A stretch of DNA of 64,000 nucleotides from Thalassospira australica (GTDB lineage: Bacteria; Pseudomonadota; Alphaproteobacteria; Rhodospirillales; Thalassospiraceae): NCBI RefSeq assembly GCF_000763295.1, contig NZ_JRJE01000030.1, forward strand, positions 1-64,000. Reading direction: 5' to 3'. Every line of letters begins with the position of its first letter. Position 1 is the stretch's first letter. Shown in pieces: positions 1 to 64,000 of this stretch. The translations under genes were made by a program, and so were the position numbers. The notes under the pieces were generated by a model, which did not search any database, was not told where the DNA came from, and was given only the letters and a program-made list of their open reading frames with translations.

Positions 1-106
1 GAACTTTGGTGCGACTTCGGTCGGCACGATGGCCATCCGCCGCTTCCTGCGTCCGGTATGCTATCAGAACATCCCGACGGATGTTCTGCCTGCTGATATC
101 GCCTGA
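1..106 (+). CDS. 3' end of alpha-ketoglutaric semialdehyde dehydrogenase (partial)
   Basis: Reading from base 2, the frame encodes 34 residues and stops with TGA at 104-106; the gene begins upstream of the window. The tail contains TSVGTMAIRRFLRPVCYQN, which I recognise from memory as the C-terminus of 2,5-dioxovalerate (alpha-ketoglutaric semialdehyde) dehydrogenases of the aldehyde dehydrogenase superfamily. That enzyme makes alpha-ketoglutarate in the last step of the Weimberg pentose pathway, which fits the XylX-, XylB- and dehydratase-like genes that follow. A strong terminator lies 33 bases after the stop. The product call rests on only 34 residues plus context. Confidence 0.6.
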   Translation, partial: NFGATSVGTMAIRRFLRPVCYQNIPTDVLPADIA

Positions 107-138
107 TTGCAGCGCGACACAGCATCTGCATGAAAACG

Positions 139-165
139 AAAAGCCGTCCTTTGGGGCGGCTTTTT
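139..165 (+). terminator. Rho-independent terminator after the partial dehydrogenase
   Basis: AAAAGCCGTCC pairs with GGGCGGCTTTT around a four-base loop and is followed by a run of five T. It ends the plus-strand gene at 106; the A-rich left flank means it could also serve the converging minus-strand ROK gene that ends at 195. Confidence 0.8.
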
Positions 166-194
166 GCGTTGGGTGGAGTGGCGGTAGATGCAGG

Positions 195-1430
195 TTACGA
201 GGTGGTGGCCTTGAACATATTTTCATCATGGCGCAGCAGGCTTTGACCAATCGCACCTTGAAGCGCAAGGTCCTTATCCCACGCCAGATGGGTGATTTCA
301 GGGCCGCGGCTAAGTTCCGGAACCTGGGCATCTGCAAGGCCGCGTTTCAGTTCAGGTTCCATCATGTCATAGGCGCGTGCACCAGAACCGGTGATGAAAA
401 TCTGCTTTGGGCCCAGAAGGGCGATCAGATTGGCAATGCCATATCCCAGAACCTTGCCAGCGTGTTTAAACAGATCCGTAAGGCCGGTATCTCCATCGCG
501 GGCGCGCGCGACAAGATCCATCATCTGATCTTCGCTGGGATGCAGGCTGTTGGCATCGGGCAGGTCCATCAGGCCACGGGCATCGCGCAAAATGGCATAA
601 TCGCCGATATAGGCTTCAAGACAACCGCGTCGTCCGCAATTGCATAGAGGCCCATCGGGTTGGTACTTCATGTGACCAAATTCGGCGGCGGTTCCGAAAT
701 CACCATTATAGACATTACCATTCAGTACCAGTCCCATGCCGATGCCATAGCCCAGCATGATCACGGCAAAATCACCGCCGAGATGCAGATTGGTATTTTG
801 CGAAATGGCCGTGGCAATACAGTTGGCATCATTTGACATCTGAACAATGCCGCCAAACCGTTCGCCAAGTGCCTTGTTCAGCGCGATGTTGCGGTGGCGC
901 AGCGCCGGTGACCAGATAATTTCGCCACTGTTGCTGTCGGTCACACCTTGTACAGCGATGCTGATGCCAACCGGTGGATGGGTGGAGAAACCCTTGTGCT
1001 CGGCAATGAAATCTTCGATCAAGCTGATCAGAGTCGCGACAAGTTCGCCTTCATCAAGGTCACGGGTATTGATGCAATGTTCGGAGCTGCATTCAATTTC
1101 GCCCTTGAAGTTGCCAAGCGCAATTTCAATCAGGTTGATGGTGATCTTTACCCCTATGACGCAGGCCGCATTGGGGACAAGGTCCAACAGAACTTTTGGG
1201 CGTCCGCGTGTGGTGCCCTGGCTTGCGTTGGCATTTCCATTGATGCCTTGGCTTTCCTGAACCAGTCCCTGTGACATCAGGTCTGAGGTAAGCGAGGTGA
1301 CGGTTGCCGGGCTGAGGCCGGTGGCCGTGCCAATATCAATACGCGCGGCAGGGCCATGGACGCGCAAATAACGCAGAATAGCAATCTGTGAGGGCTGGCG
1401 TGGGGTTTCGCTGTCGGTGCGGCGGCTCAT
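195..1430 (-). CDS. ROK-family transcriptional regulator
   Basis: The 411-residue protein has an N-terminal winged helix-turn-helix (about residues 15-75) followed by a ROK sugar-kinase-like domain. The ROK zinc signature is intact: His253 and a CxCGxxGCxE stretch at 263-272. Members of this family (Mlc, NagC, XylR of Gram-positives) repress sugar genes and are released by sugar or phosphosugar. It is the last gene on the minus strand after the sugar dehydratase and ABC transporter genes, so it probably controls this pentose locus. The ribosome-binding site is poor (AAGGA lies 13 bases from ATG). A hairpin at 1457-1484 separates it from the upstream gene, so it may be expressed independently. 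Confidence 0.88.
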   Translation of the reverse strand: MSRRTDSETPRQPSQIAILRYLRVHGPAARIDIGTATGLSPATVTSLTSDLMSQGLVQESQGINGNANASQGTTRGRPKVLLDLVPNAACVIGVKITINLIEIALGNFKGEIECSSEHCINTRDLDEGELVATLISLIEDFIAEHKGFSTHPPVGISIAVQGVTDSNSGEIIWSPALRHRNIALNKALGERFGGIVQMSNDANCIATAISQNTNLHLGGDFAVIMLGYGIGMGLVLNGNVYNGDFGTAAEFGHMKYQPDGPLCNCGRRGCLEAYIGDYAILRDARGLMDLPDANSLHPSEDQMMDLVARARDGDTGLTDLFKHAGKVLGYGIANLIALLGPKQIFITGSGARAYDMMEPELKRGLADAQVPELSRGPEITHLAWDKDLALQGAIGQSLLRHDENMFKATTS

Positions 1431-1456
1431 GAAGTTGGTTTATATCCTTTGGGATG

Positions 1457-1484
1457 AACAAGGCGGCGGTGAGGCCGCCTTGTT
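1457..1484. terminator. Intergenic hairpin between xylX-like and ROK genes
   Basis: AACAAGGCGGC and GCCGCCTTGTT form a perfect 11-bp stem with a six-base loop. It lies between two minus-strand genes. There is no T run on the minus side, so it may attenuate rather than stop transcription into the regulator. Confidence 0.55.
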
Positions 1485-1544
1485 GATATGGGCATTTTTT
1501 TTCCCGGCTTGGCAAGTCGATAGCACACCGCGCCTGCGCGCGAT

Positions 1545-2726
1545 TTACAGAAGCCCGCGTGCAGCAAGGTTGGTCATAAGGGCGGTAATGCCAAACTGCC
1601 ATGGATTGATCACATCAGACCGGTCAACCTGATTAACCAGTTTGCCAAGGGTTGGTGTTGAGATGGTCACAAGGTCGCCCATCTCATGGGTGAAGCCCTT
1701 GCCCGCACCGCCGCGATCATCGGTCGGGGCAAACATGGTGCCCAAAAATAGCATAAGGCCATCAGGATACTGGTGGTGTTTGCCAATGGCCTGGCTTACC
1801 AGACTTTCAGGAGTGCGGCTGATTTGGCTCATCGAGCTTACCGCATCAAGGTGATAGCCATCAGGCCCGTCAACGGCCATGGCGATATCGGCCGATTTGA
1901 CTGTTTCCAGCGTGAAATGATCATCAAACAGGCGGATGAAGGGCCCGATTGCGCAGGATCCGTTGTTGTCTTTTGCCTTGCCAAGCAACAGTGCAGAACG
2001 ACCTTCGACGTCACGCAGATTGACATCATTGCCAAGGGTCGCGCCGACAATCTTGCCTTTGGAGGTTGCGGCAAGAACCACTTCGGGTTCCGGATTGTTC
2101 CAGTTTGAAATCGGGTGCAGGCCAACATGGGCGCCGTGACCCATGGCCGACATCACCGGTGATTTTGTGAAAATCTCTGCATCCGGGCCGATACCGACTT
2201 CAAGATATTGCGACCATGCGCCTTTTTCGATCAGGATTTCTTTGATGTCGGCGGCTTTTTGCGATCCGGGTTCGATTTGTGACAGATCATCGCCAATAAT
2301 GCCGGTGATTTCGGCGCGGATTTGATCTGCCTTTGATGCGTCCCCACGTGCCTGTTCTTCGATCACACGTTCCAGCAGGCTGGCGACAAAGGTCACACCA
2401 CTTGCCTTGATCGCCTGAAGGTCATTGGGGCTTAAAAGGTGCGGGGTGCTATGGTCTGCACCGGGGCGTGACTGTTCAAGGATATCACCAAGCTGGCAAA
2501 TCGTTGAGAAACGGCTGGGTTTAGACAGTTGTGCGACCAGATCATTGCGTTCAAGAAGCTGGCTGACTGTCGGGGCCAGTGGGCTGATGTCGCGCAGATT
2601 TTCACCATCGACCAGAACCGGGGTCGGGCCTGATACCCGTGGGTCCCAGATCCGGCCGATCAGAACGGCGCGATTGCTGTCATTAGGCAGAATGTCATGG
2701 ATGTCGCTTGGAAAGCCGTTGGTCAT
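1545..2726 (-). CDS. xylX: XylX-like 2-keto-3-deoxy-pentonate dehydratase (FAH family)
   Basis: A 393-residue fumarylacetoacetate-hydrolase-fold protein. The length and opening ([10 protein letters not shown], then a PTVSQLLE stretch) match the FAH-type 2-keto-3-deoxy-xylonate/arabinonate dehydratases of the Weimberg pathway, which convert the keto-deoxy acid to alpha-ketoglutaric semialdehyde. The C-terminal half carries the metal-site pattern of the family ([22 protein letters not shown]). Its start overlaps the stop of the ABC ATPase gene by four bases (ATGA), so the two are probably translationally coupled. The alternative is a different FAH-family hydrolase; the surrounding sugar genes favour the dehydratase. 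Confidence 0.8.
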
Positions 2727-3571
2727 GAGGGGGTCTCGCTTGTCTCGCTGTTGGTTGCATCTTCCGGAGCGGTTGGCGCATTGGTCGCACCGGGGCCTGC
2801 CAAATGTAAAAGATGTTCGGGCATTTTGCCCAGAATGATCATGCCAAGCACGTCGTCATGTGTGACGTCTTCGGTTCGAACGCTGCCGACCAGTTTGCCA
2901 TTTTTCATCACATGCAAACGATCAGAAAGATCAAACACATCATGAAGATCGTGGCTGATCAACAAAATACCCAAACCGTCGCGTTTTAGCTGATCAATCA
3001 GTTCCCCGACCATTTTGGTTTCGTGCACACCCAGTGCGGCACAGGGTTCATCCATGATCAGGACGCGTGCTTCAAACAACAGAGCACGCGCAATGGCAAC
3101 CGATTGGCGCTGGCCGCCGGACAATGCCGAAACGGGGGATGTGAACTTTTTGAAGTTCGGATTCAGGCGGTGAAGAACTTCACGCGCCTTATGTTCCATT
3201 GCGGCATCATCAAGAAAGCCAAACTTGTCGGTGACTTCACGACCCAGAAACAGGTTCTGGGCCGCATCAAGGTTATCGGCAAGGGCAAGGTTCTGATAGA
3301 TCGTTTCGATATTATTGTCGCGTGCATCACGCGCATTTTCGATATTGGCATCCTTGCCATCGACAACGATCTGACCGCTATCGGCCTGATAGGCGCCCGA
3401 AAGAATCTTGATCAGGGTCGATTTGCCTGCACCGTTGTGGCCCAGAACGCCAACCACTTCGCCGGGATACAGATCGATTGATACGCCATCGACTGCCTTC
3501 ACCCCGCCAAAGCTGATATGGATGTCGCGCATTTCGACCAGCGGGTTTTTCGTCATGTTGGGATCAGTCAT
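2723..3571 (-). CDS. Sugar ABC transporter ATP-binding protein (single domain)
   Basis: A 282-residue ATPase with Walker [10 protein letters not shown], signature LSGGQRQ and Walker B VLIMDEP. It energises sugar uptake through the permease encoded just upstream (12-bp gap). It has one nucleotide-binding domain, like the fructose-type FrcA proteins of alphaproteobacteria, not two as in XylG, AraG or RbsA of E. coli, so it should act as a homodimer. The start has a good GGAG site. The C-terminal 25 residues are an alanine/threonine-rich tail. Confidence 0.88.
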
Positions 3572-3582
3572 GTCCGGTCTCC

Positions 3583-4860
3583 TTACGCGGTCGGGTCGCT
3601 GTAACGACGGTGGAAATACTTGTCGCTAAAGACGGCCAGAACAAGAACCAGTCCGATAACGATGCTTTGCAAGGATGTATCAACGCCGAGCAGCGCCATG
3701 CCACTTTGAAGGCTTTGCATCACAAGTGCACCAATAAGTGCCCCGTATATCGTGCCAACACCCCCTGCAAGCGACGTTCCGCCAATGACAACTGCGGCAA
3801 TCACGCGCAATTCATCAAGTGTGCCCAGATCATTGCCCGCAGATTGCAGGCGGGCTGATGAAATCGCAGCACTGATGGCGCACAGAACCCCCATCAGGGC
3901 AAAAACGGCAACCGTCATGCGTTTGACGTTGATGCCGGCCAGTTCGGCTGCTTGCGGATTGCCACCAATGGCAAAGACATAGCGACCAAACCGGGTGCGT
4001 TTGACAACAATGGTCAGAACAATCGCAACCAAAGCCACAATCAGAAGCGGAATCGGAATGCCGTGCGAAATTTCAAGGTTCTCAGGGGTGACTGGAATGC
4101 CCTTGTTTTCAAGCAGGCGTTCAGCCGCCCGCGTTGGCAGGTGATAGGCGTTAAGTGTCGCGATTGCGATCAACACCAAACCGGCCTTGATGATGGTGTT
4201 GGTATATTCTGCCCAGACCGGTTTGACCGGGAATTCGAACGACAGGCGACGGCGACGGTCCATGATGGCGGCATAGATGATCGCGACAATGGCAATCAAA
4301 GCAACGATCCAGCTCCATGTGGCGCCAATTGTGCCTTCGATTCCACCGCCCAGAAGGATAAAGTTGTGATCAAGCGGGGCGACAGTGCGTCCCTGTGTCA
4401 CCCACCATGCCGCGCCGCGCCAGACCAAAAGCCCGCCCAGCGTGACAATAAATGCGGGGACACCAAGATAACCAACCGCGGCCCCCTGTATTCCGCCGAT
4501 GACAGCGCCGATCACGATGCCCGCGAGCAGGGTAAGTATCCAGGTCATCGGGTGATTGTAATCAAGGAACTGCGGCAGCAGGTCGGTTTGAACAACCCCC
4601 ATCAGCATTGCCAGAACGCCAAGAATTGCGCCCACAGACAAGTCGATGTGACGTGTCACAATGATCAGAACCATGCCGCACGCCATAACAGCGACAGAGG
4701 CGGTCTGAACCGACAGGTTAAAGATGTTGCGCGGCGTGATAAACCGTCCACCAGAGGCAATATCAAAGCCGACCCAAATGATCAGCAGGACAACGGCAAG
4801 GCCAACCAGTCGGCGGTCGACTTCCATTTTCGAAAGCAGTCGTGACATGAAAAAGCTCAT
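3583..4860 (-). CDS. Sugar ABC transporter permease (XylH-like)
   Basis: A very hydrophobic BPD_transp_2-type inner-membrane permease of about 425 residues, in the xylose-permease (XylH) size class, with the conserved segment [19 protein letters not shown] near residue 65. The open frame can extend to 4887, but that start sits inside a strong hairpin (4868-4918); the ATG at 4860, just outside it, or at 4848 is more likely. The protein follows the binding-protein gene and precedes the ATPase gene, the usual order. Confidence 0.88.
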
Positions 4861-4867
4861 AAGGCAG

Positions 4868-4918
4868 CGGGGCCGACATGCAAACATCTGTGCAATACGG
4901 GTGTTGCAGTCGGCCCCG
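4868..4918 (-). promoter_or_regulatory. Hairpin between binding-protein and permease genes
   Basis: CGGGGCCGAC and GTCGGCCCCG form a 10-bp GC-rich stem, extended inward by TGCAA/TTGCA across a single bulge. On the minus strand no T run follows, so it is better read as an mRNA-stabilising or attenuating element that keeps the binding protein more abundant than the permease. Confidence 0.6.
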
Positions 4919-4951
4919 GGTTAAGCAAGGTCGGAGAAAGCAGAAAATGCC

Positions 4952-5983
4952 TTAGTTACAGGCACTAACCTTGCTGTTCGTCACGCCCTGACAGACAACG
5001 TCTTTCGAAACCCAACCCGCATCAATCACAAGATCAAGCTTGTCCTGGGTGATTGCGACCGGGTCGAGGAAGAAGGACTTCATGGTTACGCCGTTCGGGC
5101 TTTCCCAATCCTGCGTGCCGCCGACATCATCAAGCGCGGTGCCGTTTGCCAGTTCAACAGCGATCTCGGCTGCGCGTTGTCCCAGAAGACGGGCATCTTT
5201 CCAGACCGAAACCGTCTGGGTGCCAAGTGCGACACGGTTCAATGCGGCGTGGTCACCATCCTGACCCGATACCGGAATGCCCTGCATGCCCTGAGCGGAA
5301 AGGGCGGCAACAACACCGCCAGCCGTGCCGTCATTCGATGCGACAACCGCATCAACCTTGTTATCAGCAGCGGTCAGGAACTGTTCCATATTGCGCTGTG
5401 CGATGGCAGGCTGCCAGCTATCGGTATAAGCTTCGCCAACGACGTTGATGTCGCCAGAGTCGATTGCAGCCTGAAGGATTTCCAACTGGCCTTCATGCAG
5501 GATGTTTGCATTGGGATCGGTCGGTGCGCCCTTGATGAAGACATAGTTGCCTTTTGGCTGTTTGGCAAAAACGGCCTCTGCCTGAAGTCGACCGACTTCC
5601 TTGTTGTTGAACGTGATGTAATAAGCGTTCGGGTCTTCGATCAGGCGGTCATAACCAACCACCGGAATGCCTTCGTTAAGGGCAAGGCCAACCGCCGGGC
5701 CGATAGAAGCCGAATCCTGTGCCAGAACGATCAATGCGTCAGCACCGCGTGCAATCAGGCTTTCGATGTCAGAAAGCTGTTTGGATGGGTTGCTCTGTGC
5801 GTCGGCGCTGATGTATTCCGCGCCAGCAGCGTCAAGTGCTGCCTTGATGGCGGCTTCATCGGTTTTCCAGCGTTCTTCCTGGAAGTTCGACCAGCTGACG
5901 CCAACAGTCAGATCAGCAGCAAAGGCATTTGCAGACAGCAGAACGGTACCGGCCAACATGGCCGTGGATAGGAGTTTTTTCAT
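4952..5983 (-). CDS. xylF: Periplasmic sugar-binding protein (XylF-like)
   Basis: A 343-residue type I periplasmic binding protein with a signal peptide ([22 protein letters not shown], cleavage before ADLTVG). The sequence [17 protein letters not shown] and the SGQDGD and NFNNKE-like stretches resemble XylF. It delivers sugar to the permease/ATPase encoded downstream. The open frame reaches 6022, but the ATG at 5983 is followed at once by the signal peptide and preceded by AGGGAAG. It is the first gene of a minus-strand operon divergent from the xylB-like gene. Confidence 0.87.
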
Positions 5984-6070
5984 AGGTTTCTTCCCTGAAT
6001 GAGTTGTGTCTTGAGATGACATTTATTTTTGTTGTCGAAAAAATGTTGACGTGAAGAAGGCGTCCTGTCA

Positions 6071-6100
6071 AATTTTTTTTAGTAGGCGAATTAAAAAATG
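6071..6100. promoter_or_regulatory. AT-rich inverted repeat, possible ROK operator
   Basis: ATTTTTT (6072-6078) and AAAAAAT (6093-6099) form an inverted repeat in the divergent intergenic region between the binding-protein and dehydrogenase genes. NagC/Mlc-type ROK operators are AT-rich inverted repeats with a GC-rich middle, and this one has AGTAGGCG in the middle. Tentative. Confidence 0.25.
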
Positions 6101-6225
6101 CGTTCTACACCGTCAATCTACTCTAAATCGCTGTGATTTTCGCTGTTTTGAGATGTTTTCGGTTGGTGCGCTGCAGCATTTAATTTGGTGCTGAAAAATA
6201 AGACAAAGAAATGACAGGGAACGTT

Positions 6226-6987
6226 ATGACAGCGACTTATCACGACCTTGACGGGAAATCCGTTCTTGTGACCGGTGGTGCATCCGGGATTGGTGCATCT
6301 ATTGTGCGTGCCTTTTGCGCGCAGGGGGCCCATGTCGGTTTTTTTGATATCGATGACGCTGCGGCGCAAAAACTGATCGATTCCATTCGCGACAGTCATG
6401 GGGTTGCGCCGGTGTACAAGTCGCTGGATCTGCGCAAACAATCGGAAATTCCCGGTGCCGTTCACGAAATTTCGGCCACCATCGGTGCCATTGACGTTCT
6501 GGTAAACAATGCCGCACGTGATGACCGCCATACTCCTGAGGAAATCGGGCCCCAACAATGGCGCGATGGCCTGGATGTGAACCTGAGCCACCATTTCTTT
6601 TGTGCCCAGGCCGTTGCCGAAGGCATGAAAGAAAAAAGAGCCGGCAGCATCATTAATTTCAGTTCAGTAAGTTATATGATGGGACTGCCGGACCTGGTGA
6701 CGTATGAAACGGCCAAAGCGGGGATTATCGGTCTGACCCGTGCGCTTGCGCGGGACTGGGGGCAGGACGGTATTCGGGTGAATGCGGTTACGCCGGGCTG
6801 TATCATGACCCAGCGTCAGCTTGATCTGTGGATTTCGCCCGCCGATGAAGAACGCATTCAGGGCGAACAATGCGTCAAACGGCGTCTGGTCGGGGATGAC
6901 GTTGCCCAGATGGTGCTGTTTTTGTCATCTGATGTGTCATCGGCCTGTTCGTCGCAGAACTTCATTGTCGATGGCGGAATTGTCTGA
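6226..6987 (+). CDS. xylB: XylB-like NAD-dependent sugar 1-dehydrogenase (SDR)
   Basis: A 253-residue classical short-chain dehydrogenase: TGGASGIG at 16-23, NNA at 94-96, catalytic Ser147, Tyr160 and Lys164. Stretches such as NNAARDDRH, DLVTYETAKAGI and TRALARDWG closely resemble the D-xylose dehydrogenase XylB of Caulobacter as I remember it. The expected reaction is oxidation of an aldopentose to its lactone, the first step of the Weimberg pathway. Start 6226 has AGGGA five bases upstream; the upstream ATG at 6211 has no such site. Sugar specificity (xylose or arabinose) cannot be read from the sequence. Confidence 0.82.
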   Translation: MTATYHDLDGKSVLVTGGASGIGASIVRAFCAQGAHVGFFDIDDAAAQKLIDSIRDSHGVAPVYKSLDLRKQSEIPGAVHEISATIGAIDVLVNNAARDDRHTPEEIGPQQWRDGLDVNLSHHFFCAQAVAEGMKEKRAGSIINFSSVSYMMGLPDLVTYETAKAGIIGLTRALARDWGQDGIRVNAVTPGCIMTQRQLDLWISPADEERIQGEQCVKRRLVGDDVAQMVLFLSSDVSSACSSQNFIVDGGIV

Positions 6988-7076
6988 TGACTGCCAGTCT
7001 GTCAGATTAGGTCTGCCTGTTCTGACAAGCGCCGCCCTGATACCGATGCTGACCCCATGAATTGAGTGCCAATAAT

Positions 7077-9239
7077 ATGTCGCCCACCAACCTGCCTGAA
7101 ACCACCATCATCATTGATGAAAAAGCCAACCCTTATCGTGATTGTATTCAGGGACTTGCCAATCAGCCGATCACGGTGGTCCATTTGCTGCGCGATGCAG
7201 TAAATGAAAACCCGACGGTCGCGCGAGATCGTCATTTTTTGGTTCCCGAAGTAAAGGACGTTGTCAGGCGTTTGGTCGAAAACCGTCCACGCATAGCGAT
7301 CATTGGCGGTGCGCCGGATCACCCGGCCCATCTTCTGGATCGGCCGCAGGCGCTGATGGCAGCACTTCGTATTTGGGAAATGGGCGGGGTGCCGTTTTTG
7401 TTTCATGTTCCGGTCATTTGCGATGGCACGGCACAAAACAATATCGGGCAAAGCTATTCGCTGGCATCGCGCAATCACACAGCTGCCGCAGTGAATATCA
7501 CCTTTGAGGGGCACAGCTATCACGCGGCATATGTTATTGCCGGATGTGACAAGTCCCCCGCTGCGGTGGTTGCCGGACTGGCGGCTGCTGATCATGCGCG
7601 CGCCTATCGCGGTGATCAGGCACCGGTCTGGGCTGTGTTTGCCCCGTCGCATGTGCTTAAGGGGGGTGAAATTCCCGAAGGTACGAAACGTCTGCTCGAA
7701 CAAATTGCGCGGGATGCCGATCAGGCCGGGCATGATGATCTGGGGGCGGATATTCGCGAGAACATGCGCTATATCCTGCAATGCACCTCCGACGAGGCCT
7801 TTGCAGGGTTGCTTGAACGCGCCAGATTGCTGGGCCTTATTGATGATGGTCTTGAACGTCGCGTGCTGGATCAATTGGCTGCGGCAACTTGTGATTCAAA
7901 AGGCGGCATTTGCGCATTTAACGGGACGGGCAATTCATCACGGACAATGCTGGCGGCCTTTGGCTTGACCCCGCCGGAGCTGGAGCTTTTGACCGATGTG
8001 CCGCCCTATGCGGCAGTGGCCGCAGGGATTGATGCCCTGTTTGGTGTCTTCAACAAGCCGGAATATGCCATTGGCAATCTGTTAAAGGCCAATTTTGCCA
8101 ATTTCGTACGCATCCACAACGCCACCGGGTCAAGCAGCAATATGCTGCTGCATCTACCCTTCATGATGCGATATGCCGGTTTTGATGTGTCGATTGATGA
8201 TTATCAGGACGTGCGCACCAAAACACCGGTTCCGGAAATCTTTGCCCACAGCCTGACGGAAAACCGCGATACCTTTGTGCTGGCCCAACAAATGGCCGAA
8301 GGCAAGAACCGTGGCATGGAAAGCATCTATCGTATTCTGGCTGATCTGGGTGTGGCGATGGATCTGGATGCGCCGACCGTTCTTGGCAAAACATGGGTGG
8401 AGAGGATTGAAGGGCTTGAAAACCCGGTTGATCTCTCGCTTGGCGATGCATCGGTTATTCGCGCAACCCCGGTGCGAAGCCGATCCGGCGTGGATGTAAT
8501 AACCGGCAGTTTCTTTGAAAATTGTGCGGTAAAAACATCGGGCATGAGCGATCATTTGCTGTCGCACTTTGATGATCATGTCTTCATCGTGCGGTATTAC
8601 GAGAACGAACATGTATGTAATGCTGATTTTGCGTCCCCGGACTTGATCACGCGTTTGATGGAAACAGACGGTGTTGATCCGGAATTGATCGCAGCCGTGG
8701 TCCGGAGAAATGGTGGCAATTCCGGTGATATCAAAGACCCCAAGAAGCTGCTTGAAGACGGATATCTGTCGTTTGCCTTTGTTATTGGCGGGCAGGGGCC
8801 GGAAGCCTATGGCATGCCCGAAATGTTTTCCCCGTCCCAGAACCTGCGCCATCACCGCATTCTTGAAGCATCGTCAATGCTGATCACCGATGGCCGGTAT
8901 TCCGGAGTGACCAAAGGGGCGTGTATTGGTCATATGGTGCCCGAAGCCTTTACCGGTGGCGGGATTGGGTATTTACAAGATGGTGATGTGCTGCGGTTGA
9001 ACCTGACGACGCTGACACTTGATTGGCTGGAACGCGATGCGTTTATAAAGGGTGAGGAAAGGCCATCTGACCCCAAAGACATTGCGGACCGGGCTGCTGT
9101 GTTTGAGGCCCGTTTTCAGCGCATGGATGCCCGGCAATGTGACATCGCCGCGAGCAACGTTTTGGATGGCATTGGCAATGCTGCACGGGGCATCGTACCG
9201 CGGGCTGTTGATCGACGTGCGGTAAAAGACTGGCGTTAA
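7077..9239 (+). CDS. IlvD/Edd-family sugar-acid dehydratase, unusually long
   Basis: A protein of 720 residues (725 if the TTG at 7062 is used; neither start has a strong ribosome site). The three iron-sulfur cysteines of the family are in place: CDG (VICDGTAQ), CDK (AGCDKSPAA) and the GGIC stretch before NGTGNSSRTM. The C-terminal signature DGRYSGVTKGACIGHMVPEA is also present. Typical members have 570-655 residues; the extra length includes a charged segment between the second and third cysteines. Being next to xylB- and xylX-like genes, it should dehydrate a pentonate to 2-keto-3-deoxy-pentonate (XylD role), although it is only distantly like Caulobacter XylD. Confidence 0.78.
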   Translation: MSPTNLPETTIIIDEKANPYRDCIQGLANQPITVVHLLRDAVNENPTVARDRHFLVPEVKDVVRRLVENRPRIAIIGGAPDHPAHLLDRPQALMAALRIWEMGGVPFLFHVPVICDGTAQNNIGQSYSLASRNHTAAAVNITFEGHSYHAAYVIAGCDKSPAAVVAGLAAADHARAYRGDQAPVWAVFAPSHVLKGGEIPEGTKRLLEQIARDADQAGHDDLGADIRENMRYILQCTSDEAFAGLLERARLLGLIDDGLERRVLDQLAAATCDSKGGICAFNGTGNSSRTMLAAFGLTPPELELLTDVPPYAAVAAGIDALFGVFNKPEYAIGNLLKANFANFVRIHNATGSSSNMLLHLPFMMRYAGFDVSIDDYQDVRTKTPVPEIFAHSLTENRDTFVLAQQMAEGKNRGMESIYRILADLGVAMDLDAPTVLGKTWVERIEGLENPVDLSLGDASVIRATPVRSRSGVDVITGSFFENCAVKTSGMSDHLLSHFDDHVFIVRYYENEHVCNADFASPDLITRLMETDGVDPELIAAVVRRNGGNSGDIKDPKKLLEDGYLSFAFVIGGQGPEAYGMPEMFSPSQNLRHHRILEASSMLITDGRYSGVTKGACIGHMVPEAFTGGGIGYLQDGDVLRLNLTTLTLDWLERDAFIKGEERPSDPKDIADRAAVFEARFQRMDARQCDIAASNVLDGIGNAARGIVPRAVDRRAVKDWR

Positions 9240-9269
9240 GCGCAATGTTGTTGTGCTTGCCCTGAAATG

Positions 9270-9304
9270 AAAACACCCCGGTCTGATCAAGGCCGGGGTG
9301 TTTT
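9270..9304. terminator. Bidirectional terminator
   Basis: AAAACACCCCGG and CCGGGGTGTTTT form a 12-bp stem flanked by A and T runs, between the converging dehydratase (ends 9239) and purU (ends 9332) genes. Confidence 0.88.
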
Positions 9305-9331
9305 GTATTTGTTATCGCAGGTGCGGTGGGG

Positions 9332-10216
9332 TTAGCCCATCCGTTCGGATGCGTAGCTTCCCGGGCTTGGCGGGAAGACAATCGTGCGATTGCCGTTGAT
9401 GAAGGAACGGTGATGGATATGGGCGTGAACTGCGCGCGCCAGAACCTGGCTTTCAACGTCGCGGCCAATTGACACATAATCCGCCGAATTCTGCGCATGG
9501 GTGATGCGCGCAATGTCCTGTTCGATGATCGGGCCTTCATCAAGGTCGGCGGTGACATAATGCGCGGTCGCACCGATCAGTTTCACGCCACGTTCATAGG
9601 CCTGGCGATAGGGGTTGGCCCCCTTGAAACTTGGCAGGAATGAATGGTGGATGTTGATTATTTTGCCGCTCATCTTCTTGCACAGGCTGTCTGACAGGAC
9701 CTGCATGTAGCGCGCCAGAACAATCAGTTCGACGTCATAATCCGCAACAATATCAAGAAGTTTTTGCTCTGCTTCGGGTTTGTTGTCCTTGGTCACGCGA
9801 ATGTGGTGGAACGGGATGTCGTGATTGACGACAACCTTCTGATAATCAAGGTGGTTGGAGACAACACCGACGATATCAATCGGCAAAGCACCGATTTTCC
9901 AGCGATAGAGCAAATCGTTCAGGCAGTGGCCAAAGCGCGACACCATCAGAAGAACTTTCATCTTCTCGGAACTGTCGCGAATTTCATAGGTCATGCCATG
10001 TTTGGCTGCCGGGGCTGCAAACCCGTTGATGAGGGTTTCCTGATCAACACCTTCTTCGCTGACGAATGCAACGCGCATGAAAAACAAACCTGTTTCCAGG
10101 TCATCGAACTGGGAACTGTCAGTGATGTTGCAACCGTGATCGGCCAAATACGTGGAAATGGCGGCAACGACCCCGCGCTGGGAGTCACACGAAACGGTCA
10201 GAACGTAGCTTTTCAT
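9332..10216 (-). CDS. purU: Formyltetrahydrofolate deformylase
   Basis: A 294-residue protein with an N-terminal ACT domain (about 1-85, starting SYVLTVSCDSQRGVVAAIS) and a formyltransferase-fold C-terminal domain. The catalytic region INIHHSFLPSFKGANPY and the DEGPIIEQD stretch hold the conserved Asn, His and Asp. It hydrolyses 10-formyl-THF to THF and formate, balancing the one-carbon pool in the cytosol; the ACT domain is the regulatory site for methionine/glycine in E. coli. It lies 181 bp downstream of argE. Confidence 0.93.
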   Translation of the reverse strand: MKSYVLTVSCDSQRGVVAAISTYLADHGCNITDSSQFDDLETGLFFMRVAFVSEEGVDQETLINGFAAPAAKHGMTYEIRDSSEKMKVLLMVSRFGHCLNDLLYRWKIGALPIDIVGVVSNHLDYQKVVVNHDIPFHHIRVTKDNKPEAEQKLLDIVADYDVELIVLARYMQVLSDSLCKKMSGKIINIHHSFLPSFKGANPYRQAYERGVKLIGATAHYVTADLDEGPIIEQDIARITHAQNSADYVSIGRDVESQVLARAVHAHIHHRSFINGNRTIVFPPSPGSYASERMG

Positions 10217-10252
10217 CTCGTCTGGCTTTCAAGTTATCTGCACATAAGAATT

Positions 10253-10290
10253 GCCCGGCCCGTCAATCGAGGCGCGAAACAGGGCCGGGC
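10253..10290 (-). other. GC-rich hairpin between argE and purU
   Basis: GCCCGGCCC and GGGCCGGGC form a perfect 9-bp stem with a 20-base loop, in the 181-bp gap between two minus-strand genes. No T run follows on the minus strand. It could be a leader structure of purU or a weak terminator of argE. Confidence 0.45.
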
Positions 10291-10397
10291 GGATGGATTA
10301 GATATCAACTGTGTTCTCATGTTCCCAGTAGGAAAAATGAGAAACACAAGAATTTTACCCATAACCCCACGTTTGGCGCGGTGGGATGCCCACGAGG

Positions 10398-11576
10398 TTA
10401 CTTGACCAACACGCCCACAAGCTTATCAAGAAACACCTCGCAGCGGCCCAATTGATCCAGTTCGATGAACTCGTCTGGTTTGTGGGCCTGTTCGATGCTT
10501 CCCGGGCCGCAAACGACGGTCGGGATATCGCCAAGGGCGGAAAAAACGCCTGCTTCTGTGCCGAAGCTGACTTTGCCGGTGGTGTTTGCGCCGGTCAGTG
10601 CCATAACAAGTTTGGTGACTTCTTCGTCATCACCGGTGGCAAGGCCGGGCATATCGGAAATAACTTCGATCTCGACCCCGACGTCGTCGTAATTTTCGCG
10701 CATCTCGGGCACAAGGGTGTTTTCGATATAATCGTAAATCTGCGCTTTCAGGGCGTCGCGGTCATCATTGGGCAGATTGCGGAACTCGAAATCGACAAAA
10801 CAATCCTGCGGAATGATATTAAGCTGCGTACCGCCCTTGATAACACCTGTGTGGAAGGTGGTGTGATTTGGCACGAACTCGTCATCATGCGGGCCCTCAT
10901 CACGGCATTTACGACCAAGCTTGCGAAGGTGGGTGACAAATTCGGATGCAAATTCGACTGCATTCACGCCTTCGGACGGAAGCGATGAATGGCCCGATCG
11001 GCCGGTGAAATGTGCGCGTGCAGAAAACTTGCCCTTGTGCTGGGTGATGACCTTCATTTCGGTCGGTTCACCGACAATGCACATGGCCGGTTTGTGGGGC
11101 AGGTTCTTTATGGCTTCGACCAGACTGGGCACCCCAAGACATCCGACTTCCTCGTCATAGGTGAACGCCAGATGGATCGGCACACGCAAATCCGCATTCT
11201 TGAAGGTTTCAGCCTTGGCCAGAAGACAGGCAAGAAATCCCTTCATGTCGCACGATCCGCGCCCATACAGCCTGTCGTCGCGAATATCGACCTCATAGGG
11301 ATCAGACGCCCAGTCCTGACCTTCTGTCGGGACCACGTCGCTATGACCCGACAGAATCACACCGCCATGCGCGGCCGGGCCGATTGATGCATAAAGATTG
11401 GCCTTTGTCCCGGAAGGATCGCGCACAACAAGGGTGTCATACCCCAGCCCGTCAAGGAATGCTTTTACCTCGTCAATCAGGGCCAGATTTGGCGTCATGC
11501 TGACAGACGGGTGGGCAATAAGTTTGCGGCACCATTCGATGGTGGCTTCTGATGGGGAAAGGGCGGCGGTAGTCAT
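10398..11576 (-). CDS. argE: Acetylornithine deacetylase (M20 peptidase family)
   Basis: A 392-residue zinc-dependent M20 hydrolase. The metal ligands are visible in [17 protein letters not shown] and YDEEVGCLG, and a GHSSLP dimerisation-domain motif follows. ArgE removes acetate from N-acetylornithine in arginine synthesis. The start overlaps the stop of the NAD kinase gene by four bases (ATGA), so the two are cotranslated. Other M20 amidohydrolases are possible, but the length and motifs match ArgE well. Confidence 0.87.
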
Positions 11577-12340
11577 TCGACAAATTGTTCCTTGAGGATA
11601 CGTTCTTCAAGATTGTGTTCCGGATCAAACATCAGCTTGATCTTCATGCTGCGGTCTTCGCGGATCTTCACATGGGAAACATCGCGAACCTCGGTATAGT
11701 CGGCCACGGCAGAAACCGGGCGCTTTTCGGGGTTTTCGATCTGAAAGACGACTTCGGCGCCATGGGGCAGAAGTGCTCCGCGCCAACGCCTGGGGCGAAA
11801 CGGGCTGATCGGTGTCAGGGCCAAAAGGCCGCTTCCCATCGGCAGGATCGGACCATGTGCGGACAGGTTATAGGCCGTGCTACCCGCTGGCGTGCATACA
11901 AGGGCGCCGTCACAGACCAGTTCGGCAAGGCGTTCAACGCCATCGACCTTGATGCGCAGCTTGGCGGCCTGACGGGTTTCGCGCAATAGCGACACTTCGT
12001 TAATGGCAAGCGCGCACAGGCTTTCGCCCGAAACGGTATGGGCTTCCATCTGAAGGGGATGGAGTTCGACAGTCTGGGCCTCGGCAATGCGATCGGTCAG
12101 GTTCATTTCGCGAAATTCGTTCATCAGAAACCCGACAGTGCCCCGGTTCATGCCATAAATTGGCACTTTGCGGCCCATGTAGCGGTGCAGGGTTTCAAGC
12201 ATGAAGCCATCCCCGCCAAGGGCGACAATCACTTCGGCCTTGTCCGGGGCAATGTGACCGTATCTGTGTTTTAGCCGATACATCGCATCCTGTGCGATTT
12301 TGGTTTCGGCTGCAACGAAGGCGATGGAATCAAGCTGCAT
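11573..12340 (-). CDS. nadK: NAD kinase
   Basis: This 255-residue protein carries the GGDG motif ([10 protein letters not shown]) and [12 protein letters not shown], the hallmarks of ATP-NAD kinase, plus [16 protein letters not shown]. It phosphorylates NAD to NADP. The open frame extends to 12418, but the upstream 26 residues have no family counterpart, and the alphaproteobacterial enzymes of about 255 residues begin where the ATG at 12340 does. It is the first gene of a pair with argE. Confidence 0.9.
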
Positions 12341-12589
12341 CTGCGATCCGACGGATAATTGGGGCTGGGCCCACAAGGGCATTGCGAACAATAGAGTACG
12401 CTTTGGCTTTAATTGCAAGGGGCTGCATGATGCGCAGCCAAGTTGCCCAATGCAACTCTGGTTTCGGACCTAGCTGGTCGTATGATTGACCTTTGTCTGA
12501 AAAGAGGGGAACCTGTTTGAGGCTGGACTCATTAAATTGATTTGAATGGGGCCTGACCCAAAACAACAAAAGCAATTTAGATCGGCTTC

Positions 12590-13324
12590 ATGTCAAAAGA
12601 ACCTTTTAGTTTCTCGGCTGCTCTTTCGCGAATTTCGCGTCCAGATGATCCTTCTGATGACGCGGTTCTCGAAGTTGACGAACATATGGAGCTGGAGGGC
12701 GTTTCCGACAACGCATTGGTCCCCAAAAGGGTGCGTGACCCTGATGCGACCCGGCAAAAGCTTCTTGATGCCGCCTTTGGTGAAATTCGGCGTGCCGGGT
12801 TTGGCGGTGCATCAATTAACAACATCCTGGAGAACAGCGGTTCCACCAAGGGGGCGCTGTATCATCACTTTTCCGGGAAGGCCAAACTGGTCAATGCGGT
12901 GATTGAGGAATGCCTGCCGGGCTATGTTGATGAAGTTTGGCTTAATGACCTTGAAGATGCCGATGATATCTTGCCCGTCCTGATGGAACAGGTCGACCGC
13001 CTTGGCGGTGAGAATGCGCCAAGCCTGCTTGAAGGCGGCTGTCCGCTTGCCCGTCTTGCGTCGGGTGCGGGGGAACTTGATGAAAACCTGCGCAAACGCA
13101 TTGATGGTGTGTATCGCTACTGGCGCCGCGGATTGGCGTCCCACATCGGCAAGGCGCAATTTAACAAAACCGTGCGCACGGATGTCGAACCATCCGCTGT
13201 TGCCGAATTTATTATTGCCGCCTTGCACGGGTTCCTTACGCGCCCGCCCGCCTTGCGCAATCTGGAAACCCAGGATTCATTTGCCCGCGAGTTTGCGCGA
13301 TATCTGAATAACCTGCGCCCTTAA
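12590..13324 (+). CDS. TetR/AcrR-family transcriptional regulator
   Basis: A 244-residue protein. After a polar N-terminal extension of about 45 residues comes a TetR helix-turn-helix (ATRQKLLDAAF through GALYHHFSGKAKLVNAVIEE, about 45-95). The C-terminal ligand domain contains the GCPLARLASG stretch seen in LmrA/YxaF-like TetR proteins. It is transcribed divergently from nadK-argE across 249 bp; its targets are not evident. No clear ribosome-binding site precedes the ATG. Confidence 0.85.
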   Translation: MSKEPFSFSAALSRISRPDDPSDDAVLEVDEHMELEGVSDNALVPKRVRDPDATRQKLLDAAFGEIRRAGFGGASINNILENSGSTKGALYHHFSGKAKLVNAVIEECLPGYVDEVWLNDLEDADDILPVLMEQVDRLGGENAPSLLEGGCPLARLASGAGELDENLRKRIDGVYRYWRRGLASHIGKAQFNKTVRTDVEPSAVAEFIIAALHGFLTRPPALRNLETQDSFAREFARYLNNLRP

Positions 13325-13486
13325 AACATTTTCCCATTAACGGAATGGCGTGACGTTTTTGCCGAAAATATACACCTACGCATATTAAACAATAAATAAG
13401 TGTTGTTTTGATAGTATTGACAAATTTTTGTGTTTGATTAAGTAGTGGGTACAAATTCATAACGTTTAATGTTGGAGACAAGCCCC

Positions 13487-14410
13487 ATGCGTTCTCTTGT
13501 ACTTTCTGCTGTTGCAGCAGTCGCATTCACCTTCGCAGGTGGCGTCGCACAGGCCGAGCGCCTGACAGAAAAGCCGTTGGTAGATGCCAACTGGGTCGAG
13601 GAAAACCTTGATAACCCGTCGCTGGTAGTTGTCGACATTCGTTCGCTGACCAAAGATGGCAGCCCCTATGAGGCGGGTCACATTCCCGGTGCGGTTTATG
13701 CCCCCTATGGCAAGTTTGGCTGGCGGGCAAAGGTCGACAATGTTGTTGGCATGCTGCCGCCGGTTGATGTGATCTCCAAACGGATCGGGTCGCTTGGTAT
13801 CGACAATGACAAGCAGGTCGTTGTTGTCCCGGCAGGCCAAAACAGTTCGGACTTCGGGTCGGCAACCCGTGTGTATTGGACCTTCAAGGTTCTTGGCCAT
13901 GATGCGGTCACAATTCTCGATGGCGGTCAACGCGCATGGAATGCTGCGGGCAAGTCTGTTTCCCAGGATGCTGTTGCACCAACCACGGTGGCCTTTAACG
14001 CGAACTTCCGCCCTGAGCTGGTGGCCTCGGCAGAAGATGTTGCCAAGGCGCGTGAAAATGGTGTCGAGCTGATTGATGCCCGTCCGGAATCGCAGTTCAC
14101 TGGCAAGGCAAAAAGCGGTGTTGTAGCCCGCCCGGGTGCCATCCCGGGGGCAAAAAACATCTCCCAGTCTGAATTTTACAACGATCAGGACGGTGCCTTT
14201 GTCGCCTCTGACGTGATTGAAACGCTTGTTGCTGATGCAGGTGTATCAACGGACGCCAAGGAAATCACCTATTGCAACACCGGTCACTGGGCGTCGGTTG
14301 CCTGGTTTGGTCTGTCCGAAGTGATGGGCAACAAGAACACCGCGATGTATGATGGCTCCATGACCGAATGGGCTGCTGATCCGAACCGTGAAATGGTTAT
14401 TCCTGAATAA
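13487..14410 (+). CDS. Exported two-domain rhodanese sulfurtransferase
   Basis: A 307-residue protein with a signal peptide (MRSLVLSAVAAVAFTFAGGVAQA) followed by two rhodanese domains. The first has no active-site Cys (the loop is VVVPAGQNSSD); the second has the catalytic cysteine in EITYCNTGHWAS. It should move sulfane sulfur from thiosulfate or a persulfide in the periplasm. The start at 13487 follows GGAG with nine bases of spacing; the ATG at 13469 overlaps that site and is rejected. It is followed by a YeeE/YedE transporter and a cysteine-repeat protein, which together suggest a sulfur-handling operon. Confidence 0.88.
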   Translation: MRSLVLSAVAAVAFTFAGGVAQAERLTEKPLVDANWVEENLDNPSLVVVDIRSLTKDGSPYEAGHIPGAVYAPYGKFGWRAKVDNVVGMLPPVDVISKRIGSLGIDNDKQVVVVPAGQNSSDFGSATRVYWTFKVLGHDAVTILDGGQRAWNAAGKSVSQDAVAPTTVAFNANFRPELVASAEDVAKARENGVELIDARPESQFTGKAKSGVVARPGAIPGAKNISQSEFYNDQDGAFVASDVIETLVADAGVSTDAKEITYCNTGHWASVAWFGLSEVMGNKNTAMYDGSMTEWAADPNREMVIPE

Positions 14411-14449
14411 TCGGGTTTCCTGACGGTATCTTGTCAGTCAGAACAGTTT

Positions 14450-14480
14450 GAACGGAACCGGCTCACGACCGGTTCCGTTC
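14450..14480 (+). other. Intra-operon hairpin between rhodanese and YeeE genes
   Basis: GAACGGAACCGG and CCGGTTCCGTTC form a perfect 12-bp stem with a seven-base loop, 38 bases before the next start. There is no uninterrupted T run, so it is more likely an attenuator or mRNA stabiliser than a full terminator. Confidence 0.5.
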
Positions 14481-14518
14481 GCGTTTCCGCAATTGATTTC
14501 AGGTTACAGAGCGTCACC

Positions 14519-15730
14519 ATGTCTGAAACGACCCTAAAAGCACGCCCGGAAAGCCCGGGTTTTAATTTCGACAAAGGGCCAGCAGCGATTACTGCCGTCC
14601 TGTTTGTTGTTGTCGGCATCGCCATTTCACAAGCTGTTGACCTTAAACAGGCCGTTCTTTACGGGCTGGGCGGGGTGCTTGGCATTGCGCTGTATCATGC
14701 TTCGTTCGGTTTTACCGGCGGCTGGCGGCGTTTTTCGGTTGAGAAGCGCGGGCGGGCCCTGCGTGCACAGCTTTTGATGATCGGCGTTGCGGCTGCGGCA
14801 TTCATTCCGATACTGGCCCTTGGCAATCCGTTGGGTGGGGCGGTTGCCGGTGCGATTGCACCGGTTGGCATGTCGGTTCTGATCGGTGCTTTTTTGTTTG
14901 GTCTTGGCATGCAGCTTGGTGGGGGCTGTGGCTCTGGCACGTTGTTCACCGTTGGGGGTGGTAGTGCGCGGATGCTGTTGACGCTGGTGTTCTTTATCAT
15001 CGGTGCAGTAATCGGTACGGCGCATTTGCCCATGTGGCTTGAACTGCCAAGCCTGCCGCCAATGAGCCTTGGACGTGAATTTGGCATCAGTGGCGGTCTT
15101 GTCGTGACCTTTGGCGGGTTGGCGTTGGTGGCGTTGCTGACAATATTCGTCGAAAAGCGTGCTCATGGCGGGCTTGAAGTTGTCTCAAGCGCGCCGCGTG
15201 CAGGGATCGCACGATTTATCCACGGCCCATGGCCGCTGGTTTGGACAGGCTTGCTGTTGGCGGGCTTGAACATCGCGACGCTTTTGATCGCGGGACATCC
15301 GTGGTCAATTACGTTTGGCTTTGGCCTTTGGGGCGCAAAGATCGCGCAAGTGATCGGTATCCCGGTTGAAACGTGGGAATTCTGGAACTGGGGTGGTCCG
15401 GCATATGCGCTGGGCAACTCGGTTTTGCAGGATAATACCTCTGTTATGAATTTCGGCATCGTCATTGGTGCAGCCTTTGCCGCCGCCCTTGCGGGCAAAT
15501 TTGCGCCAAAGGTATCCGTGCCGGTTGCGTCCCTATTGGCCGCAGCGATTGGCGGGTTGCTTATGGGCTATGGCGCGCGATTGGCATTTGGATGCAACAT
15601 CGGCGCGTTCTTTAGCGGCATCGCATCAGGCAGTGTGCATGGCTGGTTGTGGTTTGCCCTGGCCTTTGCAGGCAGTTGGGTTGGCATTGCCCTGCGTCCG
15701 ATCTTTGGAATGGATGGTTTCCGGAAATGA
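14519..15730 (+). CDS. YeeE/YedE-family thiosulfate/sulfur transporter
   Basis: A 403-residue multi-spanning membrane protein. Two repeated halves each carry the conserved cysteine motif of the family: GGGCGSGTLFTVGGGS in the first and FGCNIGAFFSGIASG in the second. Characterised YeeE proteins take up thiosulfate through such cysteine relays. The gene lies between an exported rhodanese and a cysteine-repeat protein; its TGA overlaps the next ATG by four bases, implying coupled translation. The exact substrate (thiosulfate or another sulfur species) is not shown by sequence. Confidence 0.9.
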   Translation: MSETTLKARPESPGFNFDKGPAAITAVLFVVVGIAISQAVDLKQAVLYGLGGVLGIALYHASFGFTGGWRRFSVEKRGRALRAQLLMIGVAAAAFIPILALGNPLGGAVAGAIAPVGMSVLIGAFLFGLGMQLGGGCGSGTLFTVGGGSARMLLTLVFFIIGAVIGTAHLPMWLELPSLPPMSLGREFGISGGLVVTFGGLALVALLTIFVEKRAHGGLEVVSSAPRAGIARFIHGPWPLVWTGLLLAGLNIATLLIAGHPWSITFGFGLWGAKIAQVIGIPVETWEFWNWGGPAYALGNSVLQDNTSVMNFGIVIGAAFAAALAGKFAPKVSVPVASLLAAAIGGLLMGYGARLAFGCNIGAFFSGIASGSVHGWLWFALAFAGSWVGIALRPIFGMDGFRK

Positions 15731-16293
15731 GTGAGAAAAATACAATCCTGTTTGGGGCGGTCTTTTTGGCAGCGAGCGGCGCGGTGGCGCTGGACCATTA
15801 CAGCCATACGGCAAACATCCCCGCGATTGCCAACCCGGCACCGGCCAAGCAGCCCGCCGCAGGCAGCAATCCTTGTGCTGCCAATCCATGTGCAGCGAAT
15901 CTCTGCGCGGCGACCCCCTGCGCAGCGAACCCATGTGCAGCGAATCCATGTGCAGCGAATCCATGTGGCGCAGCGAATCCTTGTGCGGCGGTGTCATCCA
16001 ATCCATGTGGCGCGGGTTACAACCCCTGCGCCGCGGCGAATCCCTGCGCGGCCGTGTCGGGGAATCCTTGTGGGGCCAACCCGTGTGGTGCCGGATACAA
16101 TCCGTGCAGTGCAGGAAATCCTTGTGCGGCAAATCCATGTGCAGCAGCCCCGATGAGCAGTAATCCTTGTGCTGCGTATAACCCCTGCGCGGGGGCATCG
16201 CCGTGTGGCGCGTCACCCTGTGCACCGGCGGCAAGCAACCCTTGTGCGGCCTATAATCCGTGTGCGGCGGCCAATCCCTGTGCTGCATATTGA
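15727..16293 (+). CDS. Cysteine-repeat (NPCAA) protein in sulfur operon
   Basis: The 188-residue protein starts at an ATG overlapping the previous stop (ATGA). Residues 7-22 form a hydrophobic segment (signal anchor or signal peptide), then an Ala/Pro linker, then from residue 49 to the end tandem degenerate repeats of the type NPCAA, giving 23 cysteines at mostly five- to eight-residue spacing and almost no charged residues. I do not recognise a named family. Possible roles are metal binding, a persulfide or polysulfide carrier, or a disulfide-linked scaffold; its coupling to a rhodanese and a YeeE transporter favours sulfur chemistry. A longer frame from 15649 exists but runs inside yeeE. 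Confidence 0.82.
   Translation: MSEKNTILFGAVFLAASGAVALDHYSHTANIPAIANPAPAKQPAAGSNPCAANPCAANLCAATPCAANPCAANPCAANPCGAANPCAAVSSNPCGAGYNPCAAANPCAAVSGNPCGANPCGAGYNPCSAGNPCAANPCAAAPMSSNPCAAYNPCAGASPCGASPCAPAASNPCAAYNPCAAANPCAAY
15862..16290 (+). repeat. Degenerate tandem repeat encoding NPCAA
   Basis: Repeats of about 15-24 bp (core AATCCATGTGCAGCG and variants) encode the cysteine repeats. The best-conserved run is around 15920-15970, where three near-identical 15-bp units follow each other; variation elsewhere is largely synonymous or in the linker codons. Confidence 0.85.
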
Positions 16294-16617
16294 TCGATCA
16301 AAGGGTATTGATGTTGATGATGTGAACATGGCCCGGCGTGCAATTCTGCCGGGCTTGTTTGCGTTAAACGCGGGGCTTTAACAAATAACCCGTTTGACAA
16401 GCTGATAAAACTCTGCGCATGGTGTCGCTGATATTTGACCGCTACAGAAGCGTAGAGGGAATGAAAGTTCCCTACTGTTGAGTGGTTAACGTAAGAACGC
16501 ATTGAGGTGTCCAGCTACGCGGATGCTTCCTGAACTGCAAGGCGCAGACCTGATTACTATATTTTACCGGGCGAAGTCCCAGCTGTCTGCAGCCTCCAAT
16601 TTACGAGTTACCCTTAT
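16294..16617 (+). other. Gene-free stretch: terminator plus long leader of the helicase gene
   Basis: This 324-bp region holds the terminator at 16331-16360 and then about 250 bp without a credible gene. It contains a TTGACA box at 16394-16399 without a convincing -10 partner, and a small hairpin GGGAA/TTCCC at 16459-16473. A long structured leader would be in keeping with cold-inducible DEAD-box helicase mRNAs, but that is an inference. Confidence 0.4.
16331..16360 (+). terminator. Terminator of the sulfur operon
   Basis: GCCCGGC and GCCGGGC form a 7-bp GC-rich stem with a ten-base loop, followed by TTGTTT, 38 bases after the cysteine-repeat gene. Confidence 0.65.
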
Positions 16618-18405
16618 TTGACCCAGTTTTCCGAACTCGGCCTGGCCGAGCCGGTCCTTCGCGCACTTGCGCAAGAAGGCTATGACGCGCCGACCCCAAT
16701 TCAGGCGCAGTCCATCCCGTCCCTGCTGGAAGGCAAGGACCTGCTTGGTATCGCTCAGACCGGTACCGGCAAGACGGCAGCATTCGCGTTGCCGATTCTT
16801 GATCGTCTTTCCAAAACCGAAGGCCGTACGCCCAAAGGTGCCTGCCGTGTGCTGGTCCTGGCCCCGACGCGCGAACTCGCAGCACAGATCGGTGACAGCT
16901 TCCGTGCCTATGGCCGTTTCCTCAATACCCGCGTTGCGGTTGTTGTTGGGGGAGTTGCGCCAGGCCCGCAGATCAAGGCAATCAACCCCGGTGTCGAGGT
17001 TCTTGTCGCGACTCCCGGTCGTTTGCTTGACCATGTCGACAGCGGCAAGCTCAGCTTGAAACATGTTGATGTTGTTGTCCTTGATGAGGCCGACCATATG
17101 CTTGATCTTGGCTTCTTGCCGCCGATCAAGCGCATCATCAAAATGTTGCCGCGCAATCGCCAGAACCTTTTCTTCTCTGCCACCATGCCTGGCCAGATCG
17201 GCCAGTTGGCAGGCGATATGCTGTCAGATCCGGTGAAAGTATCGGTCACGCCGGTTGCCACCACGCAAGAGCGTGTCGAGCAGTCGGTCTACCTGATCGA
17301 ACGCACCCGCAAGCGTCAGCTTCTGGCAGAGCTTCTGGACAATCCAGTTTTCAAACGCACACTGGTCTTTACCCGCACCAAGCGTGGGGCGGATCGTGTT
17401 GCGCGCCATCTTGAAGCCAACAAAATCAGTGCCGCCGCAATTCATGGCAATAAAAGCCAGAATCAGCGCGAGCGTGCCCTGAATGCCTTCAAGGATGGTC
17501 AGATCAATGTGCTGGTCGCAACCGACATTGCCGCACGCGGTATTGATGTCGATAGTGTCAGCCACGTTGTGAACTTCGAACTTCCGAACGTTCCGGAAAG
17601 CTATGTCCACCGTATTGGCCGTACGGCCCGTGGTGGTGCAAGCGGAACCGCGATTGCGTTCTGTGACGAAGAAGAACGTGGTCTGCTGCGTGATATCGAA
17701 CGCACCACCCGTCAGTCGATCCCTGTGATTGATCGCCGTGATGCCAAGGCAGCGGCCGCTCAGGAAGCAGAATCTGCCGAGGCCCGTGAAGCCAACCGTG
17801 GACGTCGTTCCAACGGTGGTGGTCAGGCGCGCGGCAATGCTGGTCGTGGTGGCGCAGGCGGTAATCGTGGCAATGGCAATGGTCGTGGTGGTCGTAATGA
17901 TGCACGTGGTGGCAATGCGCCACGCCGTGATCGCGATGATGCCCGCAAGACAAATCAGCGCCGTAACGGCGAAGGTTCAGTCAATGCAAGCAACGATACA
18001 GTTTCTGCGGCACCGTCCAACCCGGCATTGGAAAAATCCAAAAGCCGTTACAAGGGCGGACTTAAGTCCAAACCTGTGAATGGTCGTGGCAATGGCAGCG
18101 AAACAGGCGCCAGCCACAATGACGGTCGCAAACGTCCCGCCAAAAAGGTTGATTCCAACGGCAATCGCCGGGATCGGCCAAAGGGCGATAATTCAATTTC
18201 TTCCGGTTTGTCCTTTATGGGCAGCACCGAGGAACGCCGCGCGAATGGTAACGGGGGCAATGGCGCCCGGACTGCCAAACCGCAAGGCAAGCGCGGCGGT
18301 GCAAACCGCAATCGCAATCAACGCGGCGCACAATCTGGCGGGCAGCCAGGCGGTGCGGGTCGCAACAACTCTTCGGGAAAACAGTCGCAGCGTGAACGCG
18401 CCTGA
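16618..18405 (+). CDS. DEAD-box RNA helicase with RGG/Asn-rich tail
   Basis: A 595-residue protein. The helicase core fills residues 1-375: Q motif (FSELGLAEPVLRAL), Walker A AQTGTGKTA, DEAD box VLDEADHML, SAT motif FFSATMP and motif VI HRIGRTARGG. Residues from about 385 form a low-complexity tail rich in Arg, Gly and Asn, typical of RhlE-like helicases that bind structured RNA. The only start in frame after the upstream stop is TTG at 16618, with a weak ACGAG site. The neighbouring csp gene downstream suggests a cold-response context. Confidence 0.92.
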   Translation: MTQFSELGLAEPVLRALAQEGYDAPTPIQAQSIPSLLEGKDLLGIAQTGTGKTAAFALPILDRLSKTEGRTPKGACRVLVLAPTRELAAQIGDSFRAYGRFLNTRVAVVVGGVAPGPQIKAINPGVEVLVATPGRLLDHVDSGKLSLKHVDVVVLDEADHMLDLGFLPPIKRIIKMLPRNRQNLFFSATMPGQIGQLAGDMLSDPVKVSVTPVATTQERVEQSVYLIERTRKRQLLAELLDNPVFKRTLVFTRTKRGADRVARHLEANKISAAAIHGNKSQNQRERALNAFKDGQINVLVATDIAARGIDVDSVSHVVNFELPNVPESYVHRIGRTARGGASGTAIAFCDEEERGLLRDIERTTRQSIPVIDRRDAKAAAAQEAESAEAREANRGRRSNGGGQARGNAGRGGAGGNRGNGNGRGGRNDARGGNAPRRDRDDARKTNQRRNGEGSVNASNDTVSAAPSNPALEKSKSRYKGGLKSKPVNGRGNGSETGASHNDGRKRPAKKVDSNGNRRDRPKGDNSISSGLSFMGSTEERRANGNGGNGARTAKPQGKRGGANRNRNQRGAQSGGQPGGAGRNNSSGKQSQRERA

Positions 18406-18483
18406 TTGTTTTCCGAACCCTTATAGGCGCACCCACGCGGGGTGTGTCGTAACGCCAATCAATACTCGATAGGAGATTTAAAG

Positions 18484-18693
18484 ATGGCAACTGGTACCGT
18501 TAAATGGTTCAACGCAACTAAAGGTTTTGGTTTCATTCAGCCGGACGAAGGCGGAAATGACGTATTCCTGCACATCAGCGCCGTAGAACGCGCTGGCATG
18601 GGTCACCCGCAGGAAGGCGACAAAATCAACTACGAACTGCGTACCGACTCCCGTTCGGGCCGCGTTTCGGCTGATGACCTGACCGCTGCCTAA
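18484..18693 (+). CDS. Cold-shock protein (CspA family)
   Basis: A 69-residue single cold-shock domain. The RNA-binding motifs are intact: RNP1 KGFGFIQ and RNP2 VFLHIS. It acts as an RNA chaperone or antiterminator. The start at 18484 has a strong AGGAG site nine bases upstream; the longer frame from 18442 is not needed. It follows the helicase gene by 78 bp and ends in a strong terminator. Confidence 0.96.
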   Translation: MATGTVKWFNATKGFGFIQPDEGGNDVFLHISAVERAGMGHPQEGDKINYELRTDSRSGRVSADDLTAA

Positions 18694-18735
18694 TTCGGCT
18701 TGTCCTTCCTTGTGAAGGACACCGTATTAACGAAG

Positions 18736-18770
18736 CCCCCATCCGCGAAAGCGGGTGGGGGTTTTGTTTT
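18736..18770 (+). terminator. Strong terminator after csp
   Basis: CCCCCATCCGC and GCGGGTGGGGG form an 11-bp stem (one wobble) around a GAAA tetraloop, followed by TTTTGTTTT. Confidence 0.93.
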
Positions 18771-18921
18771 GCCGATAAGTAAATCTTCGTCTGTGTTCAT
18801 GATGGATTTATGACAACTGCGCGCTAAGCCACGGAAAGCATTCGCTATTTCAAGCTGCGCATGTAGAAGCTTTCTGTGTGTTTACGACATTGTCCGTCTT
18901 GCGGTTAAGGAAGCCTTGGTC

Positions 18922-20166
18922 ATGGATGAAGATACGATCAATCAAGAACATTCCGGGGCGGGAAAGGGAACCTCGCCAGTTATTGTTGTGCTTGATCACT
19001 ATCCGTTTCTGGTTCTGGGCTTGCTTCTTTTTGGGGCGTTTACGACCTCGAGTGCAGCGCCATTGGCCGGGCTGTATGTAGTCGAAGGATTGGGGCAGGC
19101 GCCCTGGAAGCTTAGCTTGGTGGCGGTGGTTCAGGTCTGCGTAACGCTTTTGGTCAATCGCAGTTTCGGGCGTGCCATTGACCGAGGTGTTCCGGTCAAG
19201 TTTTTGCTGATCACCAGCATCCTGTGCTTTGGCACCGGTATGATAATTCTCGGCCTGTTTCAGGTGTACTGGGTATATCTCAGTATCGTGTCGATCCTGC
19301 TTGGCATTGGATCGGGCGCGCTTTCCGTGATGTATTCGTTCGGCCGGTTGTTTGCCGAACAAACCAATCGTGACGTCATCAAATTCAATAGCTTTTTGCG
19401 TATGCAGACATCGCTTGGCTGGATGGTTGGTCCGGCTGCATCATTGTCATTTTATGGTGTTTATGGCTTTGCGCTGACCTATTACGTGATTGCCGGGTTG
19501 GCGGTGGTCTGGTTCGTTGTGTGTTTGTTGACCATCCCGGCAAGCTTTAAAACCCATCACCCCAATAGCCTGAAGGTTGGCCAGAAGGTGCCGCTGAACA
19601 TTGGCTTGTTGCAGGCCTGTGTTCCGGTGTTTTTCATTGGTGCTGCCAATGTGGTTTTCTTGTCGGCCATGCCGCTTTATTTCTCAATAGAATTGGGGTT
19701 GATGGCGTCTTCGGCCGGATTTGCCTTGACTGTGAAATGCTTTGTTGAGGTCATTGTGATCTATTTCTGTGCATCGCTGATCAAACGAATTGGCGAGCGT
19801 AAAGGTATGCTGTTGGCCGCTATTTTGGGTGTGATATTCTTTGGTCTGATCTATCACGCGACCCGGCTTTCCGATGTGTTGGTGCTGGGGGTGCTTGATG
19901 GTATCTACTATGGCATCTTTGCCGGGATCAGCATGACGTTTGTGCAGAACTTTGCACCCGAGCAGCCCGGTGTCGCGACCAGCTACTATGTCAGCACCTT
20001 GTTTGTCGGCGGGCTTGTTGGCAATCTTCTGACCGGCCTTGTTGCCAGTGCATTTGATTTTCAGACGACGGTTCTGATGGCGTGCGCTTTTGCCTTTGTC
20101 GGAAGTTTGGTTTTGATCGTCATGCGCGATGCAAAACCAAATATGGTGCAGCCCCGTGCATCATGA
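18922..20166 (+). CDS. MFS transporter
   Basis: A 414-residue protein with about 12 membrane-spanning segments. Gene length and the pattern of two six-helix halves are those of the major facilitator superfamily; residues 158-166 have the RMQTSLGWMVGPA stretch common in sugar-efflux (SetA-like) members. The substrate is unknown. The ATG at 18922 has AAGGAAG eight bases upstream; a TTG six bases earlier is less likely. Confidence 0.85.
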   Translation: MDEDTINQEHSGAGKGTSPVIVVLDHYPFLVLGLLLFGAFTTSSAAPLAGLYVVEGLGQAPWKLSLVAVVQVCVTLLVNRSFGRAIDRGVPVKFLLITSILCFGTGMIILGLFQVYWVYLSIVSILLGIGSGALSVMYSFGRLFAEQTNRDVIKFNSFLRMQTSLGWMVGPAASLSFYGVYGFALTYYVIAGLAVVWFVVCLLTIPASFKTHHPNSLKVGQKVPLNIGLLQACVPVFFIGAANVVFLSAMPLYFSIELGLMASSAGFALTVKCFVEVIVIYFCASLIKRIGERKGMLLAAILGVIFFGLIYHATRLSDVLVLGVLDGIYYGIFAGISMTFVQNFAPEQPGVATSYYVSTLFVGGLVGNLLTGLVASAFDFQTTVLMACAFAFVGSLVLIVMRDAKPNMVQPRAS

Positions 20167-20204
20167 CATCTTGACTTTCAATCTGTCCCGGCGATGATCG
20201 CGCC

Positions 20205-20678
20205 ATGAATGATAATACTGAAAATACCCGTCCGCGTTTGCTGGTTGATGCCGATGCCTGTCCGGTAAAGGTGGAATGTGAACGTGTGGCTGAGCGCCAC
20301 CGGATCGAGATGGTTTTGGTGTCAAACGGTGGCATTCGTCCGTCGCCCAATCCATTGATCAGCATCGTGATTGTTCCGCCGGAACCCGATGCGGCTGATG
20401 ACTGGATTGCCGAAAATGCGCGGGCGCGTGACGTGATTATTACCAATGACATTCCATTGGCATCGCGGGGGCTTGAGATTGGCGCAAGGGTGCTTAAGGC
20501 CAATGGGCAGGAATTTACCGAGGCCAATATTGGCAATGCCCTGGCGGGCCGTGAAATCGCCGCCCACATGCGCGAAGTCACTGGCGAGCAGGGCCGCAAT
20601 GCCGCCTTTACCCAAAAAGACCGTTCGAAATTTTCCAGTGCACTTGAAGTGCTGGTTCAGGCTGTTTTGCGTGGCTGA
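20205..20678 (+). CDS. YaiI/YqxD family protein (UPF0178, DUF188)
   Basis: This 157-residue protein matches the YaiI family by its opening LLVDADACPVK, the VSNGG stretch, and the DIPLASRGLEIGARVL motif. The family is conserved in bacteria and has a PIN-like Asp-rich fold, but its function has not been established. It stands alone between the MFS gene and a strong hairpin terminator. Confidence 0.92.
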   Translation: MNDNTENTRPRLLVDADACPVKVECERVAERHRIEMVLVSNGGIRPSPNPLISIVIVPPEPDAADDWIAENARARDVIITNDIPLASRGLEIGARVLKANGQEFTEANIGNALAGREIAAHMREVTGEQGRNAAFTQKDRSKFSSALEVLVQAVLRG

Positions 20679-20707
20679 GCTTGGTGGCTGTGTCGCCCCA
20701 AAAGAAG

Positions 20708-20743
20708 CAGGCCGTCAGACATATTTCAGTCTGACGGCCTGCA
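20708..20743. terminator. Hairpin after yaiI-like gene
   Basis: GCAGGCCGTCAGAC and GTCTGACGGCCTGC form a perfect 14-bp stem with an eight-base loop. The plus side lacks a T run; the left flank is A-rich, so it would work better on the minus strand. Confidence 0.7.
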
Positions 20744-20818
20744 CACAGGTCCTGATTTGATGAAGAAATAATTCTCACAAATCAGGCTTCCCCCCTGCGT
20801 ATGTCATCCTAGCGGAAA

Positions 20819-20843
20819 GGCCCGGCGGTGTTCCGCACGGGCC
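20819..20843 (-). terminator. Terminator of the liv-type/aldehyde dehydrogenase operon
   Basis: GGCCCG-GCGG pairs with CCGC-CGGGCC across one bulged base; on the minus strand it is followed by TTTCC. It lies 16 bases after the aldehyde dehydrogenase stop. Confidence 0.65.
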
Positions 20844-20859
20844 AGTCGTGTGATGTGGC

Positions 20860-22317
20860 TTAGAACGGATAGTGGCGTTTGCCGCTTTGAACCGTGATCC
20901 AGCGCATTTCGGTGAATTCATCAATCGATGCCTGCGAGCCAAACCGACCATAACCGGATGATTTTACACCCCCAAACGGCATTTGGGCTTCATCCTGAAC
21001 CGTTGGGCTATTGATGTGGCAGATGCCGCTTTCGATGCGTTTGGCGACATCCATCGCACGCGGAATGTTGGTTGAGAAGACTGCTGAGGACAGGCCATAT
21101 TCGCTGTCATTGGCGATGCGGACAGCTTCGTCTTCGTCGCCGGCACGGATAACCACACAAATCGGGCCAAAGCTTTCTTCGGAATAGATCTTCATGGCCG
21201 GGGTGACGTGGTCAAGAAGGGTCGCATCCATCAGAACGCCGTCCTTGGCCTTGCCGGAACCGGCAACCAGTTTGGCGCCCTTGGATACGGCATCTTCGAC
21301 AAGTTCTTCGATACGGTTGACCGCTTCGACATTCACAACACCGCCAAGGATGTGTTCTGCCTTGGCCGGATCACCAGCGGTCAATGTCTTGGCCTTGGCC
21401 GCCAGCTTGGCGACGAAATCGTCGGCCACGGCATTGTCAACGATCAGGCGTTCGGTCGACATGCAAATCTGCCCCTGATTCATATAGGCACCAAAGGCCG
21501 CACCATTGACGGCCTCATCAAGGTCGGCATCATCAAGAACAAGGAACGGTGCCTTGCCGCCCAGCTCAAGCAGAACAGGTTTCAGGTGTTCGGCACCAAG
21601 CTTGGCGATGATACGGCCCACACGGGTTGAGCCGGTAAAGTTGATGCGACGTACGGCCGGATGGGCAATCAGGGTTTCAACAATTTCCGGGGCATCTTCC
21701 GGGGCGTTGGTGACAACATTGACAACGCCTTCGGGGGCGCCGGCCTCTACCAGGCATTCCCCGATCAGACGATGCAGTGCCGGGCACAGTTCGGACGCCT
21801 TGAGGACCACGGTGTTACCACATGCAAGAGGCATGGCAATCGCACGCGTGCCAAGGATCACCGGAGCGTTCCACGGCGCAATGCCCAAAACCACACCAAC
21901 CGGCTGGCGAATGCCCATCGCCATCAGGCCGGGGGTGTCGGACGGGATGATGTCGCCCTGTATCTGGGTTGTCATGCCACCGGCTTCGCGCAGCATGTTG
22001 GCGGCAAGATGGGCGTTAAAACCACCCCACATGCGCGTGCTGCCGGTTTCATCAAGAACCAACTGGCCGAACTGATCGCCTTTGGCTTCCATGATGTCTG
22101 CGGCCGCAAGCAGGATTTTACGGCGCGCGCCCGGACCCATTTTTGACCATTCCGGAAAGGCTGCAGCTGCGGCGTCTGCGGCCTTTCGGGCGTCTGCTGC
22201 ATTGGCAGCAGCGGCAACCGTGGCGGTTTCACCGGTGACCGGGTTTTTGCGTTCAAACGTGCGGTTGTTTGACGCATTTACGTCCTGGTTGTCGATCAGC
22301 AGTTTGGCATCGTTCAT
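20860..22317 (-). CDS. NAD(P)-dependent aldehyde dehydrogenase (vanillin/salicylaldehyde type)
   Basis: A 485-residue ALDH superfamily enzyme: FTGSTRVG cofactor loop, catalytic Glu in LLELGGKAPF and catalytic Cys in NQGQICMSTER. The style (GMTTQIQGDIIPSDTPGLMAMGIRQPVGVV and the C-terminal DEFTEMRWITVQ) is that of benzaldehyde/vanillin/salicylaldehyde dehydrogenases. AGGAG lies seven bases before the ATG. It is the last gene of a six-gene minus-strand operon whose other members form a branched-chain-type ABC transporter, so it probably oxidises an aldehyde derived from the imported compound. Confidence 0.87.
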   Translation of the reverse strand: MNDAKLLIDNQDVNASNNRTFERKNPVTGETATVAAAANAADARKAADAAAAAFPEWSKMGPGARRKILLAAADIMEAKGDQFGQLVLDETGSTRMWGGFNAHLAANMLREAGGMTTQIQGDIIPSDTPGLMAMGIRQPVGVVLGIAPWNAPVILGTRAIAMPLACGNTVVLKASELCPALHRLIGECLVEAGAPEGVVNVVTNAPEDAPEIVETLIAHPAVRRINFTGSTRVGRIIAKLGAEHLKPVLLELGGKAPFLVLDDADLDEAVNGAAFGAYMNQGQICMSTERLIVDNAVADDFVAKLAAKAKTLTAGDPAKAEHILGGVVNVEAVNRIEELVEDAVSKGAKLVAGSGKAKDGVLMDATLLDHVTPAMKIYSEESFGPICVVIRAGDEDEAVRIANDSEYGLSSAVFSTNIPRAMDVAKRIESGICHINSPTVQDEAQMPFGGVKSSGYGRFGSQASIDEFTEMRWITVQSGKRHYPF

Positions 22318-22371
22318 GGCGTTTCTCCTGAGTTTCTCGTGGTCTGCTGTGAGGTGACGAAAGGCTGCATG

Positions 22372-23088
22372 TTATGCCGCCCCAAGACCAAGGAAGGCCT
22401 TTTGCACAGCAGGGTCGGATTGCAGGGCCTTGGCAGTATCCTGCCCGGTAATAGACCCGTTTTCGATCAGATATCCCCAGTCTGATATGGCAAGGGACTG
22501 ATGGGCGTTCTGTTCGACCAGAAGCACACCAACCCCGGTTTTTCGAATGGCCGCAAGGGCCTTGAACAAATCCCCGGTCATGATGGGCGACAAGCCAAGG
22601 GATGGCTCATCAAGCAGCAGAATATCGGGATTGGACATCAACGCACGACCAATTGCGACCATCTGCTGTTCGCCGCCACTCATGGTACGCGCCGCCTGAT
22701 CAAGACGTTCAGCCAGTTTGGGGAAAAGATCAATCACGCTTTCAAGGTTTTGTTTTTCAGCCACCCGCGCGCGTTTGGCAAAGGCACCAAGTTGAAGGTT
22801 CTCGCGTACCGTCAGCTCGCCAAAAATGCCGCGACCTTCGGGGACAAGGGCAAGTCCCGCCTCGACAATCTTATGGGCGGAAAGGGCGGTCAAATTGCTG
22901 CCTGACAGGTTGATTTGCGTGTCGTCATGGACCGGAACCAAACCGGCACAGGCCTTAAGCAGGCTGCTTTTACCTGCCCCGTTTGCGCCGAGCATGACGA
23001 CAATTTCACCGCGATCAACGCGGACATCAACCCCGCGCAGAGCTGCGTGTTTGCCATAGGAAACCGACAGGTTTTTGATATCAAGCAT
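22372..23088 (-). CDS. livF: Branched-chain-type ABC transporter ATPase (LivF)
   Basis: A 238-residue ATPase with Walker A GANGAGKSS, signature MSGGEQQMVAIGRAL and Walker B ILLLDEPSLGL, as in LivF. The start at 23088 (MLDIKNLSV) has a GGGAGA site; the longer frame to 23172 runs inside livG. It overlaps livG by eight bases. With LivG it drives import by the HMKGF-type transporter; the substrate need not be an amino acid. Confidence 0.93.
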   Translation of the reverse strand: MLDIKNLSVSYGKHAALRGVDVRVDRGEIVVMLGANGAGKSSLLKACAGLVPVHDDTQINLSGSNLTALSAHKIVEAGLALVPEGRGIFGELTVRENLQLGAFAKRARVAEKQNLESVIDLFPKLAERLDQAARTMSGGEQQMVAIGRALMSNPDILLLDEPSLGLSPIMTGDLFKALAAIRKTGVGVLLVEQNAHQSLAISDWGYLIENGSITGQDTAKALQSDPAVQKAFLGLGAA

Positions 23089-23815
23089 GACTGTCTCCCA
23101 GATAGGCGCGCACAACCTCGGGGTCGGATAAAACGTCGTCGGGCGTGCCATCAGCGATCTTTGCCCCGGCATTCATCACAACACAGCGATCACACAGGCT
23201 GCGAATGGCATCCATGACATGTTCAACCATGATGATGGTCAACCCTTCGTTCTTAAGTTTGCGCACAAGGGTGATGCCGTCCTGAAGTTCTGACGGGTTG
23301 AGGCCAGCCAACCATTCATCAAGCAAAAGAAGCTTTGGCTGCAGGGCCAATGCCCGACCAAGTTCCAGACGTTTCTGATCAATATAGGTCAGATCCCCGG
23401 CGGGCGTGTGGGCCTGATTGGCAAGGCCGATGCGTTCAAGCAACGCAAGGGCCTCAGCTTGCGCAGCATCGCCCCAAAGCGGTTTGGTGCGATAGGCAAG
23501 ACCGGCTTCGATGTTTTCAATGCAATCAAGATCGGGCAGTACGCGGACCAGTTGGAAGGTGCGTGCAATGCCGGAATGACTGATCTTGTGGGCCGGAAGA
23601 TTGGTGATGTCCTTGCCACTGATGACAACCTTGCCCTCATTGGCCTGAAGGGCACCTGAAATCAGGTTCATCACTGTGGTCTTGCCCGATCCGTTGGGGC
23701 CAAGCAGACCAAGGATTTCGCCGCGATGGACGTCGAACTGCATCTGATTGACGGCAATCAACCCGCCAAAGGCCTTGTGCAGACCTGAAATCGACAGAAG
23801 GATTTCGGTATTCAT
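23081..23815 (-). CDS. livG: Branched-chain-type ABC transporter ATPase (LivG)
   Basis: A 244-residue ATPase with Walker A GPNGSGKTT and Walker B LLLDEWLAGL. The signature motif region reads DLTYIDQKRLELGRAL, so LSGGQ is replaced, as happens in some LivG proteins. It overlaps livM by four bases (ATGA). Confidence 0.92.
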   Translation of the reverse strand: MNTEILLSISGLHKAFGGLIAVNQMQFDVHRGEILGLLGPNGSGKTTVMNLISGALQANEGKVVISGKDITNLPAHKISHSGIARTFQLVRVLPDLDCIENIEAGLAYRTKPLWGDAAQAEALALLERIGLANQAHTPAGDLTYIDQKRLELGRALALQPKLLLLDEWLAGLNPSELQDGITLVRKLKNEGLTIIMVEHVMDAIRSLCDRCVVMNAGAKIADGTPDDVLSDPEVVRAYLGDSHA

Positions 23816-24786
23816 GCTGCGTTCCCCCCTGATTTGGCGTTTTGATCGGTTGCAAGCGCGCGCTTTTTCGGGGCGCGATACTTTTCATACAGACCAACAA
23901 CCCCGCCAGGCAGAAGATAGACAATCACCATAAATACGCAGCCCAAAAGGATACTGAAATGGTTCGGGAAGTTTGCGGTCAGCACTTCAAACAAAAGGGT
24001 CAGCGGAATGACACCCAAAAGCGGCCCCAACAAGCGACGCGGCCCGCCCAGAAGTGCCATGATGACAACCTGGAATGACAGCATCGGGTTAAAGGCAATC
24101 ACCGGATCGATATAGGTCCAGCGTGGGGCCATGATGGCACCGGTCAGTGTCATGAAAAGGGCAGACAGGACAAACAGCGCGACTTTCACACGGGTGACAT
24201 CAATGCCGCAATGCTTGGCGACGGTTTCGTCTTCGCCAATGATGCGCAACGCAAAGCCAAGGCGCGAACGCCCCAAAATAAATCCGGTCAGAAGCAACAC
24301 CGCAAACAGGGCGAGCAACTGCCAGTAAATGTCATTCTGGGTGATGTCCAAAAAGACATAGCGCCCCATTTCGCGGGTGACATTGACCTCGTACCAACTG
24401 ACCACCTGGCGCACCAGTTCGGTCAAACCAAAGGTAAAGATCACGAAATACACACCTGCAAGACGCAATGTGGAAAAGCCAACCAAAAGGGCAATCACGG
24501 TTCCGGCAAGCCCGGCACAAATCAGCACCATCGGGAACGGCAATACTTCGCCAAGGACCGCCACCGTATAGGCACCAATGCCAAAGAACACGACAGTCGC
24601 AAGCGAGATATAGCGCGTCGGGCCGGAAAACATCGACCATGCGGTTGCAAGAACGGCAAAGCTGACAACACTGATGGCAAGCGACATATAGTAGCTGTCA
24701 ACAAGGCTTGGCAGGAAGGCAAGGGCTGCAAAGATGACCGCCCCGATGGCGACAGGCTTGATGAAATCAGGTTTCAGGATGCTCAT
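23812..24786 (-). CDS. livM: Branched-chain-type ABC transporter permease (LivM)
   Basis: A 324-residue inner-membrane permease with 8-10 hydrophobic segments and the LivM-type cytoplasmic loop GRSRLGFALRIIGEDETVAKHCGIDVTRVK. It pairs with LivH. It overlaps livH and livG by four bases each, indicating coupled translation. The C-terminus is a short basic tail. Confidence 0.92.
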   Translation of the reverse strand: MSILKPDFIKPVAIGAVIFAALAFLPSLVDSYYMSLAISVVSFAVLATAWSMFSGPTRYISLATVVFFGIGAYTVAVLGEVLPFPMVLICAGLAGTVIALLVGFSTLRLAGVYFVIFTFGLTELVRQVVSWYEVNVTREMGRYVFLDITQNDIYWQLLALFAVLLLTGFILGRSRLGFALRIIGEDETVAKHCGIDVTRVKVALFVLSALFMTLTGAIMAPRWTYIDPVIAFNPMLSFQVVIMALLGGPRRLLGPLLGVIPLTLLFEVLTANFPNHFSILLGCVFMVIVYLLPGGVVGLYEKYRAPKKRALATDQNAKSGGNAA

Positions 24787-25655
24787 GACGTGGCCCTCCC
24801 GAACAGGCCGGATGGCTTGATCAGCAGCACCAGCAGGAAGATCACATAGGTCACGGCAATGGTCAGGCCCGGATCGACATAGGTCGCGACCAGACTTTCA
24901 GCGACACCAAGGATCAGGCCAGCAATCAATGCGCCCAGTATATTGCCAACCCCGCCCATGATGACAACGATCAGTGCCTTCATGGTAAAGACAACACCCA
25001 TCGAGGTGGAAAATGTCAGGAACATGCTGACCAGAACGCCACCAACGGCTGCCATCGCGCCACCAAGGGCAAAGGCAAAGCAGGATGCGAAATTGACATC
25101 AATCGCAACAAGGCGGGCCGATGTCGGATCAACTGCAACCGCACGCAGTGCCGTTCCGATACGTGTCCGGGTCAGGATCAGATAGAATCCAAGCCCGATG
25201 ACAAGTGCAAAACCAAGCGCAACAAGACGATTGGCCGCAATGGTCGCCCCAAAGACATTCACCGCGTTATTGAGAAAATCATAGCTGTAATAATTGCCGC
25301 CAAACCAGACCAGCAACACACCCTGAACGATGAACAGCAGGCCAAAGGTGGCCAGAATGCTGTCAACTTCAAGCATGCCACGGTTCTTTGCGCGCGCGAC
25401 CAGCGGGGTCAGCAGGATGCGATAGATGACCCAGTTCAGCACAAAGGATGCGGGAATAATAATCAAAAGACCAAGGATCGGATTGATCCCAAGGGCGGTC
25501 ATGAAAACAAAGGCAATAAAGGATGCAACAATCACCAGCTCACCATAGGCAAGGTTCATGATGCGCGATACACCGTATTGCAGGGTCAGCCCCATGGCGA
25601 CAAGTGCATACATGCCGCCAAGGGTGATCCCGGAAAAGATTGCGTAACTTAACAT
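24783..25655 (-). CDS. livH: Branched-chain-type ABC transporter permease (LivH)
   Basis: A 290-residue permease with the LivH features GITLGGMYALVAMGLTLQYGVSRIMNLAYGE and TRIGTALRAVAVDPTSARLVAID. It is the first permease gene after the binding protein, from which a strong hairpin separates it. Confidence 0.92.
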   Translation of the reverse strand: MLSYAIFSGITLGGMYALVAMGLTLQYGVSRIMNLAYGELVIVASFIAFVFMTALGINPILGLLIIIPASFVLNWVIYRILLTPLVARAKNRGMLEVDSILATFGLLFIVQGVLLVWFGGNYYSYDFLNNAVNVFGATIAANRLVALGFALVIGLGFYLILTRTRIGTALRAVAVDPTSARLVAIDVNFASCFAFALGGAMAAVGGVLVSMFLTFSTSMGVVFTMKALIVVIMGGVGNILGALIAGLILGVAESLVATYVDPGLTIAVTYVIFLLVLLIKPSGLFGRATS

Positions 25656-25680
25656 TTATTTTTTCCCAAGATGGGCGTTT

Positions 25681-25715
25681 CCGGGGATCGCGGTTGATGG
25701 TAACGCGATCCCCGG
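25681..25715 (-). promoter_or_regulatory. Hairpin between binding-protein and livH genes
   Basis: CCGGGGATCGCG and CGCGATCCCCGG form a perfect 12-bp stem. On the minus strand it is not followed by a T run. The placement after the binding-protein gene mirrors the hairpin at 4868-4918 and is likely to protect the upstream message or damp expression of the downstream genes. Confidence 0.65.
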
Positions 25716-25734
25716 TCTGTCTGATCAGGCGCGA

Positions 25735-26952
25735 TTAGTTCGCGGCCTTCCATTCAGGTTTCGGGAAGACAAGTTCTTTGGCACCTTCCATGTCGGTCGG
25801 TGCAAGGCCAACAAACTTGCCGTCCTGCCACTGACCAACACGCCAGAAAGTCTGATCGCCGGGCTTGTAGGTGCCAAGGATGGTGTCAAATCCGCCTTTG
25901 GCCAGTTCGGCATTGATGGCTTCGCGGTCGGTTGATCCTGCGCGTTCAATTGCCTGCTGCAGGGACTGCAAGGTCGCCCAATTGACGATAGACGCCCAAC
26001 GATCCGGCTCACGTTCGGCAAAGGCAACGTGACGTTCAATATAGTCGGCGATTTCGGGATCGTCCTCGCTCGCGCCACCAAGGCTGACAACACCTTCGGC
26101 ATTATCGCCGAAGCGATTTTTATACAGCGGGAAGGCCGTGCCGACACCGGCATAGAAAACCTTGGGGTTAAAGCCAAGAACACGTGACTGTTCTGTCAAG
26201 CCAAGGGTGCCCGGCGGGTAGGAGAAGGCAACAAAGGTATCTGCATCAAGCGATTTGATGTCATTGACGATGGTGGCCAGATCCTGGGAGCCCAGCGGAT
26301 AGGTCTTGTCATAAACAAGATCAAAACCACGGTCTTCAAGGGCTTCGCGGCCCGCTTTTGACAGTTCGATGCCAAACCCGTCGGCCACGGCAATCATTGC
26401 GACCTTGTCGTTGATCTTGCCGTCGTCTTTCAGGCCTTCAAGGAAGTCTGCCATTGCAACGGCATATTGTTCACCCGTGCCAAGCAACCAATAGGAATTC
26501 TTCCAGCGTTTGGACAGTTGCGGTGCCTTGTCGGTTACGGCTGTGCCGGCAAGATGGGCGTACCCTGCACGATCAAGGATCGGTGCCACGGCAAGGTTAA
26601 GGCCCGTGCCCCACGGCGACAGGATGAAATCAACCTTGTCCTGATTGATCAGGCGTTCAATCGCCCGAACGGCTTCTTCGGAGCTGGAGCGGTCATCATA
26701 TTCGACAACTTCAATCGGGAGCTGCTTGTCGCCGACCTGAAGGCCGCCAGCGTCGTTGATTTCCTTTACCCACATTTCATAGTTGGGAATGGTGCTGGTG
26801 GCTGCACCCGGTGCGCCCGGGCCGGTTTTCGAAATGGCATAACCAATGCGATATGTTTCCTGCGCATTGGCGCCAAACAGCGTTGCGGTGCTCATAACCG
26901 CGGTTGTTGCCGCAGCAATGGTCGCAAGACGCAGTTTTGCTGAGATTTGCAT
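25735..26952 (-). CDS. Periplasmic ligand-binding protein of the Liv-type transporter
   Basis: A 405-residue Peripla_BP_6-type binding protein. It begins with a signal peptide (MQISAKLRLATIAAATTAVMSTATLFGANA), then ETYRIGYAISKTGPGAPGA. The ATG at 26952 is preceded by AGGAGG; the open frame reaching 27183 is not supported. It delivers the substrate to LivHM. The ligand is unknown; the aldehyde dehydrogenase at the operon end argues against a plain branched-chain amino acid. It is divergent from the AraC regulator. Confidence 0.9.
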   Translation of the reverse strand: MQISAKLRLATIAAATTAVMSTATLFGANAQETYRIGYAISKTGPGAPGAATSTIPNYEMWVKEINDAGGLQVGDKQLPIEVVEYDDRSSSEEAVRAIERLINQDKVDFILSPWGTGLNLAVAPILDRAGYAHLAGTAVTDKAPQLSKRWKNSYWLLGTGEQYAVAMADFLEGLKDDGKINDKVAMIAVADGFGIELSKAGREALEDRGFDLVYDKTYPLGSQDLATIVNDIKSLDADTFVAFSYPPGTLGLTEQSRVLGFNPKVFYAGVGTAFPLYKNRFGDNAEGVVSLGGASEDDPEIADYIERHVAFAEREPDRWASIVNWATLQSLQQAIERAGSTDREAINAELAKGGFDTILGTYKPGDQTFWRVGQWQDGKFVGLAPTDMEGAKELVFPKPEWKAAN

Positions 26953-27034
26953 AGTTTTCCTCCTGATCTCTTGTGCAGAGACGGTTTTCCCGTTTGTGCG
27001 TAATTTCAGGAGCTTAGGCAAAGAGATACTGTTG

Positions 27035-27057
27035 TTTACTTCGCGCTGCAAAGTAAA
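27035..27057. promoter_or_regulatory. Palindromic operator candidate 1 of the liv-type operon
   Basis: TTTACTT (27035-27041) and AAGTAAA (27051-27057) flank a centre reading CGCGCTGCA. The overall pattern TTAyTTCGC...TGCAAArTAA recurs at 27081-27102. Confidence 0.5.
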
Positions 27058-27080
27058 TCTCCGACGCATCCTCCTGCCCA

Positions 27081-27102
27081 TTATTTCGCATGTGCAAAAT
27101 AA
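27081..27102. promoter_or_regulatory. Palindromic operator candidate 2 of the liv-type operon
   Basis: TTATTTCGC (27081-27089) and TGCAAAATAA (27093-27102) match candidate 1 in both arms; the two centres are about 45 bp apart. Likely targets of the AraC-type regulator or a global factor. Confidence 0.5.
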
Positions 27103-27276
27103 CAGGAACGCATTCTTGTGTTGTGTTGTTGTTTTTGACGGTTTCTTTGACCGTGACACTAGTAAGCGATGGAACGTCGCCAATGTAAAGATAGCGAAAT
27201 TGACATTTTAAGACGAAAAATTGTACTTTTATACGTATAACCATTTGGAATATTTTCGCGATAAAAAGGCATGTCT

Positions 27277-28233
27277 ATGCAACCCCCTCAACACATTCCG
27301 GTTTCCAGCCCGGCGACCCTTGCCGATAACCCGTTTGATGATCTGGTTCCGGTTACCGCACAGGCGATGATGGATCGCTTCGATCATCCGCTGTCTGTTC
27401 AGAACTGGGTGATGAATGATCCGGGGCGGCGTGACCGATGCTATGCTGTTTTGTTGCTAAGTGGTCGGGCGCAAGTCGGTTTGCGTCAGGGTACGATTGA
27501 ATGCAAGGCGCCTGCGCTTGTCTGGTTGCCGCTTGGCGAAACCCGCCGGTTCAGTGTGACGGCGGGGGCAGAAGGGTATCTTCTGTCCGTGACGGATGAT
27601 CTGGTGGCACGCCATTGCGGCGACAGCGCAGGTGTTGCAGGTGGGGAATTGCCGCTGCGTTTTGCAGCAGACACTGTTCACAATGTGACCCCGGCCGAGC
27701 AAAGCGAAAATCTGTTTTTGCTGACACGCAGCTTTGAAGCAATCCGGGCAGAGTTGATGCAAAACGCGCTGGGGGCCAGTTTGGTTGTCGGGGCGCATCT
27801 GCAGATTATTCTGACACTGGTATTGCGTCTGGCCGAAGGCGTGATGGAACAGCGAGACAAACATGGTCCCGGTTCGATTACCTTTCAGCGGTTTTTACAG
27901 GTTCTTGAGCTTCATTTCCGTGAACATTGGAACATTGCCGATTATGCGACCGCGCTTGGGGTCAGTGAAAGGCGTTTGGGATCGGCTGTAATGCGTGCGA
28001 CCGGCAAGCCGCCCCTGACCGTTGTTCATGAACGTGTCCTGCGCGAAGCCTGCAGGCGTCTTGAACAATCACCGCTGGGGGTCGCGCAGGTTGCCTATGG
28101 CCTTGGCTTTCGGGACCCGGCCTATTTCAGCCGGTTCTTCAAGCGTTACATGGGGGAGGCACCCGGCGGGTATCGACGCCTGCGCCGTGCGGCGGAACGG
28201 GTACGCGACGATACGTTTGCCGCCTGGCCATAA
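27277..28233 (+). CDS. AraC-family transcriptional regulator
   Basis: A 318-residue protein with a cupin-like N-terminal sensing domain (AraC-binding-like, about 20-190) and a C-terminal double helix-turn-helix (about 205-305; HWNIADYATALGVSERRLGSAV and PLGVAQVAYGLGFRDPAYFSRFFKRYMGEAPGGYRR). Divergent orientation suggests it controls the liv-type/aldehyde dehydrogenase operon. The ATG at 27277 has AAGG seven bases upstream; the ATG at 27271 would have almost no spacing. Confidence 0.88.
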   Translation: MQPPQHIPVSSPATLADNPFDDLVPVTAQAMMDRFDHPLSVQNWVMNDPGRRDRCYAVLLLSGRAQVGLRQGTIECKAPALVWLPLGETRRFSVTAGAEGYLLSVTDDLVARHCGDSAGVAGGELPLRFAADTVHNVTPAEQSENLFLLTRSFEAIRAELMQNALGASLVVGAHLQIILTLVLRLAEGVMEQRDKHGPGSITFQRFLQVLELHFREHWNIADYATALGVSERRLGSAVMRATGKPPLTVVHERVLREACRRLEQSPLGVAQVAYGLGFRDPAYFSRFFKRYMGEAPGGYRRLRRAAERVRDDTFAAWP

Positions 28234-28410
28234 ACCTGAGTTCTGGCCCTGGGGCGCTTCTGCCTTGTTTCATATTAGGGCAAGATTGTCGCGAAAATGT
28301 ATCAGACGCTCACGCGGTGTTTATCGGCTGCGGCCATTGCGCTGCCTTTTTTTGATCTTAATTGTCACTTCTGATCATAATGACATCTATTTGCAGACAG
28401 GATCGATATT

Positions 28411-29250
28411 TTGCGAAAAGGCACAACCCTTATTCTTGGCTTGGTGGCCGTTCTTGTGCTGCCGTTCGGCATCAGCCTTGCGGAAGATCCGCCAAGTGAA
28501 AAGGCCAAGGATCGCTATACGTGGCGAACAGCCCCGCGCCATGCATCGGGTGTTGCCCCTGATCCCAAGGTGCATGCCGATCAGGCTATCGTCATGGTCA
28601 TGGCGGCCGATACGTTTGGCTGGCGTGGATATTTCGCCGTGCACCCGTGGATCATTTTCAAGCGTGCCGGTGAAACCAGCTATACCCGTTATGACGTTGT
28701 TGGCTGGGGTGGTGGCAACGTCGTGCGCCGGAACTATGCGCTTCCCGATGGATTGTGGTTCGGCTCAAGGCCAGAGGTTCTTGCAGATCATCGCGGCGCG
28801 GCGGCAAGTGCCCTGATTGATCAGGTCGAAGCCGCCATTCAAACCTATCCGTTCGCGCGCGAATACCGCAGCTATCCGGGGCCCAACAGCAATACCTTCA
28901 TTGCCCATATCGGGCGTGAGGTTCCCGCACTTGATCTTGATATGCCCGCCAACGCAATCGGCAAGGATTACCGCCCGATTACAAACCCGGTCGGCTTGTC
29001 ATCAAGCGGGCAGGGCGTGCAGGCCAACCTTTTGGGGGTGTTGGGGATGTCCGTCGGGCTGGAAGAGGGGATTGAGCTTAATCTTCTCGGGCTGAATTTC
29101 GGGATTGATTTCAATCGTCCCGCCCTTCGTTTGCCGTCAGTCGGCCGGCTTGGCATGGATAGTGTCGAGCAGGTCACGGCCAAAGATTTGGCAAATGATA
29201 ATGCCGCCAAGGCCGAAAGTGCAGAGGCCAAACTTAAACCAAGCAGCTAA
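28411..29250 (+). CDS. DUF3750 domain protein, exported
   Basis: A 279-residue protein with an N-terminal signal peptide (LILGLVAVLVLPFGISLA). The body (HPWIIFKRAGETSYTRYDVVGWGG, PGPNSNTFIAHIGREVPALDLDMPANAIGKDY) matches what I know as DUF3750, a proteobacterial family of unknown function with a conserved NSNTF motif that resembles papain-like NlpC/permuted-CHAP or lipid-acting folds; no catalytic claim is made. The start is TTG at 28411 with AGG ten bases upstream; no ATG is available in the signal peptide. Confidence 0.72.
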   Translation: MRKGTTLILGLVAVLVLPFGISLAEDPPSEKAKDRYTWRTAPRHASGVAPDPKVHADQAIVMVMAADTFGWRGYFAVHPWIIFKRAGETSYTRYDVVGWGGGNVVRRNYALPDGLWFGSRPEVLADHRGAAASALIDQVEAAIQTYPFAREYRSYPGPNSNTFIAHIGREVPALDLDMPANAIGKDYRPITNPVGLSSSGQGVQANLLGVLGMSVGLEEGIELNLLGLNFGIDFNRPALRLPSVGRLGMDSVEQVTAKDLANDNAAKAESAEAKLKPSS

Positions 29251-29290
29251 ACAGATTGCCTGTTGTTCCGGTCTTGTCGTTAAAACAAGA

Positions 29291-29316
29291 AAACGCCACC
29301 GCGAAAGGTGGCGTTT
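29291..29316. terminator. Bidirectional terminator
   Basis: AAACGCCACC and GGTGGCGTTT form a 10-bp stem with a six-base loop and A/T flanks, between the converging DUF3750 and COG0523 genes. Confidence 0.9.
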
Positions 29317-29335
29317 TTGTTTTGGGATATCTTGA

Positions 29336-30547
29336 TCAGGCTGCCTGTCCCCATAGCGGAAACGGATCGGCAAGATTGGCATAACGTTCAGGATCGAAGC
29401 GCACCGCAAGGGCGTCGTCATCATCGATCAGGCAGTCCGAAAGCCGCGCGCGAAGGGCGGCCTCGTTAATATCCTGACCGATAAAAACGATTTCCTGACG
29501 ACGGTCGGCAAAGACCGGGTCCCATTTTGACAGAACCATATCGCGCCACGCCGGATTGTCAGGCCATTGTTCGCGCGGAACCGCGCACCACCAGGTGCCA
29601 AGCGCCTCGGTCTTGACCGCCGCACCCGCCTGACTGATTTCCCCGACCCAGTTTGGACGGGTCGCCAGCCAGAAATGCCCCTTTGCGCGCAGAACACCGG
29701 GCCATTCGCTATTGATGAAGGCATGAAAACGTTCCGGATGAAATGGCAGGGAGGTCCGGAAAGTAAAGCTTTTGATGCCGTATTCCTCGGTTTCGGGCAC
29801 ATGATCGGCAAAACCATAAAGCTCTTTGGCCCACAACGGATGATTTTGGGCGCGTTCAAAATCAAAACGACCGGTATTAAGGATTTGGTCGGGCGCAACG
29901 ACACTGTTGCTGGTTTCGATCACTTCGGCATCGGTGTTAAGCGCCTTGATAATCGCCAGGACGGATTTGCGTTCGTCATCAGAAATCAGATCAAGTTTAT
30001 TCATCACAATGACATCGGCGAACTCGATCTGATCGACCAGTAAATCGACGATGCTGCGATTATCCGCATTCCCCAGGCTTTCGCCCCGGTCTGTCAACAT
30101 GTCGGTAGAGCTGTAATCGGCAATCATCCGTGCGGCATCCACCATGGTGACCATGGTGTCGAGTTGGGCAATATCGCCAAGCGACTGACCATTTTCATCA
30201 CGAAAATCAAAGGTGGCCGCAACAGGAAGCGGTTCGGATATGCCGGTCGATTCAATCAGAAGGTAATCAAAACGATTCTGCTCGGCCAGACGGCGGACCT
30301 CGGCCAGAAGGTCATCACGCAGTGTGCAGCAGATGCAGCCATTGGTCATTTCAACCAGTTTTTCATCGGTTTGGGAAAGCGCTGACCCGCCATTTCGTAC
30401 AAGGTCTGCGTCGATATTGACCTCGCTCATATCATTGACGATCACTGCAACCCGCAATCCGCGCTGGTTGTTCAGGATATGGTTCAAAAGGGTGGTCTTG
30501 CCCGCGCCAAGAAAGCCGGACAGAACAGTAACGGGAAGACGCTTCAT
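29336..30547 (-). CDS. COG0523 GTPase, probable zinc chaperone (ZigA/YciC type)
   Basis: A 403-residue CobW/COG0523 protein: Walker [16 protein letters not shown] at the N-terminus, the metal motif GCICC ([13 protein letters not shown]) and a C-terminal CobW domain (from about 270). Family members under Zur control are thought to feed zinc to essential enzymes when zinc is scarce. The start at 30547 ([11 protein letters not shown]) follows from the Walker A position; the frame to 30598 runs through the Zur-like operator. The promoter region holds a 45-bp near-perfect palindrome. Confidence 0.9.
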
Positions 30548-30567
30548 CAATCGACCTCTGCTAACTA

Positions 30568-30612
30568 CAACGATAAATGTAATGTTATAACGTAACATTA
30601 CATTTATCGTTG
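30568..30612. promoter_or_regulatory. Extended Zur-box-like palindrome
   Basis: Two perfectly complementary 20-base arms (30568-30587 and 30593-30612) flank the five-base centre TAACG. The core ATGTTATAACGTAACAT matches the known proteobacterial Zur box (a palindrome around ATGTTATA...TATAACAT). It begins 21 bp upstream of the COG0523 start. The arms are much longer than a single Zur dimer site needs. Confidence 0.8.
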
Positions 30613-30667
30613 GGACGAGATGAACGCAAACAAAAACTGTCTACCGGCGATGGTTGCGGGGGCGGTC

Positions 30668-31183
30668 TTAGCCATTCAGGTGCCAGATGGCCGCATTCAG
30701 AAGGCAGGCAAAGCCGACCCATGCGACATATGGCAGCAACAGCACTCCGGCGAGGCGATCCAACCGGAAGAAGACGATGGTGTTGATCACAATCAAAGTC
30801 AGCAGGGCGATGATATTTATCAGCCCGAGTATCGGCGATTGCGCGCCAAAGAACAGGAACGACCACAAAAGGTTCAGGGCCAGTTGCGCGCCATAGATCG
30901 CAAATGGACCCTTGGCATTTTTAAGTCCGCGTTTAAGCCAGACGCGCCAGCCGCTAAAGGCGATCATGAAATAGATCGCCGTCCAGACCGGGGCAAATAA
31001 CCAGTTGGGCGGATTGAAGAACGGCTTTTCCAGTGTGGCGTACCAGTCATTGACACTGGTCGCCGTAACCGCACCGCCAAACGCCGATATGCTCAGGCAC
31101 AAGACAATAAAGGCAATCAGCGCGAAAACACGGGTGCGGTGGTTTGTTTTTGGCGGGGTAAAGTCGTTGGTGCTGTTTATCAT
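30668..31183 (-). CDS. tspO: TspO/MBR family tryptophan-rich sensory protein
   Basis: A 171-residue membrane protein with five hydrophobic segments and the TspO hallmarks: LEKPFFNPPNWLFAPVWTAIYFMIAFSGWRVW and the LNLLWSFLFFG segment. TspO binds tetrapyrroles and cholesterol-like ligands and affects porphyrin export and oxidative stress responses. The frame extends to 31243, but that would overlap the upstream hydrolase gene; the ATG at 31183 gives the usual size. It lies 22 bp downstream of the hydrolase gene. Confidence 0.9.
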   Translation of the reverse strand: MINSTNDFTPPKTNHRTRVFALIAFIVLCLSISAFGGAVTATSVNDWYATLEKPFFNPPNWLFAPVWTAIYFMIAFSGWRVWLKRGLKNAKGPFAIYGAQLALNLLWSFLFFGAQSPILGLINIIALLTLIVINTIVFFRLDRLAGVLLLPYVAWVGFACLLNAAIWHLNG

Positions 31184-31205
31184 GGCGAAATTAAATCCCG
31201 GGCGA

Positions 31206-32372
31206 TCATTTGGTGACGTCTTCGATGCTGTCGATAAGCGCATCGAAATAGGGGTTCCAGGTCAGTCGCCCGTGATATTTACCCGGTTCGCTATAGCCCC
31301 AGCTGCTGCGCCAGATTGTTGATAGATCATTGGGAAGTGTTACGTCTTCCTGACCGTTTTCAACAAACACAAAGCTTCCCTTCTCACCGTAATATGGGTT
31401 GTCGGGCGAAAACAGTACGCTCAGATGTGAGAAATTGCTGATTTGCTGATCGGGAAGGTTGCTGTTGCGGGTTTCAACCCTTGGATCGCTACTCGGTGCT
31501 TTGGTGTCATCATACCAGACAAAACGGGACACGGGATTGGGAAACCTGGTTTCAAAGGAACGGAGCGTTTCGATCGGATCAAGGACACTGTCATCAGCGC
31601 TCATGGTGATCAGGGCAGGGCGATCAAAAGGTTGGGTATCAAGGCTGTCGCGGGCATCGCTGACGCTGCGGTAATAAAGTTCGGATGCCTTGGTCGATAG
31701 TGACTGGTAGTTGATGACATTGACCTCGGGATCAACATCAATCCAGTCCCACAGATGTTTGACCACCGGGGCAAGGAACAGCAGATCGCTGTCAGGTTCA
31801 ATGCCCGGCGAAAACAGCAACAATCCGGCAATTTCGGGGTTTTGGGCCGCATAGCTGGTGACAAGGTTGCCACCGGTGGAAAAACCACCCAGCCAGACTT
31901 CGTCTACTTCGCGTTCCAGAAGGGCGACCTGATGGGCAACAGATCGCTTCCAGTCGGCATAGTCGGGCAGGTTAAGGTCCGCTGGCCGTGTTCCGTGACC
32001 GGGCAACAACATCGAACGCGCAAGCCAGCCATTTTTGGCCATTTCGGTTGCAATATCATGGAAATACCAAGGACTTGATCCAAGACCATGGACAAGCAAC
32101 ACACCACGCGACGGTTCATCATCGGTGGCGGTTTTGGGCCGGACCTCAAACGGACTGTTGCGCGTGATTTCCATTTCATGATCATCGGTCAGAAATACCC
32201 GATGGGTCGCAATCCAGTCGCGGGTTTCTGATACGTAATCATCAAACTGGTCCTGCATGTAGGGCGGGATGTCTGGTGATTGCTGATAAAGCGCGTTCTC
32301 GGGCGGAAACGCACAAGCAACCAAGGTAATCGCGGGGACAAGGGCCAACAGGGTGGTGCGTAACGGACGCAT
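31206..32372 (-). CDS. Alpha/beta hydrolase lipoprotein
   Basis: This 388-residue protein has a lipoprotein signal peptide (lipobox LVAC, Cys20), so it should be anchored to a membrane facing the periplasm. The hydrolase fold shows LLVHGLGSSPWYFHDIA, nucleophile elbow GGFSTGG and the SADDSVLDP acid region, with the His near NFSHLSVL. It resembles monoacylglycerol lipase/carboxylesterase-type hydrolases; the substrate is unknown. The start at 32372 has AAGGAG seven bases upstream. Confidence 0.85.
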   Translation of the reverse strand: MRPLRTTLLALVPAITLVACAFPPENALYQQSPDIPPYMQDQFDDYVSETRDWIATHRVFLTDDHEMEITRNSPFEVRPKTATDDEPSRGVLLVHGLGSSPWYFHDIATEMAKNGWLARSMLLPGHGTRPADLNLPDYADWKRSVAHQVALLEREVDEVWLGGFSTGGNLVTSYAAQNPEIAGLLLFSPGIEPDSDLLFLAPVVKHLWDWIDVDPEVNVINYQSLSTKASELYYRSVSDARDSLDTQPFDRPALITMSADDSVLDPIETLRSFETRFPNPVSRFVWYDDTKAPSSDPRVETRNSNLPDQQISNFSHLSVLFSPDNPYYGEKGSFVFVENGQEDVTLPNDLSTIWRSSWGYSEPGKYHGRLTWNPYFDALIDSIEDVTK

Positions 32373-32555
32373 GCAATCTCCTTTGGCCTGGGCCAAGCGG
32401 GGCGTGATCAGGATTAGATGGATGTAAATACCTGAAATGGTTACGTCAAATCCGAACTCAGCGATCACATTGTCGAGTTTAAATTCTGAAGCAGCGGGAA
32501 AACATAATGCTGCCCTGCATTCAACAAACGCAGGGCAGCATGGGAAGGTTCAAGA

Positions 32556-33254
32556 TCAGTTGCCGTTTTTGGCGGTCTGACCAAACAGTATTTTTTTACC
32601 TTCCTCGGTAACGGCCGGACGTGACGTGTATGGTTCGGCTGCCTTGTAGGCTGCTACCGTGGCCGGTCGGGACTTGATGGTTTCAAACCAGCGTTTCAGG
32701 TTCGGGAACTCATTGAGGTCCTGTTGTTGTTTTTCGTGGCTGACAACCCACGGATAGGACGCCATATCGGCAATGGTGTAGGCATCACCGGCAATGAAGT
32801 CACGGCCTTCAAGGCGCTTGTTGAGCACGCCATAAAGACGGTTGGTTTCGTTGACGTACCGGGTGATGGCATAGGGAATTTTTTCCGGAGCATAGGTGCC
32901 GAAATGATGGTTCTGACCGGCCATCGGACCAAGACCGCCCATCTGCCAGAACAGCCATTCCATCACCGTTTTCTTGGCACGCACATCAGTCGGCAGGAAC
33001 TTGCCGGTTTTCTCTGCGAGATATTGCAAGATCGCACCGGATTCAAAAACGGTGATGGCATCGCCGCCATCCGCAGGGGCATGGTCAATGATCGCGGGCA
33101 TCCGGTTATTGGGCGAGAAGGCAAGGAAGTCCGGCTTGAACTGGTCACCCGCACTGATGTCGACCGGGAAGATTTTATAATCCAGTCCGGTTTCTTCGAG
33201 AAACAGCGTGATTTTATGACCGTTGGGGGTGGGCCAGTAGTAAAGATCAATCAT
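32556..33254 (-). CDS. Glutathione S-transferase (YghU/Ure2p-like)
   Basis: A 232-residue GST with a thioredoxin-fold N-terminal domain (MIDLYYWPTPNGHKITLFLEETGLDYKI) and an all-helical C-terminal domain. The sequence style is that of the disulfide-bond oxidoreductase-like GSTs (YfcG/YghU/Ure2p). The start at 33254 has AAGGAG ten bases upstream. It is transcribed divergently from a second GST, and its promoter contains the element shared with the peroxiredoxin-like gene at 43793-44350. Confidence 0.9.
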   Translation of the reverse strand: MIDLYYWPTPNGHKITLFLEETGLDYKIFPVDISAGDQFKPDFLAFSPNNRMPAIIDHAPADGGDAITVFESGAILQYLAEKTGKFLPTDVRAKKTVMEWLFWQMGGLGPMAGQNHHFGTYAPEKIPYAITRYVNETNRLYGVLNKRLEGRDFIAGDAYTIADMASYPWVVSHEKQQQDLNEFPNLKRWFETIKSRPATVAAYKAAEPYTSRPAVTEEGKKILFGQTAKNGN

Positions 33255-33336
33255 GGACCAAGGGCTCCTTAATGCTTTTTGATGGCGATTTCGATAATCG
33301 AAGCTTGCCAATTGACGCGTTATCGGTCAATTTAAA

Positions 33337-33361
33337 ACGATCATTCCAAAATGCAATAGCA
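33337..33361 (-). promoter_or_regulatory. Shared operator element, copy 1 (GST promoter)
   Basis: GATCATTCCAAAATGCAATA begins the element, which runs from 33339 to 33361 and matches 21 of 23 bases at 44400-44422. On the minus strand TTGCAT (33351-33356) and TAAATT (33329-33334) make a -35/-10 pair with a 16-bp spacer, so the element fills the spacer of the GST promoter. Confidence 0.65.
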
Positions 33362-33406
33362 GGTCACGCTTTTGTGTAAGCCTGATGGCCTGTAAGGAGA
33401 TGCACC

Positions 33407-34099
33407 ATGATCCGTTTTTACTTCCACCCCACGCCAAACCCGCAGAAAATCTCGATGATGCTTGAGGCGTCCGGCCTTGACTACGAAGTCGTGCCTGTTG
33501 ATAGCCGTAAGGGCGAGCAGCATGATCCGAAATTCCGTTTGATCAATCCGAATGGAAAACTGCCAGCCATCGTTGATACGGACGGTCCAGGTGGCAAAGA
33601 AGTACGCGTGTTTGATTCCAACGCGATCCTGCTGTATCTCGCAGAAAAATCCGGCAAGTTCTTGGGAAAAGCAGAAGACCGTGGCGAGTTCCTGTCGTGG
33701 TTGATGTTTGTTGCAACCGGGATTGGTCCTTATTCAGGGCAGGCCGTGCATTTCCAGCATGTGGCACCAGACGGCAACGACTATGGCAAACGGCGTTATA
33801 GCAACGAAGCTGCCCGTCATTATCAGGTGCTTGAAGACCATATGGAAGGTCGCGCCTTTATCGTCGGTGACGAGTTGACGATTGTTGATATTTCAGCCTG
33901 GGGCTGGATCGACAAGGCTCCGTTCGTGCACAAGAACCCGGATGTCTGGGACAAATATCCCAACATCAAACGCTGGTTCGATGCAGTCAATGCTCTGCCT
34001 GCTGCCAACAGTGCCCGTGAAGTCGGCAAAGACCACGCATTCAAAACCGAAATGGACGAAGACGCCAAACGCGCAATGTTCCCGTCCAATTACGCCTAA
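33407..34099 (+). CDS. Glutathione S-transferase
   Basis: A 230-residue GST. The N-terminal domain (MIRFYFHPTPNPQKISMMLEASGLDYEVVPVD, then NPNGKLPAIVD and the DSNAILLYLAEK glutathione-contact motif) and the helical C-terminal domain are complete. AAGGAG lies seven bases before ATG. It resembles the divergently transcribed GST at 32556-33254, so the pair probably arose by duplication and may share control. Confidence 0.92.
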   Translation: MIRFYFHPTPNPQKISMMLEASGLDYEVVPVDSRKGEQHDPKFRLINPNGKLPAIVDTDGPGGKEVRVFDSNAILLYLAEKSGKFLGKAEDRGEFLSWLMFVATGIGPYSGQAVHFQHVAPDGNDYGKRRYSNEAARHYQVLEDHMEGRAFIVGDELTIVDISAWGWIDKAPFVHKNPDVWDKYPNIKRWFDAVNALPAANSAREVGKDHAFKTEMDEDAKRAMFPSNYA

Positions 34100-34221
34100 G
34101 GGAGGCGGCAACCTCATTCGGAAGTTCGATCTTGCTTCTGGTGCTCTTATAGAGTGCAATGGCTGTTGGGGGAGACAACCATAAAAAGCAGTAAGCGAAA
34201 CTTTTGAATGAGGTTGTCTGC

Positions 34222-34548
34222 ATGAACGAGCTTGAAGTTAGTGACGGCAAGGTCGTAAGAATTTGGTGGTTGTTGACTTGGCGGTTTAACGCCGGAGCGT
34301 TTGTTGGCTGGGCCGTGCTGGCAGCGCTTCTGGGGTTTCTGACCGAATTTATGAATTTATCGCTTGGGCGTGTCATTCTTGACCCTCAGTTTGTTGTTTG
34401 GCTGGGGAGCGCACTTTGGTCATTCTTCTGGTTCTTCATCGTGATTAGGATGATGCTCAAGAAGAGGTATAACGGTTTTCGATTGGCCATTATTGCCGAT
34501 GAGCCCGCGACGGCAGAGCAACCGGAAGCGTCACAGGGGCAACCATAA
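34222..34548 (+). CDS. Small membrane protein of unknown function
   Basis: A 108-residue protein with two predicted membrane segments (about 22-42 and 60-80) and a short acidic/polar C-terminal tail. I do not recognise a family. The ATG at 34222 has GAGG eight bases upstream; a TTG at 34204 is a weaker option. The strong terminator just after it supports a real transcript. Confidence 0.6.
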   Translation: MNELEVSDGKVVRIWWLLTWRFNAGAFVGWAVLAALLGFLTEFMNLSLGRVILDPQFVVWLGSALWSFFWFFIVIRMMLKKRYNGFRLAIIADEPATAEQPEASQGQP

Positions 34549-34587
34549 TCAATAGTTGGTTCTGACTGTGACGCGGTCCAGAAACAA

Positions 34588-34618
34588 AAACACCCCGGCT
34601 GATATGGCCGGGGTGTTT
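34588..34618. terminator. Bidirectional terminator
   Basis: AAACACCCCGGC and GCCGGGGTGTTT form a 12-bp stem with flanking A and T runs between converging genes. Its stem is almost the same as that of the terminator at 9270-9304. Confidence 0.9.
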
Positions 34619-34642
34619 TTTATTCAGGTTGGTCGTTGGCAA

Positions 34643-35983
34643 TCAGTCGCTGGTTCTTGCGCCAAATTGCTTGTTGAACTGCAGCACCAGCAAGGTGACA
34701 ACGGCCCCGGAAAGCAAGTACGCACCAACGCCCGGAAGACCGAACTTATCGCAAAGATACAGCGCAATCAGCGGTGCGAAACCGGCACCAAGCAACCATG
34801 CAAGGTCAGACGTCAAAGCCGATCCGGTATAGCGGTACTCGCGTTTGAAGTTCGATGCCAGCGTACCGGCCGCCTGACCAAAGCACAGGCCCAGCACGGC
34901 AAAGCCACCCAGAACAATCATGCCTTCATTGATGATGTTATAGGTGTATAGAAGCGGGGTCAGAACCGCACCCAGCAGAATGATTCCGGCACTATAGCCA
35001 AGCAAACGGCGACGGCCGAGCTGATCGGCAATGAAGCCCGATGCGATAATGCCAAAGGCGCACAAAACTGCACCGACACCCTGTGTCAACAGGAACTGGC
35101 CCGGATTGCCGTTGGCATAAAGGTAAACCCAGCTGAGCGCAAAGACGGTGACCAGATGGAACAGCGCGTAGCTGACCATCGGAACCAGCGCGCCTAGCAC
35201 AACGGTGCGGCCATTGTGTTTGAGCGTGTCCATGACCCGTGCTGCTTCAAGTTCATTCTTTTCAAGCAGATGGCCAAATTCTGATGTTGCCACCAGACGC
35301 AGGCGGGCAAACAGCGCAACCACGTTAATCGCAAAGGCAACAAAGAACGCATAGCGCCAGCCAAAGGCAAGGAAGTCATCCGCATGCAGCGTGAGGATCA
35401 GATAGGCAAACAGCGAGGACGCCAGCATAAAGCCAAGCGGTGCGCCCAACTGCGGGATCATCGCGTACCAGCCCTTGCGGTTATCCGGCGCGTTAAGTGC
35501 CAGCAAGGAGGAAAGGCCATCCCAGGCACCACCCCATGCCAAACCCTGCAGGAAGCGGAAGGCACACAACAGGTAAATGGCAAGAACGCCAGCGGACTCA
35601 AAGCTTGGCAGGAAGGCCATCGCGGCGGTGGAACCGCCAAGCAGGAACATGGCAATCGTCAGCTTTACACCGCGCCCGTGTGCACGGTCGACTGTCATAA
35701 AGACAAGCGACCCGACAGGGCGGGCGATAAAGGCCAAGGAGAAAATGGCAAAGGAATACATCGTTCCCACCAATGCGGTTTCACCCGGAAACAGCAATTG
35801 CGGGAAGACCAGCACCGATGCGATGCAATAGACGAAAAAGTCAAAAAATTCTGATGTCCGGCCAATAATCACGCCAAGCGCGATTTGTCCCGGATCGTTG
35901 GTGGCGTCGGCATTGTGATGCCGTGCGTCGCGTTCCAAACCCGAAGAGGTGGCGGTCGCGTAGTTTTCTGTCGTTTGGTTCAC
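34643..35983 (-). CDS. MFS transporter, metabolite:H+ symporter type
   Basis: A 446-residue, 12-helix MFS protein. Features such as GRTSEFFDFFVYCIASVLVFPQLLFP and FIARPVGSLVFMTVDRAHGRGVKLTIAMFLLGGST resemble the metabolite:H+ symporter (ProP/ShiA) subfamily for organic acids or osmolytes. The substrate cannot be assigned. It has no partner gene next to it and is divergent from cyoA across 441 bp. Confidence 0.86.
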   Translation of the reverse strand: MNQTTENYATATSSGLERDARHHNADATNDPGQIALGVIIGRTSEFFDFFVYCIASVLVFPQLLFPGETALVGTMYSFAIFSLAFIARPVGSLVFMTVDRAHGRGVKLTIAMFLLGGSTAAMAFLPSFESAGVLAIYLLCAFRFLQGLAWGGAWDGLSSLLALNAPDNRKGWYAMIPQLGAPLGFMLASSLFAYLILTLHADDFLAFGWRYAFFVAFAINVVALFARLRLVATSEFGHLLEKNELEAARVMDTLKHNGRTVVLGALVPMVSYALFHLVTVFALSWVYLYANGNPGQFLLTQGVGAVLCAFGIIASGFIADQLGRRRLLGYSAGIILLGAVLTPLLYTYNIINEGMIVLGGFAVLGLCFGQAAGTLASNFKREYRYTGSALTSDLAWLLGAGFAPLIALYLCDKFGLPGVGAYLLSGAVVTLLVLQFNKQFGARTSD

Positions 35984-36424
35984 GCCGTTCTCCCTAATTC
36001 ACTTGTCGGACCTTTTGGGTCCTCACTGCTTTTGATTGGATCACAAATCCGGTTCGAAGAACGATACGACTTTGGATCGAGTCTGATTATAAACATGTGA
36101 ATTGCGAACGTCAGTGTCAATTATCGTTCTGCAGCGCACAACGTTAAGTTTACATTGGGATGATAATTATCATTAAGACCCTGCTATGCGCGGCGGTTAC
36201 CTTGACATTGCTGCATTGCAGCTATAGCAATTCCCGCGAATTTCCGATTTGGCATTTTTTTGAAAAAAAATTGCTTTCTTTGTGCCCTTTCCGTGGATGT
36301 CTGGAATTTTAATTCCTATATGCGGGTGCGGCGGGGTACGACGCGTGGCGATCTTTGGTGGGTCGCTGTGCGGCTCGCAGGCATATGGTTGTCTGTGAGA
36401 ACATCTTCCAGTGACTGAGGAAGT
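35984..36424. other. Gene-free stretch upstream of cyoA
   Basis: This 441-bp divergent region contains the perfect palindrome ATGATAATTATCAT at 36160-36173, a widely spaced inverted pair AGAACGATA (36058-36066)/TATCGTTCT (36122-36130), and an AT-rich stretch at 36240-36290. No credible gene was seen. Confidence 0.55.
36160..36173. promoter_or_regulatory. Fur-like palindrome upstream of cyoABCD
   Basis: ATGATAATTATCAT is a perfect 14-bp palindrome built from GATAAT/ATTATC half-sites like those of the Fur box. It lies 250 bp upstream of cyoA and about 175 bp upstream of the divergent MFS gene. Confidence 0.4.
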
Positions 36425-37564
36425 ATGAAGCGCATGCTTTCAAAACTTGTACGTGGCGTCGCATTGACCTCAATGTTCTCGCTTCTGGCCGGTTGCAACC
36501 TTGTTGTGATCGATCCGTCGGGTGATATTGCCTCTCAGCAGGCCGACCTTATTATCGTATCAACCATCCTGATGCTGCTGATCATTGTTCCGGTCATGGC
36601 ATTGACGGTTTTCTTTGCCTGGAAATACCGGCAGGGAAACAAGGATGCGGAATATGATCCCGAATGGCATCATTCCACCAAATTGGAAGTTGTCATCTGG
36701 TCTGCCCCGCTGGTGATCATTATTGCCCTTGGCGCGATTACGTGGGTTACGACCCATACGCTTGATCCGTATCGTCCGCTCGACCGTATTGATGCTGAAC
36801 GTCCACTGCCAAAAGATCATGAGCCGATGGTGATTGAAGTCGTTTCTCTCGATTGGAAATGGCTGTTCCTGTATCCGGAACAGGGCATTGCGACTGTCAA
36901 CGAACTCGCAGCTCCGGTCGATACGCCAATCCAGTTCAAAATCACCTCTTCGGGGATCATGAATTCGTTCTTCATTCCGGCTCTTGCGGGCCAGATTTAT
37001 TCGATGGCGGGGATGGAAACAAAACTCCATGCCGTAATCAATGAAGAAGGTGTTTTTGACGGGTTCTCGGGGAACTACAGCGGTGAGGGGTTCTCTCATA
37101 TGCGCTTTAAGTTCCACGGGCTGAGCCAGGACGGGTTTGATGCCTGGGTCGATAATGTGAAGGCCGATGAAAACCTTTTGGGGCGTTCGCAATATCTTGA
37201 GCTTGAAAAACCCAGCATCAAGGAACCGGTTCGGTACTTCAGCTCGGTGGATCCAGAACTTTACAACGCGATCCTCAACATGTGCGTTGACCAGTCGAAA
37301 ATGTGCATGAACGAGATGATGCATATTGACGAAAATGGTGGCGGCGGTCTGGCCGGTATCAATAACGTCATGTCCTTGACCTATGACGTGCCGCAGATGC
37401 GTGGCAGTCAGCAATTGCCCGAAAGCAAGTCCTACGTTGCGACGCTTTGCACTGCACCGGAAGGTGGCCTGGCTGGTGAACTTGCGAACCTGCCGTTGTT
37501 TGACAATGAACAGGTCTCGCGTGCCATGAGTGTTGCGCCGTCAGGTGTTTCAACAGGGTTCTGA
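36425..37564 (+). CDS. cyoA: Cytochrome bo3 ubiquinol oxidase subunit II
   Basis: A 379-residue lipoprotein: signal peptide with lipobox LAGC (Cys24), two transmembrane segments (about 43-65 and 85-105), and a periplasmic cupredoxin-like domain without the copper-A cysteines (TSSGIMNSFFIPALAGQIYSMAGM), as expected for a quinol and not a cytochrome c oxidase. It is the first gene of cyoABCD. Confidence 0.95.
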   Translation: MKRMLSKLVRGVALTSMFSLLAGCNLVVIDPSGDIASQQADLIIVSTILMLLIIVPVMALTVFFAWKYRQGNKDAEYDPEWHHSTKLEVVIWSAPLVIIIALGAITWVTTHTLDPYRPLDRIDAERPLPKDHEPMVIEVVSLDWKWLFLYPEQGIATVNELAAPVDTPIQFKITSSGIMNSFFIPALAGQIYSMAGMETKLHAVINEEGVFDGFSGNYSGEGFSHMRFKFHGLSQDGFDAWVDNVKADENLLGRSQYLELEKPSIKEPVRYFSSVDPELYNAILNMCVDQSKMCMNEMMHIDENGGGGLAGINNVMSLTYDVPQMRGSQQLPESKSYVATLCTAPEGGLAGELANLPLFDNEQVSRAMSVAPSGVSTGF

Positions 37565-37653
37565 AGCAGTGCCGGTTGGTAAAAGCCAACCGGCCCTTCG
37601 CAGTTTTGGCATCGGCTACGGTGCCTGTCTGCATTTGAAAGAAGAGTAATCCG

Positions 37654-39663
37654 ATGTTCTCCAATCCGGACCTTTTACACTTTATATTTGGCCGGCTATC
37701 CCTCGACTCCTTCCCGTTTCTCCATGATCCGATCATTCTTGTGACGCTTCTTGGGGTTGTTGTGGGTGGCATCGCTGTTGTTGGTGGTATTTCCTATTTC
37801 CGTCTGTGGGGATACCTCTGGCGCGAGTGGATCACGTCGATCGATCATAAAAAGATCGGCATCATGTACATTATTTTGGCAATCATCATGCTGCTGCGTG
37901 GCTTTGCCGATGCACTGATGATGCGTGCCCAGCAGGCCATTGCCTTTAATGGTGCCGAAGGTTTCTTGCCGCCACACCATTATGACCAGATCTTCACCGC
38001 GCACGGCGTGATCATGATCTTCTTTGTGGCGATGCCGCTGGTGACCGGTCTGATGAACTTTGTTGTTCCGCTGCAGATCGGCGCGCGTGACGTTGCCTTC
38101 CCGTTCCTGAACAATTTCAGCTTCTGGATGACCACATGTGGTGCCGCGCTGATCATGGCGTCGCTGTTTGTCGGCGAATTCGCAATGACCGGTTGGCTGG
38201 CCTATCCGCCGCTGTCAGACATTGTCTACAGTCCGGGGGTCGGGGTTGATTACTATATCTGGGCCTTGCAGATTGCCGGTGTCGGTACGTTGCTGTCGGG
38301 GGTTAACCTGATTGTGACCATCGTCAAGATGCGCGCACCGGGCATGTCCATGATGAAAATGCCGGTCTTTACCTGGACCTCGCTTTGCACCAACATCCTG
38401 ATTGTTGCAGCCTTCCCGGTTCTGACCGCTGTTCTGGTTCTGCTTGGTCTTGACCGCTATGCGGACACCAACTTCTTCACCAACGATCTTGGCGGTAACG
38501 CCATGATGTACATTAACCTGATCTGGATCTGGGGCCACCCGGAGGTGTACATCCTGATCCTGCCAGCGTTTGGTGTGTTCTCCGAAGTTGTGTCGACCTT
38601 CTGCCGCAAGCGTCTGTTTGGTTATAGCTCGATGGTTTATGCCACCGTGGTTATTACCATCCTGTCCTATATCGTGTGGCTGCACCACTTCTTCACCATG
38701 GGGTCCGGGGCAAGTGTGAATGCCTTCTTTGGCATTACCACCATGATCATCTCGATCCCGACCGGTGCGAAAGTCTTCAACTGGCTGTTCACCATGTATA
38801 AGGGCCGCATCAGCTTTGATGTTCCGATGCTGTGGACCATTGGCTTTATGCTGACCTTTGTGATTGGTGGCATGACCGGTGTGATGCTTGCCGTTCCGCC
38901 TGCGGACTTCGTGCTTCATAACAGCCTGTTCCTGATCGCGCACTTCCACAATGTGATTATCGGTGGTGTGGTGTTCGGGATGTTTGCCGGGATCGTTTAC
39001 TGGTTCCCGAAAGCGTTCGGCTTCAAGCTTGACGAGTTCTGGGGCAAGATGTCCTTCTGGCTCTGGACCATTGGTTTCTACTTTGCTTTCATGCCGCTTT
39101 ATGTGCTTGGCCTGATGGGCGTCACCCGCCGTATGAGCCAGTTTGACGATCCGTCGCTGCAAATCTGGTTCATCATTGCGGCGTTTGGTGCGCTTCTGAT
39201 TGCCGGTGGTATCGGGTCCTTCATCATGTCGATTGTTGTTGCGGTGATCAAACGCGACAAACTGCGTGATGAAACCGGTGACCCGTGGGGTGGTCGTACG
39301 CTGGAATGGTCGACCTCGTCGCCGCCGCCAGCCTACAACTTCGCCTTCACCCCGGTTGTCCACGAACTGGACGCCTGGGATGACATGAAGAAACGCGGTT
39401 TCGTCCGTCCGACGTCGGGCTTCCTGGATATCCATATGCCGAAAAATACCGGCGCTGGATTTATCCTGGCTGCGATCTCGCTCGTTCTTGGCTTTGCCCT
39501 TGTTTGGCACATCTGGTGGCTTGTTGCGGCAAGCTTCATCGTGCTGATCGTCGGTGCAATTGCCCATACCTTCAACTATGACCGCGATTATCACATCCCG
39601 GCATCCGAAGTTGTGGCGACCGAAGAAGAACGTACTGCCCTTCTGGCAAAACAGCAGGCGTAA
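37654..39663 (+). CDS. cyoB: Cytochrome bo3 ubiquinol oxidase subunit I
   Basis: A 669-residue heme-copper oxidase catalytic subunit. It shows the heme/copper ligands in [15 protein letters not shown], the [15 protein letters not shown] His-Tyr region, LHHFF and the [12 protein letters not shown] stretch. It reduces oxygen to water at the heme o3-CuB site and pumps protons. It starts 89 bp after cyoA. Confidence 0.97.
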
Positions 39664-39673
39664 AGGAATGACA

Positions 39674-40294
39674 ATGGCGAATACAACTGCCTCTCAGACC
39701 GAAGCGCCGGTCTTTTACCTGAAAGAAGAGCATCACCCGGAAACGGGTACGATGCTCGGTTTCTGGATCTATCTGATGAGCGATTGCCTCATCTTTGCGA
39801 TCCTGTTTGCAACCTATGCCGTTCTTGGTCAGAACTATGCAGCGGGTCCTTCGCCGGCTGATCTGTTTGATCTGGAACTGGTGGCGATCAACACGTCGAT
39901 GTTGCTGTTTTCCTCGATCACCTATGGCTTTGCCATGCTGGCGATGGAAAAGGGCAGCATCAAGGGAACGCAGATTTGGCTGGCGATTACCGGCCTGTTT
40001 GGCGTCGCGTTCGTGGGGCTGGAAATCTATGAGTTCCATCACCTCTGGAGCCTGGGGGCGACCCCGATGCGCAGTGGTTTCCTCTCGGCGTTCTATACGC
40101 TGGTGGCGACCCACGGCCTGCATGTGACCTTTGGCATCATCTGGCTTGTGACCCTGATGGTTCAGGTCGCCCAGCGTGGCCTGATCGTTGAGAACAAGCG
40201 TCGTCTGATGTGCCTGTCGATGTTCTGGCACTTCCTTGACGTGATCTGGATTGGTGTCTTCTCCGTTGTTTACCTGCTGGGAGTTCTGGGATGA
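39674..40294 (+). CDS. cyoC: Cytochrome bo3 ubiquinol oxidase subunit III
   Basis: A 206-residue five-helix subunit III (TMLGFWIYLMSDCLIFAILFATYAVL; THGLHVTFGIIW; FWHFLDVIWIGVFSVVYLLG). The start at 39674 has AAAGGA six to seven bases upstream; the ATG at 39668 abuts that site. It overlaps cyoD by four bases. Confidence 0.96.
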   Translation: MANTTASQTEAPVFYLKEEHHPETGTMLGFWIYLMSDCLIFAILFATYAVLGQNYAAGPSPADLFDLELVAINTSMLLFSSITYGFAMLAMEKGSIKGTQIWLAITGLFGVAFVGLEIYEFHHLWSLGATPMRSGFLSAFYTLVATHGLHVTFGIIWLVTLMVQVAQRGLIVENKRRLMCLSMFWHFLDVIWIGVFSVVYLLGVLG

Positions 40295-40671
40295 GCGCAC
40301 ATTCACACGCACATGATGACCATCATGATGGCGGGGCGTCGCATGGCACCTATAAAAGCTATGTGATCGGGTTCGTTCTGTCGGTCATTCTGACCGCGAT
40401 CCCGTTCTGGCTTGTCATGGACGGTGTTCTGGACAGCAAGGTTGCAACCGCCCTTTGGGTGATGGGCCTTGGTGTGATTCAGATCATTGTTCACATGGTC
40501 TATTTCCTGCACATGAACACCAAATCCGAAGGCGGGTGGAACATGCTGGCACTGATCTTTACCCTTGTGATCGTGGCCATCGCCATCGCCGGGTCGCTGT
40601 GGGTAATGTATCACCTTAACACCAACATGATGCCGCAGATGGATCACGATATGATCCCAAGCTTCGGCTAG
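40291..40671 (+). CDS. cyoD: Cytochrome bo3 ubiquinol oxidase subunit IV
   Basis: A 126-residue three-helix subunit IV with a His/Asp-rich N-terminus and the VIQIIVHMVYFLHM segment typical of CyoD. It supports assembly of the CuB site. A strong terminator follows 20 bases later. A heme O synthase gene (cyoE) is not present in the window. Confidence 0.95.
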   Translation: MSAHSHAHDDHHDGGASHGTYKSYVIGFVLSVILTAIPFWLVMDGVLDSKVATALWVMGLGVIQIIVHMVYFLHMNTKSEGGWNMLALIFTLVIVAIAIAGSLWVMYHLNTNMMPQMDHDMIPSFG

Positions 40672-40691
40672 TCTGGCTTGATATTTAAAGG

Positions 40692-40726
40692 GGGCGCGAT
40701 ACTTACACAGGTATCGCGCCCTTTTT
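40692..40726 (+). terminator. Terminator after cyoD
   Basis: GGGCGCGATAC and GTATCGCGCCC form a perfect 11-bp stem with an eight-base loop followed by TTTTTG. It separates cyoABCD from the SURF1 gene, which must rely on read-through or its own promoter. Confidence 0.92.
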
Positions 40727-40761
40727 GTTTGATGCAGAACTTGCTTTTGAAAGACATCGGG

Positions 40762-41541
40762 ATGACCGACCACAGCGTTCCTGAAACAGCAGCCGATACT
40801 CATAAAACCGGGCCTTCAATGAAGACCCGAATTGTTGTCTTGGTTTTGGCAGCAGCCCTGTTTTCGGGGTTCTGTGCCCTTGGTTACTGGCAGGTGGAAC
40901 GGCGGGCCTGGAAACTTGATCTGATTGAACGGGTTGATGCGCGCGTTCATGGTGATGCGGTGACCGCCCCCATGCGCGATGACTGGGAAAATGTCAGCCG
41001 CGCACGTGATGAATATCGCAAGGTCAGTGTGACCGGCACCTATCGCCATGACCTTGAAAGTCAGGTCTATACTGCCACCGATTACGGGGCAGGCTACTGG
41101 GTGATGACGCCGCTCCTGCGGGGGGATGGCACCATCATCATGATCAATCGCGGTTTTGTTCCGATCGAACAACGTAGCCCCGATACCCGCCCGAACGGCA
41201 TGGTTGAAGGCGAAGTAACCGTGACCGGGCTTCTTCGCATCAATGAACCGGTCGGCACCTTCATGCGCGATAATGTGCCCGAAGATAACCGGTGGTATTC
41301 ACGGGATGTCCATGCAATGGCGGCCAAACGGGGATTGAATGCGACAAATGTCGCACCCTATTTCATCGACGGAGATGGTGCGGAAAACCCGACCAAACTT
41401 CCGTTGGGCGGATTGACCAAAATCCGTTTCCCCAACAATCATCTGTCGTATGCGCTGACATGGTTTGGCATGGCGCTGCTGACCCTTGTTGCTGCATGGA
41501 TTGTTCTGCGGCCGCGTAAACACGCAGGCAGTGGCGATTAG
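40762..41541 (+). CDS. SURF1-family oxidase assembly protein
   Basis: A 259-residue protein with the SURF1 layout: an N-terminal membrane helix (about 22-40; IVVLVLAAALFSGFCALGYWQVERRAWK), a periplasmic domain (GAGYWVMTPLL, INRGFVP, RINEP) and a C-terminal helix (NHLSYALTWFGMALLTLVAAWIVL). SURF1 helps heme insertion into heme-copper oxidases, here most likely the adjacent bo3 enzyme. The start is uncertain: 40762 gives a usual size; 40735 and 40819 are alternatives. Its stop overlaps that of the convergent DUF2235 gene by four bases. Confidence 0.87.
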   Translation: MTDHSVPETAADTHKTGPSMKTRIVVLVLAAALFSGFCALGYWQVERRAWKLDLIERVDARVHGDAVTAPMRDDWENVSRARDEYRKVSVTGTYRHDLESQVYTATDYGAGYWVMTPLLRGDGTIIMINRGFVPIEQRSPDTRPNGMVEGEVTVTGLLRINEPVGTFMRDNVPEDNRWYSRDVHAMAAKRGLNATNVAPYFIDGDGAENPTKLPLGGLTKIRFPNNHLSYALTWFGMALLTLVAAWIVLRPRKHAGSGD

Positions 41542-42791
41542 TCCAGTGTTGATTGATCAGGCCATGGAATGTCCTTGCGCATGGTCGCGCCACTCCAATT
41601 GATGATATTGGGTGTGTGTTTGCCTGCATAATGCGCCTTGAACACCGCATTCAGATTGGGTGGGCGATAAAGAACGCGTTCAAGCGATCCTTCGGCTGAA
41701 TTGTCATGCATTACACCGGTCGTGATGTTCCAGCGCTCCAGCGCGCTGACATGGATCGCTTCATTGATCGTTTCAAGACCATCGGGGATGATGTTGCGGC
41801 GATCATATTTCGGGCATTTAAGTCGAAGTTTGTCGAGATAGGTTTTCTCTTCCGGTGCGATCTGATTGATCAGGCGCTGATAAGGATAGATATGTGACGT
41901 AAAGTACATCTTGGTCCGGCTTTCATATCCGCGTCCATCTATGGCAGGCGAAAGTTGTGCCTTTAGCGACGTGGTATCAAGCTTTAGGCCTGTATGCTTG
42001 CTAACGCGTTTTGCCATCCAATCAAGCGTGATATCTGCCAAACCGCAATCGTCGTAAGACCCGCCAACATTGCTGTGTACGCCTGAGAACCAAACCTGTT
42101 CGACTATTTGTTTGGCAGGCAATTTGGCGCCCTTTTTCTTGACCCAAAGAGTTGGCGAAAACGCACTGCGCTTTTCGTCAATCGCCATCGCATGCAACGC
42201 AACGCGAATGTGCGCGCCCAGTTCCACGTCATGAAAGTGATAGTTTTTCGGGATTTTCCAGCGGCCCCAGTCGCCGGGAATACCCAGTGAACCGACGGTA
42301 TCCCACACAGCGACACATTCGATGGGAACATCTTTCTGGGCCTTGACCGGCAAGGCTTCGACGCGGGCTTTCTTTTCCTCGGATGACAGGTCCGAGCCGA
42401 CAATACGTGCAACGTCCTTTTGAAGCGGATGCCCCAGATAAGATGGTGTAAGAAGTCCGCATAAACCGATCAATCCGGCCAGACTACGCGCGGTGAATGC
42501 CCCGCGCGAAAATCCGAAAATGTAGATTTCGTCGTCCTGCCGGTAATTGTTTGCCAAGAAGCGATAGCCATCAATAACGTTTTCTTGCAACCCGCAGCCA
42601 AAGGCACCGCCAACGAACTTGTTGACGAACCCCCCGGTGCCAACGCCCCGATCATAGAATACGACCTGTGAAACATCCCCGGCGCTGCTTGGGACTGCAC
42701 GCAAAAGTTTGACGACATTGGTCGGTTCGGGCGTGTTGGCCGGTTCCTGCCAGGTGCCGTCGAAAAACACGATCAGTCTGCGGTTGGTCAT
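41538..42791 (-). CDS. DUF2235 alpha/beta hydrolase
   Basis: A 417-residue protein matching DUF2235 (Tle1-like fold): opening RRLIVFFDGTWQEPANTPEPTNVVKLLRAV, nucleophile elbow IFGFSRGAFTAR (Ser in GFSRG) and the FSGVHSNVGGSYDDCGLADITLDWM region with the His. Such proteins include type VI phospholipase effectors, but this one stands alone without type VI genes or an immunity gene beside it, so a housekeeping lipase/esterase is equally possible. No signal peptide is visible. Confidence 0.87.
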   Translation of the reverse strand: MTNRRLIVFFDGTWQEPANTPEPTNVVKLLRAVPSSAGDVSQVVFYDRGVGTGGFVNKFVGGAFGCGLQENVIDGYRFLANNYRQDDEIYIFGFSRGAFTARSLAGLIGLCGLLTPSYLGHPLQKDVARIVGSDLSSEEKKARVEALPVKAQKDVPIECVAVWDTVGSLGIPGDWGRWKIPKNYHFHDVELGAHIRVALHAMAIDEKRSAFSPTLWVKKKGAKLPAKQIVEQVWFSGVHSNVGGSYDDCGLADITLDWMAKRVSKHTGLKLDTTSLKAQLSPAIDGRGYESRTKMYFTSHIYPYQRLINQIAPEEKTYLDKLRLKCPKYDRRNIIPDGLETINEAIHVSALERWNITTGVMHDNSAEGSLERVLYRPPNLNAVFKAHYAGKHTPNIINWSGATMRKDIPWPDQSTLD

Positions 42792-43061
42792 CTAAAGTCC
42801 CCTGTGTGTGATCTGTAGCCCCGCAATCGTTTTTGGTCCATGTCGGAATAATTATACAACCCAAAGGCGATTTTATTAAGGGATATCGAATGAACCGGGG
42901 TGCTGCTGGTTTGCGCGGGGTTGGATCAGGCGACTGACATCCTCCTGCCATATAGCTGTCAGGAACCTGTGGGGCGGGCGATTTACATTGTTGGGAAACA
43001 AGGGGAAATTGCCGTCGCAAACTGCACATAAAGACACGCGCAACCCCAGGGAGCCCTTTGA

Positions 43062-43700
43062 ATGCCATCAGGCCGAAATTTGACCTTTTATCACGCGGTG
43101 CCATCACGAAGCGGCACAGTGCATTGGATGTTGCATGAACTGGGCATTCCGTTTGATGTCAAGCTTCTCGACATTCGCGCAGGGGCGGGGCAAACGCCGG
43201 AATATCTTGCGCTCAATCCACTCGGCAAAGTGCCAACCATCGTACATGGTGACACGGTCGTGACAGAGGCAGCCGCGATTTGCTGTTATCTTGCTGATTT
43301 GGTTCCAGCGGCCGGGTTGGCCCCGGCGTTTGATGATCCTAAACGCGGGGAATACCTGCGCTGGTTGTTCTTTTCTCCGTCCACCATTGAGCCGGCCCTT
43401 ATTGACCGGGCGCGTCAGTATGAGGCGGAAGACAGCAGTCAGAATTCCTATCGCGACTGGGAAACGCTGTTGTCCATTCTGATTGATGTTGTTGGTAAAT
43501 CAGACCCGTGGTTGTTGGGGCAGAACTTCACGACCGTTGATATTGTGATGGGATCGACCATCCGGTTTGGCTGCATGTTTGGTCTTCTGCCAAAAGATCC
43601 CGTGTTTGATGCCTATATCGCCCGCATTGATGCGCGCCCGGCCTATCAACGCGCCCAGGAGATTGATGCACCGCATTTTGCCGCCGCGATGGCCGGTTGA
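43062..43700 (+). CDS. Glutathione S-transferase
   Basis: A 212-residue GST. The N-terminal domain has SRSGTVHWMLHELGIPFDVKLLD, NPLGKVPTIVHGD and the VVTEAAAICCYLAD glutathione-contact motif; the helical C-terminal domain ends with FTTVDIVMGS and RPAYQRAQ. It differs clearly from the two GSTs at 32-34 kb. Its neighbour on the other strand is a peroxiredoxin-like gene, another redox function. The substrate is unknown. Confidence 0.9.
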   Translation: MPSGRNLTFYHAVPSRSGTVHWMLHELGIPFDVKLLDIRAGAGQTPEYLALNPLGKVPTIVHGDTVVTEAAAICCYLADLVPAAGLAPAFDDPKRGEYLRWLFFSPSTIEPALIDRARQYEAEDSSQNSYRDWETLLSILIDVVGKSDPWLLGQNFTTVDIVMGSTIRFGCMFGLLPKDPVFDAYIARIDARPAYQRAQEIDAPHFAAAMAG

Positions 43701-43728
43701 TCGCATCAAGGCAATTGTATGATGAATA

Positions 43729-43764
43729 AAAGGGCCGGTTCCTGGGATTTGGAACCGGCCCTTT
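43729..43764. terminator. Bidirectional terminator
   Basis: AAAGGGCCGGTTCC and GGAACCGGCCCTTT form a perfect 14-bp stem with an eight-base loop between the converging GST and peroxiredoxin-like genes. Confidence 0.9.
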
Positions 43765-43792
43765 GATGATTTAATGGCTTTGGACGACGGCC

Positions 43793-44350
43793 TTAGGCAT
43801 TGGTGTGATCAATGACTTCGCCGCGTGCCGGATAGTCTTTGGCAATGACGAAATCAAGCGCACCGAGAAGTTCTGCAAAATGCGGGCGGGCAAACGGCAT
43901 GGTCTGGACCGATGCGTAATACAGTGTGCCATCCGCACGCACGATGAACAGGCCAGGTTCAGAAAACAATGCCGGTTCTTCGTGGCCGGTCGAGGTTTTG
44001 CCTTTTGACGTCGAGATATAAAGACCCCATTCGCGGGCTTTTTCCAAGCTCAGGCCATAGCCAAGATCAAGGTTCGGAAGTTTCCATGTCTCTTTGGATT
44101 CAAGTGCGCGTTCTTCGGTGTCCGAAGATACGGCAACTACATTGACACCGCGTTTGGCAAAATCGTCGATCTTGGCTTCAAGGTCCTGAAGCTGCTTGCT
44201 GCACATCGGGCAGTGCATGCCACGGAAAAACACGATCATGGTGAAGTTTTCCGGTTTCTGATCGGCAAGCGACCAAGTACCGCCGCCAACAAGCGGGAAG
44301 GAAAGGGACGGGACTTTCTGGCGCGGCATAAGCGGGGTAATTGCGGACAT
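43793..44350 (-). CDS. Peroxiredoxin-like (AhpC/TSA) protein
   Basis: A 185-residue thioredoxin-fold protein. The active-site region FFRGMHCPMCSKQLQDLE carries two cysteines in a CPMC arrangement, unlike the single PxxxTxxC peroxidatic Cys of classic peroxiredoxins; this is the peroxiredoxin-like subfamily (alkyl hydroperoxide/thiol reductase-like). The start at 44350 follows AGGAAC; 44362 lacks spacing. Its promoter is spanned by a perfect 22-bp palindrome (44391-44412). Confidence 0.86.
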   Translation of the reverse strand: MSAITPLMPRQKVPSLSFPLVGGGTWSLADQKPENFTMIVFFRGMHCPMCSKQLQDLEAKIDDFAKRGVNVVAVSSDTEERALESKETWKLPNLDLGYGLSLEKAREWGLYISTSKGKTSTGHEEPALFSEPGLFIVRADGTLYYASVQTMPFARPHFAELLGALDFVIAKDYPARGEVIDHTNA

Positions 44351-44389
44351 TTTGTTCCTCATGAATTGGGTAGGGTTTAATTGAAATTA

Positions 44390-44422
44390 ATTATGGAATG
44401 ATCATTCCATAAAGCAATAGCA
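44390..44422 (-). promoter_or_regulatory. Peroxiredoxin-like gene promoter with 22-bp operator; shared element copy 2
   Basis: TTATGGAATGA/TCATTCCATAA (44391-44412) is a perfect palindrome. On the minus strand TTGCTT (44412-44417) and CATAAT (44390-44395) form a -35/-10 pair with a 16-bp spacer, so the palindrome spans the promoter. The segment 44400-44422 matches 33339-33361 at 21 of 23 positions. Confidence 0.72.
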
Positions 44423-44474
44423 AACTTTGCTCATCACTGAACTGTGATGACGTGCATCTGTCGGCAGATTTCAG

Positions 44475-45098
44475 TTAAGCGCGTTTGGCGACGATAAAGC
44501 GTGAACCGGTGCTGGCGGGATAGGTACCGGTTTCGATCACATCAAATCCGGCGGCATGAAGCATGCCTTCAAGATCTGCATAATTCAAAAAATGGACCTT
44601 TGGTGCCTTACCAAGTTTCTGCATGACCCAGATCAGCGGTTTGAGATAGGCCATCTTTTCGCCAAGGCATGGAGTTTTGGTAATCAACAAGCCGCCCGGA
44701 TGCAAAAGGCCATAAAGCAATGATACAGCTTTTTCGGGCGCATCAATCAAATGCAGAATGTTAAAACCAAGTATCGCGTGATAACGCTCTGGCCTGGATG
44801 TGAGCTGGTCAATCGTTGCCTTGGAGAAGGTAACATTTTCGACCGCTTGTTCTTTGGCCTTGCCTTGGGCGATTTCGATCATGCGCCCGGAAATATCCGT
44901 CGCGCTTAGGTGGCTGACATAAGGCGCAAGTTTAAGTGCCGTGGTGCCTGTGCCGCATCCGAATTCCAGAACGTGCTGATCATTGGAAAGATGGGCGCGC
45001 GTCCGATCAAGTGTTTGCGCATAGGCCGCTTCGTTGCCGATAGGCTTGCGGGCGTATTTGTCGGCGGCAGAGTCCCAGAACGTGTCGCTGCGCTTCAT
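44475..45098 (-). CDS. Class I SAM-dependent methyltransferase
   Basis: A 207-residue protein with the SAM-binding motif VLEFGCGTGTTALKLAP, an acidic second strand (LSATDISGRMIEIA) and the FNILHLIDAPEKAVSLLYGLLHPGGLLITKT stretch. The acceptor is unknown. It lies between a peroxiredoxin-like gene and a TetR gene on the same strand, 149 bp from the TetR gene, without clear operon structure. Confidence 0.87.
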   Translation of the reverse strand: MKRSDTFWDSAADKYARKPIGNEAAYAQTLDRTRAHLSNDQHVLEFGCGTGTTALKLAPYVSHLSATDISGRMIEIAQGKAKEQAVENVTFSKATIDQLTSRPERYHAILGFNILHLIDAPEKAVSLLYGLLHPGGLLITKTPCLGEKMAYLKPLIWVMQKLGKAPKVHFLNYADLEGMLHAAGFDVIETGTYPASTGSRFIVAKRA

Positions 45099-45247
45099 GA
45101 TATATCCGGATTTTGCACCCGACCTGCGGGCATTTGTGTGATTGCGCTACTATCAGTGGATGCAGGAATGTGCGCAACCAAAAAACGGATGGTTACATGC
45201 CCTGCACAAAAGAAACCTTGGCGGTGTGGTTGTCCGGTGACCTTGCT

Positions 45248-45829
45248 TTAATCAAGGGCTGCCAGAATGGTATCGGTATAGTCTTGCAGGGTTTCCGTAT
45301 CGGCACCGCGGCGCGACATCAGTTGTACCCCCTGGAACGATCCGGCAAGGAACCGTGCAAGTGCGCGGACATTTTTGTCCTTTGAAATCGTACCCTGTTG
45401 CATCGCACGTTTGAGGGCTGCTGCAAAAATATCCTCCGCCCTGCGGAAAGCCTGATGGGCGATGGCAGCGGTTTCCGGATCATGCGGTGCCAGTTCCATG
45501 CCAGAATTCACCATCAGGCACCCCTTGTGGCGGCCTTCGACACTGCCGGTTTTAGCAGTATCGCGAAATGTTTTTTCAATTGCGCCGCGGCCGTCTTCGA
45601 TATTGCGTAAATCGGCAAAACGTTCGGCGCTGATTTTCTGGCTGTAATGGTCAAGAACACGCAGAAACAGTGCCTTTTTATCACCAAAGCTTGCATACAT
45701 GCTGGCACGGTTCAGCCCGGTCTGATCCACCAGATCCTGAATGGAGGTGGCTTCAAACCCTTTGCTCCAGAAGATGTTCATTGCGTTATCCAGAACGCTT
45801 TCTTCATCAAATGCGCGTGGCCGTGGCAT
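45248..45829 (-). CDS. TetR/AcrR-family transcriptional regulator
   Basis: A 193-residue regulator: N-terminal helix-turn-helix (PRAFDEESVLDNAMNIFWSKGFEATSIQDLVDQTGLNRASMYASFGDKKALF, about 5-55) and a C-terminal domain with GCLMVNSGMELAPHDPE, as in NemR/AcuR-like regulators that sense electrophiles through cysteine. The region upstream contains GAACGAGTGTTC (45861-45872), a palindrome of the kind TetR proteins of this group bind, which resembles the elements in the GST and peroxiredoxin-like promoters. Confidence 0.9.
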   Translation of the reverse strand: MPRPRAFDEESVLDNAMNIFWSKGFEATSIQDLVDQTGLNRASMYASFGDKKALFLRVLDHYSQKISAERFADLRNIEDGRGAIEKTFRDTAKTGSVEGRHKGCLMVNSGMELAPHDPETAAIAHQAFRRAEDIFAAALKRAMQQGTISKDKNVRALARFLAGSFQGVQLMSRRGADTETLQDYTDTILAALD

Positions 45830-45857
45830 CAGCAGTTCCTTTGGTAAGTCCCGGACA

Positions 45858-45885
45858 TTGGAACGAGTGTTCTATAACTAAAGCA
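45858..45885. promoter_or_regulatory. Palindrome upstream of tetR gene, weak copy 3 of shared element
   Basis: GAACGAGTGTTC (45861-45872) lies 31 bp upstream of the tetR start. It is followed by TATAACTAAAGCAA, comparable to ATAAAGCAATA following the palindrome at 44391-44412. Probable autoregulatory operator. Confidence 0.45.
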
Positions 45886-45960
45886 AAGATGGAGGGCTTT
45901 GAGAGAAAAATCAATCAAAGAGGTTTCACAACATCGTGCCCTGTTCGTGGGCGTGTGGTT

Positions 45961-46479
45961 TTACCGCCGTGTCAGGGTGACAAAGCTGTAATCTGGGCCG
46001 TCCGGATTGCTGATTTTTTCGCGCGCAGTTTCCGACCATTCATCTGCGGGAAGCGGATCAAGGAACGTGTCGCCGTCGATGTCGTCATGGACTTCGGTAA
46101 GTTCATAACGTGTCGTATGGGGCATGGCGAGATGGTAAATCTGCGCGCCACCGGCGATGATCACTTCGTTGACGCCATCTTTTGCGGCAATTTCATCGCC
46201 GAGTTTGATCGCACTTTCAATAGTGTGACAAACCCTCAAATTGTCATGATCAAACGACCAGCCCGTATCGCGGGTCACCACAATTGTTGTGCGTTTGGGC
46301 AGGGGGCGGCCAATGGCCTCAAATGTAACCCGTCCCATGATCATCGGCTTGCCAAGGGTGAGTGCCTTGAACCTTTTCAGGTCTTCGGGCAATTCCCACG
46401 GCATCCAGCCATCCTTGCCAATCGCGCCGTTCTGTGCGGCGGCAACCACGGCCACCCGTTCGATTTTTGTAGCGATCAT
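45961..46479 (-). CDS. folA: Dihydrofolate reductase
   Basis: A 172-residue DHFR with the signature NGAIGKDGWMPWELPEDLKRFKALT, the MGRVTFEAIGRPLP NADPH loop and VIIAGGAQIY. It regenerates tetrahydrofolate for thymidylate synthesis. Its ATG overlaps the stop of thyA (TAATG), so the two are coupled. Confidence 0.97.
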   Translation of the reverse strand: MIATKIERVAVVAAAQNGAIGKDGWMPWELPEDLKRFKALTLGKPMIMGRVTFEAIGRPLPKRTTIVVTRDTGWSFDHDNLRVCHTIESAIKLGDEIAAKDGVNEVIIAGGAQIYHLAMPHTTRYELTEVHDDIDGDTFLDPLPADEWSETAREKISNPDGPDYSFVTLTRR

Positions 46480-47273
46480 TACACAGCAACCTTGCCCGCA
46501 ATATGCGGATGCGGGTCATAGCCGGTCAGTTCGAAATCCTCGAACTTGAAATCAAAGATCGACTTGACGTCAGGATTGATTTTCATGGTTGGCAGCGGGC
46601 GTGTTTCACGCGAGAGCTGCAATTCCACCTGTTCAAGATGGTTGGTGTAAAGATGGGCATCGCCAAGGGTATGAACAAAGTCGCCAACACCCAAATCACA
46701 GACCTGCGCTATCATCATGGTCAGAAGCGCATAGGATGCGATGTTAAATGGCACGCCCAGGAAGATATCCGCACTGCGTTGATAAAGCTGACAGGACAGT
46801 TTGCCATCGGCGACATAGAACTGGAACAGGCAATGGCACGGCGGCAGCGCCATGTTTGGCACATCAGCTACATTCCAGGCCGACACAATCAGGCGCCGTG
46901 AATCAGGATTGTTTTTAATCTGATCAATCAGGCCGCTGATCTGGTCAATGGTTTGCCCATTGGCACCCTGCCAAGACCGCCACTGGCCACCATAAACCGG
47001 ACCAAGGTCGCCATTTTCATCGGCCCATTCATTCCAGATGCGAACCCCATTGTCCTGCAGATATTTGACATTGGTGTCGCCATCCAGGAACCACAGCAAT
47101 TCATGAATGATCGATTTCAGATGCAGCTTCTTGGTGGTGACCAGCGGGAAACCTTCGGACAGATCAAAACGCATCTGATGACCGAAAACCGATATGGTTC
47201 CGGTGCCGGTGCGGTCTTCCTTGCGCGTGCCGGTGTCGCGCACCAAACGCATCAGATCAAGATATTGCTGCAT
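46479..47273 (-). CDS. thyA: Thymidylate synthase
   Basis: A 264-residue enzyme, the same length as E. coli ThyA. It has [22 protein letters not shown], the catalytic Cys in [13 protein letters not shown] and the [21 protein letters not shown] stretch. It methylates dUMP to dTMP. The start at 47273 has AGGA upstream; the frame to 47453 would run into the ssrA promoter. It forms a two-gene unit with folA. Confidence 0.97.
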
Positions 47274-47407
47274 GCTGTGTCCTGCTTTTTGGAATCGTGT
47301 TTGTCGCAGCATAGTCAGGTCGGAACGCAGGGGCAAGCGGTGCAGCGGGCCTTTGAAAGCTGCGCCAAACCGTGATGTGAATTGCAAAAACTTTTTCCCG
47401 TTTCCCC

Positions 47408-47437
47408 TTGTGAACCGGGGGGCGTTTGCCCTATATA
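47408..47437 (+). promoter_or_regulatory. ssrA promoter
   Basis: TTGTGA (47408-47413) and TATATA (47432-47437) are separated by 18 bp; transcription would begin at about 47444, at the start of the acceptor piece. Confidence 0.7.
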
Positions 47438-47439
47438 GG

Positions 47440-47771
47440 GGCTGTCGGGGCAACCCGACTACGGCGCTAAACTGCGTGACAGAATAGGCTTTACGGACCC
47501 GGGGGCGGTACCCGGCGGCTCCACCAAATTTATCGGTTGTCCGACTCAGGCAATCTTCGTGGGGCCGAAATAGGATCGACGTGAGCAGTAAAAGTCAATG
47601 TGGGCGCTCGGCATGGTACCACCGCATCGGGCCAATGTTTGTAAATGCAAACGACAACAATGCTCCGGTTGCTGTTGCTGCGTAAGCGGTACTAGCACCA
47701 AAGCGAAATTCCGATTGCCGGGAGCGGTAATTTGGTGGGGGACGGGGCACCTAGCAACAGAACGCCCCACT
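47440..47771 (+). ncRNA. ssrA: Permuted two-piece tmRNA (ssrA)
   Basis: The gene is circularly permuted as in alphaproteobacteria. The acceptor piece comes first and ends with CGGCTCC-A-CCA (CCA at 47524-47526). After an intervening segment of 34 bases the coding piece begins at 47561 with GGGGCCGAAATAGGATCGAC; its first seven bases pair with CGGCTCC. The tag frame at 47647-47685 reads ANDNNAPVAVAA then TAA. The 3' end of the coding piece is placed after GGGGC...GCCCC (47744-47768), which may also terminate transcription. Ends are approximate. tmRNA rescues stalled ribosomes and marks the product for ClpXP. Confidence 0.93.
47647..47685 (+). other. tmRNA tag-peptide reading frame
   Basis: Twelve codons from GCA (resume codon) encode ANDNNAPVAVAA, ending with TAA at 47683-47685. 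The final VAA is the ClpX-recognised end and the AND start matches the SspB-contact region of alphaproteobacterial tags. Confidence 0.92.
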
Positions 47772-47910
47772 CTTGTATTTATTCCCCGCTTCGTTATGAA
47801 TAGAGTCATTAAATGACATGCCAAGATGTAATTGGCATGCGATGATGCCATATGACAATGACGGGACGCACCGGACTGTGCCGGTGGTTTCGCCAGACAC
47901 AGGATTACTG

Positions 47911-48450
47911 ATGCAAGAACCGGAAGAATTCCGCTACGATCTTATGGTCGACCAGGCGTTACGAGGCGTGGTGAAAGATATCCTCGCGCGTGTGGCCGAA
48001 GAGGGCCTTTTCGGCGAGCATCACTATTACATCACCTTCCAGACCAACCATCCCGGTGTTGTGCTTCCTGAAAGCCAGCGCAAAGCGCACCCGGACAACA
48101 TCACCGTTGTCCTGCAGCACCGTTTCTGGGACCTGAAGTCGGAAGATGATCATTTTTCGGTCGGAATGAGCTTTGATGGGATGCCGACCACGTTGGTTGT
48201 GCCGTTTGATGCCATGCTGGCCTTTGTCGATCCGTCCGCCAACTTCATGCTGACCTTTAGCGTCGAAGAAGAAATGGAAGACGACGATTTCGACTATGAC
48301 GAAGACGACGATCTTGATGCGGACCTGATGGGCGATGATGACGGCGCACCGACACTGGTGGCGGAGCCATCCAAAGCCCGCAAAAAGCCCAAGCCTGACG
48401 CCGGTGAGACCGGCGAAGTCATCGCACTTGATGCGTTTCGCAAGAAATAG
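47911..48450 (+). CDS. sspB: SspB adaptor for ClpXP (alpha type)
   Basis: A 179-residue protein. The N-terminal domain (RYDLMVDQALRGVVKDILARVAEEG, HHYYITFQTNHPGVVLPE, DNITVVLQHRFWDLK) is the SspB fold; an acidic linker and a C-terminal tail ending GEVIALDAFRKK follow, the tail being the ClpX-docking peptide. SspB tethers ssrA-tagged proteins to ClpXP. The start at 47911 has AGGA; the frame from 47818 is not needed. It lies 140 bp from ssrA, so RNA tag and adaptor are neighbours. Confidence 0.9.
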   Translation: MQEPEEFRYDLMVDQALRGVVKDILARVAEEGLFGEHHYYITFQTNHPGVVLPESQRKAHPDNITVVLQHRFWDLKSEDDHFSVGMSFDGMPTTLVVPFDAMLAFVDPSANFMLTFSVEEEMEDDDFDYDEDDDLDADLMGDDDGAPTLVAEPSKARKKPKPDAGETGEVIALDAFRKK

Positions 48451-48467
48451 GTTTTGTCAGAATGTAT

Positions 48468-48495
48468 AAAAGGGTGGATTTGGTCCGCCCTTTTT
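48468..48495 (+). terminator. Terminator after sspB
   Basis: AAAAGGGTGGA and TCCGCCCTTTT pair over 11 bp (one wobble) with a five-base loop and T run. Confidence 0.85.
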
Positions 48496-48644
48496 CTTTG
48501 CCCGATGCCAGTCCTTCCCGCGGACGGTGCCGGTGATATAACCCGTACCCCTAATGTATCGTGGATATTTGGCGCGAATGGCGCTAAAACCAGCCACACA
48601 AAGAACAAACCCACCTTGTTTTTGAGAGAGACGAGAACCTTTCC

Positions 48645-50261
48645 ATGAGTGATTTTGTCTATAAACCCATGTTTGATCAGGGTAAGGACACCACGCCTTA
48701 CCGCAAGATCGGGGATGACGGTGTTTCGACCGTTGACGTCAATGGCGAGACCTATTTGAAAGTCGAGCCAGAAGCGATCGAGAAACTGACCCTTCAGGCG
48801 TTTTTTGATTGCTCGCACCTGCTGCGTCCGGGGCACCTCGAACAGTTGCGCAAAATCCTTGATGATGAAGAAGCCACCGCCAACGACAAGTTCGTTGCGA
48901 TGGATCTTTTGAAAAACGCCTCGATCGCGTCGGGCGGCGTTTTGCCGATGTGTCAGGATACCGGGACGGCAATCGTCATGGGCAAGCGCGGTGGCAAAGT
49001 CATCACCGATGGTTCTGACGAAGAAGCGCTGTCAAAAGGCATTTGGCAAGCGTATCAGAAGCACAATCTGCGTTTCTCGCAGGTATCCCCGCAGAACATG
49101 TTCGATGAAAAGAACACCGGGTCCAACCTGCCGGCACAGATTGACCTCTATGCGACCAAGGGCGATGAATACAAATTCATGTTCATGGCCAAGGGCGGCG
49201 GGTCAGCCAACAAGACCTTCCTGTTCCAGCAAACCAAAGCACTTCTGAACCCCGAAAGCCTGCGCAAGTTTCTGGATGAAAAAATCCGCACGCTGGGTAC
49301 TTCGGCATGTCCGCCATACCATCTGGCGGTTGTCATTGGCGGTACATCGGCAGAAGCCTGCCTTAAGACCGTGAAAATGGCGTCCGCTCGTTATTACGAT
49401 ACCCTGCCGACCGAAGGCGGTGATCACGGTCAGGCCTATCGCGATCTTGAATGGGAACAGAAGATCCTTGAGATGACCCGCGAAATGGGCATCGGCGCGC
49501 AGTTCGGTGGCAAGTATTTCTGCCATGACGTGCGTGTGATCCGCCTGCCGCGTCATGGTGCAAGCTGTCCGGTCGGGCTTGGTGTGTCGTGCTCTGCTGA
49601 CCGTCAGATTCTGGGCAAGATCACCAAGGACGGTATTTTCATCGAGGATCTTGAACATGATCCGGCGAAATATCTGCCGCAGGTCACCGACGAGCATCTT
49701 GATGACGAAGTGGTCAAGGTTGACCTGAACCGTCCGATGGATGAAATCCGCAAGCAGCTGTCGCAATATTCGGTGAAAACCCGTCTGTCGCTGACAGGCA
49801 CCGTGATTGTGGCCCGTGATATCGCGCATGCCAAAATCAAGGAACGCCTTGATGCTGGCGAAGAGATGCCGGAATACCTTAAAAACCATCCGGTCTATTA
49901 TGCAGGTCCGGCGAAAACGCCCGAAGGCATGCCGTCCGGATCATTCGGCCCGACGACAGCAGGGCGGATGGATGCCTATGTCGAACAGTTCCAGGCCGCA
50001 GGCGGTTCGTTCGTCATGCTGGCAAAGGGCAACCGTTCAAAGGCCGTCAAGGATGCGTGTAACAAGTATGGCGGGTTCTATCTTGGTTCTATCGGTGGTC
50101 CGGCCGCACGCTTGGCGCAGGATTGCATCAAGAAGGTCGAAGTCCACGAATATCCGGAACTGGGCATGGAAGCCGTCTGGAAGATCGAAGTTGAAGACTT
50201 CCCGGCCTTCATCGTGATTGATGACAAGGGCAACGATTTCTTTGCCGAATTTGGCATCTGA
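48645..50261 (+). CDS. Fumarate hydratase, class I (iron-sulfur)
   Basis: A 538-residue two-domain class I fumarase as in FumA/FumB. The N-terminal domain has [17 protein letters not shown] and [15 protein letters not shown], which hold the [4Fe-4S] cysteines; the C-terminal domain has [12 protein letters not shown] and [12 protein letters not shown]. It interconverts fumarate and malate in the TCA cycle. It has its own terminator and lies downstream of sspB. Confidence 0.95.
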
Positions 50262-50286
50262 TTACGCCACATAATCCAGCAAATGC

Positions 50287-50320
50287 AAACGGCGCAGGGC
50301 GAAACCTTGCGCCGTTTTTT
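50287..50320 (+). terminator. Terminator after fumarase gene
   Basis: AAACGGCGCA and TGCGCCGTTT form a 10-bp stem followed by TTT, 26 bases after the stop codon. Confidence 0.88.
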
Positions 50321-50414
50321 GTGCGCATATCTGACCCGTGGTCAAGGGACTTGCGTCAATGAGGGGTACATGGTCTGATTTGGGCAAAATCAACCCTTTA
50401 ACGGATAACCTGTT

Positions 50415-51335
50415 ATGTCTGAAACTTCCGCGCTGTCTGCCACCGCTGCGACGGAAAGCCGACTGGTTGGTGTGACCTCCGCCCTTGCGACGGTCTGCAT
50501 CTGGGCCGGTTGGCTGATTGCCACCCGTTATGCCATGACATCGAGCTTCACCGCTGTTGATATTGGTCTTATGCGTTTTGGCGTGCCTTTTGTCCTGCTT
50601 GCCCCGGTTTGGATTAAAAAAGGCATTTGGCCCAAGGGCCTTTCGATGACCAATGGCTTGTTGATGATCATTGGGTCGGGGGCGTTTTATACCCTGATGG
50701 TTGCCAGTGCGCTTCAATTTGTCCCGGCCAGTCACGTTGGCATTCTTCTGCCTGGTGTGATGGCGGTTTGGGCCGTTTTGATTGCAATGCTGTTGTTTGG
50801 TGAACGTCCGGGCAAGGTCCGCATTATTGGTTATGCGGCGGTGATTATAGGCGTTCTTTCACTGATTGCCCTGAAACCGGCTGGTGTGATCAGCGATGAT
50901 ATGCTGATGGGCTATGGGCTTGTATCGGCAGGTGCTTTCATGTGGGCGTGCTATACGCACGCAATGCGCCAAAGCGGCCTTGGCGCACTTGAGGCGGCAT
51001 CTTTTGTCGGATTCTGGTCATTTGTCATCATGGCGATCATTGCGCTGTTTACCGGAACGACCCTTGGTGACGCGCCAACAGGCGACATCATGATGTTGCT
51101 GACCGCACAAGGATTGCTGGCCGGGTGTGTTGCCGTGATCACCTATGGGCTTGCCGTGCGCCATATCGGATCAACCGGGGCATCTGCCTTTGGCGCGATG
51201 ACACCCGCCCTTACCGCCCTTGGTGGTGTGGTCCTGTTGGGGGAGCCGGGCAATGTTGCGCTGGTTCTGGCTGTCGTTCTGGTGATATTGGGTGTCATGA
51301 CCGCGTCTGGCGTGTTTCGCCGTGTTCGGATATAG
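50415..51335 (+). CDS. DMT-superfamily (EamA) transporter
   Basis: A 306-residue protein with ten predicted membrane helices in two EamA repeats (about 15-145 and 165-300). The segment ASALQFVPASHVGILLPGVMAVWAVLIAMLLFGERPGKVRIIGYAAVIIGV is typical. The substrate (amino acid or metabolite efflux) is unknown. It converges with the AbrB gene with only 27 bp between. Confidence 0.88.
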   Translation: MSETSALSATAATESRLVGVTSALATVCIWAGWLIATRYAMTSSFTAVDIGLMRFGVPFVLLAPVWIKKGIWPKGLSMTNGLLMIIGSGAFYTLMVASALQFVPASHVGILLPGVMAVWAVLIAMLLFGERPGKVRIIGYAAVIIGVLSLIALKPAGVISDDMLMGYGLVSAGAFMWACYTHAMRQSGLGALEAASFVGFWSFVIMAIIALFTGTTLGDAPTGDIMMLLTAQGLLAGCVAVITYGLAVRHIGSTGASAFGAMTPALTALGGVVLLGEPGNVALVLAVVLVILGVMTASGVFRRVRI

Positions 51336-51362
51336 ACCAAACCTGGTTGTAACCCGGCGTTG

Positions 51363-52505
51363 CTAGCCCGTCAGATGGGCGGTGCGCCGGGCAATCAATC
51401 GGGCCAGAGACGGACCCAAAGCCAGCACCATGAAAAATCGTGTCGCTTGAAGCACGAGGATAAAAGACAGATCGACATTGGTGCTGGCGGCAATGATGGC
51501 GACCGAATCAAGCCCACCGGGGCTTGTCGCCAAGTAGGCGGTCAAAGGATCCACATCCAGAAATATTACCAGAAGCCCTGAAATTCCCGCACAGAATCCA
51601 ATCAGCACAAAGATTGATAACAGGACTTTGGGCAGGGCATGTGCTGCATAGCGCAAGATGGGCGGTGTAAACTTCAGCCCGATCACCCAGCCGATCACCG
51701 CATATGTCAGACCCAAAAACCATTCCGGCAATACGACATCCAAAACACCGCCGAGATGCAGGGCCATGGTAACAATGATTGGCACCAAAAGCGGCCCGGA
51801 CGGCAGGCGGGATTTCTGCCCGACAAAACAGCAAACACCCGCCAGTCCCAGCGTTACGGCAAAGCCAGCCGGATCGAAGGCCGGGAACCAGTCATAGGGC
51901 GTCATGGCATTGGCAACATCCGGGTCCACCCAAAAATTTGCAACGCTTGAGGCAACGCCGACAACGATCACCACGCGGACATATTGCATAAAGGCGACAA
52001 GCCGGGCATCGGCCCCGAATGTTTCAGCCATAATGACCATGGCCGATGCCGCGCCGGGGGATGATCCCCAGATACCAGCTGTTCCGGGCAACACCTGTTT
52101 GATGCACAAGATCCAGCCAAGAAAGCTGCTGGCGAGAAGGGTGATGCCTGTCACGCCAAGGATCAGCGGCCAGTCAGAGGCAAAGGATGCCAATATGCCG
52201 ACCGTCATTGATCCGCCGATCATCACCCCCAGAACCGATTGTGCGCCAAGATAAAGGGGTGCGGGGGCCGAAATGGTCGCGCCGTTCGTGGCCATCAGAA
52301 TGCCAATGACCATTGGCCCGACCAAAAGCGAGGCCGGAACCTGCCAGTGATGCAGCAAGACGGAAAATACCAGTGAAACCGATATCATCATCAACCACTG
52401 GACGGATTTGGGCAATCGGCCAAGGCGTTCTTTGCGGTGCGGGGCAAGTGTTTGTGACTGTTCGGATGACACGATTGTGGCCTTTGTCGGGGTGTGGCTT
52501 TCCAT
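51363..52505 (-). CDS. AbrB-family membrane protein
   Basis: A 380-residue protein of the AbrB family (annotated by name similarity as ammonia monooxygenase regulators, but actually membrane proteins): about ten hydrophobic segments, duplicated halves, and GTAGIWGSSPGAASAMVIMAETFGADARLVAFMQYVRVV and ATSPGGLDSVAIIAASTNVDLSFI in corresponding places. The function is unknown; transport is suspected. It lies alone. Confidence 0.85.
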   Translation of the reverse strand: MESHTPTKATIVSSEQSQTLAPHRKERLGRLPKSVQWLMMISVSLVFSVLLHHWQVPASLLVGPMVIGILMATNGATISAPAPLYLGAQSVLGVMIGGSMTVGILASFASDWPLILGVTGITLLASSFLGWILCIKQVLPGTAGIWGSSPGAASAMVIMAETFGADARLVAFMQYVRVVIVVGVASSVANFWVDPDVANAMTPYDWFPAFDPAGFAVTLGLAGVCCFVGQKSRLPSGPLLVPIIVTMALHLGGVLDVVLPEWFLGLTYAVIGWVIGLKFTPPILRYAAHALPKVLLSIFVLIGFCAGISGLLVIFLDVDPLTAYLATSPGGLDSVAIIAASTNVDLSFILVLQATRFFMVLALGPSLARLIARRTAHLTG

Positions 52506-52720
52506 CGCGGGTGGCGCGACGTGCGGGCAATTCGGGTGCGACGAATTTGATTGGGGTCGCTTGGGTGGGGCCCCAATTATAACCTTATAATCGTTGTGAA
52601 ATCGAGGAATTGCATGCAGTGACTGGTTGGCGTCGCGTTATCGATCCATTCAGCTTGGAGCGTACCGGCAAGTTATGTATGACTGACCTGTGTGTGAGCC
52701 GTAAAAAAAGGAATACTGAC

Positions 52721-53356
52721 GTGAGCACCGATCCAGTCACATTTCAGTTCGATGGGGATGAGCATGCGGCCCTGACGATTGTTCTGGCCCACGGTGCGGG
52801 TGCCCCGATGGACAGCACGTTCATGAATGAGATGGTTGCGGCCCTTACGCGCCATGAATTTCGTGTTGCGCGGTTTGAATTTCCCTATATGGCCAAACGG
52901 CGGGAGGATGGCAAAAAGCGTGGACCCGATCGTGCACCGGTTCTTCTGGACTATTACGGCGCGGTTGTTGAGCAACTCGGTGACCGAGAAAAGCTGATCA
53001 TTGGTGGCAAATCGATGGGTGGACGCATCGCCAGCATGGTTGCAGATGAGCTTGGGGTGGCGGGGCTTGTGTGCCTTGGTTACCCGTTTCATCCGCCAGG
53101 AAAGCCAGAAAACCTGCGCACAGAACATCTTGAAACGTTAAGAACGCCGACGCTTATTTGTCATGGCACCCGTGATCCTTTTGGCAAACCAGATGAGATT
53201 GCCGGTTATGCCTTGTCTGAAGCAATCGATCTTCATTGGGTCGAAGACGGTGAACATGATTTCAAGCCACGTAAAAAATCCGGCCGCACGCAGGGCCAGA
53301 ACATCGCAGATGCCGCAACCGCGATTGATCAATTTGCAAAAGACCATGTGAAATAA
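52721..53356 (+). CDS. Alpha/beta hydrolase (KANL3/Tex30-like, dienelactone hydrolase-related)
   Basis: A 211-residue small hydrolase: LAHGAGAPMDSTFM oxyanion region, nucleophile GGKSMGGRIASMVADEL, acid region HGTRDPFG and His in VEDGEHDFKPRKKSG. The best start is GTG at 52721 with AAGGA eight bases upstream; the open frame reaching 52610 has no family counterpart. The substrate is unknown. Confidence 0.86.
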   Translation: MSTDPVTFQFDGDEHAALTIVLAHGAGAPMDSTFMNEMVAALTRHEFRVARFEFPYMAKRREDGKKRGPDRAPVLLDYYGAVVEQLGDREKLIIGGKSMGGRIASMVADELGVAGLVCLGYPFHPPGKPENLRTEHLETLRTPTLICHGTRDPFGKPDEIAGYALSEAIDLHWVEDGEHDFKPRKKSGRTQGQNIADAATAIDQFAKDHVK

Positions 53357-53359
53357 AGA

Positions 53360-53388
53360 CAGGATGACCCGAAATTCGCGTCATCCTG
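53360..53388. terminator. Hairpin between converging genes
   Basis: CAGGATGAC and GTCATCCTG form a 9-bp stem with an 11-base loop; the minus-strand side continues with TCTTTATTT, so it would terminate the VOC gene and perhaps the hydrolase gene too. Confidence 0.55.
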
Positions 53389-53430
53389 CTAGGTCATATG
53401 TAAAATAGCCCGCGTTGGTGGCGCGAGGGA

Positions 53431-53868
53431 TCAGGCCATAATGCCTTCGCCGGATTCTGCGAACTGTGCAGCATATTCCGGGGCCAGTTCGGCTGTCGGA
53501 CTGACGACATCAATACGCACACCATTGGGATCAAGCAGGGCGAAATGACGCTGCCCCCATGGTTCATCACGCAGATCAACCGCAATTTCAAATCCTGCGT
53601 CGCGGAGTTCTTCGGCGGCGTCGCGTGCTTCTTCGACTTCAAGGCACAAAACACTTCCTTCGCCCATGGTTGGGGCATGGAAGAGTTCAGTTTGGGTTTC
53701 ATGGTTTGGCTTCATGATGCCAAGCTGTACGGATGGCACATCTGGCCAGACAAGATGGCAATACCAGTCGCCGTCAAACACCGGCGTAAAGCCGAGTTTC
53801 TTATAAAAGGCCCGGCTTTGGGCAAATTTATCGGTAATGATGATCTGGAAGGAATTGGTGACTTTCAT
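53431..53868 (-). CDS. Glyoxalase/bleomycin-resistance (VOC) family protein
   Basis: A 145-residue VOC-fold protein (MKVTNSFQIIITDKFAQSRAFYKKLGFTPVFDGDWYCHLVWPD; EPWGQRHFALLDPNGVRIDVV). The paired beta-alpha-beta-beta-beta modules are visible, but the metal ligands are not obvious. The substrate is unknown. Start 53868 lies eight bases after GGAG; the ATG at 53874 has no spacing. It is divergent from a WYL regulator, a common pairing, and shares a symmetric operator with it. Confidence 0.85.
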   Translation of the reverse strand: MKVTNSFQIIITDKFAQSRAFYKKLGFTPVFDGDWYCHLVWPDVPSVQLGIMKPNHETQTELFHAPTMGEGSVLCLEVEEARDAAEELRDAGFEIAVDLRDEPWGQRHFALLDPNGVRIDVVSPTAELAPEYAAQFAESGEGIMA

Positions 53869-53894
53869 CGTCATGCTCCTGACAATTGGGTGAA

Positions 53895-53977
53895 ATCCTG
53901 CCCCGACTTCGCAATGGTTGCATATCCCTCCTGACAGGAGCCTGTCAGGAGCGTTATGATAATTTTCGGGGCAGGAT
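53895..53977. promoter_or_regulatory. Nested inverted repeats between VOC and WYL genes
   Basis: Outer arms ATCCTGCCCCGA (53895-53906) and TCGGGGCAGGAT (53966-53977) are perfectly complementary. Inside them CTCCTGACAGG (53928-53938) and CCTGTCAGGAG (53941-53951) form a second perfect inverted repeat with a two-base spacer. On the plus strand CTGACA (53931-53936) and TATGAT (53955-53960) form a -35/-10 pair with an 18-bp spacer for the WYL gene, so the inner palindrome would cover the promoter. A further CTCCTGACA half-site is at 53876-53884. Confidence 0.75.
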
Positions 53978-53992
53978 GACGAAGGAGCGATC

Positions 53993-54697
53993 ATGAGACG
54001 GGCAGACCGATTATTTCGCCTTGTTCAAATTTTGCGACGGCGGAAACTTTGCCGGGCATGCGATTTGGCCGAGGAGCTTGAAGTTTCCGAACGTACAATT
54101 TACCGCGATATTCGCGACCTTGCAGCGTCCGGTGTTCCGGTCGAAGGCGAGGCCGGGGTGGGGTATATTCTGCGCGATGGGTATGACTTGCCGCCGCTGA
54201 TGTTTGATGCCGACGAGATCGAAGCACTGGTTGTTGCAGCGCGTATGGTGCAAAGCTGGACCGATCCTCAGATGGCGCGCGCTGCGGGCGATGCGCTTAC
54301 CAAGATCGAGGCCGTTTTGCCGGAAAAAATGCGGGGGTTGGTCGCAGGCGTGCCGATTGCTGTGGCAGAGATCGCCCAGGAACCGATCACCATTTCCATG
54401 CCCGATCTTCGACGCGCAATCCGTCAACGCAATGTGATTGATATTGATTACACAGATGCCAAAGGCGACAACACCAGGCGACGGGTTTGGCCATTGGGAA
54501 TGTTGTTTTTCGGCAGTACATGGCTGTTGGCAAGTTGGTGTGAACTGCGCGAAGCCTTTCGCGTTTTTCGTGCAGATCGTATTGCACATATGGACATATC
54601 GACGGCGAGTTACCGACCTGTTCCCGGGCGGTCACTGCGCGATTATCTGATTTCAGAAGGTGTTGAAGGCGAAATTTTAAACGGCATTGGTCGCTGA
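53993..54697 (+). CDS. WYL-domain transcriptional regulator (YafY family)
   Basis: A 234-residue protein: N-terminal DeoR-like winged helix-turn-helix (RRADRLFRLVQILRRRKLCRACDLAEELEVSERTIYRDIRDLAASGVPVEGEAGVGYIL, residues 2-60) and a C-terminal WYL domain (about 135-230; RRRVWPLGMLFFGSTWLLASWCELREAFRVFRADRI). Its AAGGAG site is eight bases before ATG. WYL proteins bind ligands or nucleic acids and control their neighbours; here the divergent VOC gene and itself. Confidence 0.9.
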   Translation: MRRADRLFRLVQILRRRKLCRACDLAEELEVSERTIYRDIRDLAASGVPVEGEAGVGYILRDGYDLPPLMFDADEIEALVVAARMVQSWTDPQMARAAGDALTKIEAVLPEKMRGLVAGVPIAVAEIAQEPITISMPDLRRAIRQRNVIDIDYTDAKGDNTRRRVWPLGMLFFGSTWLLASWCELREAFRVFRADRIAHMDISTASYRPVPGRSLRDYLISEGVEGEILNGIGR

Positions 54698-54860
54698 TAG
54701 CTTGAAGAAGACAGCATCAAACCTGATGCGCCCAATGGTTGTTTTGCAAATGCGTCTCACTTCGTGAAAGTTTATGTCACATATACAATCAGGTATGTTC
54801 CGTAAGGTGTTTTCTGTGTAATGTTTTATGATTACCCAGAATGCGTTAGGTTTCTGATCC

Positions 54861-56813
54861 GTGGCAATCAGTCGTTTTTGGCACGCTTTTGCCGATACAT
54901 TTAAAATTCGTACAGACAAGCCAGAACTGGTGCGTGCGCAGGTTAATGCCCTGTCGCGACAGATTCCTGTTCTTTATATGCTGTTGCTGGCCAATGCGGT
55001 GGCCCTTGCTTATACCCATTATGGTGTGGCGCCCGATTGGATGACGGTATATGCGGTGTTTGTTCTTGCTGTCATCTGTGTGGTGCGTGGTGTTACCTGG
55101 CACCGTGCGCGGTTTGATATTGATGACATTGATGCCTGCATAAAACGCTTGCGCCGTATCAGGGTTCTTGCCTTTTTAATTGCAGTTATTTTCACCCTTT
55201 GGGCGATCACGATGTTTGGCTATGGCGATCCGTTTCAACGGGGTCATGTCGCCTATTTTATCTCGATCACAGTTGTTGGCTGCATCTTCTGTCTGGTGAA
55301 TTTTCCGCCAGCAGCCCTTTTGGTGGTTGCCATCGTGTTGGGGACTTTTGTCCTGTTTTTCGGGTTCAGCGGCAATGAAGTTTATGTCGCGATTGCCGTG
55401 AATATGGCGCTTGTATCCTTGATGATCGTGCAGATCATCCGAAGCTTTTACGCCAATTTTGCCGGTCTGATACAAACCCAGAATGATCTTGAAAAACAGC
55501 ATGACGCGATGATCGATTTATCGCGCCAGAACGAGGCACTGGCGCTGATTGACCCGTTGACGGGGCTTTCAAATCGACGCGCGTTCTTTTCTATCCTTGA
55601 GGATACGGTGAATGCGGCCCGTGAAACCGACAGATTTGCCGTGGCGATGATCGATCTTGACGGGTTCAAACCGGTCAATGATGTCCATGGGCATCCATCG
55701 GGGGATGAGTTGTTGCAGCAGGCTGGTGAACGGCTGCGCAAGATCCTTGGGTCTGAAACGCTGCTGGCACGGTTGGGCGGTGATGAATTTGGTGTGCTTC
55801 TCAAGGGATACGATGATTCCCTGGCATTGCTTGAATTGGGGAATCGGCTTTGTGATGAGCTGAACCGACCCTTTGTGCTTGGCGGGGTGACGGTACAGGT
55901 TTCTGCGTCGCTTGGGTTTGCGTCATTCCCGACGGTGGCGCGCAGTCCGATTGGCTTGTTTGAGCGGGCTGACTTTGCGCTTTACCATGCCAAGAAAAAT
56001 GCACGTGGGGAGGCCGTTTTGTTTGCCGCCCATCACGAAACCCTGATCCGCCATGATTCCCAGATTGAGCAGGCCTTGCGCAAGGCGGATCTGGCCGACG
56101 AACTCAGCCTGCACTATCAACCGGTCTTTGATATCCGTTCCCGTCATGTCAATTCCGTCGAGGCGCTTGCGCGTTGGGACAGCGTTTTCATGGGGCGGGT
56201 TTCCCCCGCCACGTTTTTCCCGGTTGCTGAAAAGACCGGGCAGGTAGGGGTCTTGACGCGGGTTCTGTTTGAAAAGCTGCTGATCGATATGGAAAGCTGG
56301 CCGCATCAGGTTCCGGTATCCTTTAACCTTTCCGCCCGTGATATCGTGCTGTCAGATACTGTCGAGTGGCTGATTGACGAGATCAAGCGCCACAAAATTG
56401 ATCCGGGCCGACTGACGTTCGAAGTGACTGAAACTGCATTCCTGCGCGATTTCGAGGCGGCACGTACCAGCATCCGTTACCTGCGTGAACACGGGGCGCG
56501 GATTGCGATGGATGATTTCGGGATTGGCTATTCAAGTTTGCGCTATGTGCACGAACTTGAATTTGATGTTCTTAAGGTCGATCGCAGTTTTATTGCGCCT
56601 TTGCCCGTCAATGAACGCAGTCGCCGGATTGTCAAAACAGTGATCGACATGTGCCAGAACCTTGGGATCGATTGCGTTCTTGAAGGTATCGAAACTGATC
56701 GCCAGCGTGATGCCCTGACGGCGTTGGGTGGCCATTTGATGCAAGGCTATTTCTTTGCCAGACCAAGCCGTGACGTCAAATTTGAAGCCTTGGCCGGGTC
56801 CCTGAAAAATTAG
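54861..56813 (+). CDS. Membrane GGDEF-EAL protein (cyclic-di-GMP turnover)
   Basis: A 650-residue protein with six predicted membrane segments (about 36-195), a GGDEF domain with intact LGGDEF at 305-310, and an EAL domain (HYQPVFDIRSRHVNSVEALARW, EAL at 434-436; DDFGIGYSSLRY). Both domains look catalytic by motif; no RxxD inhibitory site is seen before GGDEF. It may make or degrade cyclic-di-GMP. GTG start, with TAGG about ten bases upstream. It precedes the partner-switch genes, which suggests a link. Confidence 0.93.
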   Translation: MAISRFWHAFADTFKIRTDKPELVRAQVNALSRQIPVLYMLLLANAVALAYTHYGVAPDWMTVYAVFVLAVICVVRGVTWHRARFDIDDIDACIKRLRRIRVLAFLIAVIFTLWAITMFGYGDPFQRGHVAYFISITVVGCIFCLVNFPPAALLVVAIVLGTFVLFFGFSGNEVYVAIAVNMALVSLMIVQIIRSFYANFAGLIQTQNDLEKQHDAMIDLSRQNEALALIDPLTGLSNRRAFFSILEDTVNAARETDRFAVAMIDLDGFKPVNDVHGHPSGDELLQQAGERLRKILGSETLLARLGGDEFGVLLKGYDDSLALLELGNRLCDELNRPFVLGGVTVQVSASLGFASFPTVARSPIGLFERADFALYHAKKNARGEAVLFAAHHETLIRHDSQIEQALRKADLADELSLHYQPVFDIRSRHVNSVEALARWDSVFMGRVSPATFFPVAEKTGQVGVLTRVLFEKLLIDMESWPHQVPVSFNLSARDIVLSDTVEWLIDEIKRHKIDPGRLTFEVTETAFLRDFEAARTSIRYLREHGARIAMDDFGIGYSSLRYVHELEFDVLKVDRSFIAPLPVNERSRRIVKTVIDMCQNLGIDCVLEGIETDRQRDALTALGGHLMQGYFFARPSRDVKFEALAGSLKN

Positions 56814-56977
56814 AGCTTTGGCATATCATCCATCTTTTGGGATGAAAACGGATAAGCCACGACTCGGTTAATATTCCCGCAACCAGATGGCGTTACTCTG
56901 TGTGGCGCGGGACCAATATTTGGACAAGACTGTGCAATCGCCGGTCCCGAACTTAGACGGGAACGGGGCCGTTAGCC

Positions 56978-57598
56978 ATGTCGTCACAGACTCAGATGTC
57001 GCAAACTACCGCGCTGGTTATGGCAGGCGAGATTGATCTTGCCCCTGAAATCCGCACGCGCCTGCGCAATCTGATTGACAGTCTTCCCGATCAACCCGCC
57101 CGCCTTCGGGTTCTTGGGCATGTTTTACTTGATCTTGGTCTTGGGGAACTTGCACTCAACGCTTTTGGCAGAGCACTTCTGATTGACGATCTGGATGGGG
57201 CGACCCATTTGGGACTGACGCGGGTTTATATCCAGACAGGTCGTCGGGATCTGGGGCTTGAACATCTTGAAATCGCGATCAGTTTGCGACCCGATGCCAG
57301 GGAACTGCGCATTCTTGCTGCTGATCTTTTGGGATGTCGTGACAAGATGCGTGCTCTTGATCAGCTTGGCAGTGTATTGGCTGCTGAACCCGATCATGCC
57401 GGTGCGCGTAAGGGGCTTGCCAACCTTGTTCGCACAGTCATTGCCAACCGGATACATGCCTCGTCAGACAATGCTGCGTCTGATCATTTAAAGATGCGTG
57501 AAAAGGATGATCACCAAACTCAGGTCGTTTGGGGCGATTGTGAGCCGTTCGGTGAGTTGGTGCAGTCCAGCATCGCGCAGGCGCGATACGTGTCGTAG
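56978..57598 (+). CDS. TPR-like protein of unknown function
   Basis: A 206-residue soluble protein. Residues 25-150 consist of amphipathic helical repeats (PARLRVLGHVLLDLGLGELALNAFGRALLIDDLDGATHLGLTRVYIQTGRRDLGLEHLEIAISLRPDARELRILAADLLGCRD) of tetratricopeptide type. I do not recognise a named family. It converges with the PP2C fusion gene (13 bp between stops), so it may belong to the same signalling locus. Confidence 0.72.
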   Translation: MSSQTQMSQTTALVMAGEIDLAPEIRTRLRNLIDSLPDQPARLRVLGHVLLDLGLGELALNAFGRALLIDDLDGATHLGLTRVYIQTGRRDLGLEHLEIAISLRPDARELRILAADLLGCRDKMRALDQLGSVLAAEPDHAGARKGLANLVRTVIANRIHASSDNAASDHLKMREKDDHQTQVVWGDCEPFGELVQSSIAQARYVS

Positions 57599-57611
57599 GG
57601 TGTATTGACCG

Positions 57612-59681
57612 TCAGCCCTTTGACAGCAGGCCCGGTATCATGGCCGATTGCAGCGAAACAATCGTAAAATCATCATCAAGTTTTGCCGGCGCACGGTCCA
57701 TGAATTGATCGGCAATCTGTGCGGCAAGGTCAATGTCTGCTGCGCTATCACGAACAGTATCCTTGCAGACCGAAAGCAATTCTTGCTCGCTTAGGAACTT
57801 GCCGTGATCAAGGGTGGTTTCAATCAATGCGTCACTGTAAAGCAGCAGGAAGCTGTCCTTGTCAAAGGGGACTTCGCGGGTTTCATACTTTGCCTCGCGG
57901 ATCACGCCAAGCGGGACCCCTGATCCATCAAGGAACTGTGCTTCGCCCGTTACGCTGTTGCCCAGTACAGGGGATGTGCAGGCGGCGCTTGCATATGAAA
58001 ATATGCCTTTTGACCGGTCAACAATGCCATACAGCATCGTTGCATACTGCCCGATCGGCAGAAGTCTTTTAAGGTGCCGGTTGAGAACCTGCAAATACAC
58101 GTCCGGGGACTGATCGTGCGATTGTTCCGACCAGATCAGGGAATGCAGCCGGAACGTGTTTAAGGCAGCACCCAGTCCATGACCGGCAAAATCAACGATA
58201 TAGACGCCCAGTCGATGGGCATCGATTGGCACCAGTCCCCACATGTCGCCCCCAAGTTCCGAGGACATCTGGAATGTTGCACTGATACGCAAGCCATAAT
58301 CGGCACCAATACCGCGATAGCTTTCAGGTGCAGGGTTGAGGTTTTCCTGCATGTCGCGTGCAAGTTCAAGCTCGGACTGGGTACGTTCCTGATAGGCTTG
58401 CAACTTCTGCACAAGAAGCCGGTTTTCGATGTGGATCGTGGTGCGCGCGATTAACTCCGCCTTGTTAAGCGGTTTGAGAATAAGGTCGGTTGCACCGTCT
58501 TCAAAAATCCGCGTGCGGCCTTCATGTTCTTCTAGAGCTGTTTGGGCGATGATGGGGGTTTCTGCATATGCCGGGTCGGCGCGAACGGCCTTGCAGACCC
58601 CATAGCCATCGATTTTGGGCATGATGATGTCAAGAATGATCAAGTCCGGATTGTGGGCCTTGATCTGGGCGATGGCATCTTCGCCGTCTTTGGCAAAAAC
58701 AAGGTTTGTAAAGCCGTCAGCACGCAAATAGGACGCGATGATTTCACGTGACAACATCGTATCATCGGCGATCAGAATGGTTGCGTTTCGTGCAGTACGC
58801 AACTCGTCCTCTGCGGTCGTCGTCAAAGGATGGCCAAGGTCGCCAAAAAGTCCTGTATTTGCGTTGTCGCCGCTGGTGTCATTGGTAAACGTCAGCTCAA
58901 TTGTACGGCCATCCCGGGTAAAGTTCACCGTTTGGCAAAGACTTTTGATCAGGGGCAGCCCCCGGCCAAACGTTGTGTCTTTTCGACTGATTTCCGCCGT
59001 TGCATTTTCTTCGGGTGGCGTAAAACCGTCGCCTTGATCATTGATCGCGATGACCAGCTGGCCATTCTTTCTGCGCCGTGCGGTCAGAATAATTGCCCGT
59101 CCGCCATGGTGAGATGAGGCAAGACGTCGTTCGGTTTCGTCCCCGAGCTCCATAAAGCTGTCCATCGAAAGATGGCCGCTGGTATCAAGTTCGAGGTTGC
59201 CGTGCACCAGTGAGTTTGCAAACGCTTCCTGAACAGCCATTTCAACTGCAGGCGCGATGCTGTCACCGATCAGGCAACGATGGCGCAGGCTGGTCACAAA
59301 TTTTCGCGCAACGGGCAGGTGATAAGCGCTGCGTGTCGAAAGACAGACCAAAAGGTCATATCTCGGATGCGATTTTTTGCCCGCCAGAGGTGCGAGATCG
59401 TCAAGATCAAGTTCGGGAAAATACTCGATAAAATGCGTGCAGTTCAGGCGGGTCAGGCTGCCCAGCCAGTCGCGCCCGATCTGCGGAGGCAAAATGCAAA
59501 ATGAATACTGTCGCTGATTTGGGAAATCTTCAGGCGTTTGACCTGTCGTAATTTTGACCGAAATGTTCTCGGGCTGCTCCCAAAGGGCGGAGCTGCTGAC
59601 AATCTTTGTGATGTCCTCTTGCGCAAGGGATTGCGCAACGGCAATCGTTTGCTCAATGTGGGGTTTCTTGCCAGCAGGCAT
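57612..59681 (-). CDS. Fused anti-sigma-type kinase / receiver / PP2C phosphatase
   Basis: A 689-residue protein. Residues about 120-265 form a GHKL ATPase of the anti-sigma kinase (RsbW) type: N box EAFANSLVHGN (Glu152/Asn156), DQGDGF (215-220) and TFGRGLPLIKSL (237-248). Residues 301-420 are a receiver: Asp306/307, phosphoacceptor Asp351, Thr381 and Lys403. A coiled linker (about 420-450) leads to a SpoIIE/PP2C domain (about 460-685) with metal residues in GGDMWG, VDFAGHG, YSDALIE and LDDDFT. One protein thus holds kinase, switch and phosphatase of a partner-switch. The start at 59681, four bases after the STAS gene stop, is preferred to 59729, which overlaps it. Confidence 0.88.
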   Translation of the reverse strand: MPAGKKPHIEQTIAVAQSLAQEDITKIVSSSALWEQPENISVKITTGQTPEDFPNQRQYSFCILPPQIGRDWLGSLTRLNCTHFIEYFPELDLDDLAPLAGKKSHPRYDLLVCLSTRSAYHLPVARKFVTSLRHRCLIGDSIAPAVEMAVQEAFANSLVHGNLELDTSGHLSMDSFMELGDETERRLASSHHGGRAIILTARRRKNGQLVIAINDQGDGFTPPEENATAEISRKDTTFGRGLPLIKSLCQTVNFTRDGRTIELTFTNDTSGDNANTGLFGDLGHPLTTTAEDELRTARNATILIADDTMLSREIIASYLRADGFTNLVFAKDGEDAIAQIKAHNPDLIILDIIMPKIDGYGVCKAVRADPAYAETPIIAQTALEEHEGRTRIFEDGATDLILKPLNKAELIARTTIHIENRLLVQKLQAYQERTQSELELARDMQENLNPAPESYRGIGADYGLRISATFQMSSELGGDMWGLVPIDAHRLGVYIVDFAGHGLGAALNTFRLHSLIWSEQSHDQSPDVYLQVLNRHLKRLLPIGQYATMLYGIVDRSKGIFSYASAACTSPVLGNSVTGEAQFLDGSGVPLGVIREAKYETREVPFDKDSFLLLYSDALIETTLDHGKFLSEQELLSVCKDTVRDSAADIDLAAQIADQFMDRAPAKLDDDFTIVSLQSAMIPGLLSKG

Positions 59682-59685
59682 AGGG

Positions 59686-59991
59686 CTAGTCTTCCAGCTT
59701 GAACAGGGTGTCAAACCGGGCAACTTCAAGCATACGCTTTACTTGCCCTTGTGCGCCACGCAGGACCACTGTCGTACTGCTTTTTTCACCTTCATCCCGG
59801 GCGAGCAACAACATGCCAAGTCCGGCAGAGTCGATGAATTCGACCCCTGCAATATCAAGAACCATTGTTGTCGAGTCATGGTCGCGAACTTCTTCGATCA
59901 GTTTGCGGAAACTCGAGTGATCCCCAAATGTGAAGCGACCCGTCATTTCAACTGTGGTTATATTGTCTGAAAGCTTTGTTTTGTAGTTCAA
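59686..59991 (-). CDS. STAS-domain anti-sigma factor antagonist
   Basis: This 101-residue protein is a complete STAS domain (TFGDHSSFRKLIEEVRDHD; MVLDIAGVEFIDSAGLGMLLLARDEGEKSSTTVVL). The phosphorylatable serine of SpoIIAA/RsbV is Ser55 in DSAGLG. Start: TTG at 59991, with AGGAG nine bases upstream; the longer frame to 60168 would run across the intergenic region and is unlikely. The following PP2C fusion gene starts four bases after its stop, so the two are coupled. Confidence 0.88.
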   Translation of the reverse strand: MNYKTKLSDNITTVEMTGRFTFGDHSSFRKLIEEVRDHDSTTMVLDIAGVEFIDSAGLGMLLLARDEGEKSSTTVVLRGAQGQVKRMLEVARFDTLFKLED

Positions 59992-60172
59992 GTAGAGGCA
60001 CTCCTGAAAAAGCGTGTATCCAACGGTGAAGCCCCGACTAAGGCCATGTTTTTTAATTTTGACCTGATTGTGTATTGTTTGGGCAATGACTTCAACAATC
60101 TTAATCATTGTGAGATGAGCAATACTGTCGGTATGCTTATCTTCAAAGATATATCGGGACACGAACAAGAAA

Positions 60173-61813
60173 ATGCCAGATCAGGCACGCATCGTCATTG
60201 TCGAAGATACACTTTCGCTCGCGCGTGTGTATCAGGACTACCTGCGCGCCGATAGCCACCTTGTTGACCATGTCGTAAGCGGCACCGATGCGATTGATCG
60301 TTTGCGCCAGGACCCGCCGGATGTGCTGGTTCTTGATCTGGTCTTGCCTGACATGGATGGCCGCGAAGTTCTCAGAACCGCTTCTCACATCGCACCGGAT
60401 TGCAAGATCGTTGTTATTACTGCTCATGGGTCGGTCAATATCGCGGTGGAGGCAATGCGAGAAGGTGCGTGGGACTTTTTGCTGAAGCCCTTTACTGCTG
60501 AAAAGTTGCGCGAGACTGTCGCCACGGCGGTCGCCGGTGCCGCGCCCACGCTGGCATCTGCATCGGCACCCGCACCCAAAACCACACTCATATCCGATGG
60601 GGATGATGTTGCCGCGGAAGGTGGCGAAACCGACGAGGTGTATTTTGACATCATCGGCGGTTCGGAAAATATGCGCGATATATATCGCATTATTGAAAAC
60701 GCAGCCCCCAGTCGTGCGACCGTCTTTATCACCGGTGAGTCAGGGACAGGCAAGGAACTTGCGGCAGAGGCCATCCATCGCCGGTCTGAACGGACCAAGG
60801 AACCGTTCATTCCGCTAAACTGCGGCGCCATTCCCAAGGACCTGATGGAAAGCGAGATCTTCGGTCACGTCAAAGGGGCCTTTACAGGTGCAGTATCTGA
60901 TCGCGAAGGGGCAGCACACCGTGCCGAGGGTGGCACATTATTCCTTGATGAAATCTGCGAGATGGACCTTGATCTGCAGACCAAGCTGCTGCGTTTCATT
61001 CAGACCGGAACGTTTCAGAAGGTTGGTGGCAGTTCAATTGAAACGGTGAATGTGCGTTTTGTCTGCGCGACCAATCGTGACCCGCTTGAAGAAGTTCGAT
61101 CGGGGCGGTTCCGGGAAGATTTGTATTACCGCCTGCATGTTATCCCGCTTCATATGCCGCCCTTGCGTGAACGTGATAACGATATCCTTCAGATTGCCAA
61201 TTTCTATCTTGACCGCTTTACCCGTGAAGAGGGCCGTGATTTTGAACGGTTCAGTCCGGAAGTTTCGGCGCTGTTTGCACGTTATTCCTGGCCGGGCAAT
61301 ATTCGCCAGTTACAAAACATCATCCGCAATATCGTGGTCCTCAACAATGGGCCGGAAGTGACGCTGTCGATGGTGCCGCGCCCGGTTAACAGCGGCAGTG
61401 ATGGCGATCATTTCGGGTCAAGCACGATTGAAGCGCCGCCGCCCCATCCGGTTGTCTCAAACGGGCCGGGAATCCCGGGGCGACTATGGGAAGGGGACCC
61501 CGAAGCACTTGCCTTTTTGGCCGGTGCGCGTCAGATGCGCAAAGTGGTTGAAAACCATCAGTCGGAACGCAGCAATCAACTGATTGGTGCCGGTGTGGCG
61601 GGAAACGACAGTAGTGCGGTTTCAAGCCAGACCTTGGGAAGATCTTCCCTTGGGTTTGGCGAGATTAAGCCGCTTTGGCTTGTTGAAAAGCAGGCCATTG
61701 AAGAGGCCATTGAACGGTGCGGAGGATCAATACCGCGTGCGGCTGACGCGCTTGGGGTCAGTCCGTCGACGATTTATCGAAAAAAGCAGTCGTGGGAAGA
61801 CAACGATCTTTAA
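60173..61813 (+). CDS. Sigma-54-dependent response regulator (NtrC/LuxO type)
   Basis: A 546-residue protein: receiver (about 5-120; phosphoacceptor Asp55, Lys105), a variable linker (121-155), AAA+ domain (Walker A GESGTGKE 188-195, GAFTGA 235-240 for sigma-54 contact, Walker B FLDE 257-260) and a C-terminal Fis-type helix-turn-helix (EEAIERCGGSIPRAADALGVSPSTIYRKKQSW). It activates sigma-54 promoters when phosphorylated. There is an Ala/Pro-rich insertion before the HTH. No cognate histidine kinase lies beside it. It is divergent from the STAS gene. Confidence 0.95.
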   Translation: MPDQARIVIVEDTLSLARVYQDYLRADSHLVDHVVSGTDAIDRLRQDPPDVLVLDLVLPDMDGREVLRTASHIAPDCKIVVITAHGSVNIAVEAMREGAWDFLLKPFTAEKLRETVATAVAGAAPTLASASAPAPKTTLISDGDDVAAEGGETDEVYFDIIGGSENMRDIYRIIENAAPSRATVFITGESGTGKELAAEAIHRRSERTKEPFIPLNCGAIPKDLMESEIFGHVKGAFTGAVSDREGAAHRAEGGTLFLDEICEMDLDLQTKLLRFIQTGTFQKVGGSSIETVNVRFVCATNRDPLEEVRSGRFREDLYYRLHVIPLHMPPLRERDNDILQIANFYLDRFTREEGRDFERFSPEVSALFARYSWPGNIRQLQNIIRNIVVLNNGPEVTLSMVPRPVNSGSDGDHFGSSTIEAPPPHPVVSNGPGIPGRLWEGDPEALAFLAGARQMRKVVENHQSERSNQLIGAGVAGNDSSAVSSQTLGRSSLGFGEIKPLWLVEKQAIEEAIERCGGSIPRAADALGVSPSTIYRKKQSWEDNDL

Positions 61814-61844
61814 AGAAACTGCATTTAACTGATCGTACCAGTCA

Positions 61845-62936
61845 TCAAGTCACTATTCCTGCCATGGCCTTTTCCAGACGATCCCATTGCGATGCAGTTC
61901 CGGGAAAACCAAACCGTGCCTTGTTCTGGTCATGGTCAAATAGTCTGATCAATATACCCTGTTGCGCCAGGTGGTCGGCCACCCGCACACAGTCCGTACC
62001 ATCGTAATAGCGAAACAAATCTGTGCCACCGGCTGGCTCAAGCTTGCTGTGGCGCGCGATCAGATGGTCAAGACGCAAACCATCAGATGTCAGCCGGGCA
62101 CGGGTTTCCTGCTGCCAATGGGTATCTTGCAGGGCTTGTGTTCCAACGGCGATGGTGGGGCCGGGAACTGCCCAAGGACCGATGCGACGGCCAAGGTCGC
62201 CGGCCAATTCCGAGGCCATCACGGCAAAGCCAAGCCGCACACCGGCCAGACCAAAGAACTTGCCAACGGATCGCAGGATAATGGTGTTGGGCATCTGATC
62301 GATCCGCGAACATACCGAATGATCTGGTCGGCAATCCATAAAGGCCTCGTCGATCAGAAGCCAACATCCTCGCGAAAGGGCAAGCTGCGCAAGGTTTGCG
62401 ACATCATCTGGCGCAAGCAGTCCACCATCCGGGTTATTCGGATTTACCAGAACGATCACGCTGCCCGGCTTTGATGTGCTGAGAATGTCCTGAAGCTGTG
62501 TATAACGCCGTTTGGGGGCGGTTTCATGAACATGACAGTGATGTCCGGCACGCGTCCAGCATCGTTCATGTTCGCCATAGGTCGGTCCGGTGATATGGAC
62601 ATCGGCAATTGCATGATCATCTGTCTGGTCCCTGAACCAAAAGGGAATGTTTTGGATCAGTGCCTGAGTACCCGGTGCGCAAACCAGTTGCGTTACGCTC
62701 GGTACATCGTAATAGGTTTTTGCCGCGACCTTTAGCTGTTCAAGTTCAGTCGCAAGCGGAAGCCGCTGCCAATAAACGTCATCAATGGGACTGACCGGAT
62801 AGGCGACGGGATTTATCCCGGTGGAAAGGTCGAGCCATTCATTTGCAGGAATTCCGTATCGTTGGGCGGCAGCGTCTATCGCGCCACCATGATTGATCGG
62901 TTCTTCCTGCGTGCGATGAATGTCTTTGGTCGCCAT
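61845..62936 (-). CDS. cobD: L-threonine-O-3-phosphate decarboxylase (CobD-like aminotransferase)
   Basis: A 363-residue PLP-dependent class I/II aminotransferase-fold protein. The opening HGGAIDAAAQRYGIPANEWLDLSTGINPVAYP is characteristic of CobD/CobC proteins. The PLP lysine is in ILRSVGKFFGLAGVRLGF, with NPNNPDG and DEAFMD upstream. CobD makes (R)-1-amino-2-propanol phosphate for the nucleotide loop of cobalamin. A histidinol-phosphate aminotransferase is the alternative. Other cob genes are not in the window. Confidence 0.88.
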   Translation of the reverse strand: MATKDIHRTQEEPINHGGAIDAAAQRYGIPANEWLDLSTGINPVAYPVSPIDDVYWQRLPLATELEQLKVAAKTYYDVPSVTQLVCAPGTQALIQNIPFWFRDQTDDHAIADVHITGPTYGEHERCWTRAGHHCHVHETAPKRRYTQLQDILSTSKPGSVIVLVNPNNPDGGLLAPDDVANLAQLALSRGCWLLIDEAFMDCRPDHSVCSRIDQMPNTIILRSVGKFFGLAGVRLGFAVMASELAGDLGRRIGPWAVPGPTIAVGTQALQDTHWQQETRARLTSDGLRLDHLIARHSKLEPAGGTDLFRYYDGTDCVRVADHLAQQGILIRLFDHDQNKARFGFPGTASQWDRLEKAMAGIVT

Positions 62937-63053
62937 TACATGCCAGTTGCTGTTGATCGGTTTGAAGGTGCCCGTTCAAGGGACGTTTCCAGACTTGCCA
63001 TCAATCGAGGGGCTGCGTATCGTCCGGCTACATTCAATACCGGACATTTTCCA

Positions 63054-63953
63054 ATGATCACACCCCAAAATACCACTGACGTTAAGGTTTGGCAGGACCT
63101 CAACCCCGAGCTTTCGATTACAGATGGATTGACCGCAGCGCTTCGCGATGACTGGGGTGATGGTGGGAAAGCCGAGTTTGACGGGACAAGTCTGTCAGAC
63201 AGGTTCTGGACTGAGGGCTACTTTCTGATCGAAGATATATTGCCGGTCAACGAACTCATAAAACTGCGCAGTGGCATTGAAAACCTGATTGGTCGTGGTC
63301 TCTCGCCAGCGCTGATTTACCTGTATGACGAGGCATGGGATATCTTTCGACGCCTGCGCCCGCTGCTTAGTCATTTTTTGGGGGATCGCATTGGGCTTCT
63401 GCCGCACTTTTGGGCGTGGCATGTTAACCCGGCCGATGACGGGCGTGGTTGGCCACCGCATCGTGACTATCAAGGTGACAGTGTCATTGGAGATGACATG
63501 CTGATTAGCTTGTCACTTTGGGTGCCGCTGAGCAACGCCACGCCTGAAAATGGCTGTATGCATGTTTTGCCACGGAACTTTGAAAAGCAATACCCTGCAC
63601 CGGTTGCCAAACCGCAAGATGTTCGTTTGCAAGATGTCCGCGCGCTTCCAGCCGCACCCGGGGCTGTGATGGGGTGGCGACAGGATCTGTATCATTGGGG
63701 TGGACGCAGCAGTCCTTACTGTCGTGTGCCGCGGGTCAGTCTGTCTCTTGAATTCCAGAATGCCGCATTTGATCCGCTTGCCGAGCAGCTGCTTTGTCTT
63801 GAGCGTCCACCAGAATTTTTGCGCCGATTGAAATTGATAGCTGCACAATTCGCAAAGTATCGCCATATGCAGTCTATGGACGATCAGACTTTGCGTTGGG
63901 CGGAAGATGTTCTGCACGCCTGTGACAGGTTGAAAGATATGCAAGGTTCCTGA
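63054..63953 (+). CDS. Phytanoyl-CoA dioxygenase (PhyH)-like protein
   Basis: A 299-residue protein of the PhyH type: the iron-binding HxD in PPHRDYQGDS, the distal His in DLYHWGGRSS, and the FWTEGYFLIEDILPVNELIKLRSGIE opening. It would be an Fe(II)/2-oxoglutarate-dependent hydroxylase; the substrate is unknown. The frame reaches 62862, overlapping cobD, and 62940 is another ATG; 63054 gives a usual length but has only a weak ribosome site. It is divergent from cobD. Confidence 0.75.
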   Translation: MITPQNTTDVKVWQDLNPELSITDGLTAALRDDWGDGGKAEFDGTSLSDRFWTEGYFLIEDILPVNELIKLRSGIENLIGRGLSPALIYLYDEAWDIFRRLRPLLSHFLGDRIGLLPHFWAWHVNPADDGRGWPPHRDYQGDSVIGDDMLISLSLWVPLSNATPENGCMHVLPRNFEKQYPAPVAKPQDVRLQDVRALPAAPGAVMGWRQDLYHWGGRSSPYCRVPRVSLSLEFQNAAFDPLAEQLLCLERPPEFLRRLKLIAAQFAKYRHMQSMDDQTLRWAEDVLHACDRLKDMQGS

Positions 63954-64000
63954 TTATGGGAACAAAGTATTAGAGGGAATTGAAAAGCTTGAGGGCTATT

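Follow-up and report, generated by a model that had tools for sequence, protein, structure and literature searches.

A cysteine-comb protein gene behind rhodanese and YeeE transporter genes in Thalassospira, with relatives in other alpha- and gammaproteobacteria

In alpha- and gammaproteobacteria, genes for an exported rhodanese, a YeeE-family transporter and an anchored Cys-tail protein are found side by side; in Thalassospira the tail takes the form of a comb of Pro-Cys motifs. In T. australica the three genes lie in tandem at 13487-16293 of the window (the whole 64,000 nt of contig NZ_JRJE01000030.1 that were analysed), where the sequence-only reading had placed a rhodanese/YeeE/repeat-protein operon. 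We interpret them as one envelope sulfur-import cassette, in which the tail would be a carrier arm feeding YeeE and the comb an amplified, buffering form of that arm; the chemistry is what we infer, and the interpretation is given slightly less than an even chance of being right.

Gene layout and coding status of the comb protein

The first gene (13487-14410, forward strand) encodes an exported two-domain rhodanese of 307 aa with a hydrophobic N-terminus (read by eye). It belongs to PF00581 (profile search, two stretches, 1.3e-26) and matches sulfurtransferases in the PDB (best 5.8e-39). Its sole cysteine, located in the CNTGHWAS motif of the second domain and aligned with a cysteine of 3aax, is the candidate catalytic residue. 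The YeeE-family transporter gene (14519-15730, forward strand, 403 aa) shares an ATGA overlap (15727-15730, forward strand) with the third gene (gene 3; 15727-16293, forward strand), whose ATG is at 15727. This bears out the ATGA that had been read earlier as translational coupling; the overlap is kept in 29/29 genus loci. Upstream, a gene encoding a TetR-family regulator (12590-13324, forward strand; PF00440, 3.2e-10) is a possible candidate regulator of the cassette, and a similar gene occupies the same upstream place in loci L062 and L068. At the locus, no RNA elements scored above Rfam cut-offs, and promoter and terminator scans gave a signal no higher than shuffled sequence.

Gene 3 encodes 188 aa with 23 cysteines, as originally counted, 22 of which are preceded by proline (xPC). 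A conserved putative anchor (15727-15798, forward strand), consisting of hydrophobic residues 7-21 followed by Asp23-His24, is situated ahead of the repeat region (residues 48-188; 15868-16290, forward strand). The latter is built of NPCAA-type units with a spacing of 5 or 6 and contains no D, E, K, R or H, in agreement with its first description as near-chargeless.

Gene 3 is a real coding gene. Its 23 cysteines per 140 aa are far outside chance for the window, since the other 120 stop-to-stop frames of at least 140 aa reach at most 11. The repeat frame is conserved in all 28 genus loci with enough DNA past yeeE; in the 29th locus (L003), which was left out of this count, the contig end cuts the comb gene after 24 codons. 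For codons 2-30 of the N-terminal part, 22 orthologs show 7, 7, and 28 variable sites at codon positions 1, 2, and 3, respectively. In the window repeats each of the four Pro codons is used 6 times, which indicates that conservation goes beyond the copying of one DNA unit. Conservation and codon statistics thus rule out a chance or frame artefact, and we attribute the antisense frame at 15626-16288 to the gene-3 repeats, as a side effect of them.

No family match was obtained for gene 3 in Pfam and NCBIfam, and no match to the comb protein among PDB sequences. The ANPCA unit resembles the pentapeptide-repeat motif A(N/D)LXX; a pentapeptide-repeat beta-helix was set aside, since the spacing alternates between 5 and 6. 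The genus combs vary from 125 to 233 aa and from 14 to 31 cysteines. Such variation in length within one genus, together with low complexity and lack of charge, would suit a repeat that acts at the cell envelope as no more than a spacer, flexible or disulfide-linked. Due to the fact that 622 of the 630 cysteines are held within xPC while the length drifts, and that what other lineages have kept is one terminal Cys motif and not a spacer, we regard a mere spacer as very unlikely.

YeeE belongs to PF04143 (9.6e-72, 242.6 bits, cut-off 27) and aligns to the TsuA structure 6leo (2.3e-12), but scores under the cut-offs of the TsuA models. Its two cysteines, C137 and C359, correspond to TsuA positions 91 and 293, where the GGCGSG and GCNIG motifs align; of 105 aligned relatives, 103 retain C137 and 101 retain C359. 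The pair is identical with or without a rhodanese, so that YeeE by itself gives no sign of a tail partner.

Occurrence of the cassette and the proposed carrier arm

The expectation that the repeat gene would be found beside YeeE elsewhere proved correct: it follows yeeE in all testable genus loci, with a same-strand rhodanese upstream of yeeE in 29/29, and recognisable relatives stand behind rhodanese-YeeE pairs in alpha- and gammaproteobacteria outside the genus. Among 289 alphaproteobacterial genomes, 34 carry this transporter type. A rhodanese lies directly upstream in 10 of these, and in 9 of the 10 a Cys-tail peptide lies directly downstream (by eye). None was seen by eye directly downstream of YeeE in the remaining 24, under a filter for downstream ORFs (at least 4 Cys, or a DH within residues 1-35) that can miss other short peptides at rhodanese-less YeeE loci. 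The phylum sample gave loci for 30 of 41 transporter genomes, 4 of the 30 being Thalassospira. Three of the 26 non-genus loci have a rhodanese upstream, all three with the peptide, and 22 have neither; in locus G618 peptide, DUF6969 and rhodanese are all located downstream of YeeE. In the gammaproteobacteria the peptide occurs in 5 of 274 genomes, in each case after a YeeE that is preceded by a rhodanese. Records of the Rhizobiaceae show the order rhodanese, YeeE, comb, DUF6969. The cassette is also present in the laboratory symbiont Sinorhizobium meliloti 1021, with the rhodanese on pSymB and a tail gene of 124 aa; in an S. meliloti record the tail peptide is absent from the gene table. With these relatives an oddity of the Thalassospira lineage alone is rejected. 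A search for the CAPCGAPC peptide in plasmids gave no match.

Gene order in the genus and the co-occurrence of rhodanese, YeeE and peptide in the alphaproteobacterial, phylum and gammaproteobacterial samples and in the Rhizobiaceae argue for an import cassette, and a functional tie of the comb gene to sulfur import is, judged from gene context, well supported. In the carrier-arm scheme, the periplasmic rhodanese would draw sulfane sulfur from thiosulfate or a persulfide and load it onto cysteines of the tail. Held by its anchor on the outer side of the membrane, the tail would present the sulfur to the two-Cys path of YeeE (C137, C359), and TusA-type carriers in the cytosol would then take it over. 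The Thalassospira comb would be an enlarged version of this arm, with sulfur buffering as an added role. For YeeE-type transporters, a conserved outward Cys tail encoded next to such a rhodanese would make a natural donor on the periplasmic side.

The design of the tails was counted in favour of a carrier arm. All share one plan, i.e., a hydrophobic helix, an Asp-His pair (or a variant of it) at about residue 23, and cysteines mostly beyond that point, and on this plan the Cys count rises from 1 to 31, graded from single-Cys forms (L080, G115) via CAPCGAPC to long combs. Two TusA genes in the window genome and the SoxA/TsdA-type cytochrome domain of some NPC-repeat proteins (L046, L140, L143) were counted in favour as well. 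Against it count NPC repeats that occur without a YeeE gene in reach, the 39 of 62 DUF6969 genomes that lack this YeeE type, a YeeE Cys pair that is the same whether or not a rhodanese is present, and three exceptions: in G111 and G038 the rhodanese-YeeE pair is not immediately followed by a tail gene, the comb genes of both being elsewhere or divergent, and in G054 the rhodanese is one gene away from YeeE and no tail was seen.

DUF6969 and NPC repeats outside the cassette

Where the tail is of the comb type, a fourth gene, DUF6969 (PF22308), accompanies it. It is present in the genome of the window comb (G000:C9:153346-153963), in 29/29 genus genomes, and in every genome checked with a tail of at least four xPC, often as the next gene; it is absent from 8 of 9 short-tail genomes in which no other comb was seen. 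With the window comb as query, 25 of 27 hit genomes contain DUF6969 (p 5e-17, Fisher, relatedness of genomes ignored), the search being driven by composition, with two hits (G132, G185) that look spurious and short tails missed. By distance, 32 comb ORFs lie within 4 kb of DUF6969 (532 kb) versus 3 farther out (405 kb).

DUF6969 has five invariant histidines (H74, H76, H89, H91, and H123) and a confident predicted structure. No convincing PDB match was found for the model (Foldseek best E 0.6; VIA best Z 3.2) or in a profile search. In the carrier-arm scheme DUF6969, probably cytosolic and metal-dependent, would mature or protect the repeated xPC cysteines before export. The histidines, the model without a convincing PDB match, the strong linkage to combs and the lack of DUF6969 in most short-tail genomes would fit a comb that is itself the DUF6969 substrate, with a group installed on the Pro-Cys motifs in a RiPP-like manner and the modified comb binding metal or sulfur outside. 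We consider this improbable: 20 of the 35 NPC-repeat genomes among the matches listed lack DUF6969, and 40 of 66 DUF6969 regions have no comb within 4 kb under a strict rule, which leaves out some long fused proteins. Furthermore, MNIO enzymes are not near the cassettes; in 9 genomes tested, 6 of which have MNIO (PF05114), no such gene lies within 40 kb, so that MNIO maturation of the comb is not supported. With DUF6969 in 15 of these 35 NPC-repeat genomes, its role as obligatory partner of all NPC proteins is rejected. The 35 were taken as real by eye among the listed matches of a pattern scan; off-frame hits (e.g., L034, L035, L037) were removed on visual inspection, with 15 used as controls.

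The NPC repeats without YeeE are fused to cytochromes, including P460 settings, or stand beside FGE-like and YHS genes, which keeps both metal and modification in play for the comb. In case of metal, the comb would be a periplasmic buffer for copper, zinc or iron, rhodanese and YeeE would supply or protect its thiols, and sulfur would not be the cargo. The dense, uncharged Cys repeats would suit such a function, and FGE-sulfatase-like (13), cupredoxin-like (5) and YHS (4) genes stand near DUF6969 (79 loci). Copper-binding bufferins are likewise fused to cytochrome c and FGE-sulfatase domains, according to an excerpt of PMC12452194. However, the closest genetic ties of the anchored subfamily are to rhodanese and YeeE, a spacing of 5-6 differs from that of CxC or CxxC metal motifs, and the one-Cys forms would be poor buffers; a metal buffer therefore appears unlikely.

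The comb cassette provides a lead on DUF6969 and on the scattered NPC-repeat proteins. It is tempting to speculate, although we hold it to be a doubtful proposition, that xPC combs and DUF6969 form an undescribed bacterial system: a His-rich cytosolic enzyme, for which no solved fold was found, would install a group on the repeated Pro-Cys motifs, and the combs, once exported, would carry sulfur (or metal), linked to the YeeE importer in one set of lineages and to SoxA/TsdA-like or P460 cytochromes in another.

Comparison with known systems

In the open-licence PMC literature, neither a published account of the rhodanese-YeeE-comb cassette, nor a paper on DUF6969, nor a printed name for NPC-repeat cytochromes was found, and CAPCGAPC and NPC-repeat strings returned only unrelated papers.

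In SoxY, sulfur travels between enzymes on a Cys close to the tip of a flexible periplasmic arm. The window tail is likened to it in its presumed way of working, but is another protein, with a putative anchor, without a folded carrier domain and with possibly many cysteines. NPC-repeat cytochromes of the SoxA/TsdA and P460 types have the same NPC[AG]A repeat and an exported-type N-terminus and are often located beside DUF6969; the window comb differs in having neither heme motif nor folded domain. Bufferins, MNIO-modified Cys peptides, resemble the comb in being rich in Cys and exported, in their link to a modifying enzyme and in cytochrome c or FGE fusions (excerpt of PMC12452194), but their enzyme is MNIO (PF05114), whereas the partner of the comb is DUF6969.

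The window transporter is in the same family (PF04143) as TsuA/YeeE with YeeD and as SoxT, with its cysteines at TsuA positions 91 and 293. TsuA and SoxT have three conserved cysteines in common, as stated in an excerpt of PMC11582611, whereas the window YeeE has two and its subfamily conserves two, which sets it apart from TsuA and SoxT proper. The described partner of TsuA/YeeE, YeeD, is a TusA-type protein (excerpt of PMC11073785); the window operon instead codes for an exported rhodanese together with a putatively outward-facing Cys tail.

Rhodanese, YeeE and comb genes in Thalassospira

The tandem of an exported rhodanese gene (13487-14410, + strand), a YeeE-family transporter gene (14519-15730, +, PF04143 match) and a gene for a 23-cysteine repeat protein of 188 residues (15727-16293, +), proposed in the sequence-only reading, is real, and the ATGA overlap, by which the third gene starts within the yeeE stop codon, was confirmed. 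The window's genes are also present in named Thalassospira records. The transporter occurs in all 28 other genus members searched, a same-strand rhodanese gene upstream together with the ATGA overlap in 29 of 29 genus loci, and the comb (a hydrophobic anchor followed by a cysteine tail) after yeeE in all 28 loci with sufficient DNA past this gene, the window's own counted; L003 was left out of the latter count, as its contig ends too soon past yeeE. A TetR-family gene (12590-13324), with similar genes in two other Thalassospira loci, is located upstream of the rhodanese gene and may regulate the cassette.

In the window's comb protein, residues 7-21 are hydrophobic and followed by Asp-His, 22 of the 23 Cys lie in xPC, and residues 48-188 contain neither charged residues nor His. 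All other open frames of at least 140 aa in the window hold at most 11 Cys per 140 residues. An antisense open frame of 220 aa (15626-16288, - strand) spans the repeat region and is probably a by-product of repeat composition. Genus combs comprise 125 to 233 aa with 14 to 31 Cys; 622 of 630 Cys are part of xPC, Asn precedes Cys by two residues in 512 of 630 cases, and 503 of 602 Cys-to-Cys intervals measure 5 or 6. The N-terminal codons vary at 7, 7, and 28 sites at codon positions 1, 2, and 3, respectively. Within the genus, the Pro-Cys motif is kept while the number of repeats drifts.

Tail peptides after YeeE in other bacteria

YeeE of the window's type was found in 34 of 289 sampled alphaproteobacterial genomes, and in the surrounding stretches a short protein directly follows yeeE where a rhodanese gene precedes it. 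Rhodanese is encoded directly upstream in 10 of the 34, nine of them with a peptide directly downstream (loci read by eye); the sole exception is G111. No peptide directly after yeeE was seen in the other 24 genomes with an ORF filter of at least four Cys or DH in the first 35 residues. The comb is located one gene past this position in G323 and G226, and just upstream in G153. Outside the 289 genomes, the rhodanese-YeeE pair of G038 lacks a tail after yeeE and is divergent from a comb gene and a gene of DUF6969 (PF22308); in G054, rhodanese is one gene away and no tail was seen.

The tails carry seven Cys (MKDRNTLLFGSVFVLATAAIAADH..., L262 of G274), four SPCA (L269 of G074), eight xPC (L299 of G305), one PCG (L311 of G156), CAPCGAPC (L321 of G271, L325 of G316) or a single Cys in GAHC (L322 of G115, and L080, a Rhodobacteraceae record not among the 289). 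In a phylum sample, the transporter occurred in 41 of 398 genomes. Among 26 non-Thalassospira loci read, three have rhodanese upstream, each with a 64-66 aa peptide bearing CAPCGAPC near its end, and 22 showed neither; in G618 the order is YeeE, tail (SPC, SPC, NPC, NPC), DUF6969, rhodanese. One CAPCGAPC-type query matched 5 of 274 gammaproteobacterial genomes, in all five immediately downstream of YeeE, which rhodanese precedes. In all 16 compared peptides, a hydrophobic segment is followed by Asp between residues 19 and 30 (DH in 13, DY in 1, DL in 2). Their Cys lie beyond this Asp, apart from a single Cys within the hydrophobic segment in G271 and in G156. The tail gene predates the comb.

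Sinorhizobium meliloti pSymB, including that of strain 1021, encodes rhodanese, YeeE, a 124-aa ORF and DUF6969 in a row. This ORF (MTTRNTLLFGAALAAATAAVAVDHH..., L365, L370) has the comb anchor and four Cys, all in xPC, and starts within the yeeE stop as in the window. The PLSDB gene table of CP050561.1 lists a sulfurtransferase, YeeE and a hypothetical protein, which is the DUF6969 gene, and lacks the ORF; since PLSDB tables are incomplete, other annotations may include it. The putative exported rhodanese gene thtR (SMb21549), 29.3-fold up in a tolC mutant according to PMC2912261, is likely the rhodanese gene of this cassette. Neorhizobium sp. EC2-8 and Ciceribacter thiooxidans share the order, with 7 and 11 Cys, respectively.

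DUF6969 and NPC repeats beyond YeeE

NPC-repeat genes elsewhere adjoin a DUF6969 gene, a family for which no paper was found in the open-licence PMC literature. Within the 289 genomes, DUF6969 is present in 62 and comb-like matches in 27, with 25 genomes having both (Fisher p 5e-17); the 34 YeeE-type genomes include 23 with DUF6969 (p 5e-10) and 14 with a comb match (p 5e-8). All three associations persist without the window's own genus. Around DUF6969, 32 comb ORFs lie within 4 kb (532 kb) versus 3 farther away (405 kb), and a strict rule returned a comb ORF in 26 of 66 regions. All 29 genus genomes have DUF6969; in the window's genome it is situated on a different contig from the cassette, beside an FGE-sulfatase-like gene and a second NPC-comb protein (L218:10093-10407, G000:C9; 105 aa, 13 Cys, signal-like N-terminus).

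DUF6969 occurs in every checked genome with a third gene of at least four xPC (the genus, G074, G274, G305, G618, three Rhizobiaceae). Eight of nine short-tail genomes (at most two xPC, no other comb seen) are without it (G156, G271, G316, G516, G654, G904, G949, G1011); the ninth, G744, has it on another contig. Both single-Cys cases, L080 and G115, have DUF6969 plus a separate comb gene.

Residues P58, H74, H76, G88, H89, F90, H91, H123, F139, N142, and R196 are invariant among 57 aligned DUF6969 sequences, and no signal peptide was seen by eye. For the confident AlphaFold2 model (pLDDT 96.2), comparison with the PDB gave no convincing relative (Foldseek best E 0.6, VIA-align best Z 3.2), nor did a profile search. 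We naturally infer a metal-binding enzyme or carrier.

A GTDB contig scan for three NPC units at a spacing of five residues, which also returned off-frame matches, revealed among the matches listed NPC-repeat proteins whose N-termini are of the exported type. Several carry a fused domain, i.e., SoxA/TsdA cytochrome c (L046, L140, L143 above the Pfam cut-off, L052 below) and cytochrome P460 (L217, L249 above, L223, L229, L078 below); in cyanobacterial L058 and L091, NPC/DPC repeats precede a YHS-like sequence in one protein (by eye). Likewise among the matches listed, DUF6969 is present in 15 of 35 NPC-repeat-protein genomes picked by eye and in none of 15 control genomes with off-frame matches. 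In L217, L223, L229, and L249, the P460-type domain lies behind long NPC combs, with DUF6969 nearby. NPC repeats and a cytochrome c domain are fused in L046, L075, L095 (Mariprofundaceae, Ghiorsea), L059, and L063 (Deltaproteobacteria), adjoined by a multiheme cytochrome-like gene in L059, L063, and L095; none of these five genomes yielded a DUF6969 match.

In 79 loci, 14 of which had been found via NPC repeats, the commonest cluster within 4 kb of DUF6969 comprises proteins of the P460-like and comb-cytochrome types (31 loci, grouped in part through the repeats). It is followed by a protein of approximately 390 aa (13), FGE-sulfatase-like (13), small cytochrome c (11), TRAP-transporter-like (10, 8, and 6), YeeE (7), cupredoxin-like (5), and YHS (4) genes. 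A small exported-looking gene without Pfam match is situated between yeeE and comb in L140, L143, L229, and L238; its invariant CPLNTT and other residues, compared by eye, suggest a cupredoxin-like protein. This broad repeat family outside YeeE settings is the main argument that the comb may instead bind metal, and that DUF6969 may modify it. If DUF6969 modifies the repeats, there is a chance of something categorically new.

Proposed sulfur transfer and known systems

One to about thirty tail Cys on one anchor plan, tied to the rhodanese-YeeE pair, fit a sulfur-carrier arm, for which we infer persulfide chemistry. Sulfane sulfur would pass from the exported rhodanese, whose single Cys lies within CNTGHWAS and aligns with a Cys of solved sulfurtransferases, to the tail, and from the tail to YeeE. 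The window's genome has two TusA genes. What the data establish is the set of genes, its occurrence across genomes, the conservation of the motifs and the association with DUF6969.

In the window's YeeE, the motifs GGCGSG and GCNIG align with Cys91 and Cys293 of TsuA (numbering from PMC11582611). Three Cys are described for TsuA, whereas the cassette transporter keeps two of them; this two-Cys state is alike with and without rhodanese, and therefore the missing third Cys is not specific to the tail. The finding reaches further than first described: the tail protein is a conserved part of a cassette for sulfur import, and its partner family is unstudied. Both the transporter and the rhodanese belong to known kinds; the novelty of the cassette lies in the tail protein and DUF6969.
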